Of a stretch of 53,690 bases of DNA, positions 1 through 53,690 are shown in pieces. Positions within the stretch are counted from its first letter, which is position 1; the number at the start of each line of letters is the position of its first letter. The stretch is from NCBI GenBank assembly GCA_003553485.1, contig PWEJ01000148.1:1-53690 (forward strand), written 5' to 3'. The position numbers and the translations under genes are program-made. The DNA comes from Halanaerobiaceae bacterium (GTDB taxonomy: Bacteria > Bacillota > Halanaerobiia > Halanaerobiales > Halarsenatibacteraceae). The notes beneath the pieces were generated by a model. That model was not told the DNA's origin and made no database searches. It worked only from the letters and a program-made list of their open reading frames with translations.

Positions 1-1068
1 AATATATTAAAATTGGGGATGATTAATCCCCTGGCAGAGGAGAGAATAATTAAATTCTTGCAGAATCATGAGGAAGTTAAAATATTAGAGGAACTGGATG
101 ATATTTTAGAAACAAAAATAAAGAGGTTGGCTTTTGAGAATGATATTTCCTGTCAGATCTCTGGTAAAGAGAGACTGGAGGATTGGATAGGAGAATATAC
201 ACCTGATAAAGTTATCGAGGTTTTAGGGCGAACCTGGCCGGATATGAAGCCAGCAGCTCTGGAGGAACGACAGCAACCTCTATCTCCTCGCCCGGCTCAG
301 ATGTGTCCAGGCTGTGGTCATCGTTCGGCCTTTTATGCCATCAAAAAAGCCCTGGCTGAAAGGGATATAACTGTGGCAGATATTGGCTGTCATACCCTGG
401 GTTTTCTGCCTCCCTATGAGATGGGAGAGGCATTGCTCTCCATGGGCCATTCCACGAGCACAGGAGCGGGCCTATCTCTCTTTAATGAAGAAAGAGAAGT
501 AGTTGCCTTTATAGGGGATTCAACCCTCTTTCATGCTGGGCTTCCTGGTATTGTCAATGCAGTCTTTAATAATCATGATCTGACTCTGATAGTCATGGAG
601 AACGGCACCACTGCTATGACGGGCCATCAGCAGCATCCAGCTTCAGGAGCAAATTTCAACCAAAAGACTGAAGCTATTCCCCTGCGCCAGGTTTTAGAGG
701 GCTTAGGAGTAGAGAATATTTATGAAACTGACACCTATGCCCAGAAAAAATTGCAGCAATTGGTGGAAGAGGCCAGGGAGGAAAAGGGCTTTAGTGTGGT
801 AATTGCCCGTCATCCCTGTATGTTGAAATTTACCCGGGAGCAGCGCCGGCAGGGTAACTATAAAGATAAAAAAGTCAAAGTAGACCAGGAGCAGTGCCAG
901 CATATTTATAATTGTATCAGTGATTTTGCCTGTCCCACTTTTCAAAGAGATGAAAAGGGTGATATTTCAGTGCAGACCGATCTCTGCATAGGAGATGGTT
1001 CCTGCCTGCAGACCTGTCCCGCCAAGGCTATAGAATTTGTCGAGCAGGGAGGAGATAAAAATGACTGA
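1..1068 (+). CDS. iorA: Indolepyruvate:ferredoxin oxidoreductase, alpha subunit (3' part, cut by window start)
   Basis: The reading frame is open to the first base, so the gene begins upstream; roughly the C-terminal 355 of the usual ~600 residues are present. The enzyme oxidatively decarboxylates aryl pyruvates to aryl-acetyl-CoA with reduction of ferredoxin, in the cytoplasm. Visible parts are the thiamine-diphosphate-binding domain (CPGCGHR near the start, then GDSTLFHAG and an EN...TAMTGHQ stretch) and a C-terminal ferredoxin domain with CQHIYNC, a Cys-Pro, and CIGDGSC...CP cysteines. The TGA stop overlaps the start of iorB (ATGACTGA), so the two subunits are translationally coupled. An internal TTG at 13 is unlikely to be the real start, because the N-terminal domain would be missing. 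Confident. Confidence 0.95.
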   Translation, partial: NILKLGMINPLAEERIIKFLQNHEEVKILEELDDILETKIKRLAFENDISCQISGKERLEDWIGEYTPDKVIEVLGRTWPDMKPAALEERQQPLSPRPAQMCPGCGHRSAFYAIKKALAERDITVADIGCHTLGFLPPYEMGEALLSMGHSTSTGAGLSLFNEEREVVAFIGDSTLFHAGLPGIVNAVFNNHDLTLIVMENGTTAMTGHQQHPASGANFNQKTEAIPLRQVLEGLGVENIYETDTYAQKKLQQLVEEAREEKGFSVVIARHPCMLKFTREQRRQGNYKDKKVKVDQEQCQHIYNCISDFACPTFQRDEKGDISVQTDLCIGDGSCLQTCPAKAIEFVEQGGDKND

Positions 1069-1690
1069 GAAGGTGAAAAAAGGAATGAAAAATTCTCAGC
1101 TTAATGAACTTAATCGGGATATCTTTCTTGCCGGAGTAGGCGGCCAGGGAATAGGCATGCTAAGTGAGGTGTTAATTAGGGCTGCCGATTATGCTGGTTA
1201 CCCTGTGCTGGGTGTTGATACTCATGGTTTAGCCCAGCGCGGTGGAATGGTTGTTTCCCATTTAAGATTAGGCTCTAAAGCCTTTTCCCCTCTAATAAGA
1301 AAGCAACAGGCTGATATGGTTATCGCGCTGGAAAGAAATGAGGCTTTTCGGGCCATGATCGATTATCTCAAAAAGGGGGGGCAGCTGATTTATTATGATA
1401 CCAGCTGGCAGACTCTAGCCACCAGATTGGGTCAGGAAAAGGATATAACAGGGGAGAAGATAGAGGCAAAGGCTAAAGAATTAGAAGTTAAGCAGGAAGC
1501 TGTCTATAAAGAAAACCTGGCCGATGCTAGAATGCAAAATATGGTCTTGCTTGGTCACATCGCCAAAAAAGAAAGAATACCTGAAATTGCCGTTGAGGAT
1601 TATCGCCAGGCAATTAAAGACCTAATGACTGGCTCTATGTTAGAGAACAATTTAGAGCTTTTTAATTCTCTGCTAGAGAATGAGTCTTAA
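1061..1690 (+). CDS. iorB: Indolepyruvate:ferredoxin oxidoreductase, beta subunit
   Basis: This is the small partner of IorA and belongs to the pyruvate:ferredoxin oxidoreductase gamma-domain family, which completes the active site for 2-oxoacid oxidation. The N-terminus has the glycine-rich GVGGQGIGMLSEVL motif, followed by THGLAQRGG, typical of this domain; about 209 residues is normal for the family. I chose ATG at 1061 because a GGGAGGAG ribosome site lies just upstream and it overlaps the iorA stop. A TTG 24 bases earlier is in frame but has no such site. The pair probably serves amino-acid fermentation or the reverse reductive reaction. The gene ends before the DnaA-box region. Confidence 0.95.
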   Translation: MTEKVKKGMKNSQLNELNRDIFLAGVGGQGIGMLSEVLIRAADYAGYPVLGVDTHGLAQRGGMVVSHLRLGSKAFSPLIRKQQADMVIALERNEAFRAMIDYLKKGGQLIYYDTSWQTLATRLGQEKDITGEKIEAKAKELEVKQEAVYKENLADARMQNMVLLGHIAKKERIPEIAVEDYRQAIKDLMTGSMLENNLELFNSLLENES

Positions 1691-1726
1691 TGAAATAATT
1701 TTGTGATAAAGCAGCTAATCTCTAAG

Positions 1727-1992
1727 TTATCCACAGCTATGTTGTTGATAACCCAACAATATAACAATTATCTTACTATTGTAACTTTAATAATTATTGA
1801 TAAAAAACAGCCAGGAAACCACTATAATAAAGCAACTAAAAACCCCGCTAATTACCATTATAGCGGGGTTTTACTGTATTTGTATTATTAGGGATTATAT
1901 TTTTATTAGTAATAATAATTGCCAGGATGGAAATAAAGGTCAGCCAATCAATTGTTCAGTTATCAACAGCTTATCCACCCTTCTGTGGATAA
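1727..1992. other. Cluster of five DnaA-box-like 9-mers in a convergent intergenic region
   Basis: Exact TTATCCACA boxes lie at 1727-1735 (+) and 1984-1992 (-). One-mismatch boxes are TTATCAACA at 1743-1751 (-) and 1960-1968 (+), and TTATCCACC at 1971-1979 (+). The last two sites form an 8-bp inverted repeat, 1971-1978 with 1985-1992. The DNA between is very A+T rich apart from a terminator hairpin. The genes on both sides point toward the cluster and no dnaA, dnaN or rpmH is nearby, so this could be a DnaA-titrating cluster or a replication origin; the sequence alone does not decide. Confidence 0.6.
1839..1872. terminator. Bidirectional intrinsic terminator between iorB and the HAD gene
   Basis: A perfect 12-bp stem (AAAACCCCGCTA, 1839-1850, with TAGCGGGGTTTT, 1861-1872) encloses a 10-base loop. 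It has A-rich and T-rich flanks, so it can work for both converging genes. Confidence 0.85.
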
Positions 1993-2097
1993 CTGTGATG
2001 TCAAGTAGAAGCAGAGGTTGAGACCATTTTTAAGATTGATTAAGGGGTAAACATTTAAAGGGCCAGATTAAATTTATTGACCTCCATTAGCTTAGAT

Positions 2098-2709
2098 TTA
2101 TAAAAGTCCTAGCTGCTTAAATTCCTGCTGAAGATCTGTTTCTTTATTAAAGTGAATAGTCTGCCAGCCTAAATCAGCAGCAGCTTTAGTATTTTCTTTG
2201 CTATCATCGATGAAGATGGTTCTGGCAGGGTCAATATTCACCTTGGCTAAAAAGGCCTCATATATCTCCTTCTCCGGTTTAATGTGCCCAACCTCGGCAG
2301 AGATTAGGCCAGCAGCAAAATTTTTCAGAAAGGGAAATAACTCCTGACTCTCCTCAAAACCCTCTTTAGGGAAATTGGATAGATAATAAAGAGGATAATC
2401 CTGCTCCTTTAGGGCAAGGAGCACTTTTTTATTGGCTGTAATAGGCTCTAAATACCTGGGCCAATCCTTTATCGCAGTCCTGATAATTTCCTTATCTTCA
2501 GGATATTTAGCCGTTAATTTTGCTATTAATTCCTGACGGGTTATATGGCCGCGGTCTAATTTTAACCAGTCCTGAGAACCAAAGGTTTTAGAAAAAATAT
2601 CCTTAGCCTTAGCTTCATCCCGAAGGGCTTTCTTGAGATTTTTTATCGGCTGATATTGCAGCAGCACCTGTCCGATATCGAAAATGATATTTGGTTCTTT
2701 TTTTACCAT
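2098..2709 (-). CDS. HAD-superfamily phosphatase (YihX-like, subfamily IA)
   Basis: This is a 203-residue haloacid-dehalogenase-fold hydrolase, most likely a cytoplasmic phosphatase acting on a sugar phosphate or other small metabolite. Motif I is FDIGQVLL (nucleophile Asp11); the second Asp is replaced by Gly, as usual in YihX-type proteins. Motif II is YLSNFP, motif III is the Lys in HIKPEKEIYE, and motif IV is FIDDSKEN. A helical cap lies between motifs I and II. The start ATG follows a TAAGGAGG ribosome site. It is the last gene of the minus-strand block and sits 47 bases after the UroD-like gene, so co-transcription is possible. The substrate cannot be read from sequence. Confidence 0.88.
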   Translation of the reverse strand: MVKKEPNIIFDIGQVLLQYQPIKNLKKALRDEAKAKDIFSKTFGSQDWLKLDRGHITRQELIAKLTAKYPEDKEIIRTAIKDWPRYLEPITANKKVLLALKEQDYPLYYLSNFPKEGFEESQELFPFLKNFAAGLISAEVGHIKPEKEIYEAFLAKVNIDPARTIFIDDSKENTKAAADLGWQTIHFNKETDLQQEFKQLGLL

Positions 2710-2756
2710 AAATTATTAACCTCCTTAATGATATAAAATATCTTTTATTAATTCAG

Positions 2757-3890
2757 TTAATATTCTCTAGCAGTAGTATAAAGGGCAATTATATTTTCTA
2801 GCGGAGTATCAGCCTGGATATGATGAGCCGGGGCACAGATATAACCGCCTCTACGGCCTAAAACCTGGCACCGTTTTTGCACTTCCTCCTGGACCTCTGT
2901 AACAGAGCCCCGGGGCATAGTTTTTTGCAGGTCAATACCACCATGGAAAGCCAGTTTATTGCCAAAATTATCTTTGATTTCTTTCATGTCCATCCCGGCG
3001 GCCTGAGGTTGCAGGGGATTTAAGATATCTATGTTCATTTTATTGATAAAATCCGGAATTAAGGAATAAATAGCTCCACAGGAATGATACATGATTTTAA
3101 CGGGGTATTTTTTCAGGAAACTATTTAATTTCTGATGGCGGGGCAGAATATACTCTTCCCACATTTTTTTGGAGATGATGAGGTTATTTTGCATGCCAAT
3201 ATCATCGTAGGTATAAACCAGGTCAATTTTGTCTCCGGCAACCTCTAGAGCTCTTTCAGCCATATTGATAAAAAGCTCAGTAAAACAATCCATAATGGCA
3301 CAGGGTATAGCCGGATTTTCGATTAAATCCATGAGGAAATCCTGTAGTCCATAGAGCCCCCAGGATAGTTCAAAGATACCGCCCAGTTCAAAGCGCAGAT
3401 GATAACGGGTCTTTTCATTTATAGTTCTCGCTTTGGCAGCCAGGGTAGAATAATCCCAGTGCTTAGCCTTAGCCCAGCCTTTCCAGTTATATATATCTGC
3501 GGGACTTTCAGCTCCGGCCAGGGGGAAACTGGCATATTCTTCGTAAATACCTCCGTAAGAATTTTCCACCTGGCGGCGATGAGTGCCCCAGGTATCGACA
3601 TAACTGTTGTCTTCCTTTTCTATAGGAGCTGGTCCGATGTAATCAGGAGCTAGCTTCCGACAGTCAGTACCTAAAAGCTCTTCAACTTCCAGGTTGGAGT
3701 CTACTCCCAGATAAGTCTGCAATCGCTGATAAATCTCCGGAACAGCCCAAAAATCAAAGGGAACCCTGTCAGCTCTTTCTCCGGCAATAGTCTTAGTCAC
3801 TCTTTCCCAGGGGGTAATGCTAGCAGCAGATAAATCACCATAATGCTGCTTGAGAAACTCACGACGTTTTAACGGACTAGTTAGGTTCAT
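2757..3890 (-). CDS. Uroporphyrinogen decarboxylase-family protein (MtaA/CmuA-like methyltransferase type)
   Basis: The 377-residue protein has the UroD TIM-barrel fold shared by uroporphyrinogen decarboxylases and cobamide-dependent methyltransferases. An HSC triad (His269-x-Cys271 in MYHSCGAI) matches the zinc-binding HxC of the MtaA/MtbA/CmuA branch and is not expected in true HemE. Other family marks are RVPFDFWAV near residue 43, the TYDD stretch near 227, FHGGIDLQ, and the C-terminal GGYICAPAHHIQADTP. I infer transfer of a methyl group from a corrinoid or related carrier; no corrinoid protein lies next to it. The start ATG has an AGGAG site 8 bases upstream. True heme biosynthesis is unlikely, since no hem genes are near. 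Confidence 0.85.
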   Translation of the reverse strand: MNLTSPLKRREFLKQHYGDLSAASITPWERVTKTIAGERADRVPFDFWAVPEIYQRLQTYLGVDSNLEVEELLGTDCRKLAPDYIGPAPIEKEDNSYVDTWGTHRRQVENSYGGIYEEYASFPLAGAESPADIYNWKGWAKAKHWDYSTLAAKARTINEKTRYHLRFELGGIFELSWGLYGLQDFLMDLIENPAIPCAIMDCFTELFINMAERALEVAGDKIDLVYTYDDIGMQNNLIISKKMWEEYILPRHQKLNSFLKKYPVKIMYHSCGAIYSLIPDFINKMNIDILNPLQPQAAGMDMKEIKDNFGNKLAFHGGIDLQKTMPRGSVTEVQEEVQKRCQVLGRRGGYICAPAHHIQADTPLENIIALYTTAREY

Positions 3891-3998
3891 TTTTTGCTCT
3901 CCTAAAAATATTTATTTTTGCAGTTTATTATTTAGTTATATAGTACTGCTTAAAAGCTATTTTATCATTGAGGGAGACAGTATACAAGGGCAAAATCT

Positions 3999-5585
3999 TC
4001 AGGGCGTCACTAATACTACTGGTGGTTTAGCTTCTTTGCTTACCTGATAGGCTATACTGCCTATCTCTTCTTTCTGAGAAGATATTTGCTGCTGCTTACC
4101 TAAAAAGATATAATCCACCTCTTGCTGCAGGGCAGTGCTGATTATTGCTTGGGCTGTCTGCTGGGATTCTTTTATTAATATCTGGTTTTTGATATCACTG
4201 GCAATATTGAGTTCCTCTTTAATTTCGTTGATACTCAAATTGCTATTTTCAGGTTGCTGAATATTTAGTAAAGTAATCTCACCATTGAGCTGGCGGGCAA
4301 TTTGAGCTGCTTCCTGTAGAGCTTTGCGGGAGGCTCCACTGTTATCAAAGGCCACTAAAAAATGATAATTTTTCTGGACTGTCACTTTAGTGGGATCAAT
4401 TTTTCCAGCCTTTAACCAGCGAGGGGCTAATAATTTAATAGCTGCTGCTCCGGTGGGAGCAGTTAAGATTATCGACAGCACGGAGATAGCCAGAATAACT
4501 TCTCCCTGAGGTAAGCCTGCTGCCAGAGGTAAGCCGCCAATAGCTGCCTGCACAGTAGCTTTGGCCATCTGTCCCATTATCACAAAATTTCGCTCCTGCC
4601 AGCTGAGGCTTGAACCCCAGGTTGAAAGGTAGATGCCCAAAGTTCTGCCAAATATTAACCCTAAGGCAATAATCAATAAACCTACCAGTCCTGAGGAAAG
4701 CATGACAGAAATATTTACCGTTGCTCCGATTAATACAAATAAAAATATCTCCCCAACCTGCCAGATCTTATCAACTTCTCCCCTCAGTTGCCGGGCTAGA
4801 ACCATGTCTTTTTCTAGCAGGGTAAAGCCAAAGGTCATAATGGCCAGGAACTCAGAATAGGGCAGATAATTTTCTCCCAGCAATAATAACAAAGCCACTC
4901 CTAAAGCAAGAATTAAATCCTGTATAACTGAGGAAGTCAAAGATGTCTTCTCCAGCAGATATTTTGTTAAAAGACCGGCTAAAAACCCAAAGAGCAGACC
5001 CAAGATAATTTGCAGTGGAATATTGGCCAGTTGTAAAAGGAATCCGTTAATTATAGTCTCTCCTGTAGCCATGGCAAGAAAGATACCAAACATGGTGACA
5101 GCAAAGACATCGCTCAGAGTTCCGCCGGCCAGTATTAGATCAGGAATTCCCTTTTCAGCACCGATACCCTGAGACTTTAATTTTAACATCATGGGGACTA
5201 TAACAGCCGGGGAAGCAGCACAGATTATCCAGCCTAAAAGGCCAGCAGTTATCCAGTCCCAGCCCAATAAATAGCGGGCTGCTACAGCTATCACAGCTGT
5301 TTCTAGCAGGGCTGGCAAAAATCCCAGCCTGAGGGCAACAGTTCCCTCCTGCTGTAATTTTTCTCTATCCAGGCCCAGGCCGGCTTTAAATAATATAATT
5401 AATAATACCAATATCCTTATTTCTTCACTAATTGACATTATTTGCTCCGGTAGCAGATCTAGAAGATGGGGTCCGACAATAATTCCAGCCAATAGCATAC
5501 CAACAAGTTCCGGTAGCTTTAACCAGCCAGCTACTTTGCCGGCTAAAAAACCAGCGATTAATATAATTAAAATACCTGCAATCAT
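3999..5585 (-). CDS. CPA2-type cation/proton (or fluoride-linked) antiporter fused to a UspA domain
   Basis: The protein has two parts. About the first 390 residues are a Kef/NapA-type monovalent cation:proton antiporter with about 12 hydrophobic segments (family marks ELVGMLLAGIIVGP and LFKAGLGLD). The C-terminal ~130 residues are a universal-stress-protein domain starting HFLVAFDNSGASRKAL. ATG at 5585 is preferred over a GTG 30 bases earlier because AGGAGG lies 10 bases upstream of it. A fluoride riboswitch in its leader implies induction by fluoride; sodium/proton antiporters and UspA genes are known members of the fluoride regulon in other bacteria. A likely role is restoring pH or ion balance, or supporting fluoride export. 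The ion carried is not known from sequence. Confidence 0.9.
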   Translation of the reverse strand: MIAGILIILIAGFLAGKVAGWLKLPELVGMLLAGIIVGPHLLDLLPEQIMSISEEIRILVLLIILFKAGLGLDREKLQQEGTVALRLGFLPALLETAVIAVAARYLLGWDWITAGLLGWIICAASPAVIVPMMLKLKSQGIGAEKGIPDLILAGGTLSDVFAVTMFGIFLAMATGETIINGFLLQLANIPLQIILGLLFGFLAGLLTKYLLEKTSLTSSVIQDLILALGVALLLLLGENYLPYSEFLAIMTFGFTLLEKDMVLARQLRGEVDKIWQVGEIFLFVLIGATVNISVMLSSGLVGLLIIALGLIFGRTLGIYLSTWGSSLSWQERNFVIMGQMAKATVQAAIGGLPLAAGLPQGEVILAISVLSIILTAPTGAAAIKLLAPRWLKAGKIDPTKVTVQKNYHFLVAFDNSGASRKALQEAAQIARQLNGEITLLNIQQPENSNLSINEIKEELNIASDIKNQILIKESQQTAQAIISTALQQEVDYIFLGKQQQISSQKEEIGSIAYQVSKEAKPPVVLVTP

Positions 5586-5680
5586 AGTTTGTAATCCTCC
5601 TGGAGTAAAATCCACAATTTTTGGCGGTATAGCAAAGAGATTAAAGTTCTATTGACTATAGCAAATAAACTATTATAAAT

Positions 5681-5733
5681 AAAAAAATCCTATTCTTAGC
5701 GGCAGAAAAAAAGCAATAGCCGGTAAGAATAGG
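5681..5733 (-). terminator. Riboswitch-controlled terminator before the antiporter gene
   Basis: On the minus strand a 10-bp stem (CCTATTCTTA with TAAGAATAGG, at 5724-5733 and 5689-5698) is followed by ATTTTTTTA. Its 5' arm overlaps the last bases (CCTA) of the fluoride aptamer, so ligand binding and terminator folding should exclude each other. Confidence 0.88.
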
Positions 5734-5780
5734 AGCCATCAGCCTGAAGACAGGCACTTAAGGCGAGCTCCATCGCCTAA
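5730..5780 (-). promoter_or_regulatory. Fluoride riboswitch (crcB motif) aptamer
   Basis: Read on the minus strand, the first hairpin GGCGATGGAGCTCGCC (5762-5777) carries a GGAGC loop that can form the pseudoknot with GCTCC in TGATGGCTCCTA (5730-5741). A second hairpin, GCCTG...CAGGC, lies between. The conserved GGCGAUG...CGCC..AA..GCC...GGCUGAUGG...CUA layout matches crcB-motif RNAs. The expression platform is the overlapping terminator, so fluoride should allow transcription of the antiporter-UspA gene. Confidence 0.95.
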
Positions 5781-5823
5781 GTAATTTTTAAAATATCTAG
5801 ATGAAATTTTAATAACCAAGCTA

Positions 5824-5852
5824 ATTATACTATTTTTTTATGGTTATGGCAA
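5824..5852 (-). promoter_or_regulatory. Sigma-A promoter for the fluoride riboswitch transcript
   Basis: Minus-strand TTGCCA (5847-5852) and TATAAT (5824-5829) are separated by exactly 17 bp. The predicted start lies about 35 bases before the aptamer. The -35 is only 9 bp beyond the stop of the upstream ThiF-like gene. Confidence 0.85.
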
Positions 5853-5860
5853 GCTCAAAT

Positions 5861-6592
5861 TTATTGGTCGCTGGCCCTGTCAGGGGTCTTTATTGTCAGG
5901 GACTCAAATTCATTTTCCCAGAGATCGAAATAAATTAAATCCCGATTTATTTTTTCTAAGGCTCCACTGAGATACTTTAAGGCCTCAGTGCTTTGCAGGG
6001 TAGCTACTATTAAAGGCACTGTATTGAGGATGCCATCCTGGCAGGGAGAAAAAGATTCACTGCCAGCAGAAAAATCAAACCAGTCCTGTAAAGATTCTCC
6101 GGCCCCGACATCAACAAATTTAACCATTCCCACTGAAGCTGCCACTCCTCCATAGACCCAGGGGATTCCAACCTCCCGGGCCGTTTCATCGATAGCCTGA
6201 CGGGCTTCCGGGTTGTCGGTGCAATCAAGGATAAGATCTACGTTTTGAGCCAACTCTGGACCATTTTCTGAGGTTAATTTTTCATCATAAATATCGATTT
6301 CTACATCGGAATTAACCTTATCCAGGTAATCTTTAGCGGCATGGACCTTAAGAGTGGCAAAATCAACATCCTGCTCGGTGAACAATAACTGCCGATGGAT
6401 ATTGGCCAATTCCACCTGATCATCATCGATAATTTTAAGATAACCCACCCCGGCACGGGTGAGTACTTGAGCGCTTACACTTCCCAAAGCACCACAACCC
6501 ACCAGCAGGACTTTGCTGGCAAGAAGTTTTTTCTGCCCCTCAGGGCCTAACCCCTGAAAAAGCTCCTGGGCTAAATAACGACTGCTGACCAT
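5861..6592 (-). CDS. ThiF/MoeB/HesA-family E1-like adenylyltransferase
   Basis: The 243-residue protein activates a partner, usually the C-terminal Gly-Gly of a ubiquitin-like sulfur carrier, by adenylation. It has the Rossmann ATP site VGCGALGS (31-38), the DDDQVELANIHRQ motif (56-68), the Arg/Asp pattern of the E1 fold, and LDCTDNPEAR (122-131). The usual zinc CxxC pairs are missing and a single late cysteine (Cys183, SPCQDG) remains, so it is a divergent member. ATG at 6592 follows AGGAGGG and starts one base after the TAA of the preceding small gene, so translation is coupled. No ThiS/MoaD-like carrier is seen in the window, and the target is unknown. It could serve thiamine, molybdopterin/tungstopterin or tRNA modification; the tungstoenzyme further along makes the second idea attractive but unproven. 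Confidence 0.88.
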   Translation of the reverse strand: MVSSRYLAQELFQGLGPEGQKKLLASKVLLVGCGALGSVSAQVLTRAGVGYLKIIDDDQVELANIHRQLLFTEQDVDFATLKVHAAKDYLDKVNSDVEIDIYDEKLTSENGPELAQNVDLILDCTDNPEARQAIDETAREVGIPWVYGGVAASVGMVKFVDVGAGESLQDWFDFSAGSESFSPCQDGILNTVPLIVATLQSTEALKYLSGALEKINRDLIYFDLWENEFESLTIKTPDRASDQ

Positions 6593-6593
6593 G

Positions 6594-6902
6594 TTAATCC
6601 CTCCTGGAATTATCAATTTCCGCTATTATCTCACGGCAGTAAGCCTCTTGCTCTGGAGATAAAGAGTCCCCTTCTTCCCTTAGATGATTGCGGAGCAGGG
6701 TAGCCACTTTATACTTTTGATAAAAATTTCCTGGCACAGGATCTATCGGTTCGCCAGGATGGGGATCTTCCTTATCATCTTTTTTTGTGTCATAGACACT
6801 TTTGATTCGGGAAAATTTCTTTGGCTTCCGCCGCTGGCTCAAAGCATAATTGACCCAGTAAAAGACAAATAAAATAATGATTAAAAATATAAAAGGAGCC
6901 AT
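6594..6902 (-). CDS. Small single-pass membrane protein, unknown
   Basis: I do not recognise this 102-residue protein. It has one N-terminal membrane segment (about residues 3-20), then a basic stretch (QRRKPKKFSR) and a charged, soluble tail. The tail includes PHPGEPIDPVPG and ends in a helix rich in Glu and Arg. Its stop is one base from the ATG of the ThiF-like gene, so the pair is one operon. The tail would face the cytoplasm or periplasm depending on topology; the positive residues after the segment favour cytoplasm. Confidence 0.7.
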   Translation of the reverse strand: MAPFIFLIIILFVFYWVNYALSQRRKPKKFSRIKSVYDTKKDDKEDPHPGEPIDPVPGNFYQKYKVATLLRNHLREEGDSLSPEQEAYCREIIAEIDNSRRD

Positions 6903-7022
6903 AGATAAACCACCTCTGTTGGATTAAAAGACAGGATAAACTCTTGGGAGCCGATTTACTATATTATTTCTTGGTTTTAAAGCTCAATCCTTTAATTTTC
7001 TGGAAAATAACGCTGAAAATAG

Positions 7023-7051
7023 TTGACAATTAGTTCTCTCCAATTTATAAT
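7023..7051 (+). promoter_or_regulatory. Consensus sigma-A promoter of the LacI-type regulator
   Basis: TTGACA (7023-7028) and TATAAT (7046-7051) are spaced by 17 bp, an ideal match. The mRNA would start near 7058, with the operator-like palindrome about 27 bases inside the transcript. Confidence 0.88.
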
Positions 7052-7084
7052 AGGATTGAAGATAATTTTTAAAAAATTCTTTAT

Positions 7085-7096
7085 GCAAACGTTTGA
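7085..7096. promoter_or_regulatory. LacI/GalR-type operator
   Basis: GCAAACGTTTGA is a near-perfect palindrome with the central CG typical of LacI-family operators such as MalR sites. It lies between the promoter and the regulator's start, suggesting autorepression. No second copy is visible just before the binding-protein gene. Confidence 0.75.
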
Positions 7097-7134
7097 GCAA
7101 CAATCTTGCTAATATTTAGATTGGATTGATAACT

Positions 7135-8160
7135 ATGGACCAGGTGACTATAAAAGATGTAGCTAAAGAGGCTGAGGTTTCTCCTTCTACAGTTTCCCGG
7201 GTTATTAGTGATAGCGACCAGATAAGTTTTCAGACTAAAGAGAAGGTTAAAAATGTCATGAAAAGGTTAGGTTACCAACCCAATGCTATTGCCAGGAGTC
7301 TGGTTAATCAGCGCTGTAATTCCCTTGGGTTGGTGATGGCTCGTCCTACGGATAGAGCTCTGGCCAATCCTTTCTTTACTGATATAATTCAGGGAATAGC
7401 AGCAGGAACCCAGAGAGAGAATTATAGTTTGATGCTAGCTACAGCCGAAAGTTATCAGCGGGAATCAGAAGAGGTTTTAAATTTAGTGAAGACCAGACAG
7501 GTAGATGGCCTGATACTGATGGCTTCCCGGACTAATGGTGAGCTGATTAATAATTTAACTAAAGAAAATTATCCCTTTGTTTTAATCGGGCGCAGCCAGA
7601 AATATTCCGAGATTCCCCGGGTGGATAACAATAATATTAAAGCTGTAAAAGATGCCGTTACCACCTTGCTCTCCCTGGGATATAGGGATATAGTCTTTTT
7701 ATCTGGTCCTAAGGATTTTGTTGTCAGCCAGGATAGGTTACAGGGTTATCGCGAGGCTTTATTAGAGGCTGAAATTCCCTTTCGCCCTGAGCTCATTAAT
7801 TATGCAGATTTTTCTTATGAAGCAGGGTTTAAAAAAGCCCGGCAATTATTTTCTAATTATCAGCAAAATATAGACCTGGTCTTTGGAGCTGATGATTTGC
7901 TGGCTTTAGGAGCCTTAAGAGCGGCAGAGGAGAGGGGCTGGCAGGTGCCAGAGGATATTGGTATCATTGGTTTTAATGATACTCCAGCTGCTTCTTTAGT
8001 CCATCCTGGCCTGACGACGATAAAAATTCCCATAAAAAAAATGGGAGAAAAGGCTGCTCAAATGTTAGTTAAAATCATTGAAGAGGAAAGCTATCAGGGT
8101 GAAGAAATAATCATCCCCACAGAAATTGTCTGGCGAGAATCAACAGCTCAAAAAGAATAG
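7135..8160 (+). CDS. LacI/GalR-family transcriptional regulator (MalR-like)
   Basis: The ~341-residue repressor has an N-terminal helix-turn-helix plus hinge (TIKDVAKEAEVSPSTVSRVI then LGYQPNAIARSL). A periplasmic-binding-protein-like sugar-sensing domain follows (SLGLVMARPTD, DGLILMAS, DLVFGADDLLALGAL, DIGIIGFNDTPAA). ATG at 7135 is preferred; an in-frame TTG 9 bases earlier is possible, and no strong ribosome site supports either. It lies directly before a maltodextrin importer and after a LacI-type palindrome, so it probably controls both itself and that importer in response to maltose or maltodextrin. The ligand is inferred from the neighbours only. Confidence 0.93.
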   Translation: MDQVTIKDVAKEAEVSPSTVSRVISDSDQISFQTKEKVKNVMKRLGYQPNAIARSLVNQRCNSLGLVMARPTDRALANPFFTDIIQGIAAGTQRENYSLMLATAESYQRESEEVLNLVKTRQVDGLILMASRTNGELINNLTKENYPFVLIGRSQKYSEIPRVDNNNIKAVKDAVTTLLSLGYRDIVFLSGPKDFVVSQDRLQGYREALLEAEIPFRPELINYADFSYEAGFKKARQLFSNYQQNIDLVFGADDLLALGALRAAEERGWQVPEDIGIIGFNDTPAASLVHPGLTTIKIPIKKMGEKAAQMLVKIIEEESYQGEEIIIPTEIVWRESTAQKE

Positions 8161-8170
8161 GGCTTTTCAG

Positions 8171-8194
8171 CATCTGCTTAGGCAGATGTTTTAT
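8171..8194 (+). terminator. Hairpin between the regulator and malE (terminator or attenuator)
   Basis: CATCTGC (8171-8177) and GCAGATG (8182-8188) form a perfect stem with a TTAG loop, followed by TTTTAT. No separate promoter is clear before malE, so partial read-through from the regulator's promoter is likely. Confidence 0.7.
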
Positions 8195-8226
8195 AAAACT
8201 ATATTTTTAACAGGAGGGAATTATTA

Positions 8227-9420
8227 ATGAAAAAGTTTGTAGCGTTATTTATTGCTCTAGCCTTTGTTTTTGGTTTAACTGCCCCGGCCTTAGCCTCCAC
8301 ACCAGGTGAACTTCTAATCTGGGCCGATGACAACCGGATAGAAGTTCTCAATGAATTAGTTGACGATTTTGAAGAAGAATTTGGGGTTGAAGTTACATTG
8401 GTGGAAAAGAATTTTGGAGATATCCTGGATGATTTAGCCGTAGAAGCTCCTGCTGGTGAAGGGCCAGATATTTTCATTGGCGCCCATGACTGGCTGGGAG
8501 AGTTGATTGAAAATGGTCTGGTAGAGCCCCTGGATGTGCCTGATATCTTTTATGATGACTTTGAAGAGGTGGCCCTGGATGCCTTTACCTACAGGGAAGA
8601 TGTTTACGGTGTTCCCTACACTTTAGAATCAGTCGCCCTGATCTATAACGAAGATTTAGTCTCTGAACCGCCAGAAACCTTTGACGAATTTGCTGCAATA
8701 GTAAGAGAGATCTCAGCTGAAGATGATAAATATGGCTTTACCCTACCTCAACCTGACCCCTATCACACCTATCCCTATATGACTGCTTTAGGTGGTTATG
8801 TATTCCATTATGATGAGGAAGAAGGAGTTTATGATCCTACCGATATAGGTTTAAATAATGAAGGGGCTGTCAGAGGACTAGAGATGTTAAACGATCTTTA
8901 TGCTGATGGCTCAGTTCCCTATGTTGACTTTGATACTATGGAAGGTTTAATGACCACTGGTGATCTGGCTATGACTGTAGGAGGTCCCTGGTTACAGCCG
9001 GCAATGGATGATGCTGGCATTAACTATAATATAGCTCCCATTCCGACTATGGAAGGAGAAAAGCCTCAACCCTTTGTTGGCGTTCATGGCTTTATGATAA
9101 GTTCCTTTAGTGAAAATAGGGTCTTAGCTCAGGCTCTCTTAACTGAAATGGTGGCCACAGAAGAGACAATGTATGAAATTTATGAAGCTGAGCCTCGTCC
9201 ACCTGTCCATTTAGGTGCTGCTGAAAGAGTTGCTGATGATGAAATAATCCAGGGTTTTCTGGAAAGTGGCGCAGAGGGCAGACCTATGCCTGATATTCCA
9301 GAGATGGCCGGCGTCTGGGCAGCCTGGGAAGATGCTATTTCATTGATCTTTACTCAGGAGCAGGATGTACAACCGGCCATGGATGATGCCGTTGAGCAGA
9401 TCAGAGAAGCTATAGAATAA
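8227..9420 (+). CDS. malE: Maltose/maltodextrin ABC transporter, periplasmic binding protein
   Basis: This 397-residue exported protein has a Sec signal peptide (MKKFVALFIALAFVFGLTAP, cleaved near ALA-S) and no lipobox cysteine. Monoderm Firmicutes normally lipidate such proteins, so a free periplasmic form points to a diderm cell. Family marks of maltose-binding proteins are LLIWADD near the mature N-terminus, GEGPDIFIGAHDWLGEL (compare GDGPDIIFWAHD in E. coli MalE), YGVPYTLESVALIYNEDL, and GDLAMTVGGPW. The protein is strongly acidic, fitting a saline habitat. An AGGAGGG site precedes the ATG. It is followed by malF and malG. Maltodextrin is the likely ligand; close relatives for other alpha-glucosides cannot be excluded. 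Confidence 0.92.
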   Translation: MKKFVALFIALAFVFGLTAPALASTPGELLIWADDNRIEVLNELVDDFEEEFGVEVTLVEKNFGDILDDLAVEAPAGEGPDIFIGAHDWLGELIENGLVEPLDVPDIFYDDFEEVALDAFTYREDVYGVPYTLESVALIYNEDLVSEPPETFDEFAAIVREISAEDDKYGFTLPQPDPYHTYPYMTALGGYVFHYDEEEGVYDPTDIGLNNEGAVRGLEMLNDLYADGSVPYVDFDTMEGLMTTGDLAMTVGGPWLQPAMDDAGINYNIAPIPTMEGEKPQPFVGVHGFMISSFSENRVLAQALLTEMVATEETMYEIYEAEPRPPVHLGAAERVADDEIIQGFLESGAEGRPMPDIPEMAGVWAAWEDAISLIFTQEQDVQPAMDDAVEQIREAIE

Positions 9421-9471
9421 ATGATTTTGCAGAGGTTAATTATCTCTATTATGAGTTAGTTTAAAATTATT

Positions 9472-9499
9472 GGCCGGCGTTCTTTATAGAGCGTCGGCC
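9472..9499 (+). other. Strong hairpin between malE and malF
   Basis: A 12-bp stem with two G-T pairs (9472-9483 with 9488-9499) closes on a TTAT loop and is followed by TTCCCC rather than a T tract. This position is where other bacteria place hairpins that protect malE mRNA or lower malF output, so it probably sets the ratio of binding protein to permease. Confidence 0.7.
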
Positions 9500-9597
9500 T
9501 TCCCCATTTGCTAAAACTAGCCCGGATCCTTTAGAATTATTTAAGATTTAACCCAAGTTTTTATTATTTTTTTATTTATTTCAAGGAGGTTTTTTTG

Positions 9598-11154
9598 GTG
9601 GGAAGTCTGGATAAATTATATCTACTAAAAATTGCCCTGCTGGCTATCTTTAATGCTTTAGCAGTCTGGTCAGCTATCATACTTTTTGTTCAACGCAATT
9701 ATCCTTTCCTGGCCGTAGTTGTTATCGGCATAATAATTTTAAATTATGTCTATCTCTCTGCCAAGAGATACGCAGCAAAATATATAGTGCCAGGTACTAT
9801 TTTTATGGTGTTATTGGTAGTTTTCCCCCTCTTTTATACAGCTTATATTTCTTTTACTAATTACGGAACGGGGCATATTCTTGATAAACAGCAGGCTATA
9901 AATAGAATTGAAGCTCAATATTACCGCCCTGAAGATCCGCGAGAATTTGACTTTAAGGCTTTCAAAGATGAAGATATGGAAGACTTAAAACTTCTTTTTA
10001 TTGATCAGGAAGACGAAAGCTTATTTCTGGGGATAGCAGGGGAAATAGAGTCGGTTAGTAGAGATGATGATCGTTTGATTGATAGCACTGGTGATGGTGA
10101 GATTGATGAGATAAATGGTTATCAGCGCTTGGAGAGAGGAGATATAATCCAGAATGTGGCTGTCATTGAACAGATGCGTTTTACCTATAATGATAGTCAG
10201 ATGAGGATGAGAGATTTAAATAGTTTTGCTCTCTACCGACCCTCTTATGAATATGATGAAGAGCGTGATGTAATCGTTGACTTAAGGACAGAAGAAGAGT
10301 ATAAACCTATTGAAGGTCGCTTTACCAATGAAGAAGGGGAATATTTATCTCCGGGATTTAGAACCTTTATTGGAAGAGAAAACTACCAGGAATTAATAAC
10401 TGACCCTCGAGTTTCTAGACCTTTTTTAAGGGTCTTTGTCTGGACCTTTCAATGGGCTCTCTTGAGTGTCTTTACAACCTTCAGTTTAGGGTTGTTTATG
10501 GCTATACTTTTAAATGATAAGACTTTGAAGTTAGCAAAATTTTATCGAGTGGTTTTGATTTTACCCTATGCCATCCCGGCCTTTATTTCGGTATTGATAT
10601 GGCGGGGAATGTTTAATCCCACTGTGGGAGTAATAAATAGGATTTTAACCTCCATTGGGCTCAGCGCGGTTCCCTGGATGCATAGCACCTTTTGGACCAG
10701 AGTGGCTTTAGTACTGGTAAATCTCTGGCTGGGATTTCCTTATATGATGTTACTGGCTTTAGGAGCTCTGCAGAGCATTTCAGGCAATCTCTATGAGGCA
10801 GCAACCATTGATGGGGCTTCTCGCTGGCAGCAGTTTCGCCATATAACCCTGCCGCTGGTGCTGGTAGCCCTGGGGCCTTTATTGATTGCTTCCTTTGCCT
10901 TTAATTTCAATAACTTTAATATTATATATTTATTTAATGAGGGACGACCGGCCATTGCTGGAGCTCAGACCCCGGCAGGGGGTACAGATATTCTAATTTC
11001 CTATACCTATCGTCTTTCCTTTGAATCAGGTCGGGGGTCTGATTTTGGACTTGCAGCAGCAGTTACCATGGTGATCTTCTTTATAACAGCTGTGGTAACC
11101 TGGTTTAACTTTAAATTCACCGGGGCTTTAGAGGAGGTTAAAGAAAATGAATAA
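9598..11154 (+). CDS. malF: Maltose/maltodextrin ABC transporter permease, MalF type
   Basis: The 518-residue inner-membrane permease has several N-terminal hydrophobic segments and a large acidic extracytoplasmic insertion of roughly 180 residues (about 85-265), comparable to the MalF P2 loop. The conserved transport core follows. The EAA loop that docks the ATPase reads YEAATIDGASRWQQFRHITLPL. GTG at 9598 is chosen because AAGGAGG lies 8 bases upstream; TTG three bases earlier is an alternative. It overlaps malG by 8 bases. No malK or msmK ATPase lies in the window, so a shared ATPase from elsewhere is expected. Confidence 0.92.
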   Translation: MGSLDKLYLLKIALLAIFNALAVWSAIILFVQRNYPFLAVVVIGIIILNYVYLSAKRYAAKYIVPGTIFMVLLVVFPLFYTAYISFTNYGTGHILDKQQAINRIEAQYYRPEDPREFDFKAFKDEDMEDLKLLFIDQEDESLFLGIAGEIESVSRDDDRLIDSTGDGEIDEINGYQRLERGDIIQNVAVIEQMRFTYNDSQMRMRDLNSFALYRPSYEYDEERDVIVDLRTEEEYKPIEGRFTNEEGEYLSPGFRTFIGRENYQELITDPRVSRPFLRVFVWTFQWALLSVFTTFSLGLFMAILLNDKTLKLAKFYRVVLILPYAIPAFISVLIWRGMFNPTVGVINRILTSIGLSAVPWMHSTFWTRVALVLVNLWLGFPYMMLLALGALQSISGNLYEAATIDGASRWQQFRHITLPLVLVALGPLLIASFAFNFNNFNIIYLFNEGRPAIAGAQTPAGGTDILISYTYRLSFESGRGSDFGLAAAVTMVIFFITAVVTWFNFKFTGALEEVKENE

Positions 11155-12007
11155 ATACACCCCTACCTGGATGAGAGTTTTAAAACATGTAATTATCTGG
11201 ATAGTAATAGCCTTTTGTTTATTTCCCATACTCTGGGCTTTATCAGCTTCTTTTAATCCTGCCAATACTCTGGTGGGACAGCCTTTAATTCCCGAGGAAA
11301 TTAGTCTTACTAATTATGAAACTCTCTTTACCAGCCAGCAGCATCCCTTTACTACCTGGCTCTTTAACAGCATAAAAATTGCTCTTATTGCTTCAGTATC
11401 TTCGGTGGCTCTGACAACTTTAGCGGCTTATCCCTTTTCTCGCTTCAACTTTTGGGGCAGAAGAAATGGACTTTTTATGATATTACTGGTGCAGGTATTT
11501 CCCCAGATGCTGGCCATGGTAGCGATTTACTTGCTCTTTTTGAATATCCAGAATGTCTTTCCAGCTATAGGCATTAATACCCACCCGGCAGTTATCATAA
11601 CCTACATGGGGGGAGCGATAGGGGTCAATACCTGGCTCATGAAAGGATATATGGATACTATTCCTAGATCAATTGAAGATGCTGCCTATATTGACGGGGC
11701 CAGCGGTTTCCAAATCTTTTATCAGATAATATTACCCTTATCCAAACCAATTTTAGGTGTCATCTTTGTTATTCAGTTTATAGCCAGTTATTCGGAGTAT
11801 GTATTGGCGAGAGTGTTATTGAATAGCACGGAAAGGTTGACTTTAGCAGTAGGGCTCCATCTCTTTGTAGCAGAAGATTATGGAGGGCGCTGGGGAGTAT
11901 TTTCGGCGGCTGCTATTTTAGGGGCAGTGCCGATAATAATTCTCTTCCTCTTGGTACAGGACCACATTGTTACTGGTTTCCTATCAGGAGGCGGAGTCAA
12001 AGGCTAA
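11147..12007 (+). CDS. malG: Maltose/maltodextrin ABC transporter permease, MalG type
   Basis: The 286-residue permease has six predicted membrane segments and the EAA loop EDAAYIDGASGFQIFYQIILPLSKP. The C-terminus GFLSGGGVKG is the classical MalG ending. Its start lies inside malF, after GAGGAGG, so translation is coupled. With MalF it forms the channel of the maltodextrin importer; MalE delivers substrate. It is the last gene of the mal operon and is followed by a strong terminator. Confidence 0.93.
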   Translation: MNKYTPTWMRVLKHVIIWIVIAFCLFPILWALSASFNPANTLVGQPLIPEEISLTNYETLFTSQQHPFTTWLFNSIKIALIASVSSVALTTLAAYPFSRFNFWGRRNGLFMILLVQVFPQMLAMVAIYLLFLNIQNVFPAIGINTHPAVIITYMGGAIGVNTWLMKGYMDTIPRSIEDAAYIDGASGFQIFYQIILPLSKPILGVIFVIQFIASYSEYVLARVLLNSTERLTLAVGLHLFVAEDYGGRWGVFSAAAILGAVPIIILFLLVQDHIVTGFLSGGGVKG

Positions 12008-12060
12008 CAAAGGTTAACAATTTAATAGGATTGCGATTTAATATTTGAGAACCTTATTAA

Positions 12061-12104
12061 CCCTATAAAGACCTTAGTTTTTCAGGTCTTTATAGGGTTT
12101 TTTA
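12061..12104 (+). terminator. Intrinsic terminator of the mal operon
   Basis: A 13-bp perfect stem (CCCTATAAAGACC, 12061-12073, with GGTCTTTATAGGG, 12085-12097) is followed by TTTTTTATT. Confidence 0.93.
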
Positions 12105-12512
12105 TTGCAGAATACTTTCGGTATAACCCTCCTGCTGTTCCATATACTCTGGAGGAAGATAAAGATATTTAATGTCGCCATTGAGAAACTCTATCTCCAG
12201 GATAAAGGAGGAATTATCGATTTCTTCCTGTTCTTTAACAGGGACAAAATGATTGGTGATAGCCCCCCAGATCTCTAAGACCTTCTGGGGGTTATTGATA
12301 ACTGCCTTTCCCCAGCCAGGGTTAGTTATATAAATTGTAATGGGGGTGTTATTTTCCAGCAGATACATGGTTTTTTCTTCGTCTTCAATGGTTATCAATT
12401 CTTCTTTAGGCAAAGTTTCTTCTCTAAAAGCGATGAAGATTGCAAAGACCAGAATAACAGTCATGATGAGAATTAGCAGATATTGAAAATTATTCCGATA
12501 GCTGGATTTCAC
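12102..12512 (-). CDS. Membrane-anchored protein of unknown function, end of the tct/two-component operon
   Basis: I do not recognise a family. The 136-residue protein has one N-terminal membrane segment (about residues 10-30), then an acidic extracytoplasmic part with a short beta-rich pattern (TMYLLENNTPITIYITNPGWG, shortened here, and FILEIEFLNGDIKYLYLPP). The start is GTG behind a GGGGGAGAG site. It lies 39 bases after the histidine kinase in the same direction, so it may be an accessory extracytoplasmic factor of that sensor. Confidence 0.65.
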   Translation of the reverse strand: MKSSYRNNFQYLLILIMTVILVFAIFIAFREETLPKEELITIEDEEKTMYLLENNTPITIYITNPGWGKAVINNPQKVLEIWGAITNHFVPVKEQEEIDNSSFILEIEFLNGDIKYLYLPPEYMEQQEGYTESILQ

Positions 12513-12551
12513 TCTTCTCTCCCCCTGATTTTTAGCCCGCCCAGGCCATAA

Positions 12552-14015
12552 TTAATTTATAATGCCGGGCAATATTATTTTAACTGTACTCCCCTGGCCG
12601 GGAATACTGGTGATAGTTAGTGAGCCGTCATGTTTGGCGATTATTTCTTCAGAGACCTTTATTCCATTACCAGTAAGACTATTCTTTTTTAGAAAAAGAT
12701 CTTTATCGTTATCAAGGTCATTATCTTCTGTGTTTTTGTCTATTAAAAGCTCCCGTGGAAAACCAGAGCCAAAATCCTGGATTAATAATTCTACTTTATC
12801 GGCGCCTTTAGAGTTTATCATGATTTTTATAACATCGGTGTCGCTGTATTTAATGGCATTATCGATTATGTTTAGCAGTACTTCTTTAAGCTTATCGGAA
12901 TCACCTTTGAGCAAAAATTCTCTCTGGGCAGAAAAGTTCATAACAATTTCATGGCTTAAAGCTTTAACTTCCATCAAATCCATAGCTTCGGTGACCAGTT
13001 GATTAAGAGAAAGAGGTTTTTTCTCTATTTGAAAGTGATATTCTTCAGATTTAGAACTTGCTAAAAGATCATTGACCAGGTCTAAGATACGGTCAGTCTC
13101 GGTGCGAATATGATTAAGACATTTTTCTCTTTTAGCCTTTGACTTTACCCGGGGGAACATATCGGCATAACCCTTGATTATTGTTAAGGGAGTTTTTAAC
13201 TCATGGGTCATATTTTCATAAAAATCCTTCTGCCGCCCCTTCTCCTGCTGCAGATCTATAAAGAGATCCTCTATGCTGCTCTTCATGTCATTATAGCTTT
13301 GAGCCAGCTCTTCTAATTCATCACCGGTATTTATCTGGACTGGAGGAGAGGTCTGGCCGGGTTTAAAGTTCTGGATAGAATTTTTCAAGACTGTCAGGGG
13401 GGTTAATATATTATCAATATAAAGATAGACTAATAATAAGACCAGCAATGTCAATATTAAAAACATTCCAGCCAGAACATTTCTGATATTGGCAATTAAA
13501 TTGTATTCCTTTTGCAGAGAATATTCCAGTCCCACCACTCCGACAGGTTGAGCATCAACGGATATCTGGTCATAAAAGGGAAAATGCATGATAATATTGG
13601 AGTTAGTAGAATCAGGTTCATCCAGCCGGATTAAATTTTTCTGTTGTTTTAAAGCTTTATCTATGGAGCTGGTGATTAACCTTTTGCTCTTTTTATCATT
13701 TTCTGCTATCTTAACTGGAGGTTGATATTTTTCTTCTTCATTTATTTCATTAAGCCAGATGCGAAAATCAAATTGTCTTTCTAAATCATACTGTAAATAA
13801 TGAAGGGTGTCAGACTTTAAAAAATCATCATCATATTGACGAGACATATTATATAAATACTGCTGGATATCAAAGCTTTTAGCCCTTAAATCAGCTTTAG
13901 TTTCTGCAAAAATATAGTCGTTGATGTTCTGGTCTATAAGATAAAAAACCAGCAGACCGAGCAAAATGATTATCAAAACTGTTCCTATAAGCAATTTTTG
14001 TCTGAGAGAGGTCAT
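12552..14015 (-). CDS. Sensor histidine kinase
   Basis: The 487-residue membrane kinase has a membrane segment at about 7-27, an extracytoplasmic sensor region of about 145 residues, a second segment near 178-200, and a HAMP linker. The dimerisation domain has phospho-acceptor His271 in the H-box THELKTPLT. The catalytic domain has the N-box NIIDNAIKYS, G1 DFGSGFP and a G2-like LTGNGIKVSEEI, so it should be active. Its ATG directly follows the TAA of the response regulator gene. Position behind tctCBA suggests a TctE-like sensor for the carboxylate carried by that transporter. The ligand is not known. Confidence 0.92.
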   Translation of the reverse strand: MTSLRQKLLIGTVLIIILLGLLVFYLIDQNINDYIFAETKADLRAKSFDIQQYLYNMSRQYDDDFLKSDTLHYLQYDLERQFDFRIWLNEINEEEKYQPPVKIAENDKKSKRLITSSIDKALKQQKNLIRLDEPDSTNSNIIMHFPFYDQISVDAQPVGVVGLEYSLQKEYNLIANIRNVLAGMFLILTLLVLLLVYLYIDNILTPLTVLKNSIQNFKPGQTSPPVQINTGDELEELAQSYNDMKSSIEDLFIDLQQEKGRQKDFYENMTHELKTPLTIIKGYADMFPRVKSKAKREKCLNHIRTETDRILDLVNDLLASSKSEEYHFQIEKKPLSLNQLVTEAMDLMEVKALSHEIVMNFSAQREFLLKGDSDKLKEVLLNIIDNAIKYSDTDVIKIMINSKGADKVELLIQDFGSGFPRELLIDKNTEDNDLDNDKDLFLKKNSLTGNGIKVSEEIIAKHDGSLTITSIPGQGSTVKIILPGIIN

Positions 14016-14681
14016 TTATTTCACTTCCAGTTTATAGCCAGCCCCATAGATGGTTTTGATCAAAGGGCTTTTATCACCTAATTTTTCCCGCAGCCTTTTA
14101 ATATGCATGTCCACTGTTCGAGTAGAGGTAGTGGATATATTGTTGTTCCAGAGCTTTTTCAGGATTTTTTCCCGGCTAAAGACTACGCCTGGGTTAGCCA
14201 TGAAGGTTTCCAGTAAGATGAATTGAGAGGTTGTTAGTTCAATTTTTTTATCTTCGATGAGGAGAAGATGTCGCTGCCGGTCAAGAATAAGAGGTCCGCA
14301 GTTGATTTTATTCTTCTCTCCGTCATCACTGGTACGGCGGAGCACAGCTTTGACTCTAAAAAGAAGTTCCTCCATATCAAAGGGTTTGGTTATATAGTCA
14401 TCCGCCCCTAATTTAAAGCCCAGAAGGCGGTTTTCAATCTCAGCCCTGACCGTAAGAAATATCACTGGGAAACTATTGTTTTTAAGCTTTTTTTGCAGCT
14501 CGAAACCATTCATGCCAGGCAGTTTGACGTCGAGAATTAAAAGGTCAGGGTTAATATTTTTCAAGGCAGAGAGAGCTGTTTCCCCGTCGTTAAAAATTCT
14601 GGTCTTATAACCCTCCAGTTCTAAATTCATCGAGATCAATTCAGCCAGTGATTTTTCGTCTTCCACAATAATTATGGCCAT
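14016..14681 (-). CDS. Response regulator, OmpR/PhoB family
   Basis: The 221-residue protein has a receiver domain with the acidic pair VEDE, phospho-acceptor Asp51 (LILDVKLPGMNG) and Lys99 (TKPFD). A winged-helix DNA-binding domain follows (SREKILKKLW, RTVDMHIKRLREKLG, IKTIYGAGYKL). It is the partner of the kinase encoded immediately downstream (TAAATG junction). OmpR-type regulators bind direct repeats at about 11-bp spacing, and such a repeat lies upstream of tctC, so it likely activates the transporter operon. A TAGGAG site precedes the ATG. Confidence 0.95.
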   Translation of the reverse strand: MAIIIVEDEKSLAELISMNLELEGYKTRIFNDGETALSALKNINPDLLILDVKLPGMNGFELQKKLKNNSFPVIFLTVRAEIENRLLGFKLGADDYITKPFDMEELLFRVKAVLRRTSDDGEKNKINCGPLILDRQRHLLLIEDKKIELTTSQFILLETFMANPGVVFSREKILKKLWNNNISTTSTRTVDMHIKRLREKLGDKSPLIKTIYGAGYKLEVK

Positions 14682-14893
14682 TTGCTTTCAACTCCTAAGA
14701 TATTTATTAGCCTATTTCTTAACTGGTTTATTTTTATTCCAGGTCTTAGGTCTTTAGCAGTTATTAGATTTAGCAGCTAATAAATTCTCGATAATTGATT
14801 GATTTCCTCTTTTTGTGTAGCAAATTAAAAGTAGTTATTTGAGGATCTTTAAAAACAGGATAAATCACTGGCTGATTATATAACCCATATTAA

Positions 14894-16399
14894 TTAGCCT
14901 TCTTGGACCTTTTCGACTCTGGATTTTCTTAAATAGCTCATAAAGAAAGTTAAAAAGAGACTGGCTACAGTTAAAATGATAAGCCCCAGTGAATAGGGAC
15001 GGGTAAAGAAGGGTGTAATATCTCCTCCAGTAGCCATCATAGTGGTTCTGAGATTATTTTCCATAATGGGGCCCAGAATTAACCCTAAAATTAAAGGGGT
15101 TAAGGCAAAGCCAGTTTTCTTTAAAAGATAGCCTAAGAAAGCAAAGACAATCAGTATCCAGAGGTCCTGCACACTGTAACGGATACTATATGTTCCAGCC
15201 ACTGACATCATTACAATAATCGGTAGCAGGACTTTTTTAGGAATTTTTAATGCCCAGGTGAAAAAGCGGATCATCACTGTATATTGCAGGCCAAACATAA
15301 AGACATTAGCCACCAAAAGACCGATAAACATAGCAAAGACCAACTCAATTTCGTTGATAAAGAGAGCCGGGCCAGGACGCACCCCATGGGTTATTAAACC
15401 GGCTAAGAGGACGGCGGTCACAGTGTTGCCAGGTATTCCTAAAGTTATGGTGGGAATATAGGCCCCGCCGGTGACAGCATTGTTAGCTGATTCAGCGGCC
15501 ACTATTCCATCGAGGATCCCGGTGCCAAATTTTTCGGGGGTTTTAGATACCTTTTTGGCCTGGTCATAGGCCACAAAGTTTGCTATAGTTCCTCCGGCAC
15601 CAGGAAGCATACCCAATCCTAAACCGATAGCGGAAGAACGCAGTAGATTTTTTACCTGAGTCTTTAAAACCGAAAATTTCAGCTTTAATGAATCTAGCTT
15701 GTCAGAAGAAAAGACATATTTTGAACCTACATTGGCAGACTGAGTAAATACTTCAGTGATAACAAATAAACCGATCATGGCTACCAGTAATTCAATGCCG
15801 CCCTCCAAGGGCCTTAAACCTAGGGTGAAACGGGTGGCACCGGATATGGGATCACCACCTATGGTGGCTATCAAGACTCCTAAAGTGGCGCTGACTAAGC
15901 CGTCAATTATAGAGTCTCCTGTGGTGCTGGCCACTACTGTAAGACCAAAGATACCCAGAATAAAATATTCATAACTCTGAAAGCGCAGGGTTATTCGAGC
16001 TAATTGAGGGGCCAATAAAATTAAAGCTATCATACCCAGCAGCCCTCCGATAAAGGAAGAGGCAATGCCATAGGTCAAAGCTTTACCGGGATATCCCTGT
16101 TGAGCCAGGGGATAACCATCAAAAGTTGTAGCTATAGAGGAAGGAGTTCCGGGCATATTTAAGAGTATGGCCGGAATCTTTCCTCCGGAAATCCCTCCAA
16201 CATAAAGTGCTCCCAAGACGGCCATGCCGATGGCCGGTTCCATGCCAAAGGTTACTGGCAAGAGAAGGATTAGGGCTAGGGTAGCTGTTAAACCAGGGAT
16301 TGCTCCAAAGACTAAACCTAAAAAGGTGCCACCTAATAAATATAATAATACTACTGGCTGAAAAATTATTTCAGCGCCTAAAAGTAGATTGCTCAGCAA
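14894..16399 (-). CDS. tctA: Tripartite tricarboxylate transporter, large permease TctA
   Basis: The 501-residue integral membrane protein is the main carrier subunit of the TTT family, which imports citrate or other di/tricarboxylates with a sodium or proton gradient. It has about 12 hydrophobic segments and the duplicated family signatures GAIPGLTATLALILLLPVTFG and GMLPGAGGTIANFVAYDQAK, plus the GIPGNTVTAVLLAGL stretch. Length is typical. The start is TTG behind AAAGGAG. The gene follows tctB after about 90 bases and precedes the two-component genes by about 210 bases. Confidence 0.95.
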   Translation of the reverse strand: MLSNLLLGAEIIFQPVVLLYLLGGTFLGLVFGAIPGLTATLALILLLPVTFGMEPAIGMAVLGALYVGGISGGKIPAILLNMPGTPSSIATTFDGYPLAQQGYPGKALTYGIASSFIGGLLGMIALILLAPQLARITLRFQSYEYFILGIFGLTVVASTTGDSIIDGLVSATLGVLIATIGGDPISGATRFTLGLRPLEGGIELLVAMIGLFVITEVFTQSANVGSKYVFSSDKLDSLKLKFSVLKTQVKNLLRSSAIGLGLGMLPGAGGTIANFVAYDQAKKVSKTPEKFGTGILDGIVAAESANNAVTGGAYIPTITLGIPGNTVTAVLLAGLITHGVRPGPALFINEIELVFAMFIGLLVANVFMFGLQYTVMIRFFTWALKIPKKVLLPIIVMMSVAGTYSIRYSVQDLWILIVFAFLGYLLKKTGFALTPLILGLILGPIMENNLRTTMMATGGDITPFFTRPYSLGLIILTVASLFLTFFMSYLRKSRVEKVQEG

Positions 16400-16491
16400 C
16401 AGATTCCACTCCTTTCTATGTAGCTGGAAAATTTAAATTTATTGCTTAAAAGGGCAGATTAATTATTATTAAAATTTGCGATAAAATTATC

Positions 16492-16983
16492 TTAAAGAAT
16501 TATCCCCGGGGGTAGATAGATATTCATTATCTGAGAAAAGACAATATAGATGGCCAGGGTGATTAAAGCCGAATAACCTAAAGCAGCCAAAAACCCCTTT
16601 ATATTTCGCTCCCCTAGGGCAAAGATGGCTAAAGCTAAAAAGACGAAGCCTGCTTCAAAGTAACCGATATAGGGGATCAAAAAGACATTTAATATTAATA
16701 GTCCAAAGAGGGTTAAGATACGAGGACCTACCTGGCGCATCTCTTTGATTATTGGCAACTCTTCGGTAAATTTTCCCCGTTTATAGTTAAATATATCTTT
16801 GATTATAGAAGCTATAGCCAGGGCAATTAAAATAATAGCAAACCAGCGGGGATACTGGTCAGCTCCTACCACCTGTTGAAAACCCGGGCTGACAGAAAAG
16901 GAACTGACCAGAAAGAAAACTCCGATTAGAATTATCGAGATATTTACTAAATTTTTCACTAAGAAATTTTTGTTTTTTAACAT
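16492..16983 (-). CDS. tctB: Tripartite tricarboxylate transporter, small permease TctB
   Basis: The 163-residue protein has four predicted membrane segments, matching the small TctB subunit that assembles with TctA. Sequence conservation in this family is low. The call rests on length, hydropathy, the GADQYPRWFAIILI segment typical of TctB, and position between tctC and tctA. A GAGGTGG site precedes the ATG. Confidence 0.88.
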   Translation of the reverse strand: MLKNKNFLVKNLVNISIILIGVFFLVSSFSVSPGFQQVVGADQYPRWFAIILIALAIASIIKDIFNYKRGKFTEELPIIKEMRQVGPRILTLFGLLILNVFLIPYIGYFEAGFVFLALAIFALGERNIKGFLAALGYSALITLAIYIVFSQIMNIYLPPGIIL

Positions 16984-17036
16984 CCAACCACCTCACCAAG
17001 ATATTAAAAAAATATATATTAAAATTGCAAATTATT

Positions 17037-17063
17037 AGAGGCCCCCAGGTTAAGGAGGCCTCT
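17037..17063 (-). other. Hairpin between tctC and tctB
   Basis: AGAGGCC (17037-17043) pairs with GGCCTCT (17057-17063), with possible extension into the loop. No T tract follows directly, so it is more likely an mRNA-processing or stabilising element that favours the binding-protein message than a full terminator. Confidence 0.55.
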
Positions 17064-17109
17064 GGTTGTTATTAAAGCTTAAAGAGTCGAAATTATTGTT
17101 CAGTATTGA

Positions 17110-18096
17110 TTACTCATCAAGGTTATATTCATCTATTAACTGATAGATGGTTTCTTCATCCTGTTCAAAGTATTCCCGTAAGGTTTCTCCATCCTGGTAA
17201 TTGACAAAAAGACCCTGATCGGCAGCTCTTTCTTTGAAAGTTTCGCTGGTGACAACCTCTTCAAAGAAAGCGGCTATTTCTTCTACAAGCTCTTCATCCA
17301 TGTCCGGAGGACCCCAGACGCCCATTCTATGAGTTGTAGTGAGGGGAAGTTCATATCCCAGCTCTGCAAAAGTAGGCACCTCTGGTAAAGAGTCAAGTCT
17401 CTCTTCAGAGGAAACGGCTAAAATCTCAAAATCTCCATCAGGATAAGGAGGGAGAACAGTGGGAGCTTGAGTTACAGCCATTTCATCCTCTTCACCCAGC
17501 ATAGCAGCAGTCATCGGGCCGCCACCACCATGGGCTACATACTGCAGATCATCGCGAATACCGGCAGCATCTAATAACATCTCACCCATCATATGGGTAC
17601 CTCCACCTAAAGAACTTCCAGCAAAGGTTGTTTCACCGGGATTGTCCTTTACGTATTCTACATATTCATTGAAATCCTCCCAGGTGTCAGGAAGAGCAAA
17701 GGCTACCTGCGGAACCTCAAAGAGCATGGCGATGGGGGTAAACTCCTCATAACTCCAGTCTCTAACGCCAAAGGCCATATGAGTTATAAAAGAGGTATGG
17801 TGATGGAGCAGCATAGATCCGTCGGGATCAGCATCTCTAACCTCTACCATGGCATTACCGGCACTGGCTCCGGCGATATTAGTTACAACAAAATCTGATA
17901 CTTCCCAATCCCACATTTCTTCTTCTCGAATGACCTCACCCAGTAGGCGAGCGGTAATATCACTTAAACCGCCTGGTTCATAGGGAACGACATAGCGGAT
18001 ATCTCTTTCTGCTGGCCATTCTGCGGCGGATAGTGTACTAACGGATAATGTCAAAGCTAGGATGATGATTAGTGATGTGGCAAATAATTTTTTCAT
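17110..18096 (-). CDS. tctC: Tripartite tricarboxylate transporter, periplasmic binding protein TctC
   Basis: The 328-residue Bug-family binding protein has a Sec signal peptide (MKKLFATSLIIILALTLSVS, cleaved near LSA-A) and no lipobox. The mature start EWPAERDIRYVVPYEPGGLSD (motif V-PY-PGG-SD) is the classic Bug carboxylate-binding signature. AGSSLGGGTHMMGEML and a C-terminal EEVVTSETFKERAADQG fit the family. It is strongly acidic. It is the first gene of tctCBA, followed by the two-component genes. The substrate may be citrate, another tricarboxylate or an aromatic acid. Confidence 0.94.
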   Translation of the reverse strand: MKKLFATSLIIILALTLSVSTLSAAEWPAERDIRYVVPYEPGGLSDITARLLGEVIREEEMWDWEVSDFVVTNIAGASAGNAMVEVRDADPDGSMLLHHHTSFITHMAFGVRDWSYEEFTPIAMLFEVPQVAFALPDTWEDFNEYVEYVKDNPGETTFAGSSLGGGTHMMGEMLLDAAGIRDDLQYVAHGGGGPMTAAMLGEEDEMAVTQAPTVLPPYPDGDFEILAVSSEERLDSLPEVPTFAELGYELPLTTTHRMGVWGPPDMDEELVEEIAAFFEEVVTSETFKERAADQGLFVNYQDGETLREYFEQDEETIYQLIDEYNLDE

Positions 18097-18312
18097 TTTA
18101 GCTAATTACCTCCCTGTTTTTGTAAAAATGATTATCAAATCTAGTAATTTAAGTATTTTTGTTATTGGCTATATCCCTCCTTTGCTCTGGTTATGAAAAG
18201 AACAGTCTTTCAAAAATGCCAGTTAAAGTTAGCTTAAAAATGTATTATTTTGACGAAAGTCAGAAAATTAACATTAAAATTTTAATCTTGTCTCTTATTC
18301 TCACTGTCTATT

Positions 18313-18371
18313 ATTTTACCTGATGATTATTAAATTTTTATTGCTTTTATGTAACAAAAATGTAACAAAAA
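18313..18371 (-). promoter_or_regulatory. Candidate response-regulator binding site and -10 of the tct operon
   Basis: An exact 11-bp tandem repeat, TGTAACAAAAA at 18350-18360 and 18361-18371, is followed on the minus strand by a -10-like TAAAAT (18313-18318) with no good -35. Tandem 11-bp repeats at the -35 region are typical of OmpR/PhoB activation. The 5' leader to tctC would be about 210 bases. Confidence 0.5.
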
Positions 18372-18380
18372 TAAAAAAAT

Positions 18381-18437
18381 CCCGGGACAGTCCTGAGGGG
18401 GTGTTGCAATGGGTTTGGGGTAAGTAACTGTCCCGAG
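18381..18437. repeat. REP/MITE-like palindromic element
   Basis: Terminal inverted repeats CGGGACAGT (18383-18391) and ACTGTCCCG (18427-18435) flank a 35-base G-rich interior with no ORF. On the minus strand it is followed by TTTTTTTATTTTT, so it can also end the c-di-GMP gene's transcript. GGGACAGT-type ends resemble elements spread by REP-associated tyrosine transposases, none of which is in the window. The remainder of the 18097-18607 gap holds the tct promoter region and no ORF. Confidence 0.5.
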
Positions 18438-18607
18438 AAAATTTTAGGCTGTATTTTTAATTAAATTAGCTCTTACAATACATACTATTAAACATTTGAA
18501 GCAAAATTCCTGCTAAAAATGTCGAAAAAATTTATTTTAAATAATTTTTCCCCCTATCTCCCTAAATTTAGCAAAATTAGCCGAGAAAGCTCAGCGAGGT
18601 TAATATT

Positions 18608-20452
18608 TTAGGCGATTATCTGGTTGAATTTTTCAGCCAGGCGGGGGTCGAACTGGCTGCCAGCACAATTTTTAATCTCCCTTAGGGCCTGCTCTTTAGA
18701 GATAGGCTCCTTATAGGGTCTTCTATTGGTCATCACATCATAGGCATCAATTATGGCTATAATTCTCGCTAACAAGGGTATTTCTTCTTTTTTTAGGCCC
18801 TCTGGATAGCCACTGCCATCCCATTTTTCATGGTGGTAAAGAATATATTCTGCTACATGAGCAAACTCCTCAGTGGCTAAAGCAATTCTATAACCTCGTT
18901 CTGGGTGTTCTTTGATTTTATCCCATTCAGCTTTATTTAAATCCCCGGGTTTATTTAACACTGCTTCAGGAATAACCACTTTTCCTATATCATGGAGAGT
19001 GGCCAGGAGTGCCAGGTCATTCAATTGATTTTGATTTAAATTTAATTGATGGCCTAAATTCAAGGCTAAATTGGTCATCCTGATGGTATGCTCTTCAGTT
19101 TCAGCAGTTTTAGTTCCTAAAGTATTCAATAACCCCTTGACAACTCTGTTTTTGGTACTGCGACTGGCCGTTAATTTATCCTTCTGCATATTGCTGTCGG
19201 CTTTATCAAGAACTTTATAAATATCCTGCTCTGTTCTTTCTTTCAGGCTAAACCCCAGGCCCAGCGAAATAGGTATCTCATCCGTAGAGGAGGCCTGACA
19301 TTTTTCCCTAATCCTTTCACAGATAATTTCTGTTGTTGCTTGATTGGTTTTAGGTAGCAAAAGAGCAAATTCATCGCCGCCAAGTCGGGCCACAATATCT
19401 TCAGCTCGCACTGAATCCTGGAGGATTTTAGCGGCCTTTTGTAACATTTTATCGCCTTTATCATGGCCATAACTATCATTTATAATCTTTAAACCATTGA
19501 TATCGATCATTATTATAGCTAAAGGGAACTGCCTTTTGGTATCCAGGCGCTCCATTTCTGCTTCAAAAAAGCGCCGATTATAAAGTCCAGTGAGATGGTC
19601 ATGAAAAAGAGCATAATTCAACTCCTTCTCTTTAGCTTTCTTCTCACTAATATCTCTGGCGACGCAGAAGAGCAATTTTTCTCCTGCTAAAGTGGTAAGC
19701 TGAGCGTTGATCTCCACAGGAGTCTTGTCATTGGCAAAGGAGATAATCTCCGCTTCAAAGAGAGCTTCCTTTTGGCTGGCTATTTTTTCCTGCAGCTCTG
19801 CCATTTTGACCGGCGAAAAGATTCTAGTTAATACTTCATCGGCTTCCAGGGCGAGAATTTTTTCCCGGGAGGAGCCCATTATTTGCAGCATTTTTTCGTT
19901 GACTTCAAAAAACTCACCGGGGCCATCCTGCTGGGGGTTATATTTTAAAATAAAGACGGCATCATTTATATTATTAAAGATAAGAGAAAACTTTCTCTGC
20001 AGTATATTTAACCTCTTCCAGGTATGGCGTATCTGCAACAAATTATTGATTTTATTCTCCAGGATATCTTTTCCTATGGGTAGGCTGGCAATATCGTTGG
20101 CTATCTCTCCTAGATAACTGTAAATTGCTGAGGTGCTTTTTTCAGTCAAGAGGAGAATAGGCAGAAAGCATTCTGGTAATTCCTGTAGCTTTTTTAATAA
20201 ATACTGATAGCTGATGAGATATTGCTGGTCGATTATTATTAAATCAAAGGATTTTAAGTAGGTGAGCAAATCCTGCTTTTTGGCTGGAGAAAGAGAGTTT
20301 CTCTCTCTTTGCTCCAGATTTTCAGCTCTAAAGCTAGTTATACTCTCATTTTTAGCCAAAAATTTTTTCAATAATATTTTGTTTTGCCTGTTTTTCACCA
20401 ATAATAAGACCTCAGAATTATTATCAGTTTTTGTTAACTGCTCTGGAAGCAA
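18608..20452 (-). CDS. PAS-GGDEF-HD-GYP c-di-GMP signalling protein
   Basis: The 614-residue soluble protein has an N-terminal receiver-like region (about 10-135; LIIIDQQYL in place of a phospho-Asp site), a PAS domain (about 150-270), a GGDEF domain (about 280-430) and an HD-GYP domain (about 440-614). The cyclase active site GGDEF (358-362) and inhibitory I-site RAED (349-352) are intact. The phosphodiesterase HD pair (His487-Asp488) and HHEKWDGSGYP (540-550) are also intact. It may therefore make and degrade c-di-GMP under different inputs. The start is TTG behind AAGGAGG. It follows the KaiC-like gene by 25 bases, so the two are co-transcribed. Confidence 0.92.
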   Translation of the reverse strand: MLPEQLTKTDNNSEVLLLVKNRQNKILLKKFLAKNESITSFRAENLEQRERNSLSPAKKQDLLTYLKSFDLIIIDQQYLISYQYLLKKLQELPECFLPILLLTEKSTSAIYSYLGEIANDIASLPIGKDILENKINNLLQIRHTWKRLNILQRKFSLIFNNINDAVFILKYNPQQDGPGEFFEVNEKMLQIMGSSREKILALEADEVLTRIFSPVKMAELQEKIASQKEALFEAEIISFANDKTPVEINAQLTTLAGEKLLFCVARDISEKKAKEKELNYALFHDHLTGLYNRRFFEAEMERLDTKRQFPLAIIMIDINGLKIINDSYGHDKGDKMLQKAAKILQDSVRAEDIVARLGGDEFALLLPKTNQATTEIICERIREKCQASSTDEIPISLGLGFSLKERTEQDIYKVLDKADSNMQKDKLTASRSTKNRVVKGLLNTLGTKTAETEEHTIRMTNLALNLGHQLNLNQNQLNDLALLATLHDIGKVVIPEAVLNKPGDLNKAEWDKIKEHPERGYRIALATEEFAHVAEYILYHHEKWDGSGYPEGLKKEEIPLLARIIAIIDAYDVMTNRRPYKEPISKEQALREIKNCAGSQFDPRLAEKFNQIIA

Positions 20453-20477
20453 AAGCCACTCCTCCTTCTTATAAAAA

Positions 20478-21932
20478 TTAAATTAATTCGGGATTTCCAG
20501 TCAAAATCCCCCTGAGGTCTTTGAGGGGTTGGCCGACTTTTATCCCTGCTGAAGTAATCTCTAACTCTCTTAAGTGAGTTTCAAAATCGCTCATTCTTTT
20601 CTTTAAGACCCCGATGGCTTTTTTAAGCTGGCCCTGTAACTCTAAATAACGGAGCAAAATCACATTGTCGGCCAGATAACTGATATTCTCGTCGGTTATC
20701 TGTAGATCGCCGGTAATATTAGGGATCTCATTGGTCATGATCAAGGCTATCTCCCTTTCAGTCAAAAAGTTGCGCAGCAAATGTAAATGCTTAATCAACT
20801 CAGCCTTATTAGTGGTTTTACTGGCAAAGGAAGTAATAAAGCTGGTGATACTGTCGATCATAACGATATCAATATCTTGACCTGCCACATCCTGCTTAAC
20901 CTTGTGAACAAATATCTCCGGGGTTAGTTCAAATTGATCAAAAAATTGAATCTTAAGGAGATCTTTAGCCAGCATATCTCTTATAGGAATATTGATAGAA
21001 GCAGATCTGCTCTGTAAAACCTGGGGAGATTCTTCAAAGAGATATATCACAGATTTTTTCTGTTGCTGAGCTGCAGCTTTAATAAAAGTTAAGCCCAGAG
21101 AGGTTTTCCCGCAACCTGTGGGACCAGTTATTACTGTATTGGCTCCTTTTTCAATGCCTCCATGGAGCAATTTATCAATGGCCTGGACTCCGGAGGATAA
21201 TTGCTTTATCTCCCCTGTAAACTGCTTTCCTCTGGCATATTTAGTCTGCAACTGGGGATAAATTACCATACCCCTTTGATTAAGACTATAGGCATGCTCT
21301 CCACTGCGAAAGTCAGCTCCTCTATTTTTGCTTACAGTAATTTTGCGGCTGCCCTTTTTGCTGCCAAGATTAATCACTCCATCACAGAGAAACTTAAGAT
21401 CATCATCGGGACTGCTGCCTACCTCTGAAACTAAGAGGGGATTTATCTGATAATCGGCCATCAGCTGTAAAAGAGACTGGATACTTTTCCTAAACTGATA
21501 GTTGTCAGCCGCCAGGAATCTCAACTGATTTAAGCCATCGATAAGAACTCTTTTGGGCTGCAGCTCCTTGACTTTGGTGGTGATTTTATTAAATAAGGGA
21601 AAGCCTTCGACTTCGCTGGAGGGGAAAAGGCTATAATTCTGCTCCTGAGCAAGAAAATCACTATTGGGACTCAAATCCAAAAATTGAATATCATCTAAAA
21701 GAAAACCCCGCTGTTTAGCATTGCGAATTATTTTATTTTTAGGCTCTGAAAGGGTAATACAAAGTACAGAATCTCCTTTTTTAGCTCCAGCAGCTAAAAA
21801 GTGAAGCCCCAGGGTAGTTTTACCGCTGCCTGCTCCACCTCTAATCAGATAGGCATCTTCAGCAGTATAACCGCCCTTTAGGATATTATCCAATCCCTTG
21901 ATTCCTGTGGAAATTTTTTTCGTGGCTGACAT
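20478..21932 (-). CDS. KaiC-like double-RecA-domain ATPase
   Basis: The 484-residue protein has two KaiC/RadA-type ATPase domains. Domain 1 has Walker A GGAGSGKTT (32-40) and Walker B VLIDGLNQL (Asp132). Domain 2 has GPTGCGKT (270-277), the catalytic pair Glu300-Glu301 (FEES) and Walker B IVMIDSITSF. In domain 1 the equivalent of the Glu pair is Ser62-Glu63, so ATP hydrolysis there may be altered. Such proteins form hexamers; outside cyanobacteria they act in signalling, not proven timekeeping. No kaiA or kaiB is present. Co-transcription with the GGDEF/HD-GYP gene suggests control of second-messenger output. A strong AGGAGGAGG site precedes the ATG. Confidence 0.9.
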   Translation of the reverse strand: MSATKKISTGIKGLDNILKGGYTAEDAYLIRGGAGSGKTTLGLHFLAAGAKKGDSVLCITLSEPKNKIIRNAKQRGFLLDDIQFLDLSPNSDFLAQEQNYSLFPSSEVEGFPLFNKITTKVKELQPKRVLIDGLNQLRFLAADNYQFRKSIQSLLQLMADYQINPLLVSEVGSSPDDDLKFLCDGVINLGSKKGSRKITVSKNRGADFRSGEHAYSLNQRGMVIYPQLQTKYARGKQFTGEIKQLSSGVQAIDKLLHGGIEKGANTVITGPTGCGKTSLGLTFIKAAAQQQKKSVIYLFEESPQVLQSRSASINIPIRDMLAKDLLKIQFFDQFELTPEIFVHKVKQDVAGQDIDIVMIDSITSFITSFASKTTNKAELIKHLHLLRNFLTEREIALIMTNEIPNITGDLQITDENISYLADNVILLRYLELQGQLKKAIGVLKKRMSDFETHLRELEITSAGIKVGQPLKDLRGILTGNPELI

Positions 21933-22061
21933 TTTTTGCTCTTCCTCCTCCTCATCATTGATTATAAAATATTACAGAAAGCTATAATTTTGCTTTTTAT
22001 GTACTATTATTTATATAATAACAGTATGGAATAACAAAATCAATGATTATTTTGAAAAATA

Positions 22062-22070
22062 TGCTATAAT
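22062..22070 (+). promoter_or_regulatory. Extended -10 promoter for the glycerate kinase
   Basis: TGC-TATAAT (22062-22070) is an extended -10; no good -35 is seen at 17 bp. It lies about 85 bases before the ATG. Confidence 0.55.
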
Positions 22071-22153
22071 AAAACAAATGACAAGAGCTATAATGCAACC
22101 ATCTCAAGAAAATGCTATTATTTAGAAAATCACCATGAAAGGGTGAGGATAAA

Positions 22154-23299
22154 ATGAAAATACTGGTAGCGCCTGATTCTTTTAAAGGCTCTTTAACTGC
22201 TTTAGAAGTAGCGGAGAATATCAAAAGGGGCCTCAACAATTATTCCCTGGATTTAAATATAGAGCTTTTGCCAGTGGCAGATGGGGGAGAGGGAACAGTC
22301 CAATCTCTGGTTGATGCTACCCAGGGAAAGATTTATAGAAAAAAAGTCACGGGACCTCTCACAGAAGAAGTGGAGGCCTTTTATGGGGTCTTGGGAGATG
22401 ATAAGACGGCAGTAATTGAGATGGCTGCTGCCTCTGGCTTGCCTTTAGTACCGGAGGAGAAAAGAAATCCCCTTAAGACCACTACTTACGGGACAGGAGA
22501 ATTGATTGCCGCTGCTCTTGACCAGGGAGTTGACAGGATAATTATTGGTATTGGCGGTAGTGCCACCAATGATGCTGGAGTAGGCATGGCTCAGGCCCTG
22601 GGGGCGGACTTTTTAGATGCTCAGGGGGAAAATATTGGTTTTGGAGGAGGAAATTTAGCTGAGATTGCTAAAATTAATCTGGAATCTTTAGATGATAGAA
22701 TAGCCGAGGTAGAAATTTTGGTAGCCTGTGATGTTGATAATCCTTTATTTGGCGAAAAGGGTGCTGCCTATGTTTATGGCCCACAGAAGGGGGCTGATCC
22801 TGCCATGGTTAAAGAACTGGACAACAATTTACGCCATTTAAATAAAATAATAATCAGGGATTTAGGAAGAGATATTAACCAGGTTCCTGGAGCTGGTGCT
22901 GCTGGAGGATTGGGAGCGGGTTTGGTGGCCTTTTTAGGAGGAGAGTTGCAAAAAGGAGTGGATCTGGTGTTAGAAACCCTTAATTTTAATGCTCGCTTAA
23001 AAGACGTTGATCTGGTTATTACAGGGGAAGGCAGGCTTGATGGCCAGAGCATTTATGGCAAGACTCCGGTGGGGGTTGCTAAAAGAGCTGCCACCAGGGA
23101 TATTCCAGTTATAGCCATTGCTGGCAGTCTGGGTCCCGGGGCGAAAAAAGTTTTGACTGCAGGGATAACAGCTTATTTTAGCATTATCGATAAACCTGAT
23201 AATTTAGCTAATATAATTGAGGAGACGCCAGAGTTAATTGCAGCCACGAGTGAGCAGCTGATTAGAACAATCTGCAGGATTAAAAATAATGATATTTAA
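22154..23299 (+). CDS. glxK: Glycerate 2-kinase (GlxK/GarK family)
   Basis: The 381-residue kinase phosphorylates D-glycerate to 2-phosphoglycerate with ATP, feeding lower glycolysis. Family marks are MKILVAPDSFKGSLTALEVA at the N-terminus, LPVADGGEGT, GIGGSATNDAGVGMAQALGA, GAGAAGGLGAGL, and TGEGRLDGQS. Length is typical. Downstream lie an iron alcohol dehydrogenase, an importer and an aldehyde:ferredoxin oxidoreductase, all on the same strand. This fits glycerate being formed from a glycerol-type compound, though the dehydrogenase has its own promoter. Serine or glucosylglycerate breakdown are other sources of glycerate. Confidence 0.94.
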   Translation: MKILVAPDSFKGSLTALEVAENIKRGLNNYSLDLNIELLPVADGGEGTVQSLVDATQGKIYRKKVTGPLTEEVEAFYGVLGDDKTAVIEMAAASGLPLVPEEKRNPLKTTTYGTGELIAAALDQGVDRIIIGIGGSATNDAGVGMAQALGADFLDAQGENIGFGGGNLAEIAKINLESLDDRIAEVEILVACDVDNPLFGEKGAAYVYGPQKGADPAMVKELDNNLRHLNKIIIRDLGRDINQVPGAGAAGGLGAGLVAFLGGELQKGVDLVLETLNFNARLKDVDLVITGEGRLDGQSIYGKTPVGVAKRAATRDIPVIAIAGSLGPGAKKVLTAGITAYFSIIDKPDNLANIIEETPELIAATSEQLIRTICRIKNNDI

Positions 23300-23353
23300 G
23301 GAGAATTAAGATTAATTAAAATTAAGGTCAGCTATTGCTTTTTATTGTGTTGT

Positions 23354-23382
23354 TTGACAATTAAAGCAAATTACTTCATAAT
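23354..23382 (+). promoter_or_regulatory. Sigma-A promoter for the iron alcohol dehydrogenase
   Basis: TTGACA (23354-23359) and CATAAT (23377-23382) are separated by 17 bp. The message probably continues into the ABC transporter genes. Confidence 0.8.
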
Positions 23383-23443
23383 TAGAGTAAGGGCAAAAAT
23401 GGATAGTTTTACTAAAATCAAATGAAAGGCGGGGGGAATAAAT

Positions 23444-24619
23444 TTGCTAGATATCCACCAGACTAAAAGTTTTGAAATGCCGACTAAGGTGATGACAGGT
23501 GTAGGCAGTCTTAAAGAGTTGCCGCAGGTGTTAGAAGATGAAAATATTAGCTACCCTTTATTGGTGACTGATGAAGGCATTATTGAGGCCGGAATCCTGG
23601 AGAAGGTGGAAAGGGTTTTGACTGCAGCTAGCATTGACTATCATGTATATTCGGAGGTTATTGCCAATCCCGATATTGCCACGGTGGATAGAGGAGCAGA
23701 AATTTTTGCAGATCAGGGCTGTGATGGTCTTTTAGCTCTGGGCGGAGGAAGTTCGATAGATACTGCCAAGGGCATAGGAGTCATCGCCACCCATGGAGGC
23801 TCAATTAAGGAGTATGAGTTTGGCAAAAAGCCTTTAACTAAACGGATCACTCCTTTGATAGCCCTGCCCACAACTGCTGGCACAGGCAGTGAGGTCACCA
23901 TGTGGTCGGTAATTACAGATCATGAACGGCAGGTAAAATATAATGTCGGTGGCCCTTTAATAGCTCCCTATGTTGCTTTGATAGACCCTGAACTCCATGT
24001 CTCCATGCCTTCCCATATCACTGCTGGAACTGGCATGGATGCCCTGGCTCATGCTATAGAGTGCTATACTTCTCATTACGCTCAACCGATGACTGATTCT
24101 GTAGCGCTCCTGGCCATTGAATATTGTGGCAAATATTTACGGCGAGCGGTGGCCAATTCCATTGATATGGAGGCTCGCTTTTATATGGCTCAGGCTGCTA
24201 TGCTGGCTGGTTTATCCTACGGCAGTGAAAGTGCAGGAGCGGTCCATGCCATGACCCAAAGTTTAGGAGGCATTAAGCCTGATGTTCCTCATGGTGCAGC
24301 TGTAGGGGCACTGTTAGCTCCGGTGATGAGATATAACTGGATGGGACAGCCAGCAAAGTTTAAAAGGATAGCTCAGGCTTTAGGAGAAAATGTTTGGGAT
24401 TTAACTGATAAAAAGGCAGCTTTGATAGGAGTGGAGGCTGTGCAGGGATTAGCTGACGATGTGGGTATTCCCTCTATCAAAGAGCTGGGCATTAAAGAAG
24501 AAGAGATTCCTCTACTGGCAAAGGCTGCTGAAGATGACCCTCAGACTATAGGAAACCCCCGCGATGTAAATAGGGAGGCCTATGAGGAAATCTACCGCTA
24601 TGCCTATAATAATTCTTGA
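23444..24619 (+). CDS. Iron-containing alcohol dehydrogenase
   Basis: The 391-residue group III dehydrogenase interconverts an alcohol with its aldehyde or ketone using NAD(P). It shows the dinucleotide site GGGSSIDTAKGIG, the PTTAGTGSEVT motif, and all four metal ligands: Asp and His in GMDALAHAIE, His in GAVHAMTQSLGG, and His in VPHGAAVG. The start is TTG after a GGCGGGGGG stretch; an ATG 12 codons in is possible but would cut the first strand. It is followed after about 55 bases by the importer genes. Its substrate may be the imported compound or glycerol; this is inference. Confidence 0.92.
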   Translation: MLDIHQTKSFEMPTKVMTGVGSLKELPQVLEDENISYPLLVTDEGIIEAGILEKVERVLTAASIDYHVYSEVIANPDIATVDRGAEIFADQGCDGLLALGGGSSIDTAKGIGVIATHGGSIKEYEFGKKPLTKRITPLIALPTTAGTGSEVTMWSVITDHERQVKYNVGGPLIAPYVALIDPELHVSMPSHITAGTGMDALAHAIECYTSHYAQPMTDSVALLAIEYCGKYLRRAVANSIDMEARFYMAQAAMLAGLSYGSESAGAVHAMTQSLGGIKPDVPHGAAVGALLAPVMRYNWMGQPAKFKRIAQALGENVWDLTDKKAALIGVEAVQGLADDVGIPSIKELGIKEEEIPLLAKAAEDDPQTIGNPRDVNREAYEEIYRYAYNNS

Positions 24620-24674
24620 TACGCCTGGTAATTGATCATTTAATTTTTGTTAATGTTGGTAGGAGGTTAGAAGG

Positions 24675-25589
24675 ATGTCAGAAGTTAATAATGCTAAAAG
24701 TTTATCTCTCTGGGATAAAATGAAAAATGAAAAGGTAACAGCTTTTTTCTTCTGTTTACCGGCTTTAATTCCACTCATTGTTTTCTGGATAGGTCCGATG
24801 ATCTTTGCTTTTTATTTGAGCTTAACCAACTGGGATTTAATGATGCCAGTCTATGATATAGTGGGACTGGAAAATTATCGCTTTCTCTTTGATAATCCAG
24901 AATTTTATCGTACCCTCTGGAATACTCTTTATTTTACCGTCGGTAGTGTAGTCCCGGCTGTTATTGGGGGGTTACTTCTGGCTATTGCCTTAAGGGCAAA
25001 GGTTTTGGGCAGAATCATTCACCGTACCCTGCTCTTCTCTCCCTGGGTTACACCACTGGTGGCCATGGCAATAGTCTGGTCCTGGCTCTTTGATCCCAGT
25101 CGCGGATTGATCAACTACTTATTGGCTGCCGTTAATTTACCAGTTCTACCCTGGGCCTCCAGCTCAGATTGGGCTATGCCGGTGGTGATTATTGTTAGTG
25201 TCTGGAGAACTTTAGGCTGGTCTATGGTATTTTACCTGGTAGCTCTGGATAAAATACCCGATGACATCTATGATGCAGCTAAAATCGATGGTGTGAATTT
25301 CTGGAGCAAGCTCCGCCATATAACTCTGCCGCTGGTATCCCCCACCACCCTCTTTTTATCGGTGGTATTAACTGTAGAGGCTTTACGGGCCTTCGATCAG
25401 ATCGATATAATAACTCAGGGGGGACCAGCAGGGGCAACGAGAACCCTTTTATATCATTATTATCAGTCGGCCTTTGAAAGATTTAATGCCGGGGAAGCAG
25501 CTGCCATTGGTATAATCATTCTATTGATATCAGGGGCCTTTGCCCTTGCTCAGTTTTTGATTTCCAAGAAATATGTTCATTATCAATAA
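24675..25589 (+). CDS. Sugar/glycerol-ester ABC transporter permease, UgpA-like
   Basis: The 304-residue MalF-type permease has six predicted membrane segments and the ATPase-docking loop YDAAKIDGVNFWSKLRHITLPL. An AGGAGG site precedes the ATG. It pairs with the second permease and the binding protein downstream, whose similarity is to UgpB-type proteins. No ATP-binding gene accompanies them. It would import a carbohydrate or glycerol-containing solute. Confidence 0.9.
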   Translation: MSEVNNAKSLSLWDKMKNEKVTAFFFCLPALIPLIVFWIGPMIFAFYLSLTNWDLMMPVYDIVGLENYRFLFDNPEFYRTLWNTLYFTVGSVVPAVIGGLLLAIALRAKVLGRIIHRTLLFSPWVTPLVAMAIVWSWLFDPSRGLINYLLAAVNLPVLPWASSSDWAMPVVIIVSVWRTLGWSMVFYLVALDKIPDDIYDAAKIDGVNFWSKLRHITLPLVSPTTLFLSVVLTVEALRAFDQIDIITQGGPAGATRTLLYHYYQSAFERFNAGEAAAIGIIILLISGAFALAQFLISKKYVHYQ

Positions 25590-25649
25590 AATATAGCAGA
25601 TTACCAGAGTTAACTTCGATTTACTAGTCAGTAGCCAGGAGGTAGGACT

Positions 25650-26570
25650 ATGTCTGATAAATCAAGCCAAGAAATATCTTTAGACGAAAGTCAAAGAGGA
25701 GAAACAATAACTAAAAACGCAGGAACTAGAGCAAGATATAAAGAGAAGATAAGGGTTCTTTTAGTCAATATCTTTATGGCTTTAATGAGTCTACTTATGG
25801 TTTTCCCTTTTTTGTGGATGTTCACCAGTGCTTTAAAGACCCATGATGAAATCAGGGCCTTTCCTCCCACGATAATACCGGAGAGTCCTCAATGGTCTAA
25901 TTTCTGGGAGGCCTGGACTTCAGCGCCCTTCAATCTCTATATTTTTAATAGCTTTTTTACTGCAACTGCCATCGTCATACTCCATGTAGTTACAACTGCT
26001 TTATTTGTCTATGCCATCACCCAGTTAAGATTCAGGTTTAGAAACCTGTTATTCGGCATAGTTATGGCAACTTACATGTTGCCGGTTCCTGTGACCTATG
26101 TCCCCAGTTATATAATTTTGTCCTGGTTGGGGTGGTTAGATTCCTATCAGGGAATAATATTTTCCAATGCTGTCAGTGTTTTTGCCATCTTCCTAGCTCG
26201 CCAATCTTTTTTGCAGGTTCCCAATGAGCTGGTGGATGCAGCTAAAGTTGATGGGGCCAGCCACTGGACTATCCTCTGGAAAATATTTTTCCCCTTGACC
26301 CGACCAATTTTTATCACCTTTGGTTTGATTAATTTTGTGCTCATGTATAATAACTATCTCTGGCCCCTCTTAATTATACGGAGTAGAAGGCTGTACTTAA
26401 TAACCATTGGTTTAAGACAATTTTTCATTGAACAGGGAGCCTATGGAGTTAACTGGCCCCTGATTATGGCTGCTAGCACCTTGGTAGTTATGCCGCTGTT
26501 GATACTGTTTTTTATTACCCAGAAATGGTTTGTCAAGGGTGTCGGCGGTTCCACAGGTGTGAAGGGCTAA
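25650..26570 (+). CDS. Sugar/glycerol-ester ABC transporter permease, UgpE-like
   Basis: The 306-residue MalG-type permease has an unusually polar N-terminal ~35-residue extension, six membrane segments, and the EAA loop VDAAKVDGASHWTILWKIFFPL. The ending GVGGSTGVKG is typical of MalG/UgpE proteins. An AGGAGG site lies 7 bases before the ATG. It forms the channel with the preceding permease. Confidence 0.9.
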   Translation: MSDKSSQEISLDESQRGETITKNAGTRARYKEKIRVLLVNIFMALMSLLMVFPFLWMFTSALKTHDEIRAFPPTIIPESPQWSNFWEAWTSAPFNLYIFNSFFTATAIVILHVVTTALFVYAITQLRFRFRNLLFGIVMATYMLPVPVTYVPSYIILSWLGWLDSYQGIIFSNAVSVFAIFLARQSFLQVPNELVDAAKVDGASHWTILWKIFFPLTRPIFITFGLINFVLMYNNYLWPLLIIRSRRLYLITIGLRQFFIEQGAYGVNWPLIMAASTLVVMPLLILFFITQKWFVKGVGGSTGVKG

Positions 26571-26650
26571 TTAACATTAAAGTTTAAGCTGGAGCTAAAA
26601 GAAGCAAAGAGCAACTAAATTCAAATACTTAAAACACAGGAGGGAGTAAG

Positions 26651-27934
26651 ATGACAAAAAGAATCTGTAAGACGGGTTTAGTGTTAACACTTGTTCTCAT
26701 GGTTATGTTAGGCCTTTCTTTGCAGTCGGTAGAGGCTGATGTTGTGGAGATTGACTATTATTATGGACTAGGCGGTTATTTAGGTGAAGTTACTGAGGAC
26801 ATGATTGAAGAGTTTAATGAACAAAACCCTGATATTGAGGTGACAGGTAATACCTTTGGCGACTTTGATGAAGCTCTCCAGGCCTTTCAGGCTGGTGTAG
26901 CTGCCGGCGATCCACCAGCGGCGGTTATGCTAGAGCCTACTCCAACGGTGGAGTTTGCCAACCGGGGAATACTAGCTTCAGTTAGTGATCTATTAGAAAC
27001 TGATGAGGAAACGGAGGCTGAAGATTATTACGAAGCTTTTTATGAAATGTCTAAAATAGAGGGCGAACAGTATGCTATCCCCCTCTTTGGAACCACCCAG
27101 GTACTTTACTATCGCCATGATATCTTTGCTGAAGAGGATATCGATCCTGCAAAGTTAGAAACCTGGGAAGGAATGGAGGAAGCTGCCAGCCAGCTGGCTG
27201 AGCGAGATGATGTTGAGCATGGCTGGATGCCGATGTGGGGACGTTATAATATGATGGATGCTGTTTTTGCCCGCGGTGGTCAGGTATTAAATGACGATGG
27301 CACGGAAGTGATGATCAACTCTGAAGAATGGGTCGAGACCTGGGAAGCTTTTCGACGCTGGATCCATGAAGATGAAATCATGGGAATTCATCACAGTGGT
27401 GTTGGCTGGGAATACTGGTATGACACCATTGATGATGTTTTAGAAGGCAATGCTGCTGGCTATACCGGCTCCAGCGGTGATCAGGGAGATCTTGATTTTG
27501 ATATAGTCTCAGCAGCCATCCAACCTGGCTGGGAGGATTATGGAGATCCTGCTCCCGTAGGAGAAGCCCGTTATGGAGTAATACCTGCTAATATTAGTGA
27601 AGAGGAAAGGGAAGCAGCCTATCGCTGGCTAACTTTCTTTTCCAGTCCAGAGAATACTGCTGAATGGCAGGAGAAGACTGGTTATCTGGCAGTGAGATAT
27701 TCAGCCCAGGAAGACCCGGACTTCCAGGAGTTCCTGGAAGAAAATCCTCAATCTCAAGTTCCCTTAGATCAATTAGAGGTGGCCTCCTCCTATTGGATAG
27801 ATCCCACTGGAGGCGAGATTGAACAGGCACTGGATGATGCAGCTGATGCAGTCCAGATAGAAAATGTTCCTGCTCAAGAAGCTTTAGACCATGCCGCTGA
27901 AAGAGCCCAGCGCGCATTAGATATTGTCAATTAG
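26651..27934 (+). CDS. ABC transporter periplasmic binding protein, UgpB-like
   Basis: The 427-residue exported protein has a Sec signal peptide (about 1-29, cleaved near VEA-D) and no lipobox. Features resembling UgpB are FQAGVAAGDPPAAVMLEPTP, AIPLFGTTQVLYYRHDIF, and FFSSPENTAEWQEKTGYLAVR (compare the SQPE...EWH..TGYLPV motif). It is strongly acidic. Family members bind glycerol-3-phosphate, glycerophosphodiesters or sugars, so a glycerol-containing ligand would fit the neighbouring glycerate kinase. The exact ligand is unknown. It is third in the permease operon. Confidence 0.88.
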   Translation: MTKRICKTGLVLTLVLMVMLGLSLQSVEADVVEIDYYYGLGGYLGEVTEDMIEEFNEQNPDIEVTGNTFGDFDEALQAFQAGVAAGDPPAAVMLEPTPTVEFANRGILASVSDLLETDEETEAEDYYEAFYEMSKIEGEQYAIPLFGTTQVLYYRHDIFAEEDIDPAKLETWEGMEEAASQLAERDDVEHGWMPMWGRYNMMDAVFARGGQVLNDDGTEVMINSEEWVETWEAFRRWIHEDEIMGIHHSGVGWEYWYDTIDDVLEGNAAGYTGSSGDQGDLDFDIVSAAIQPGWEDYGDPAPVGEARYGVIPANISEEEREAAYRWLTFFSSPENTAEWQEKTGYLAVRYSAQEDPDFQEFLEENPQSQVPLDQLEVASSYWIDPTGGEIEQALDDAADAVQIENVPAQEALDHAAERAQRALDIVN

Positions 27935-27992
27935 TAAAGCAAATAAGCCTATTTAATTTAAAATCAACAGATATATATTAAGACCTCTTATA

Positions 27993-28020
27993 GTCAGGGC
28001 CTCTTTCAGGGGCCCTGGCT
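27993..28020 (+). terminator. Hairpin after the binding-protein gene (weak terminator/attenuator)
   Basis: CAGGGCC (27995-28001) pairs with GGCCCTG (28011-28017), extendable by G-T pairs. The following TTAAAATTATATT is only weakly T rich, so some transcription into the aldehyde oxidoreductase genes is expected. Confidence 0.6.
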
Positions 28021-28053
28021 TAAAATTATATTAATGAGGCAGGAGGGTTAAAG

Positions 28054-28461
28054 GTGAAAAAAATTGTGGCTGAATTTGATCTTTGCACGGGCTGCGAAAT
28101 ATGTGCTCTTATCTGTTCCGCTGAACGCTTAGGGGGGTTCAATCCCGACCGTTCTTGCCTTAATCTAAATCTCTTCCAAGATGGAGTATATAATTTCCCC
28201 CGGACCTGCCAGCAGTGTCAGCTGGCTGTCTGCAGCCAGGTATGTCCTACCGCTGCCATGCAGGTCAAGGAAAAGCAGGGAATAGTTGGGGTCGATGAAG
28301 AAAAATGTATAGGCTGTGGAAACTGCGAAGAGGCCTGTCCAGTTGATATGGTTAAAGTCGATCCCCAAAATGATAAAGCATTAAAGTGTGAATTATGTGA
28401 TGGAGAAGTGCCCTGCGTGGTAGGTTGTCCCAATGATGCACTGGGAGTGTATGAACAATGA
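28054..28461 (+). CDS. Four-cluster ferredoxin subunit of the aldehyde oxidoreductase
   Basis: The 135-residue iron-sulfur protein has sixteen cysteines in four sets: C11/14/17/21, C52/55/60/64, C85/88/91/95 and C112/115/121/125. These are enough for four [4Fe-4S] clusters in the DmsB/HycB pattern. The start is GTG behind AGGAGGG. Its stop overlaps the ATG of the aldehyde oxidoreductase gene (ATGA), so it is the electron-transfer partner of that enzyme, as in two-gene AOR systems. Electrons would pass from the pterin site to ferredoxin or another acceptor. Confidence 0.9.
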   Translation: MKKIVAEFDLCTGCEICALICSAERLGGFNPDRSCLNLNLFQDGVYNFPRTCQQCQLAVCSQVCPTAAMQVKEKQGIVGVDEEKCIGCGNCEEACPVDMVKVDPQNDKALKCELCDGEVPCVVGCPNDALGVYEQ

Positions 28462-30260
28462 AATATGGAGGCTATCAGGGTGAGCTTTTAGAGATTGATT
28501 TATCCAGCAGAGAGATAAAAGCTCTGCCCTTAAAAGAAAGCTTAATCGAGGAATATGTAGGTGGCAAGGGTTTTGGGGTCAAGCTCTATCAAGATTATAT
28601 TTCTCCCGATACGGAGCCTCTTTCTAAGGAGAATGCCTTATTATTTTTAACAGGCCCTTTAACTGGTACAGTGGCTCCAGCTATGAGAAGCTGTGTGGTG
28701 ACTCGCTCTCCTCTTACTGGAGGCTGGCTGGATTCTTATTTTGGAGGTTATTTTGGTCAGGCCATTAAATATGCTGGTTATGATGGGATAATCATCACTG
28801 GCAGGTCTGAGGAACCGGTATATATATCAATAGACGGTAAAGATGTACAAATTACAATAGCTGACCAGTTAGTTGGAAAATCCACCAGCAAAACCAGAGA
28901 GATAATTCAGGCTAAAATGGGGCAGGACTTTCGAGTTGCTTCCATAGGTCCTGCCGGGGAAAATTTAGTTAAATATAGTCTCATATCCTGTGAAAATAAT
29001 CGCCAGGCAGGAAGAGGAGGAGCCGGAGCGGTGATGGGTAGTAAAAATTTAAAGGCTCTGGCAGTGCGAGGCGATAAGCTCATTGAAGTCAAAGATCAGG
29101 CCGGCTTCATGGAGGCAGTATCCCAGGCCAATAAGGAGTTAGCCTCTTCTGAAGATGTGAAGAATTTCCGGGAATATGGTACTCCTTCATCAATACCCTT
29201 TGCCCAGGAGATAGGTATGCTACCCACTAAGAATTATCAACAGGGCCAATTTGCTCAGGCGGAAAATTTAACCAGTAAACCCCAGGCTGATTTATTTTGG
29301 CAGCGAGATTTAGCCTGTAGTGGCTGCCCCATAGCCTGTGGCAAGATTGGCAGGGTCTTTAAAGGTAAATATCAGGGTTTAATAACTGATACTGTGGAGT
29401 ATGAAACTTTGGGTTTATTAGGGTCTAATTTAGAAATTGGTAATATTCAGGATATTACCCGGGCTGCTATTTTATGTGATGAGTTAGGGCTAGATAGTAT
29501 ATCTGCTGGAGGAGCGATAGGATTTTTGTTGGAAGCCAACCAAAGAGGTTTATATGATGCTGCAGAATTACAGGAAATGGACTTTGGTAAGGGAGAATCT
29601 TTATTTGCCCTTTTAGAAGCGGCTGCTCATCGTCAGGGAGAAACAGGCGAGATGCTGGCTGAAGGAGTTGCCCGGATGGCTTCATTGATTCCCCGGGGAG
29701 AAGAATTTGCGGTCCATATAAAAGGTTTAGAAACACCAGCCTGGCCACCGCGAGGAGCTCCAGGAATGGGGCTGGCTTTAATGACAGCTGACCGCGGGGG
29801 ATGTCATCAAAGAGCTTTTCCCGTTTTACAAGAAGTTGGGGGGGTAAAATGGCGCGGCAAAAAACTTAAGCGTCTGCAAATTGAAGATAAGGCTGCCCTG
29901 GTTGTGGAGCAGCAAAATGAACTAGCAGCTTTAGATACACTGATAAAATGCGATTTTGGCACCTATGGAATTGAAAATGAAACCTATCAGAAGCTACTAA
30001 CCACTGCCACCGGGCTGGATGTAACGGAAAAATCCTGGCAGAGCTTAGGGGCAAAGATCTGGGATGAAGCCCGGCGGATTAATATCCAGCATGGTTTTAC
30101 CACTCAAGATGATCTGCTGCCAGCTAGATTTAGCGAAGAGCCTCTGCCTGATGGACCAGCTAAGGGCCATAAAATTACCCGGGAAGAGCAACAGATAATG
30201 CTGCAAGAATATTATCAACTTAGAGGCTGGGATGAAAAAGGCAGGCCTCCGGATTGTTAA
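28458..30260 (+). CDS. aor: Tungsten-type aldehyde:ferredoxin oxidoreductase, large subunit
   Basis: The 600-residue enzyme oxidises aldehydes to carboxylic acids with a bis-pterin tungsten (rarely molybdenum) centre. It has the N-terminal AOR domain (YVGGKGFGVKLYQDY, FLTGPLTGT, RSPLTGGWLDSYFGG, AGRGGAGAVMGSKNLKA) and cluster cysteines C287, C290 and C294 in ACSGCPIACGK. The fourth cysteine is C498 in IKCDFGTYG. The pterin-binding EYETLGLLGSN and CDELGLDSISAGG motifs are present. It is complete and coupled to the ferredoxin subunit. Given the glycerate kinase and alcohol dehydrogenase upstream, glyceraldehyde is a candidate substrate; general amino-acid-derived aldehydes are equally possible. 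Confidence 0.94.
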   Translation: MKYGGYQGELLEIDLSSREIKALPLKESLIEEYVGGKGFGVKLYQDYISPDTEPLSKENALLFLTGPLTGTVAPAMRSCVVTRSPLTGGWLDSYFGGYFGQAIKYAGYDGIIITGRSEEPVYISIDGKDVQITIADQLVGKSTSKTREIIQAKMGQDFRVASIGPAGENLVKYSLISCENNRQAGRGGAGAVMGSKNLKALAVRGDKLIEVKDQAGFMEAVSQANKELASSEDVKNFREYGTPSSIPFAQEIGMLPTKNYQQGQFAQAENLTSKPQADLFWQRDLACSGCPIACGKIGRVFKGKYQGLITDTVEYETLGLLGSNLEIGNIQDITRAAILCDELGLDSISAGGAIGFLLEANQRGLYDAAELQEMDFGKGESLFALLEAAAHRQGETGEMLAEGVARMASLIPRGEEFAVHIKGLETPAWPPRGAPGMGLALMTADRGGCHQRAFPVLQEVGGVKWRGKKLKRLQIEDKAALVVEQQNELAALDTLIKCDFGTYGIENETYQKLLTTATGLDVTEKSWQSLGAKIWDEARRINIQHGFTTQDDLLPARFSEEPLPDGPAKGHKITREEQQIMLQEYYQLRGWDEKGRPPDC

Positions 30261-30278
30261 ATTAAAGTTTTTTAAGCT

Positions 30279-30911
30279 CTAGGAATCAATTTCAATTACC
30301 ACAGATTTCTTGCCAACTTTCTGGTCAACAGAGGTGTTCCTCCCTTTAAAACCCTTATGGAGAGGGGCATTTACTGTTGACCTGTTGTTTTTCTCGCCCC
30401 TCTCTGGAAGAGAAAAAAATTTTCGGGCTTCAATTCTGTTATCAAAATATTTCAGCCAGCTACGGGGCTCTCGGTAAATTATCTTACCCTTAGAGCCCAT
30501 AGTTTTTACAATTTGAGCCAGACACTGCTGGCCAGGTCTGACATTGTAGGATACCCAGACGGCATCGAAATTAGAATAATCGATTTCCTGACAGAGCCCC
30601 GAGCTGAACTTTATCAGATTAGTCAAATTATAATACTGGGCAAGTTCCCGGGCTCTTATTAATGCTCTTTCATCGCAATCAATAGCCTCCACCTCAAAGC
30701 CCCGCCGGGCCAGCTCGAAAGCGGTAAAGGGAAAAGGCCCACAGCCCAGATGAGCAACTTTATCTCCTGAAGAGACAGCAGCCAATTTAATCTCGTTATT
30801 GATCATTTCTCCATAAAAAAATTTGCCATATTTTTCTCCCAGAGCAGGTTTAGCACTGACTAACATCTCTATTTTTTTTACAAAATTAGAGATAATTTTT
30901 TCTGCTATCAT
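30279..30911 (-). CDS. Nicotianamine-synthase-like SAM-dependent protein
   Basis: The 210-residue protein has a class I SAM-binding fold with HLGCGPFPFTAFELARRG followed by VEAIDCDERALIRARELA. This closely follows the GSGPLP-T...D-D...A..LA pattern of nicotianamine synthase relatives, which transfer aminobutyrate (not methyl) from SAM. An IIYREPRSW strand sits where NAS proteins have a VxRSA motif. The C-terminal ~45 residues are basic and poorly conserved. It follows the CbiX-like gene by about 30 bases, and both lie behind a cobalamin riboswitch. Hence a role in cobalt chelation or metallophore synthesis is suggested. A plain methyltransferase is the alternative. Confidence 0.65.
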   Translation of the reverse strand: MIAEKIISNFVKKIEMLVSAKPALGEKYGKFFYGEMINNEIKLAAVSSGDKVAHLGCGPFPFTAFELARRGFEVEAIDCDERALIRARELAQYYNLTNLIKFSSGLCQEIDYSNFDAVWVSYNVRPGQQCLAQIVKTMGSKGKIIYREPRSWLKYFDNRIEARKFFSLPERGEKNNRSTVNAPLHKGFKGRNTSVDQKVGKKSVVIEIDS

Positions 30912-30943
30912 AATTTCTCAAACTCCTTTGCCAGCCTTGAGGT

Positions 30944-31321
30944 TTATTTTACTTCTTCGAATTTTTCTATCATAATATCGACTAATTTATCATCGGTTCC
31001 TAAAATATCGGCCAGGATGAATTCGATTTCTGGGTATTCCTCTTCTAAAGCTGCAATCTGGGCTGGGATATCCTCCTGGACATGGATGCCTGGATAAAGG
31101 AACAGAGGTAGAATAACAATTTTTTTAATCCCCTGGGAGGCAAAGTGAGAGACCTTCTCCGGCAGGGTCGGACTGGCAAGCTCCATGGCGGCTCCTCCCA
31201 CCCTTTTATCTGCTAATTTATCTGCCAATTTATCAACCAGCTCGTTAAAGACCTCTCTAGCTTTTTCTGCTCTACTGCCATGTCCTAAAACTATTATCCC
31301 CATTTCAGTTTCTTTAGTCAT
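30944..31321 (-). CDS. cbiX: CbiX-like sirohydrochlorin cobaltochelatase (small type)
   Basis: The 125-residue protein matches the short CbiX type, which inserts cobalt (or nickel or iron in relatives) into sirohydrochlorin as a homodimer. It has GIIVLGHGSR with the first metal/catalytic His, ELASPTLPEKV, and LPLFLYPGIHVQEDIP with the second His. ATG at 31321 is chosen because AGGAG lies 8 bases upstream; the in-frame GTG two codons earlier is too close to that site. It is the first gene after the cobalamin riboswitch, which fits anaerobic B12 synthesis, though no other cob/cbi gene is here. Confidence 0.9.
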   Translation of the reverse strand: MTKETEMGIIVLGHGSRAEKAREVFNELVDKLADKLADKRVGGAAMELASPTLPEKVSHFASQGIKKIVILPLFLYPGIHVQEDIPAQIAALEEEYPEIEFILADILGTDDKLVDIMIEKFEEVK

Positions 31322-31347
31322 ATTCACCGCTCCTTTAGTAAGTTTTT

Positions 31348-31386
31348 AAAAATAATAAAACCCACCCTTCGATTACAGGTGGGTGC
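31348..31386 (-). terminator. Expression-platform terminator of the cobalamin riboswitch
   Basis: Minus-strand ACCCACC and GGTGGGT arms (31379-31385 and 31360-31366) are followed by TTTTATTATTTT. It lies between the aptamer and cbiX. Confidence 0.88.
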
Positions 31387-31459
31387 TAAGCAGATAAATT
31401 GTTCCTGTCTATGATCAGTACTTAAAAATTACTCTAAAATCTGCTTTTCTTGCCATCGA

Positions 31460-31655
31460 AGATGTTAGCAGGTTATGACCAGGCAGGTCTCCTGACTTCC
31501 GGTTTTTAATTCAGTCCAGCCTTCCCTGGATATTCGCCTGATTATCCAAGTGGCATTTTAGACTGATATGGCCGGTTACAGTGGCGGGCCCGTCCAGGTT
31601 TTGCACCTGATTCCCTATTCTCCTGCAGCCGTAGCTGCAGGCACCTAATCATAAT
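31460..31655 (-). promoter_or_regulatory. Cobalamin (B12) riboswitch
   Basis: Read on the minus strand, the RNA contains the B12 box AGTCAGGAGACCTGCC (31482-31497). Upstream elements GGGAATCAGGTGCAAAACCTG, CGGGCCCGCCACTGTAACCGG (each core shorter) and GCCACTTGG, with GGGAAGGC, complete the standard core. It should switch off cbiX and the NAS-like gene when cobalamin is plentiful, by letting the terminator form. Confidence 0.96.
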
Positions 31656-31698
31656 CAATATTAAATTTGTTGTATACTATTCATTTTAGGTCTTCTAT

Positions 31699-31727
31699 AT
31701 TATAGCAATAATCAGCTATAATTTCAA
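31699..31727 (-). promoter_or_regulatory. Promoter of the cobalamin riboswitch transcript
   Basis: Minus-strand TTGAAA (31722-31727) and TATAAT (31699-31704) are spaced by 17 bp. Confidence 0.82.
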
Positions 31728-31786
31728 CAAAAATATCCTATAGTTTTACTATTTGCAAAAAACCGAATAAAATTAATCAACTTGCC

Positions 31787-31815
31787 TTGAATAATTGGAA
31801 TAATTAAGATATAAT
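31787..31815 (+). promoter_or_regulatory. Promoter of the FMN-binding protein gene
   Basis: TTGAAT (31787-31792) and TATAAT (31810-31815) are spaced by 17 bp, about 50 bases before the ATG. Confidence 0.8.
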
Positions 31816-31870
31816 AGTAGACACAGAAAATGTGAAACAAAAAACATAACAAAGGAAAAGGAGTGGTTTT

Positions 31871-32326
31871 ATGAAAAAATTATCACTAATTGCTTTAGTA
31901 GCGGTTCTGTCGATAGGCTTAGTTTTTACTGCAGCAGAAGTTTTGGCAGAGCATGAATATGATGATTATCAAGATGGCAGGTATCGAGGATCCTTCTATG
32001 ATGGCGGAGAATTTAATGTTGCTGTCCAATTTTATCTAGAAGATAACGTTATAAGTGATCCATCCTTTAGATATCTATATTATGATGGAGTAGATTATTT
32101 AGGCGCAGCTTATCTGCAGTCTGTCAGAGAACTAAGAGATCAGCATGTAGAAGCTTTAGAATATCTAGATGGTCAGGATGTTACAGCTATAGATGATTTA
32201 AGAGAACCAGGTGAAATCATTACTGAAACAGAAGAGACTATTGATGGATTTAGCGGAGCTACAATAAGAAGTTCCAAGATAATGTCAGCAATGAGAGATG
32301 CTTTAAATAGAGGTAAATATGATTGA
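31871..32326 (+). CDS. Exported FMN-binding-domain protein
   Basis: The 151-residue protein has a signal peptide (cleaved near VLA-E, residue 27) and a single FMN_bind domain. It begins YQDGRYRGSFYDGGEFNVAV and ends DGFSGATIRSSKIMSAMRDAL. The SGAT motif (Thr131) is the type to which ApbE attaches FMN covalently in RnfG/NqrC and related proteins. It probably carries electrons outside the inner membrane. No ApbE or Rnf gene is next to it. It is a single-gene unit with its own promoter and terminator. Confidence 0.85.
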   Translation: MKKLSLIALVAVLSIGLVFTAAEVLAEHEYDDYQDGRYRGSFYDGGEFNVAVQFYLEDNVISDPSFRYLYYDGVDYLGAAYLQSVRELRDQHVEALEYLDGQDVTAIDDLREPGEIITETEETIDGFSGATIRSSKIMSAMRDALNRGKYD

Positions 32327-32363
32327 TTAAAAGTTTATTATTAAAAAAATTATATTAAATAAC

Positions 32364-32392
32364 AAATCCGGGGTCTTCTGACCCCGGATTTT
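32364..32392. terminator. Intrinsic terminator between the FMN-binding and WD40 genes
   Basis: AAATCCGGGGTC (32364-32375) and GACCCCGGATTT (32380-32391) form a strong 12-bp stem with a short loop. It serves the converging genes; the minus side ends in a TTTGTTATTT tract. Confidence 0.88.
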
Positions 32393-32409
32393 CCTCTTGA
32401 TTTTCTGTC

Positions 32410-34398
32410 TTAATTGTTTTCAGTTAAATCCCAGAAAAGCAGGTAGGGACCATCACTTACAGCCAGCAAATCTTCCTCTGGAGACCAGGTTATTGCCCTG
32501 GGGGAGAGTCCAGAGAAGCCTGGTAGAGGGAGGGAAGCTACCTCTGTTAAAGTTTCCTCTTCTAGCTGCCAGATTTTAATCTTTTTACTCTCCACTGCTG
32601 CGGCTAAATAATTCCTCTTTGGCGACCAGCTTTTGGCAAAAATATATCCTTCAGTAGAGAGGCGGTCTAGCTGCTCCTGACTGGCAAAATCCCAGAGTCG
32701 AAGGGAGTTGTCATCATGACTGGTGGCCAGTAACTTCTTTTCATCATTAGTTAACCAGGTCATGGTGCCTATTTCTCCAGCTTCTTCCCCGAATCGGTGC
32801 TTTAAATCGCCAGCTGTAGACCAGACATGGATTCCCCCGGCTTTTCCACCACTGATTAACTCTTCTCCTTCCGGTGTCCAAAGAGCTGTTCTAACCCAGC
32901 CTGTTTCAGGACTGAGAATATTAACTTCACTACCATCCTCGGCCTGCCATATGCCGATGGTTCCATCATAACTTGTTGAGGCTAAATACTGTTCCTCTAA
33001 ACTCCAGTTGACAGAGAAGACCCAATCATCATGAGTTTTCTTTTCTCTTCCCCGAGGGAGGAAAATATCGGTGCGAAAAATTCTGCCATGATCTCCAGCG
33101 ACATATAACTGCTCCTTCTCCATAGGATCCCAGACAATGACAGCTTCATCCTGACTGGCACTGGCCAAACGCTCACCACTGGGGGACCAGGAAATATCCT
33201 CAATGGGTCCAATATGTCCAGATAATCGTCCCTGGCTGGTCGGCTTAGGTGGGGACCAGAGGCGGATATATTTGTCATCATCAGCACTGGCTAAATAATT
33301 ATCAGCTGGAGACCAGTCAAGGGCATTTATGGTGTCAGTATGCCCTTCTCTAACATAAAGTGGTTTTTGGTCTTCTTTTGACCAGACTTTAATTTTTCGA
33401 TCCCGGCTACCGGAAATTATTCTATTACCCCCTGGGGACCACTGGATATCAGGGATATCATCACCATGCCCTGATAACTTTTTCTGTTCGTTTTCAGTAA
33501 GGGAGTAAAGACTGATTTCTCGATGGTCTCCAGAAGCAGCCAGCTCTTCACCATTGGGTGACCAGGCTAAAGACTGGATGGTACGAGCTGGAGGAGTGAA
33601 GGCTTCTATACTTCTCCAGTCTGCTCGGTTAATAACCTCCACTTCACCAGCATCATCTCCAACGGCCAGTTTTGTACCATCAGGAGACCAACGGAGAGCT
33701 GTAATTCTTCCCTGGAAGGCATTTTTTTCTATAACTGTTTCCCCGGTTTCAGTATCTAGAACTTTTAACTTATCACCAGCTCCAGTAGCCAGGAGATTTT
33801 CTTCTGGAAAAAAACTTAAAGCCCTTACCCAACCGGAATAGTCAGAAAACTTTTCTGCTTGTTCTCCAGTGGACAAATCCCACTTTCTTACTGTTCTGTC
33901 CCAGCTGCTGCTAAAAAGATAATCTTCTTCAGAAGACCAGGCCAGATCTGTCACCCAATCGCTGTGGTCCTGGAACACCATTTCTTCTTGCAAATCATCT
34001 AAATTCCAGATTCTAACTGTGTTGTCAGCGCTGGCGCTGGCTAGATAGTTATCTTGAGGAGAAAATTCAAGGGCGTTGATAGAATCAGTATGTCCTGTAA
34101 GAATATACTTTATTTCACCTTCTTCAGCCTGCCAGAGAATAATGTTATCTCCAGCTCCTCCACTGGCCAATAAATCTCTGTTAGGTGCCCAGGCGACGGC
34201 TCGCACTGAGTCCTGATGGCCTCCTAAAATATAATCCGGTCTTTCGGAGAAGAGGGCATCTTCTTCCTGGGCCAGACTACTGCCAGAGAACATAAAAGAA
34301 AATAGGACCAGGAGAATTAAAATTGAAAATAGAGTTGAAGAGATTAACCTACCCTGATTACCCTGAGTCATAAAACAATTTTTTTTGTAATTTCTCAT
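32410..34398 (-). CDS. Exported WD40-repeat protein with 14 repeats
   Basis: The 662-residue protein starts with a signal peptide or anchor (hydrophobic residues about 20-40, ending near SLA-Q). By eye it then has 14 WD40 units of about 42 residues, each with a GH/D...AWSP...LASGS.D..I.LW pattern. Fourteen units suit two seven-bladed propellers. The tenth unit carries an insertion (IFLPRGREKKT). Extracytoplasmic WD40 proteins act as scaffolds; no enzyme motif is visible. AAGGAG precedes the ATG. The low divergence of the AWSP core suggests expansion by internal duplication. Confidence 0.88.
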   Translation of the reverse strand: MRNYKKNCFMTQGNQGRLISSTLFSILILLVLFSFMFSGSSLAQEEDALFSERPDYILGGHQDSVRAVAWAPNRDLLASGGAGDNIILWQAEEGEIKYILTGHTDSINALEFSPQDNYLASASADNTVRIWNLDDLQEEMVFQDHSDWVTDLAWSSEEDYLFSSSWDRTVRKWDLSTGEQAEKFSDYSGWVRALSFFPEENLLATGAGDKLKVLDTETGETVIEKNAFQGRITALRWSPDGTKLAVGDDAGEVEVINRADWRSIEAFTPPARTIQSLAWSPNGEELAASGDHREISLYSLTENEQKKLSGHGDDIPDIQWSPGGNRIISGSRDRKIKVWSKEDQKPLYVREGHTDTINALDWSPADNYLASADDDKYIRLWSPPKPTSQGRLSGHIGPIEDISWSPSGERLASASQDEAVIVWDPMEKEQLYVAGDHGRIFRTDIFLPRGREKKTHDDWVFSVNWSLEEQYLASTSYDGTIGIWQAEDGSEVNILSPETGWVRTALWTPEGEELISGGKAGGIHVWSTAGDLKHRFGEEAGEIGTMTWLTNDEKKLLATSHDDNSLRLWDFASQEQLDRLSTEGYIFAKSWSPKRNYLAAAVESKKIKIWQLEEETLTEVASLPLPGFSGLSPRAITWSPEEDLLAVSDGPYLLFWDLTENN

Positions 34399-34574
34399 AC
34401 TTCTCTACTCCTTTGTAGTAAAATTTTTAGCTTCTCTGTAAAAAAATAGTCATTATTCTAAGATATTATTATAATAATTCTACAAGTTTTTTTAAAGTCC
34501 TTGTGAAAGACACTGAAAAATATGTTATTATAATAAACAAAGATAGAAATATTTTAGCTAAATGGGAGGTTTCA

Positions 34575-35321
34575 ATGACTGAGGCAAATTATTATAGCTT
34601 TAATTTTGCTAACCAGGAAATAAAGGTAGCTAAGGGCTGGCAGGAAGTCTTTATAAGTCAACAAAAGTCTCTTAAAAATATAGAGAAGAAAATAACAGCA
34701 GTGCCCTCTGAGCCCCCAACAGCAAAGATTTTCCGTATATTTAAAAAACCACCTCGGGCCTGTAAAGTTATTATACTGGGACAGGACCCTTATCCCCAGC
34801 CAGAGACGGCCACTGGCCGAGCCTTTGAAGTACAAAATTATCGAGACTGGCAGAAAAAGACCCAAAATGCTTCTCTGCGCAATCTTCTCAAGGAGTTATA
34901 TCGGGAAGCAAAGGAGATAGATGAATCACCAGCAATTAAAGAGGTGCGCCGTGAGGTTGATAGGATGACAGAAATACTGCCTCCTGCCGAGTTATTCCAG
35001 CGTTGGGAGGAGAGAGGAGTATTTCTCTTGAATACCGCTTTAACAGTTCAGCAGGGGAAACCAGGCAGTCATCAGGAGCTCTGGCGTCCTTTCATAAAGG
35101 AGGTAATTACAACTTTAGCAGCAATTAACCAGGAGAAGTATTGGCTGTTATGGGGTAATAAAGCCCAAAAATTTCAGGAGCTAGTTGAGTCAGCAGGGAA
35201 CAAAATAATTACTGCGCCTCATCCCAGTAGATATGATTTTGTAGGCTCAACAACTTTTTCTGTACCTGTAGTTAAAAACATTGTTTTAGCATCAAGAGGT
35301 GATGATGGTAATGCCTGCTAA
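34575..35321 (+). CDS. ung: Uracil-DNA glycosylase (family 1, divergent)
   Basis: The 248-residue enzyme removes uracil from DNA. It has the water-activating motif GQDPYP (Asp71), LLNTALTV and the C-terminal HPSR His motif. Two sites differ from the common form: GQDPYH is GQDPYP, with PETATGRAFEV after it, and HPSPLS is HPSRYD. It is therefore a side branch of the family, about 20 residues longer than usual. ATG at 34575 is chosen for its GGGAGG site; a GTG 72 bases upstream is in frame but unsupported. It overlaps the next gene. Confidence 0.85.
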   Translation: MTEANYYSFNFANQEIKVAKGWQEVFISQQKSLKNIEKKITAVPSEPPTAKIFRIFKKPPRACKVIILGQDPYPQPETATGRAFEVQNYRDWQKKTQNASLRNLLKELYREAKEIDESPAIKEVRREVDRMTEILPPAELFQRWEERGVFLLNTALTVQQGKPGSHQELWRPFIKEVITTLAAINQEKYWLLWGNKAQKFQELVESAGNKIITAPHPSRYDFVGSTTFSVPVVKNIVLASRGDDGNAC

Positions 35322-36288
35322 CCTGCCACCACAATATTATGAAGCCGAGGAAGCCTATCGTGAAGCAAGTACACCAGAGGAAAAATTAGCTGCCTTAGAA
35401 GAGATGTTAGCTGTAATGCCCAAACATAAAGGGACTGATAAATTACAGGCAGATATAAAAAAAAGAATATCAAATGTAAAAGAGGAAAAGGAGAAGAAAG
35501 CCAAAAAGAAATCCACCTACAACCCCTATCGTTTTGAAAGGATGGGGGCTGGCCAGATTATCTTGCTTGGTTATCCCAATACCGGCAAATCTTCTATCCT
35601 GGCTGCTTTAACCAATGCTAAAGTAGAAGTAGCCCACTATCCCTTTGCTACTTCTCTGCCCGTTGCTGGCATGGTGCCCTATGATAACATCCAGATTCAA
35701 TTAATAGATACTCCTCCTCTGGTGCCTGAGGATGTTCCAGGACAATTAATTGGAGCAATCCAGGCAGCCGATTTCCCGGTAATTGTAATTTCTGCGGCCA
35801 GCGACAGGTGTTTGGAACAATTATCAGGGACCCTGGAATTTTTAGAGGAGAAAAGAATTGTCAGAGAAGAGATACCAGAGGGAGTGAGTGCCTTTAAAGC
35901 GGAGGACTTAATGGTGATTGCTACTGGGATAGATGAGAAGAAGGCAGCAGATAATTTAGAGGTAGTGGAGGAGTTTTTCCCTGAGATAAATATCATACCA
36001 GTATCACCTACTGCAGATATAAATATGGCTGAGCTGCCTGAAATATTCTTCAATAAACTAGGAATAATCAGAATTTATAGTAAAGCTCCTGGCAAAGAAC
36101 CAGAATATGATAGCCCCTTTACTATGCCTGAGGGCAGTACTGTTCTTGAATTTGCCCGCGAGGTTCATAAAGATTTTGCTGATAACCTGGAAAAAGCCTG
36201 TGTCTGGGGATCAGCCAAGTTTCCTGGCCAGCCTGTTGCCCGGGATTTTGTTCTGGCAGACCAGGATACGGTAGAATTACATGCTTGA
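35311..36288 (+). CDS. Obg/DRG-type GTPase with TGS domain
   Basis: The ~325-residue protein has a helical, Lys-rich N-terminal region (about 1-70). A GTPase domain follows with P-loop GYPNTGKSS (87-95) and G3-like LIDTPPL, and a C-terminal TGS domain (GSTVLEFAREVHKDFADNL to TVELHA). The G4 motif, usually NKxD, reads ATGIDE, so nucleotide preference may be altered. The start at 35311 is supported by AGAGGTGAT; GTG at 35299 is an alternative. Either way it overlaps ung by 11-23 bases, a coupled pair. DRG-like proteins bind ribosomes or translation factors. Confidence 0.88.
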   Translation: MPANLPPQYYEAEEAYREASTPEEKLAALEEMLAVMPKHKGTDKLQADIKKRISNVKEEKEKKAKKKSTYNPYRFERMGAGQIILLGYPNTGKSSILAALTNAKVEVAHYPFATSLPVAGMVPYDNIQIQLIDTPPLVPEDVPGQLIGAIQAADFPVIVISAASDRCLEQLSGTLEFLEEKRIVREEIPEGVSAFKAEDLMVIATGIDEKKAADNLEVVEEFFPEINIIPVSPTADINMAELPEIFFNKLGIIRIYSKAPGKEPEYDSPFTMPEGSTVLEFAREVHKDFADNLEKACVWGSAKFPGQPVARDFVLADQDTVELHA

Positions 36289-36361
36289 TTTTGGTATAAT
36301 TATCTGACAGGGGAAATTGATTATTCTTTGGCGTAGAAAAGTAGAAAGGCAGGTTAAAATC

Positions 36362-37180
36362 ATGGCAAAAAATAAAGTTTTACAATATCTAAAGATAATG
36401 CTTTTACTATTGTTTATCGCAGTTTTCTCAGCTGGCTGTTTGAGAATTGATGCTGAAGTAGATCTTAATATGGATGGTAGTGGAAATCTGCAGTATGATC
36501 TGGGAGCAGGAAATATGATTTATAGCCTTTTACAACTGGACGGGGCCTTACAGGAAGAGATTGAAGCCGAAGCTAGAGAGAGGAATTACAGCATTGAGGA
36601 GTATGAGGAGGATGACTTTAGTGGCTTCCGGCTGGAAAAAGAGTTTGCCGACTTAGAAGAATTAGGTGAGGAACTGGCTTTGTTTTTGCTTTTCAGTAGT
36701 GAAAGTTTATCCGATGAAATTCCAGCTGATTTAGAAGAAGCTGAGGATTTACCTGATGATATAGCTGAAGAGGAGTTAGTTGCTGATATTATTGCTGAAC
36801 AGGAGGAAAGAATAGATTATAAATTTGAAGATGGTCTCTTTACTAGGAATTTTCGCATTGATTACACCTTAGATCTCAGCCAGCAGGATATAACCCTACC
36901 TCCAGAGGTGGAGATGTTTGTTTCCGGTGCTTTTTATGAGCAATTTGAGCTGGGCTTGACTCTCAACCTTCCTTTCGAGCCAGTGGACCATAATGCTACT
37001 GTTTTAGATGCAGAATCTAATTCTTTGCGCTGGGATTTTAACTATGGTGAAGAAAATGAAATATTTATAGAAGGCAGGGTTTTAATCTGGGAGAATATTG
37101 TTATTGGAGTAATTGCCCTGTTGATATTATTGGTGGTGCTTTTATTTCAGCTTAAAGCTAGAAAAAAGAAGAAAACTTAA
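36362..37180 (+). CDS. Lipoprotein with C-terminal membrane segment, unknown (DUF3153/LppM-like architecture)
   Basis: The ~272-residue protein has a lipobox FSAGC after a hydrophobic signal. It then has a large acidic domain starting LRIDAEVDLNMDGSGNLQYDL and a C-terminal membrane helix (about 245-265) followed by KARKKKKT. This layout, with a VDLNMDGSG beta start, resembles LppM/DUF3153 lipoproteins; I am not sure of the family. ATG at 36362 is preferred over one 45 bases earlier because the lipobox then sits at a normal distance. It follows the GTPase by about 70 bases. Confidence 0.75.
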   Translation: MAKNKVLQYLKIMLLLLFIAVFSAGCLRIDAEVDLNMDGSGNLQYDLGAGNMIYSLLQLDGALQEEIEAEARERNYSIEEYEEDDFSGFRLEKEFADLEELGEELALFLLFSSESLSDEIPADLEEAEDLPDDIAEEELVADIIAEQEERIDYKFEDGLFTRNFRIDYTLDLSQQDITLPPEVEMFVSGAFYEQFELGLTLNLPFEPVDHNATVLDAESNSLRWDFNYGEENEIFIEGRVLIWENIVIGVIALLILLVVLLFQLKARKKKKT

Positions 37181-37321
37181 TCGCCGCTAGAGTATTAAAA
37201 TAATCTGAGTCGAGGCTTGTTTTTCTGGCAACTTTTTTGATAAAATATAAAGGGCAAAGGCAAAATATAATTGTTTCAATGGCCAAAATAGAACTAAAAG
37301 GTTAATTAGGAGGTTGAGTTT

Positions 37322-37915
37322 ATGAGCGATCGCATAAAAAGTGCCTATGAAATAGCTATGGAACGAGCTGAACAGATGGAAGCAGAAGGAGATGCTGCTA
37401 ATTTAGAACGACAGGAGGAGATTAAGCCAGTATTGGGAAAGTTTTTTCAGGGCAAGATTGATGCCGATGAACTCTGGCAGGAATTCAAAGATAAAGAGGA
37501 AAGCTGGTTACAGGAAGCCCAGCGGTTGATGATTGATTCTCTGGGTTTGAATTCAAATTTAGCAGAAGTCAACCTGCGCAAGGAAGGGCTCTTAGCTTTA
37601 GAAAATTTAAAGGATAGCCCGGAAGTCTCCGCCCTGGAGAGAATAATGACGGAAGTTGAAAATCTGGTAGATAAATATGAACAGGAGCAGGAGAGATTAA
37701 AAGAGCGGTTAGAGAGAATGATCCGCAACAATACTAGTCGTGAAATGCGGCCCATGCAGACTGAAGATGGCAATACCGTGATGCAGATGGTAGAGAGTAT
37801 GGATGAAGATACCAAAAGACAGGTTATAAAATCTCGCCAGCAATTAGAAAAGAAATTCCAGCAGCAATGGGATAAGACAAAGCAGCAATTATTTTCCCGG
37901 ATTGGTCTGGATTGA
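37322..37915 (+). CDS. Acidic coiled-coil cytoplasmic protein, unknown
   Basis: The 197-residue protein has no signal peptide, no membrane segment and no known motif that I recognise. It is almost wholly helical, rich in Glu, Gln and Lys, with a likely coiled coil at about 105-135 (EVENLVDKYEQEQERLKERL). The opening MSDRIKSAYEIAMERAEQM recurs in unstudied clostridial proteins. AGGAGG lies 9 bases before the ATG. It precedes the NusG-II protein gene by about 50 bases. Confidence 0.75.
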   Translation: MSDRIKSAYEIAMERAEQMEAEGDAANLERQEEIKPVLGKFFQGKIDADELWQEFKDKEESWLQEAQRLMIDSLGLNSNLAEVNLRKEGLLALENLKDSPEVSALERIMTEVENLVDKYEQEQERLKERLERMIRNNTSREMRPMQTEDGNTVMQMVESMDEDTKRQVIKSRQQLEKKFQQQWDKTKQQLFSRIGLD

Positions 37916-37963
37916 AAATATAAAGGGGTCTAATTTAACTGGTGCTACGGGATGTGATGTTTC

Positions 37964-38398
37964 ATGCAAGGCTTAGCTAAAGTTCTAAAGAAAATGACCC
38001 GAGCTGATATAATACTGATAGTTTTAATTCTGCTTCTTTCAGGAGGGGGAATTGCTGCTCCTATATTGTGGCAACCAGATTTAGATGATGTTGATATGGT
38101 GGTTATTCAGGATGGAGAGGAATTATTTCGCCAGGATTTTCCTCAGGAAGATGGTTATCAGGAATTCACCTTTGAATGGGAAGGTGAAGAGTATACCGCC
38201 ACTCTAGAATTTGATAATAACAGGGTTCGCCTGCATAGACTCTCTAAAGATGTAGTTCCCCTGCCAATTCACGTGGATATGGGCTGGATCCAGCGGCCAG
38301 GTCAGATTATAGCTGCCGTTCCAGTTCAATTGCTAATCAGATTAGATGGAGAAAGACCAGAAGATGAGCTTGATGGAGTTTCAGGAAGCTACAATTAG
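37964..38398 (+). CDS. NusG domain II-containing membrane-anchored protein
   Basis: The 144-residue protein has an N-terminal membrane segment (about 16-33) and then a NusG-II-type beta domain. The C-terminus IQRPGQIIAAVPVQLLIRLDG matches the typical RPGQ-I-CVPN-L-I-I-G ending. These small exported proteins often occur near FMN-binding and electron-transport genes; an FMN-binding protein is 6 kb upstream. Function is unknown. Confidence 0.8.
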   Translation: MQGLAKVLKKMTRADIILIVLILLLSGGGIAAPILWQPDLDDVDMVVIQDGEELFRQDFPQEDGYQEFTFEWEGEEYTATLEFDNNRVRLHRLSKDVVPLPIHVDMGWIQRPGQIIAAVPVQLLIRLDGERPEDELDGVSGSYN

Positions 38399-38462
38399 CT
38401 TTATAGAGAAAACTCAGTTGAGGGATTTTTAATAAAGCTTCTGAGCTAATAACGAAAAATAA

Positions 38463-38495
38463 TTAGCCACCCTGAGTAAGGGTGGCTAAAATTAT
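38463..38495. terminator. Terminator between the NusG-II gene and cardiolipin synthase
   Basis: TTAGCCACCCT (38463-38473) and AGGGTGGCTAA (38479-38489) form an 11-bp stem. The flanks TTATTTTT (minus) and AAATTAT (plus) make it most effective for the minus-strand gene. Confidence 0.88.
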
Positions 38496-38509
38496 AAGGA
38501 GAGCAAGAT

Positions 38510-39940
38510 TTATAATATAGGAGAAAGTAATCGGGCAAAGGATTCTCTGACCTTCATACCTATTCCCCTTTGAGCATAACTGGCCGGAGTGATTTCGCTG
38601 GAATATTGCAGGTCCTCTATAAAGATATCTTCTAGTTCTCCGGCAACTTTATTGTCATAAATAAAGGCATTGATTTCGAAATTGAGCTTAAAACTACGGA
38701 CATCCATATTTGTCGTTCCCACAGAAGCAATTCTGCCATCGACGGTAATGGTTTTGCTGTGGAGAAAACCCCTTTCATAATGATAGAAGCGGACACCGGC
38801 CTCTAAAAGCTGTCCTACAAAAGAATGGTTGGCAGCATATACGATGGGTTTATCTGGTCGGTCAGGTATCATTACCCTAACGTCAACTCCAGAATAAGCC
38901 GCTATTTTTAAGGCTTCTAACATGCTGGCATCGGGGATAAAATAGGGAGTCTGAATATATACGGATTTTTCAGCCCCATAAATCATTTTCAGGAACAAAG
39001 TCTTTATTTCTTCCTCCTTGGAGTCTGGTCCGCTGGTGACAATTTGGACGGGAGAACTTCCCGTTGTTGCTTTAGGAGGAAAATATTTAGGCTGGTTTAA
39101 AAAGCTATCTCCGGTGGCAAAACTCCAATCCAGGAGAAAACGATGCTGCAAACTATCGACGCTCTCACCTGTTATCCTAAGATGGGTGTCGCGCCAGTCG
39201 CCAAAACGCTGAGATTCTCCTATATACTCAATTCCGACATTAATTCCTCCCACATAACCAACCTTTCCGTCGATAATGCAGTTTTTGCGATGGTTGCGAT
39301 AGTTGATATCAAGAACAAAGGGGGCGAAGGGAATTGATTCTCCCCCGGCTTTTTTTAATCTGCTGATATGTTTTTTGGGAATCTTTCTGGTACCCATTCG
39401 ATCATAAAGTAGTCGCACCTCAACTCCCTGTTTCGCTTTTTTTGTTAGCAGTTCAATCAATTTTTTTCCCAGAGTATCTGGCCGAATAATGAAATAATTG
39501 ATATGGATAAAATCTTCAGCTTCGGCGATATCGGCAAAGAGGTCAGCAAACTTCTCCTGGCCATGGGTGTAAATATCAATATTATTATAACCCAACATAG
39601 CTGGAGTGCGGCTGCTCAATCCCAATCTAATGATTTTCTCTTCTAAAGGGGGAAAGTCAGGTTGATTATCGGTTAAGGGGAAATAATCTTTGTCAGCATA
39701 GGCCATCTTTCTCCCCTTGTCCTGCTCCATTTTTTGCTGAAATACTTTTCTTTTGCGCGGTGTTAATCCTAAAAATAAATAGACAACAAAACCGAGCAAA
39801 GGCAGAAGAGTCAGGACAAAGAGCCAGGCCCAGGTTGCTGTGGGATCTTTTCGTTCAAAAAATATCAGGGCGATGATAAAAAGAATATTGAGAATCAGTA
39901 TAGCTATAGGTATAATAGTGGTAAATTCCATTAGCTTCAC
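38510..39940 (-). CDS. cls: Cardiolipin synthase (ClsA type)
   Basis: The 476-residue membrane enzyme joins two phosphatidylglycerols into cardiolipin and glycerol. It has two N-terminal membrane segments, the cytoplasmic basic stretch after them, and two phospholipase-D catalytic motifs (HRKNCIIDG and HSKTITVDG). GGINVG and GTTNMDVRSF follow the motifs as in bacterial Cls. Length is typical. Cardiolipin commonly rises in halophiles at high salt, which fits the inferred habitat. It is transcribed alone. Confidence 0.94.
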   Translation of the reverse strand: MKLMEFTTIIPIAILILNILFIIALIFFERKDPTATWAWLFVLTLLPLLGFVVYLFLGLTPRKRKVFQQKMEQDKGRKMAYADKDYFPLTDNQPDFPPLEEKIIRLGLSSRTPAMLGYNNIDIYTHGQEKFADLFADIAEAEDFIHINYFIIRPDTLGKKLIELLTKKAKQGVEVRLLYDRMGTRKIPKKHISRLKKAGGESIPFAPFVLDINYRNHRKNCIIDGKVGYVGGINVGIEYIGESQRFGDWRDTHLRITGESVDSLQHRFLLDWSFATGDSFLNQPKYFPPKATTGSSPVQIVTSGPDSKEEEIKTLFLKMIYGAEKSVYIQTPYFIPDASMLEALKIAAYSGVDVRVMIPDRPDKPIVYAANHSFVGQLLEAGVRFYHYERGFLHSKTITVDGRIASVGTTNMDVRSFKLNFEINAFIYDNKVAGELEDIFIEDLQYSSEITPASYAQRGIGMKVRESFARLLSPIL

Positions 39941-40064
39941 TCCCTATTATTTATAATTATGGTTAAAAAGATTTAATCCTTTTTCAGGAGCAGAAATAAT
40001 AAAAAGTAATTTTTTAGGCAGGCCTTTAATAATAGGCTTTATTAATAAAGGGGCTGAGTAATAA

Positions 40065-41051
40065 ATGTTATTAAAATTATGGCGAAAATATAATCAAAAA
40101 ACTCCGGCGCTTAAAAAAAGGAGAAAAAAGAAATGGAGTATTGGATTATTTACCGGTGATCCTTTAGGAAAGCTTGAACCCCATTCCGAGAATCCAATCC
40201 TGACCGCTGCCGATGTTACTGATTGTAAAGCTAGCTTTGTGGCTGACCCCTTTATAATAAAGGCTGATAATTACTTTATTTTTCTAGAAGTTTTAAATAT
40301 TGACAGTGGCAGGGGAGAAATTGGAGTGGCTGGCAGTGAAGAAGGAAAGCATTGGGAGTATCAGCAATTGGTTTTGCAAGAAGATTGCCATTTATCCTAT
40401 CCCCTGGTCTTTCGAGAAAAGGGTGAATTTTTTATGCTGCCGGAGATGAGCCAGACTAAAAAAATCACTCTCTATCAGGCTAAATCTTTTCCCTATCAAT
40501 GGGAACCCTGTTTAAAATTTTCTCTGCCATCAAAACCCTATCGAGACTCTACTCTGTTTAAACAGGGAGATATCTGGTGGTTATTTACCACCTGGGATGA
40601 TAGCAGGCTGCATTTATATTATACAGCTGACCTCTGGCAGGGCGACTGGACTCCTCATCCTGAAAATCCCGTTAGTCAGGGCCGGTATGCCAGGCCTGCA
40701 GGGAGGATATTTTTCTGGCAGCAGAGATTGTTTAGCGTTTCTCAAGACCCTCTACCTGGTTATGGTTCCCGGGTCATGCTCAAGGAGATTTTAACGATGA
40801 CCCCGGAGAACTACCAGGAGGTGTTACTGGGTCCCTATTTTACCCCGGGAGGAAGGGGCTGGAATGCAGATAGGATGCATCATGCTGACTTTTATTACCC
40901 CGCTCCCCTTTCCCTGGTTGAAAATAAGTCAGCTCAAAATGACTGGTTAATAGTTGCTGATGGTTATCAGGCTGCCTTTAACTTGGATTCTCTGCAGGTT
41001 AGAATGCAGCAGTTTAAGAACTGGCGGAGGAGAAAGAGAAATCCTCAATAA
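40065..41051 (+). CDS. GH43-like five-bladed propeller protein (glucosamine inositolphosphorylceramide transferase N-domain type)
   Basis: The 328-residue soluble protein has repeated short beta-rich modules. These include ADVTDCKASFVADPFIIKAD, FLEVLNIDSGRGEIGVAGSEEG, SYPLVFREKGEFFMLPEM, YRDSTLFKQGDIWWLFTTWDD, and RYARPAGRIFFWQQRLFSVSQD. These match a domain found in plant glycosyltransferase-like and bacterial surface-polysaccharide proteins. Its N-terminus is very basic (KKRRKKKW). A carbohydrate-binding or transferase role is likely; no partner gene is adjacent. Confidence 0.72.
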   Translation: MLLKLWRKYNQKTPALKKRRKKKWSIGLFTGDPLGKLEPHSENPILTAADVTDCKASFVADPFIIKADNYFIFLEVLNIDSGRGEIGVAGSEEGKHWEYQQLVLQEDCHLSYPLVFREKGEFFMLPEMSQTKKITLYQAKSFPYQWEPCLKFSLPSKPYRDSTLFKQGDIWWLFTTWDDSRLHLYYTADLWQGDWTPHPENPVSQGRYARPAGRIFFWQQRLFSVSQDPLPGYGSRVMLKEILTMTPENYQEVLLGPYFTPGGRGWNADRMHHADFYYPAPLSLVENKSAQNDWLIVADGYQAAFNLDSLQVRMQQFKNWRRRKRNPQ

Positions 41052-41080
41052 AATAAAAAGCTTCACCACCATACTAAAGT

Positions 41081-41109
41081 TTGACGCTCTGAGCCAAATA
41101 GCATATAAT
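41081..41109 (+). promoter_or_regulatory. Promoter of lysA
   Basis: TTGACG (41081-41086) and TATAAT (41104-41109) are spaced by 17 bp, about 75 bases upstream of lysA. Confidence 0.83.
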
Positions 41110-41182
41110 TACTTTAGTAGAATAAAGAGACATTAACCAATAATATACTGACAAGGAAGAAAAATAACAGGAGGAAATTACT

Positions 41183-42499
41183 TTGCATTTAACAGGCACT
41201 ATGACAGTTAATAAGGATGGTAGACTTGAAATTGGTGGTATTACTGCCACGAAGTTAGTTAATGATTATGGGACCCCTCTGCTGGTTTATGATGAAGAAC
41301 TAATATTAGAGAAAATTGCTGCTTTTCAGGCGGCACTGGCAGAATATCCTGGAGAGAGTCAATTGATTTATGCCAGTAAAGCTTTTCTCTGCCGGGGTCT
41401 GGCTGCTATGTTAAGGAAGGAGGGGCTGGCTTTAGATATTGTCTCGGAAGGTGAATTGGCCAGAGCCCGGGCCGGTAATTTTCCCCCGGAGAAAATGTTT
41501 TTTCATGGCAATAACAAATCCCCGGCTGAAATTAAAAAAGCTATAGAAGAGGGAGCAGGAAGATTTATTGTTGATAATGCCTGTGAGGCCAGACTGCTGG
41601 CTGATATTAGTGAGCAATATGAGCAGGAAGTAGCCTGCCAGCTGAGGGTAACCCCGGGAATTGATGCCAACACCCATGATTATATAAAGACCGGCCAAAA
41701 AACATCTAAATTTGGCGTAGGTATTGCCACAGGTCAAGCAGAGGAGTTAGCCCTCTGGCTGGAGGAACAGGAGCAGTTGAATTTTATGGGGCTCCATTCC
41801 CATATTGGCTCACAAATATATGAGAGTTCCACCTTTAAAGAATTAATCTGGTCTATGGCTCAATTTATGCTGGAATTACGGCAGAAACACGGTCTAAAGA
41901 TTAAAGAAATTAATCTAGGTGGGGGTATTGGAGCTCCCCAGAGAGCAGAAGATTCTCAGGTCAATATTAAGAACCTGGTGACTGAAGTAGGAAGTGAGCT
42001 GGCTGCTACCTGTAAGCGAGCAGATTATCCTCTGCCCAGACTGTTGTTAGAACCTGGCCGTGCTATTGTGGGAGAGGCTGGCACCAGTCTCTATACTATA
42101 GGCTCAGTAAAGAGAGTTAATAACAGCAAAAACTATGTAGCTGTCGATGGTGGAATGACTGACAATATCAGGCCTGCTCTATACGATGCCAACTATGAAG
42201 GATTTTTAGCAAATCGCTGTCAGGCAGATGATGACTTTTTAGCCACTGTCGTGGGAAAATGTTGTGAGTCAGGAGATGTTTTAATTAAAGACCTTGAGTT
42301 GCCAGAGCCTAAGGCCGGTGATATTTTAACCATTCCTGCTTCTGGGGCTTATACCTATTCTATGGCCAGCAATTATAATGGTATTCCCAGACCGGCAGTC
42401 CTGTTAGTAAATTCTGGCCAGGCCGAGGTCTTAATAGAACGGGAAAAAGTCTCTGAGCTTTATCGGTTGGACACCCTGCCGGCGAGATTTCAAGATTAA
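41183..42499 (+). CDS. lysA: Diaminopimelate decarboxylase
   Basis: The 438-residue PLP enzyme converts meso-diaminopimelate to lysine and CO2, the last lysine step. It has the PLP Lys66 (IYASKAFLC), the H-N-K motif HGNNKS, HSHIGSQI, the glycine loop INLGGGIG, EPGRAIVGEAG and the second-subunit CCESGD and GAYTYSMASNYN. The start is TTG, 9 bases after AGGAGG; the next ATG is six codons in. It is followed by a nitroreductase gene 50 bases later. Confidence 0.95.
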   Translation: MHLTGTMTVNKDGRLEIGGITATKLVNDYGTPLLVYDEELILEKIAAFQAALAEYPGESQLIYASKAFLCRGLAAMLRKEGLALDIVSEGELARARAGNFPPEKMFFHGNNKSPAEIKKAIEEGAGRFIVDNACEARLLADISEQYEQEVACQLRVTPGIDANTHDYIKTGQKTSKFGVGIATGQAEELALWLEEQEQLNFMGLHSHIGSQIYESSTFKELIWSMAQFMLELRQKHGLKIKEINLGGGIGAPQRAEDSQVNIKNLVTEVGSELAATCKRADYPLPRLLLEPGRAIVGEAGTSLYTIGSVKRVNNSKNYVAVDGGMTDNIRPALYDANYEGFLANRCQADDDFLATVVGKCCESGDVLIKDLELPEPKAGDILTIPASGAYTYSMASNYNGIPRPAVLLVNSGQAEVLIEREKVSELYRLDTLPARFQD

Positions 42500-42549
42500 G
42501 GGAAGGCTAAATCAGTTGTTGGAAATTAATATTAAAAGGGGGCATTAAA

Positions 42550-43089
42550 ATGTATCTAAAAATGTTGCAAAAAAGAAGAAGCATCAGAAAGTATAAAGAT
42601 GAAGAAGTAAATGGTGAACAGATTCAGGCTTTATTGCAGGCTGCTCTTCTTTCTCCCAGCTCTCGAGGCCAGCGCCCCTGGCAGTTTATCTTAATAGACG
42701 AAAATAATATTTTAGCTGAACTGGCTGATGCCAAAGCTGGTGGTTCTTCTTTTCTAGCTGGAGCTGAGTATGCTGTGGCTATAGCTGCTGATCCAGAGGT
42801 TAGTGATGTCTGGGTGGAAGATTGTTCCATAGCAGCAACTAATATTCAGATGATGGCTGAGGATTTAGGATTAGGTTCCTGCTGGGTACAGATACGGCGG
42901 CGCCAGCGACAGAATGGTGAAGACTCGGAAAGTTATGTAAAAGAAATTTTGGACCTGCCTCAGGATTTGAGAGTGCTGGCAATTATAGCTTTAGGCCACC
43001 CCGATGAAGAGAAGGAAGATCATGAGCTGGATGAGTTGGCCTATGATAAGATTCATTATAATTGCTACGGGCAGGAAATTCCCAATTAA
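42550..43089 (+). CDS. Nitroreductase-family FMN protein
   Basis: The 179-residue protein has the family opening KRRSIRKYKDEEV, the FMN-contact SPSSRGQRPWQF, an AVAIAADPEVS strand and GLGSCWVQIR. LAIIALGHPDEEK ends the fold. Such enzymes use NAD(P)H to reduce quinones, nitro compounds or other small acceptors; the substrate is not known. It is co-oriented with lysA and ends at a strong terminator. Confidence 0.9.
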   Translation: MYLKMLQKRRSIRKYKDEEVNGEQIQALLQAALLSPSSRGQRPWQFILIDENNILAELADAKAGGSSFLAGAEYAVAIAADPEVSDVWVEDCSIAATNIQMMAEDLGLGSCWVQIRRRQRQNGEDSESYVKEILDLPQDLRVLAIIALGHPDEEKEDHELDELAYDKIHYNCYGQEIPN

Positions 43090-43098
43090 AGATAACTA

Positions 43099-43143
43099 AA
43101 ACAGCCCCTCTAAGCCCCTTTAGACCCGGGGGCTGTTTTTATT
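43099..43143 (+). terminator. Terminator after the nitroreductase gene
   Basis: AACAGCCCC (43100-43108) pairs with GGGGCTGTT (43129-43137), followed by a T tract. Confidence 0.88.
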
Positions 43144-43155
43144 AGGAGGAATAAA

Positions 43156-44175
43156 ATGCTAAAAAGAAGTATTCATACCATTGAAAGCCACACCATGGGT
43201 GAACCCACCCGCATAGTTATAGGAGGAGTTGGTCCGATTCCAGGCCTGGGAGCTGCCGGCAAAAAACAATATTTAGCGGAAAACCTTGATGCTCTGCGGA
43301 AATTTGTGATTAATGAACCAAGAGGTCATCGAGATATGTTTGGGGCAATAATTGTGGAACCAGAAATAAGCAGGGCCGACTTAGGGGTAGTATTTATGGA
43401 TGGTGGCGGATATTTGAATATGTGTGGCCATGGTATAATGGGTACTGCTGTAGCTTCTTTAGAAACAGGGATTATAACTAAAGAAGGAGTTAGTTACAAT
43501 AACAACGGGGCAGTCAACTTAGAGCTGGAAACCCCGGCAGGTTTGGTAGGAGCCGAGGTGGAACAGGGAGAAATAGGCTGGGAAAAGGTTACAGTTAGTA
43601 ACGTGCCTTCCTTTGTTCACAGCCGGGATTTAACTTTGACTCTAGCTTCAGGGAAAAAAATATTTTTCGCCATCGCCTTTGGGGGTAGTTTTTTTGCCCT
43701 GGTGGATGTAGTAAAATCAGGCCTAAAATTAAATAAAGAGCTGCTGCCGGATTTGAGCAGAATAGCACTGGAGTTAAGAGAAAAAATAAATCGGAAATTT
43801 ACAATCTGCCATCCCACTCTGGACTACATCACAGAGGTAGACTTAGTGGAATTTTATCAGCCCCTGGGAGAGAATCCCTGCAAATATAAGAACCTGGTGG
43901 TCTTTGGCCAGGGACAGATTGACCGCTCTCCCTGTGGTACCGGCACCAGTGCCAAGATGGCTCTTTTATATGAGCAAGGGGCTTTAGAGGCCGGTGAAAG
44001 GGTGGAGTCGACTAGTATTATCGGCACTAAATTTACTGCTGAGTTTAACGAAGAGCTAACTGTAGATAACTATAGAGCTATAAAACCTAAAATTACCGGC
44101 AGGGCTTATATCACTGGCTTTAATCATTTAGTCTTAAATCCGGCTGACCCACTGCCAGAAGGTTTTGTGATCTGA
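43156..44175 (+). CDS. Proline racemase-family enzyme
   Basis: The 339-residue enzyme has both catalytic cysteines, Cys90 in NMCGHG and Cys260 in DRSPCGTG. It can therefore act as a two-base racemase or epimerase (proline or 4-hydroxyproline) and not as a dehydratase, which lacks one Cys. It has HTMGEPTRI, EPRGHRDMFGAI, and a C-terminal ITGFNHLVLNPADPLPEGF. A WYL-type regulator follows and may control it. Proline racemase would fit Stickland-type fermentation. No proline reductase gene is visible. Confidence 0.9.
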   Translation: MLKRSIHTIESHTMGEPTRIVIGGVGPIPGLGAAGKKQYLAENLDALRKFVINEPRGHRDMFGAIIVEPEISRADLGVVFMDGGGYLNMCGHGIMGTAVASLETGIITKEGVSYNNNGAVNLELETPAGLVGAEVEQGEIGWEKVTVSNVPSFVHSRDLTLTLASGKKIFFAIAFGGSFFALVDVVKSGLKLNKELLPDLSRIALELREKINRKFTICHPTLDYITEVDLVEFYQPLGENPCKYKNLVVFGQGQIDRSPCGTGTSAKMALLYEQGALEAGERVESTSIIGTKFTAEFNEELTVDNYRAIKPKITGRAYITGFNHLVLNPADPLPEGFVI

Positions 44176-44197
44176 TTTATATAAGATAGTGGATTAC

Positions 44198-44252
44198 TAG
44201 TTAAAATATTTGCGTGGACTATTAGTTAAAATATTTGCTGCTATATTTTAAC
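44198..44252 (+). promoter_or_regulatory. Repeat cluster before the WYL regulator, likely operator
   Basis: TAGTTAAAATATTTGC occurs at 44198-44213 and again at 44223-44238, 25 bp apart. The second copy also forms a 10-bp inverted repeat, GTTAAAATAT (44225-44234) with ATATTTTAAC (44243-44252). Three half-sites make an autoregulatory operator plausible. Confidence 0.6.
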
Positions 44253-44291
44253 GGCAAAAATTTAGATTTTATTTAAGCTGGAGGTTGTAGT

Positions 44292-45263
44292 ATGTCAAAG
44301 GCTAGGACTACGAGACTCCTGGGTATTTTAATTAAATTATTGGAGCGAGATAAAATTCAAGGAAGGGAACTGGAGAAAGCCTTCGGGGTATCTTCCAGGA
44401 CTATTGTTAGAGATATCAGGCGTTTAAACGAGCTAGGACTGCCAGTCTCTTCTCAACCTGGCAGAGAGGGCGGCTATTATCTCAATGATAGTGCCCATCA
44501 TTCCCTGCAATATCTCTCCATAGATGACCTCTTAGAGATAAAGAGTAAGATAGCAGGGAGAGATAAAGCCCAGGAGCAGGATATTGATACTGCTCTAGCC
44601 CATTTATATGAGGCTTTACCTGCTCCCCAGGGGCAGAATTTACTGGCGGAAGTAGAATTTTCGATATCACCCTCGGGTTTAGAGCGGAGCTTACTGGAAA
44701 AGCTGCAGTGGTTTTATCATTGCAAAGAGAGGGCAAGATTGGTCAAGATTATTTTAGGAGAAAAAGCCAGCCATAAATCAGTCAAAAAAGTATATCCTCT
44801 GGAGATATACTATTATCGACGAGATTGGTTATTATACTGTTTTTTGCCGGAGAAACAGAACTATTCTCACTATCATTTTAGCTCTATTTTATCCTATAAA
44901 CAGCTGGCTCAGGAGATGAATAATCTGGCTAAAAAAGTAAGGGAAGATGATTTCAGGCAGTATTTAAGGCGGAAGGGTATTGATGATTTAACAAAATTGG
45001 TGCTGGAGATTGAGGGGGCACCTCAATATTTAGCTGAACTAAAAGAGAAAGAACTATTTTACCAGGCTGAATACAAAGACAAACTCCAGCCAGGAGAAAA
45101 TAATACTAAGAACAGGTTAATTTTAAAGACCGAACAGCAGGATACAGAAGAATTGCTGCAAATATTTTTGAGTTTTGGCAGCAAACTAAAAATAATTTCT
45201 CCAGATTGGTTGAGTAGCTTGCTGCTACAGGAAGTACAGGAGATTAAAGAACAATATGAATGA
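44292..45263 (+). CDS. YafY-type regulator with HTH and WYL domains
   Basis: The 323-residue protein has an N-terminal winged HTH (TRLLGILIKLLERDKIQGRE, SSRTIVRDIRRLNELGLPV) and a ligand-sensing WYL domain around residues 145-215 (VYPLEIYYYRRDWLLYCFL). A long C-terminal helical WCX-like region follows. Such proteins are one-component repressors or activators. It sits next to a repeat-rich operator region and between the proline racemase and phosphate butyryltransferase genes. The ligand is unknown. Confidence 0.9.
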   Translation: MSKARTTRLLGILIKLLERDKIQGRELEKAFGVSSRTIVRDIRRLNELGLPVSSQPGREGGYYLNDSAHHSLQYLSIDDLLEIKSKIAGRDKAQEQDIDTALAHLYEALPAPQGQNLLAEVEFSISPSGLERSLLEKLQWFYHCKERARLVKIILGEKASHKSVKKVYPLEIYYYRRDWLLYCFLPEKQNYSHYHFSSILSYKQLAQEMNNLAKKVREDDFRQYLRRKGIDDLTKLVLEIEGAPQYLAELKEKELFYQAEYKDKLQPGENNTKNRLILKTEQQDTEELLQIFLSFGSKLKIISPDWLSSLLLQEVQEIKEQYE

Positions 45264-45343
45264 CATTTAAAATTAACAAGTTAAAGTAAATATTTTGCTG
45301 ATGTCAAAAATTTTTAAAAGAAGACTTAGAGGGGGTAATATTA

Positions 45344-46237
45344 ATGGAGAGTATGGAAGGCCTAATAAAGACTGCCAGTCAAGGAGAGGCGGCCTCTTTG
45401 GTTGTAGCTGGAGCAGGTGGCAGGGAAGTATTGAAATCAGTCAAATTAGCGCAGGAAAAGGGAATGATTAAGCCCTTACTGATAGGAGACTCCCAGAAGA
45501 TTAGACAGTTAGCCCGGGATCTGGCTTTAAATATTTCACCAGGTCAGATAGTGGCGGCCAAAGATGACCGGGAGATTAGTGAAATAGCAGTGGAAAGACT
45601 TTTAGCTGACCAGGATATTTTGATGAAGGGATTGGTGCAAACAGCAAGCTTAATGAAGGCCGTTCTAGCGGCTAAGGACAAGTTGCTGACTAGAGAATTG
45701 ATAAGCCATTTGGTTTTAGCTGAGGTGCCGGCAGTGGACAGGCTAATTTTCATCAGTGATGGCGGGGTGAATATTAGCCCGGGTACGCAGGAAAAACTGG
45801 CTATTATCCAGAATGCCGTTGACGCTGCCCGACAGTTGGGCTGGGAAGAGCCCCGGGTTGCTCTGCTGGCAGCAGTGGAGAAAATAAAAAAAGCTATGCC
45901 AGCCACTGAAGAGGCGGCTCTCCTGGCTAAAATGGCAGAGCGAGGAGAAATAAGCGGAGCCAAAGTGGATGGCCCTTTTGGTCTTGATAATGCTCTTTTC
46001 TCTGAGGCAGCTGCCATTAAAGGTTTGTCAGGTGAAGTTGCCGGTCAGGCCGATATTTTGATTACTCCAGATATAGAATCTGGCAATCTATTGGGGAAGA
46101 GCGTTGTTTATCTGGCAGGAGGTCGTTTTGCTGCCTTTATCGGCGGGACGACAAAACCTGTTATTGTAACCTCCAGGGCAGATAAATCTGATACCAGATT
46201 GGCCTCTTTAGCTGTGGCAGCAATAATGGCTGATTAG
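45344..46237 (+). CDS. ptb: Phosphate butyryltransferase
   Basis: The 297-residue enzyme exchanges CoA and phosphate on butyryl-CoA (or branched/acetyl-CoA). It has AGAGGREVLKSVK, a KGLVQTASLMKAV block, FISDGGVNISP and GPFGLDNALFSEAAA, ending with VTSRADKSDTRLASLAVA. Length fits Ptb rather than longer Pta. Butyrate kinase is not in the window, so the pair is split or the enzyme serves branched acids made from amino acids. A GAGGGGG site precedes the ATG. Confidence 0.92.
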   Translation: MESMEGLIKTASQGEAASLVVAGAGGREVLKSVKLAQEKGMIKPLLIGDSQKIRQLARDLALNISPGQIVAAKDDREISEIAVERLLADQDILMKGLVQTASLMKAVLAAKDKLLTRELISHLVLAEVPAVDRLIFISDGGVNISPGTQEKLAIIQNAVDAARQLGWEEPRVALLAAVEKIKKAMPATEEAALLAKMAERGEISGAKVDGPFGLDNALFSEAAAIKGLSGEVAGQADILITPDIESGNLLGKSVVYLAGGRFAAFIGGTTKPVIVTSRADKSDTRLASLAVAAIMAD

Positions 46238-46548
46238 AATTTAGCCCTAGGTTGGCAATTAAAGCAGTAGTAGGTGGTAAATCTTGAAAAATTTAATTGT
46301 AGTTTAGGCTTACCAAACTAAGATTATAAAAAATCAAAAAATTAAAAATGTTTGCAGGAAACTTCGCTTCGACCAATAAGTATATTAATACTATATTTAA
46401 AAGTAAAAATATTATGTAATTAAATATAAAAAACCACAATAACGAATAAATAACAAAAAAGATTTTTCTGATTTATAATATAACTGAATGAAATCTTTAA
46501 TAAAGCTTTAATTTGTAATTTAATTTTGTTGAGTTAGGGGGAAATACA
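46238..46548. other. AT-rich intergenic stretch without a gene
   Basis: The 311 bases hold no credible ORF or structured RNA. A weak stem (TAGTTT...AAACTA, near 46302-46321) could end ptb. A -10-like TATAAT (46474-46479) with no clear -35 may serve the SUMF1-like gene. Confidence 0.5.
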
Positions 46549-47610
46549 GTGGACAGGTTTACCCGATTGTTTGGTTTTAGTTTGATTTTTCTTTTAATTG
46601 TCAGTGTGAGTGGCATTATAGGAGTTGATCCTGGATTTACTGCTGCTCCTGATTACCAGGAAAATTTCAGAGAGAAAATTGGTGGACAGAGTTCTTTTTC
46701 AGTGGATCATTTGGAGATCAATATGCGCTTGGCTCCTGCAGCAGAATTCCCTATCTGGACAAGTGATGGAGATACCAGTATTGTCAATAATCCCTTCTGG
46801 ATAGCTGAAACTCAGGTAACCTATGAGCTCTGGTATGAAGTACGAAATTGGGCTGAAGATAAAGGTTATATCTTTGCCAATTTTGGTTGTGAAGGGACCA
46901 ACCTGGGAAGAGGGTCCTGGTCTCAGGGTTTTGAAAAAGCGGGTATTACTCCTACGGAAAGAAAAAAGGAGCCGGTAACCATGGTGGATTGGAGTGACTG
47001 CATTGTCTGGTGTAATGCTCTCTCAGAATTTTTGGATTTGACTCCAGTTTATAGTTATCAGGGTTCGGCAATTAGAGACTCAACTCAATTTGTTGTGTTT
47101 GGAGGGGATGAATCTTTGCTCTTTGATGTTGATGAAATAAAAAAGCTTAAGACAGATGGTATTCGTCTCCCCACAAGGAACGAGTGGGAACTGGCGGCCC
47201 GCTATCAGGGAGATGACAGCTCACATGATGCTATTTTTCTAGATGGTTTTTATTGGACACCTGGTGGCTATGCCAGTGGAGGAATTGGCCCGATATACCC
47301 CTGGGATGAAGAGGCCCGAGCCCAGCTCTCAGAAATAGCCTGGTATAATCAGAATAGCGATGTTGACGGTGACGGGATGCGCACCCAGGCAGTCGGTTTA
47401 AAAGAACCCAACATCCTTGGCCTTTATGATATGAGTGGTAATGTCTGGGAGTGGTGCTATACTGCAGCCGGACCGGACGGTAGCCATCGAGCAATCAAAG
47501 GAGGCCACTGGTATGGTGACGAAAGAGTGCTGAGAGTGGGATTTAACAGCAGCCATCCTCCAGATATTGGTCTGCCCAGAATTGGATTTCGTATTGTTCG
47601 GTCTTGGTAG
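46549..47610 (+). CDS. Exported SUMF1/FGE-fold protein without catalytic cysteines
   Basis: The 353-residue protein has an N-terminal signal or anchor (about 8-30) and a formylglycine-generating-enzyme (C-type-lectin-like) fold. FWIAETQVTYELWYEVRNWA, EPVTMVDWSDCIVWCNAL, DGIRLPTRNEWELAAR, GLYDMSGNVWEWC and GFRIVR are present. The C-terminal position that holds the catalytic Cys pair in true FGE reads GGHWYGDERVLRVGFNSSH, with no Cys, so oxidase activity is unlikely. The start is GTG after AGGGGG. It leads a group of three exported-protein genes. Confidence 0.88.
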   Translation: MDRFTRLFGFSLIFLLIVSVSGIIGVDPGFTAAPDYQENFREKIGGQSSFSVDHLEINMRLAPAAEFPIWTSDGDTSIVNNPFWIAETQVTYELWYEVRNWAEDKGYIFANFGCEGTNLGRGSWSQGFEKAGITPTERKKEPVTMVDWSDCIVWCNALSEFLDLTPVYSYQGSAIRDSTQFVVFGGDESLLFDVDEIKKLKTDGIRLPTRNEWELAARYQGDDSSHDAIFLDGFYWTPGGYASGGIGPIYPWDEEARAQLSEIAWYNQNSDVDGDGMRTQAVGLKEPNILGLYDMSGNVWEWCYTAAGPDGSHRAIKGGHWYGDERVLRVGFNSSHPPDIGLPRIGFRIVRSW

Positions 47611-47647
47611 AGATTTTTCTTAAAATAAAATGGTATGAGGTGAAGAC

Positions 47648-48718
47648 ATGAAACTTACAAGAGTGTTACCATCCTGTTTTATGTTGACGATATTAATCTT
47701 GAGTCTTACTATGGTATCTTTATTTATTGTTCTTCAGCCTGCAGAAGCGGCTGAGCCCTGGATGGCTCTGCACTTTGAGCCAGGACAGAGTTTTACTTTT
47801 GAAATTTCAAGGATCGACAAAGATGTCAAAACTGCGGGTATGACTACTTTATGGGTGCAGGAGAAAGGAAATGGCTTGCTGGAGCTTATTTTGCAGGGAG
47901 AGTTTGAGGGGCAGGAGTTTGCGATTTCAGCCAGCGGTCCTCAAGACAGCCCTGAAGAGCTTTTTGTCAATTTTGCTGCTCCCTTATTTCATGAACTGCC
48001 TCCTGGGGCTCAGGAAGTTATGACCCATGCCTTTCTACTTCCCTGGTTTGATATGCCTCTCTACAGAGAAGAACTCTATCTGGGTTGGGAGTCAGAACCT
48101 GTTGAATTTGCTGATGCTGTCGATTTCAGAGTCTCTGAAATGCAGAGCTATGCCGGTCTGGAAGGTTACCTGATTGAACTTGACGGTGTTATGGCCGAAG
48201 ATGAAAAAATGAATATCTGTGTCAATCCCTCATTGCCGCTGCCTCTAATGGTTGAAGTCAGTGGTTTTTCTGATATGTATGAGCATGAAGGGTCTCTCTT
48301 TAAGGTAGAGTTGCTGGCCTACCAGGATGATTCAACCGTTCCGGAGGCCATTGCTGCTGAGATTCAGGTGCCGGATGAAATTTTAGAAGAAGTGGTAGAA
48401 TTCTTCCAGGAAAAAGGTTTTAAGATTGGAGAAAGAACAAGTAAGGCATTTGGCATGATGGGAGCAAGTGCTGGATTTGGTATAGAAGTAGAAGGAGATG
48501 AGGTAGAGCTTTATTATTTTGATCCTGAGCTAACTGATGCTGAAACTTTAGAATATCTAAAAGAAGCCCGTGCCAGCGGTGAATTCTGGTTTGCCGATAT
48601 GGGAATGGGAATTCCAGTTGAGGTTAATGAATATATTTTAATGACAGGATTAGAATTTGGTGAAATTTATGAGCATCCAGCTCGTACTGAAATAATTGAA
48701 GCATTTATGCAGTTTTAA
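47648..48718 (+). CDS. Exported acidic protein, unknown
   Basis: I do not recognise the family. The 356-residue protein has a signal peptide (hydrophobic 10-32, cleaved near AEA-A). Its mature part is acidic and beta-rich in the first two thirds (MALHFEPGQSFTFEISRID) and helical in the last. No catalytic motif is visible. GAGGTGA precedes the ATG; it starts 38 bases after the SUMF1-like gene and so is probably co-transcribed. Confidence 0.75.
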   Translation: MKLTRVLPSCFMLTILILSLTMVSLFIVLQPAEAAEPWMALHFEPGQSFTFEISRIDKDVKTAGMTTLWVQEKGNGLLELILQGEFEGQEFAISASGPQDSPEELFVNFAAPLFHELPPGAQEVMTHAFLLPWFDMPLYREELYLGWESEPVEFADAVDFRVSEMQSYAGLEGYLIELDGVMAEDEKMNICVNPSLPLPLMVEVSGFSDMYEHEGSLFKVELLAYQDDSTVPEAIAAEIQVPDEILEEVVEFFQEKGFKIGERTSKAFGMMGASAGFGIEVEGDEVELYYFDPELTDAETLEYLKEARASGEFWFADMGMGIPVEVNEYILMTGLEFGEIYEHPARTEIIEAFMQF

Positions 48719-48797
48719 TTTATTAAAAGATAAGCTCAAAAAACAGGGAAAGAGAAAAGGCCTTATATTTTTAAAGAGGCTTTTCGCTGATAATTAT

Positions 48798-49442
48798 TTA
48801 TACCTCGGACTCTTGCTGCTGGGGTTCGACGGTAATGAACATTTGAGAAAAGAAGGGCAGATTATTTTCCCAGATGCTTAAAAACCTATCGGTAGAAAGG
48901 GTTAGATTTCCTGGTTTTTGCCGCAAAGGCAAAGAAGGACCAGTTTCTGGATCGTAAAAGTAAATTTCATCATTTATATTATTATAGCCCACGGCAACCA
49001 TATAATGCTGCCATTTTAGTCCATCGCCGACCATAACTATTATTGGCCTGCCCTGCGATAAATAATATTTTAAAGTGTCTATATCTCCAGTTCGAGCTGT
49101 GGCGGTTAGATCATTAGCCCGCAAATGATTAATAACCCGATGAGGAGGAACGCCGATATCAAAGGGCAGTGGATAGGACATTTCTTCATAATTTTCTGAG
49201 CCCAGAGCCAGCTGATTATAATAACGCTGGACAAAAGCGGTGGCATAACCTGCACATTGATTATAGCCCTGAAGATAATAGCCATCTGTTATTGCTGGTG
49301 AATAGTAATCCGGGAATACCAGGGCCTCTCTAGACTGGTATTCTAGGGGAAATATATCTGTTGTTGGGAAATAGGGGGTTAATAAAGAGCTAACAAAGAG
49401 AAAAACAGCTATTAGTTGTACTACTGGTATATATTTTAGCAT
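48798..49442 (-). CDS. Exported C39-like cysteine peptidase domain protein
   Basis: The 214-residue protein has a signal anchor (about 5-22) and a papain-like C39 fold. The candidate catalytic residues are Cys63 in YNQCAGYATAF, His146 in KWQHYMVAVGYN and Asp164 in FYDPETG, with Gln58 as oxyanion residue. ATG at 49442 is preferred over GTG 9 bases earlier because GGAG then lies 8 bases upstream. It converges on the preceding gene. No secretion ABC domain is attached, so it is a free peptidase or non-enzymatic adaptor. Confidence 0.82.
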   Translation of the reverse strand: MLKYIPVVQLIAVFLFVSSLLTPYFPTTDIFPLEYQSREALVFPDYYSPAITDGYYLQGYNQCAGYATAFVQRYYNQLALGSENYEEMSYPLPFDIGVPPHRVINHLRANDLTATARTGDIDTLKYYLSQGRPIIVMVGDGLKWQHYMVAVGYNNINDEIYFYDPETGPSLPLRQKPGNLTLSTDRFLSIWENNLPFFSQMFITVEPQQQESEV

Positions 49443-49544
49443 TTTTTTCACTCCGAAGGCCTATTATTTCACAAATTTATCACATCTTGCCTAATTTATT
49501 ATAACTTATAGCCCAGAAAATAGCAATAGGCAGCTAATGATAAT

Positions 49545-50939
49545 TTATTTATCCTGGACTTTGGCCTTCAGTCCTTGCAGCTGTTTTGTTACCGCAGCCG
49601 GTGCAGGCCCACCGGTAATGTGGCGATTTTTGACGGCAGAGAGGGGTTTGAGTTTTTCCAGAAGATCGGCTTTAAATATCTCTTTATGGTCAGGGAATAT
49701 ACTTTTAAAGTCTCTTAATTTTAATTCTGTTAAATCTTTATTTTCAGCGATGGCGTAATTAACGGCTTTTCCAGCAAGTTCATGGGCTTGGCGGAAGGGG
49801 AGACCCTGTTTGCTTATATAATCTGCCAGCTCTGTGGCATTAAGAAATCCTCGAGAGAGAGACTCTGCCATTTTTTCTTTATTGAAATTAATCCCCTGGA
49901 GAAAATCAGGTAAAACTTTGAGAATCTCTTTGATAGTGGCAATGGAATCAAAGAGGGATTCTTTATCTTCCTGCAAATCTTTATTATAGGCCAGGGGCAG
50001 CCCTTTTATAACCAGGGCCAACTGCTGATAGTTACCCGCTATTCGTCCTGTCTTAGCTCTAATTAATTCGGCGATATCGGGATTTTTTTTCTGAGGCATT
50101 ATGCTGCTGCCAGTGGCAACAGTATCAGCTAACTCAATAAAATTATATTCCGGGCTATTCCAGATAATAATTTCTTCAGCCAGGCTGCTTAAGTTTAAGC
50201 TAAAACTCACCAAGCAATGGTGGAATTCCAGCAGAAAATCTCTAGCTCCCACGGTATCCAGCGAGTTTTGGCTGACAGAATTAAAACCCAGTTCTTTTGC
50301 TACCCATTCCCTATCAATGGGAAAAGTAGTCGTAGCTAAAGCTCCTGAGCCTAAGGGGCAGATATTCACACGCTCCCGGCAATCCTGCAGCCGTTCTAAA
50401 TCCCTCTTAAACCTCTGAGCATGGGCTAAAAGATGGTGAGCAAGGGTTACTGGCTGGGCTGGTTGCAGATGAGTAAACCCTGGTAATACAGTCTCTAAAT
50501 GATCTTCAGCGAGCTGGCAAAAGAGAAGGATAAGTCTTTTGATCCCTTCTTCTAGAATATCAATCTGTTCTCTGAGATATAATCTTATGTCCAGGGCCAC
50601 TTGATCATTGCGACTGCGGGCAGTATGCATTTTGCCAGCTATCTCGCCTATCTCTTCGGTGAGCAATTGTTCAATTAGGGTATGAATATCCTCAGCTTTC
50701 CAGGGTATTCTGTTGTTTTTTTGGGCCTGGTCAAGCTTTTCCTTAACTTTATTTAGCCCGGCAATTATTTTGGCTTTATCAGTCTCGCTGATTATATCCT
50801 GCCTGGCCAACATTTTTACATGGACTATGCTCCCTTTAATATCATAGGGATAAAGAGCAAAGTCAAATTTTAAAGAGGAGTTAAAAGAATCAATATTAGT
50901 GGCAGTTTTAGCCGAAAATCGACCGCCCCAAAGTTTCAT
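49545..50939 (-). CDS. argH: Argininosuccinate lyase
   Basis: The 464-residue enzyme splits argininosuccinate into arginine and fumarate. It has KLWGGRFSAKT at the N-terminus, TARSRNDQVALD, GFTHLQPAQPVTLAHHLLA and the superfamily signature GSSIMPQKKNPD. ATG at 50939 is chosen after GAAAGGA; a TTG 18 bases earlier is in frame. It follows argG in the same direction by 70 bases and shares its T-box leader. Confidence 0.96.
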   Translation of the reverse strand: MKLWGGRFSAKTATNIDSFNSSLKFDFALYPYDIKGSIVHVKMLARQDIISETDKAKIIAGLNKVKEKLDQAQKNNRIPWKAEDIHTLIEQLLTEEIGEIAGKMHTARSRNDQVALDIRLYLREQIDILEEGIKRLILLFCQLAEDHLETVLPGFTHLQPAQPVTLAHHLLAHAQRFKRDLERLQDCRERVNICPLGSGALATTTFPIDREWVAKELGFNSVSQNSLDTVGARDFLLEFHHCLVSFSLNLSSLAEEIIIWNSPEYNFIELADTVATGSSIMPQKKNPDIAELIRAKTGRIAGNYQQLALVIKGLPLAYNKDLQEDKESLFDSIATIKEILKVLPDFLQGINFNKEKMAESLSRGFLNATELADYISKQGLPFRQAHELAGKAVNYAIAENKDLTELKLRDFKSIFPDHKEIFKADLLEKLKPLSAVKNRHITGGPAPAAVTKQLQGLKAKVQDK

Positions 50940-51009
50940 ATAATCAAATCCTTTCAATTAATTACCTGTTATAGCAAATGAAATATATAGCGCCCAGGTA
51001 AGATTAAAA

Positions 51010-52266
51010 TTAAATAGCTTTGATTGACTTATTTGCTTTAGTTTCTTTCTGCTGTTGATTTTGCTCACAGCTAGCAGCAACCTTTAAAGGTAATGACCAG
51101 AGTTTGATAAAGCCGGCGGCTGAACCATGGTCGAAGGTATCATTTTCATCATAAGTAGCTAATCCCTCGTCATATAAAGAGTTGCTCTCTGATTTTCTGC
51201 CTACCACCTGACACTGACCCTGGAATAATTTTAATTTAACTTTGCCCGTTATTTTTCCCTGTAAAGTGGTGAAGAAATTCTGCAATGCAGCTCTTAAAGG
51301 AGAGAACCAGAGGCCGTAATAGACCATTTCACTATATTTGGACTGTATAGTCTCTTTATAGTGGAGGCTTTCCCTATCCAAGACCAGAGAAGATAAGTCC
51401 TGGTGAGCTGTTAAGAGAATAGTTGCTGCCGGAGCTTCATAAATTTCCCGGGATTTGATGCCTACCAGTCTATTTTCCACCATATCTATTCTGCCTACTC
51501 CATAGGTAGAACCAATCTTATTTAATTTAGCTACCAGATCAGCGGGATTTAGAGCCTCTCCATTGATTCCTATGGGTATCCCTTCTTTGAAACTTATAGT
51601 TAAATAAGTTGGCTGGTCAGGGGTGTCGGGGATATCTCTAGTCCATTGATAAGCATTGGCTGGAGGTTCCTGCCAGGGATCCTCTAGCTTGCCACATTCA
51701 ACACTTATTCCCCAGAGATTTTCATCGATACTATTGGGGGAGTCTTTAGTGGCCTGTACCGGGATATTATTTTCTTTAGCATAATCAATTTCATCTTCTC
51801 TAGTGGTAAAACCCCAGTCTCTAAGGGGGGCGATAACCTCTAGTTCGGGATTGAGGGCATTAAAAGAGGTTTCAAACCTCACCTGATCATTTCCTTTACC
51901 GGTACAGCCATGAGCCACTGCATCTGCCCCTATTTTTTTAGCATGTTCAGCCATCCTGGCAGCTATTAAAGGTCGGGCTAGCGCTGTAGCCAGGGGATAT
52001 TTCCCCTCATAAAGGGCGCCGGCCTGCAGAGCAGGAAAAACATATTCTGAGATAAATTCCTGGGTCAGATCCTCAATTATCGTTTCGCTGGCCCCGGTAG
52101 CAATAGCTTTATCTTTGAGAGCTTTTTTGTCAAGATCCTGTTGCCCTAAATCAGCAGTATAGGTGACGATTTCAGCTGAGTACTTTTCTTTGAGCCATTT
52201 TATCGATACAGAAGTGTCCAGTCCACCTGAGTAAGCCAATAGAATTTTATCAATATTTTTAGTCAT
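51010..52266 (-). CDS. argG: Argininosuccinate synthase
   Basis: The 418-residue enzyme joins citrulline and aspartate with ATP. It has the ATP loop AYSGGLDTSV near residue 10, YTADLGQ, HGCTGKGNDQVRFE, and LWGISVECGKLEDPW. About 15 extra, Gln/Lys-rich residues end the protein (EQNQQQKETKANKSIKAI). AGGAGG precedes the ATG. It lies behind an arginine-type T-box leader and is followed by argH, so citrulline-to-arginine conversion is controlled as a unit. Confidence 0.96.
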   Translation of the reverse strand: MTKNIDKILLAYSGGLDTSVSIKWLKEKYSAEIVTYTADLGQQDLDKKALKDKAIATGASETIIEDLTQEFISEYVFPALQAGALYEGKYPLATALARPLIAARMAEHAKKIGADAVAHGCTGKGNDQVRFETSFNALNPELEVIAPLRDWGFTTREDEIDYAKENNIPVQATKDSPNSIDENLWGISVECGKLEDPWQEPPANAYQWTRDIPDTPDQPTYLTISFKEGIPIGINGEALNPADLVAKLNKIGSTYGVGRIDMVENRLVGIKSREIYEAPAATILLTAHQDLSSLVLDRESLHYKETIQSKYSEMVYYGLWFSPLRAALQNFFTTLQGKITGKVKLKLFQGQCQVVGRKSESNSLYDEGLATYDENDTFDHGSAAGFIKLWSLPLKVAASCEQNQQQKETKANKSIKAI

Positions 52267-52309
52267 AATAGATCCTCCTGTGAATTTAATAGTTTTATCA
52301 GATAGTCAG

Positions 52310-52575
52310 TAAATATAAAAAGCCGCCTCCAACTATTATCGTTAGAGACGGCTTAATATCCGCGGTACCACTCTTGTTAACAGAATAAATCTGCTCACTC
52401 TCAGTGCCCTTAACGCCGGCCTGCGACTTTTCCTAATGGTGATAGCCCGAGGCTATCAGGTTCAGAAAAGCTTCTTCAGGGTGCGCTTCAGTTTGATTAA
52501 CTTCCCCAGCTTCCACCAAAACCTGGTTCGCTCTCTCCATTAATCAACTTACTCTCCCTGGCTACGAATTTATTT
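52310..52575 (-). promoter_or_regulatory. T-box leader, arginine specifier, upstream of argGH
   Basis: On the minus strand, stem I (CAGGG pairing with CCCTG; TTGATTAA with TTAATCAA) encloses a specifier loop with codon CGC (52483-52485) followed by A, an arginine codon. The T-box sequence TGGTACCGCGG is at 52360-52370. The terminator is AGCCGTCTC (52345-52353) with GAGGCGGCT (52321-52329) and a T tract. Uncharged tRNA-Arg should switch on argGH. Confidence 0.95.
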
Positions 52576-52584
52576 TAATTTATG

Positions 52585-52612
52585 ATTTTAGCCAACTAAA
52601 TTATATTGTCAA
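52585..52612 (-). promoter_or_regulatory. Promoter of the argGH T-box transcript
   Basis: Minus-strand TTGACA (52607-52612) and TAAAAT (52585-52590) are spaced by 16 bp, just upstream of the leader. Confidence 0.82.
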
Positions 52613-52700
52613 TTATTATAACCCAGACAGAAGAAAATTGCAAGCTGATTTAGCGATATTTTTAATTTTTTTTCAAAAAATCTTAGAATCAGTTCTCTTT

Positions 52701-53450
52701 TTATTTTTGAATAACTCTGTCTGCTATTTTAGGTAGTACTTTTCCAGCCTTGCCTGTAATAATCAGATCAAATAACTGGGTTCGACTTCCCCGGTCGGCG
52801 TTGAGGTAGATCAGTTTCCCGGAATTTTGCCTGGTCAACTCCGGTATTCCAGCTGCTGGATATACCTCCAGGGAAGAACCAATTACTAGCATTAAATCAG
52901 CCCTTTTGGCCTCTGCCCAGGATTTTTGCAGGATATCTTCTGGCAGCCTTTCTCCAAAAAATACAATTCTAGGCTTTAGCCGCAAACTGCCACAGTTATC
53001 ACACCGGGGAAGCTTATCTTTTTTTAAAGTGGCGGTAAGCTCCTGCCAGAGATAGACCTGACTACAATCCTGACAGTCAACCTTCTGCAGTGAACCGTGA
53101 ATTTCCAGCACTTTTTCACTTCCGGCCTCTTGATGGAGCATATCAATATTTTGGGTGATGATGCTCTTTAGCTTCCCCTGTTTTTCTAAACGGGCTAGAG
53201 CTCTGTGACCGGGATTGGGGCTGGCTCCACTGCTGATGATTAAATCCCTGGCAAACTGCCAAAATTTTTTAGGTTGATTGCGGAAACTTGAAAGAGATAC
53301 AGCTTCCTGAGGGTCGTGTTTATTCCAGAGACCATCTGGCCCCCTAAAGGTCGGGACACCACTTTCTGCTGAAATCCCGGCTCCAGTAAAGGCCACGGGA
53401 TAATTAGCAGAATTTATCAGTTGAGCAGCTTTTTTAATTTTTTCTTTCAT
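52701..53450 (-). CDS. NAD-dependent protein deacylase (sirtuin, Sir2 family)
   Basis: The ~249-residue enzyme removes acyl groups from lysine using NAD. It has GAGISAESGVPTFRG (23-37), TQNIDMLH (99-106), catalytic His118 (IHG), the zinc cysteines C126/C129/C150/C153 and GSSLEVYPAAG. ATG at 53450 follows AAGGAGG by 9 bases; an upstream in-frame start 30 bases earlier lacks this. It is the last gene of the window and is transcribed alone. Confidence 0.94.
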   Translation of the reverse strand: MKEKIKKAAQLINSANYPVAFTGAGISAESGVPTFRGPDGLWNKHDPQEAVSLSSFRNQPKKFWQFARDLIISSGASPNPGHRALARLEKQGKLKSIITQNIDMLHQEAGSEKVLEIHGSLQKVDCQDCSQVYLWQELTATLKKDKLPRCDNCGSLRLKPRIVFFGERLPEDILQKSWAEAKRADLMLVIGSSLEVYPAAGIPELTRQNSGKLIYLNADRGSRTQLFDLIITGKAGKVLPKIADRVIQK

Positions 53451-53690
53451 AGTAGCCACCCTCCTTCTGTAGTAATACATTAGGCTCTGCTTACTTAATA
53501 ATTAATCGGTTTTTTAGTTAGTTATATTTTAACATAGAAACCATCTCTTTGCGACCAACAGAGATTTATAAAAAACGATATTTTAAACTAAATAAGACAG
53601 GGAAAAATAATAGCTCAATGGTTGTTGCTATTACAACTACTTTGATAAATATTTATAAAATAGATGGAATAATCTTCAGAAAACTATTTA

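Follow-up and report, generated by a model that had tools for sequence, protein, structure and literature searches.

A cobalamin riboswitch ahead of cbiX and a nicotianamine-synthase-like gene in a Halanaerobiaceae bacterium, and the FeoAB setting of the gene family in Bacillota

FeoB is one of the most common transporters of ferrous iron in bacteria. To our knowledge, the known Feo systems are without ligand-making enzymes or lipid genes, and we know neither of a dedicated ligand or lipid that feeds FeoB nor of uptake of metal-ligand complexes by it. The transfer of an aminocarboxypropyl group from SAM to a lipid is carried out by BtaA in betaine-lipid synthesis; this is like the chemistry proposed below, with the differences that BtaA belongs to an unrelated enzyme family and has no linked metal transporter. 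Nicotianamine synthase (NAS) and CntL, the D-histidine aminobutyrate transferase of the staphylopine-type opine metallophores, both make soluble ligands (PMC10248798, PMC7438024), and residues E77 and Y106 are essential in the plant NAS (PMC10248798). The catalytic histidines of the short cobaltochelatase CbiX-S of A. fulgidus are His10 and His74 (PMC7689651). Proteins of PF03706/COG0392 have been proposed as lipid flippases (PMC5898192).

The DNA analysed here (the window) is a stretch of 53,690 nucleotides from a Halanaerobiaceae bacterium. On its minus strand the following features were located, in the order in which they would be transcribed:

31699..31727, minus strand: promoter-like site TTGAAA-17-TATAAT with TG before the -10 (extended -10), 11/12 consensus matches
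31465..31663, minus strand: complete cobalamin riboswitch aptamer (RF00174; 123.9 bits, E 1e-30)
about 31348..31384, minus strand: intrinsic-terminator-like hairpin of 8 pairs with a loop of 9 and a U-rich tail (pattern and fold only)
30944..31321, minus strand: cbiX of the short CbiX-S type, 125 aa (PF01903, 4e-29)
30279..30911, minus strand: NAS-B, a SAM enzyme of the NAS/CntL superfamily, 210 aa (family profile, fold and invariant residues)

The aptamer covered positions 1-189 of the 189 in the model, against a gathering threshold of 31.5 bits, and was one of six cobalamin riboswitches in the genome. Between it and cbiX the 8-pair stem of the hairpin is followed by UUUAUUAUUUUU; the pattern scan had overlooked this hairpin because of its 9-nt loop, and the energy z-score of the whole surrounding stretch (-0.69) was not significant. 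Judged from the sequence, the hairpin is the probable expression platform of the riboswitch. The cbiX frame starts with ATG, and both it and NAS-B are preceded by AAAGGAG. A gap of 32 nt, which is operon spacing, separates the cbiX stop from NAS-B, and only weak promoter-like matches were located near it. The transcription unit comprises cbiX and NAS-B only, since a convergently oriented AOR gene, with its end at 30260, comes directly after NAS-B. A preliminary description of this DNA had placed a full B12 riboswitch over CbiX and a NAS-like gene only, and its coordinates and unit were confirmed. Two other leaders were recorded in the window, both on the minus strand: a fluoride riboswitch (5786-5723, 51.3 bits) upstream of the gene at 5615-3999, and a T-box leader (52573-52341, 103.2 bits) upstream of the gene at 52266-51010.

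The product of cbiX matched PF01903 with 101.5 bits (cut-off 22, E 4e-29), its His14 and His80 match the catalytic-type histidine pair, and it is the sole CbiX of the genome. The remainder of the anaerobic route lies on another contig (L060), behind a separate cobalamin riboswitch, and comprises cobO, cbiA, cbiP, cbiB, cobD and cbiC, D, E, T, L, F and G; the gene names were read from the sequences, that of CobO being confirmed by Pfam. In the relatives G004 and G046 cbiX comes immediately after a riboswitch and precedes cbiC, D, E, T, L, F and G, and in G055 cbiX is within a riboswitch-preceded cluster in which cobalt-transporter-type genes stand before the same cbi series. The unit in the window is thus like other B12-riboswitch-controlled cbi operons, such as those of G004 and G046, in that cbiX follows the riboswitch; it differs in that NAS-B is the second gene, the remaining cbi genes having a different location and a riboswitch of their own. 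From these layouts it appears that the riboswitch-cbiX head was split from the cbi operon in the genome of the window, where it is now followed by a NAS-like gene. No recognisable cobalt transporter of known type was found downstream of any of the six B12 riboswitches in this genome.

Other B12 riboswitches were recorded with different partners. At L059 (G000:C169; record 20820-20600, minus strand) one stands before a periplasmic-binding/FecCD/ATPase ABC transporter and a DUF364 gene (putative heavy-metal chelation). At L058 (G000:C98; record 45083-45283, plus strand) one directly precedes the genes of a VTT-domain membrane protein and a Cys/Met-metabolism PLP enzyme, both unusual members of such a regulon. 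In G004 (L038:1978-3675, plus strand) one precedes an M55 D-aminopeptidase gene and a transporter-like gene.

The NAS-like protein of the window scored 17.3 bits against PF03059, below the Pfam NAS cut-off of 27.1, and single-sequence Pfam and NCBIfam scans gave only sub-threshold matches, with generic methyltransferase models first. A PF03059 search of its own genome gave no match, and a family profile was therefore needed. When genome contigs were scanned with the single protein no relative was returned; with a narrower alignment (A3) relatives were found. A profile of 30 relatives placed MtNAS, the archaeal (thermo)nicotianamine synthase, first (1.6e-21) and CntL next (1.2e-16), with the next methyltransferase family at 1e-8; in this profile the lead of the two over ordinary methyltransferases was about 8 orders of magnitude or more. 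A second profile, built from 30 members that are more distantly related, gave MtNAS at 2.5e-22, CntL at 3e-18 and nothing else below 1e-12. A Foldseek search of the PDB likewise put MtNAS on top, both for the AlphaFold model of the window protein (pLDDT 86) and for that of a distantly related NAS-A (pLDDT 88, TM 0.85). The preliminary description had called the protein a NAS-like SAM enzyme, which agrees with these rankings; ordinary methyltransferases, which it had set against that assignment, came first in the single-sequence scans but not by family profile or fold. Other members exceeded the PF03059 cut-off (L099 51.6, L120 38.5, L115 29.5, L035 28.5 and L031 28.3 bits), while those of L037 (26.3 bits) and L038 (17.8 bits) fell below it. 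Against the CntL equivalog NF033601 the scores were 20-36 bits, with a cut-off of 350.

Seven residues (E15, Y33, E40, G56, G58, P61 and R147 in the numbering of the window protein) were conserved in all 60 aligned proteins. The catalytic Tyr, which is Y107 in MtNAS and Y106 in AtNAS1, corresponds to the invariant Y33, which aligns with Y107. For the catalytic Glu, which is E81 in MtNAS and E84 in CntL, MAFFT alignment to full-length NAS left the position in the family ambiguous; it was settled better by way of a closer CntL, where hhalign and phmmer aligned the family's invariant Glu with E84, the residue changed to Gln in structure 7c9k. MtNAS, the best match by profile and fold, shares with the window protein the catalytic Tyr position and the G-x-G-P-x-P-x-T SAM motif. 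The window protein is about 70-80 residues shorter, and the genomic partner of its family is FeoB; both AlphaFold models have only two helices ahead of the Rossmann domain, in place of the N-terminal domain of full-length NAS. CntL, the second-best profile match, belongs to systems of different composition: the family clusters show no recognised CntM/opine-dehydrogenase gene and no Cnt-type ABC importer, and carry a flippase and FeoAB instead, the recurring genes at the level of the cluster being Feo, flippase and PssA only. Compared by sequence profile and modelled fold, the window protein is a genuine relative of NAS and CntL although it scores below the Pfam cut-off, and it most likely works as an aminobutyrate transferase.

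The neighbours of the family were then compared across 65 loci with family members. Within 4 kb, FeoB was present at 57/65, a PF03706 flippase-like protein at 53/65, FeoA at 51/65 and a PssA-like gene at 19/65, and CbiX at the window alone (1/65). A second collection of 33 named loci, nearly all from Bacillota MAGs and partly from the same genomes as the first set, had FeoB at 31. At E 1e-3, 32 of the 61 relatives searched gave homologues, of which some are weak methyltransferase matches; when 398 genomes of the phylum were searched at E 1e-15, 47 had homologues, the weakest being CntL-type or canonical NAS proteins. The commonest gene orders were FeoA-FeoB-NAS-flippase-PssA and, in the window's own class, NAS-A-flippase-NAS-B-FeoA-FeoB. 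NAS-FeoA fusions occur at L038, which holds the closest orthologue of the window protein, at L031 and at others. With regard to ferrous iron uptake, FeoB of the clusters passes the equivalog TIGR00437 (325.8 bits at L115 and 323.2 at L035, cut-off 315.65), and the FeoA domains are present, also in fusion with NAS-B.

Three further loci were noted. At L105:6466-10727 (G313) a NAS-A-type gene lies outside Feo clusters, beside ZnuA-type metal ABC genes and a gene of the iron-dependent-repressor family. At L145:240-2667 (G164) a gene for a full-length canonical NAS (PF03059, 95 bits) is divergent from that of a CbiM cobalt/nickel transporter, a further link between NAS and cobalt. At L150:2657-2929 (minus strand, G409) the NAS-like frame of a FeoB-FeoA-NAS-DUF2325 cluster is shortened and is perhaps a decaying copy. 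The FeoB/FeoA clusters and the neighbours at L105 and L145 point to metal uptake as the setting of the family, whose members more likely serve in general to supply divalent metal by way of FeoB.

A general tie of the family gene to B12 riboswitches or CbiX was tested and rejected; among the 65 loci CbiX was near the gene only in the window, and the riboswitch at L038 faces the D-aminopeptidase gene and not the family gene. The idea that B12 control and NAS form a general system, as had been suggested at the outset, was not borne out by the neighbourhood survey, in which the usual partners were FeoA/FeoB and the flippase-like protein. In the window's own genome, contig C111 (L037) carries NAS-A, flippase, FeoA and FeoB together; the genome has a single FeoB of this type, and its sole NAS-B is that of the window. 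The closest relative, G004, has a C111-like cluster without NAS-B; its NAS-B, 63% identical to the window protein and not behind a riboswitch, adjoins a second FeoB. No second FeoB and no NAS-B-fused FeoA domain of the G004 type were found in the genome of the window. If NAS-B is needed for the ligand and is under B12 control, ligand synthesis would track B12 shortage, which would be sensible for cobalt. As to the proposal of a cobalt carrier or ligand for cobalamin synthesis, the B12 riboswitch/cbiX unit behind it is real, and the cobalt role of the window NAS-B, drawn from one genome, is possible.

Several observations bear on a lipid. The cluster gene of about 200 aa encodes a CDP-alcohol phosphatidyltransferase; its best match is pssA (TIGR00473), at 95.7 bits with a cut-off of 107, and the residues D-x2-D-G-x2-A-R-x8-G-x3-D-x3-D are invariant. 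In the 19 genomes with this gene in the cluster, such as G119 (L115), it is the sole strong PssA match, and a genome-wide search for phosphatidylserine decarboxylase was negative in all 19, so that phosphatidylserine would there be no intermediate to phosphatidylethanolamine by the usual route. These genomes thus present a phosphatidylserine-type lipid without a known use. At L099:6850-8565 (plus strand, G355) a single frame joins an MprF-type flippase (PF03706, 145 bits) to a NAS domain of NAS-B type that exceeds the PF03059 cut-off (51.6 bits). MprF and the PF03706 proteins have the same membrane domain, and this fusion of flippase and head-group-type enzyme has the MprF layout; it differs in its enzyme domain, which is of NAS type, whereas that of MprF is a lysyl-transferase.

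The NAS-B proteins form a single clade (support 87) that includes the window protein, placed next to L038. NAS-B occurs in 23 of the 24 NAS genomes without PssA, the exception being an incomplete genome, and in one (G315) of the 36 with PssA; the window's own class is mostly without PssA. Fisher's test gave 2e-14 for this complementarity with kinship ignored, and the tree needs only 3-4 changes to account for it. Strict mutual exclusion was rejected on account of G315 and of the small number of changes, and the complementarity is taken as a suggestive correlation in the sequences. On its simplest reading, PssA and NAS-B would be alternative makers of the first amino-acid head group, which NAS-A would extend.

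The following sequence of events is proposed. At low B12 the riboswitch would be unbound and transcription would read through to cbiX and NAS-B. CbiX would insert Co(II) into sirohydrochlorin for the anaerobic B12 route of the genome. NAS-B would move the 3-amino-3-carboxypropyl (aminobutyrate) group of SAM to an acceptor, with release of MTA, and so build a metal ligand, in cooperation with the NAS-A, MprF-type flippase, FeoA and FeoB of the other contig. Across Bacillota the chelator made by such a module would supply divalent metal to FeoB. The flippase, the phosphatidylserine-synthase-like enzyme, the negative search for the decarboxylase and the flippase-NAS fusion suggest that, rather than diffusing freely, this chelator may be a phospholipid head group that bears aminobutyrate units and is moved to the outer leaflet. 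With NAS-B and hence ligand synthesis under B12 control, the module would be used here for cobalt at B12 shortage. This explanation as a whole, of B12-switched ligand synthesis by NAS-B and a lipid chelator feeding FeoB, with cobalt here, is advanced tentatively, as a possibility that falls somewhat short of probable. Its extended form is more speculative and must be called unlikely as it stands: that many Bacillota make a membrane-anchored metallophore, from phosphatidylserine of PssA or, in genomes lacking PssA, an aminobutyrate head group of NAS-B, extended by NAS-A with aminobutyrate of SAM and flipped outward by the MprF-type flippase to capture divalent metal and hand it to FeoB, and that in the window it serves cobalt and is switched by B12 shortage.

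The B12 link may equally have arisen by an accident of rearrangement, in which NAS-B, once beside its own FeoB, landed behind a cut-off riboswitch-cbiX head; NAS-B would then still serve the general (ferrous iron) supply, its B12 control being tolerated and not selected. We regard this as quite possible, since the cbi operons of G004 and G046 begin with riboswitch and cbiX and G055 likewise has its cbiX in a cobalt/cbi cluster behind a riboswitch, since cbiX is beside the family gene in no other genome examined (65 loci), and since the 63% identical NAS-B of G004 is with FeoB and without a riboswitch. However, the window NAS-B retains every invariant residue and its own Shine-Dalgarno sequence, and the promoter-like matches in the gap are weak. 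Moreover, with no other NAS-B here its activity would drop at plentiful B12, which would be costly if it were for iron. This accident concerns the B12 link only. The nature of the ligand only is at issue in another alternative, in which a soluble metallophore of nicotianamine or opine type would leave the cell, perhaps through the flippase-like protein, its metal would be taken up by FeoB and PssA would be a mere neighbour; the judgements given for these two and for the preferred explanation therefore overlap. The soluble products of the characterised relatives NAS and CntL and the metal-uptake context of the clusters argue for such a molecule. We nevertheless consider it rather unlikely, as PssA lies in the same gene run at 19 loci with the decarboxylase nowhere in the genome, as the proposed lipid flippases include one fused to NAS-B, and as FeoB would have to accept metal-ligand complexes.

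The lead of generic methyltransferase models in the single-sequence scans, together with PssA and flippase neighbours that fit a lipid substrate, would also suit PmtA-like enzymes that methylate the head group of phosphatidylserine or of another lipid, with FeoB/FeoA needing that lipid environment only. Profile and fold comparisons rank NAS and CntL first, and the NAS catalytic Tyr and Glu are invariant, which makes this improbable. The position behind cbiX raised, finally, a corrin-pathway or corrinoid-protein methyltransferase (CbiT- or CpaM-like). A weak match to CpaM (NF043040) and a CbiT structure among the fold matches pointed that way, but the CpaM match had 28 bits with a cut-off of 180, a CbiT-like gene is already in the main cbi operon, and the orthologues adjoin FeoB and not cbi genes; this identity was rejected on score and genomic context and is regarded as highly improbable.

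Relative to the B12 link, the larger finding is the conserved FeoAB-NAS-flippase(-PssA) module of Bacillota, which is apparently undescribed: in the open-access literature no description was found of such a cluster, nor of nicotianamine together with a cobalamin riboswitch. A published survey of NAS-type metallophores in bacteria searched by way of CntM (PMC7438024), and NAS-FeoB clusters would have gone unseen by it. If the explanation preferred here is true, the FeoAB-NAS-flippase-PS-synthase-like cluster would give FeoB a chelator and would give the phosphatidylserine-type lipids of bacteria a role in metal supply. The window would be a natural instance of NAS-type chemistry placed under B12, and through B12 perhaps linked to cobalt, and it makes that question testable.
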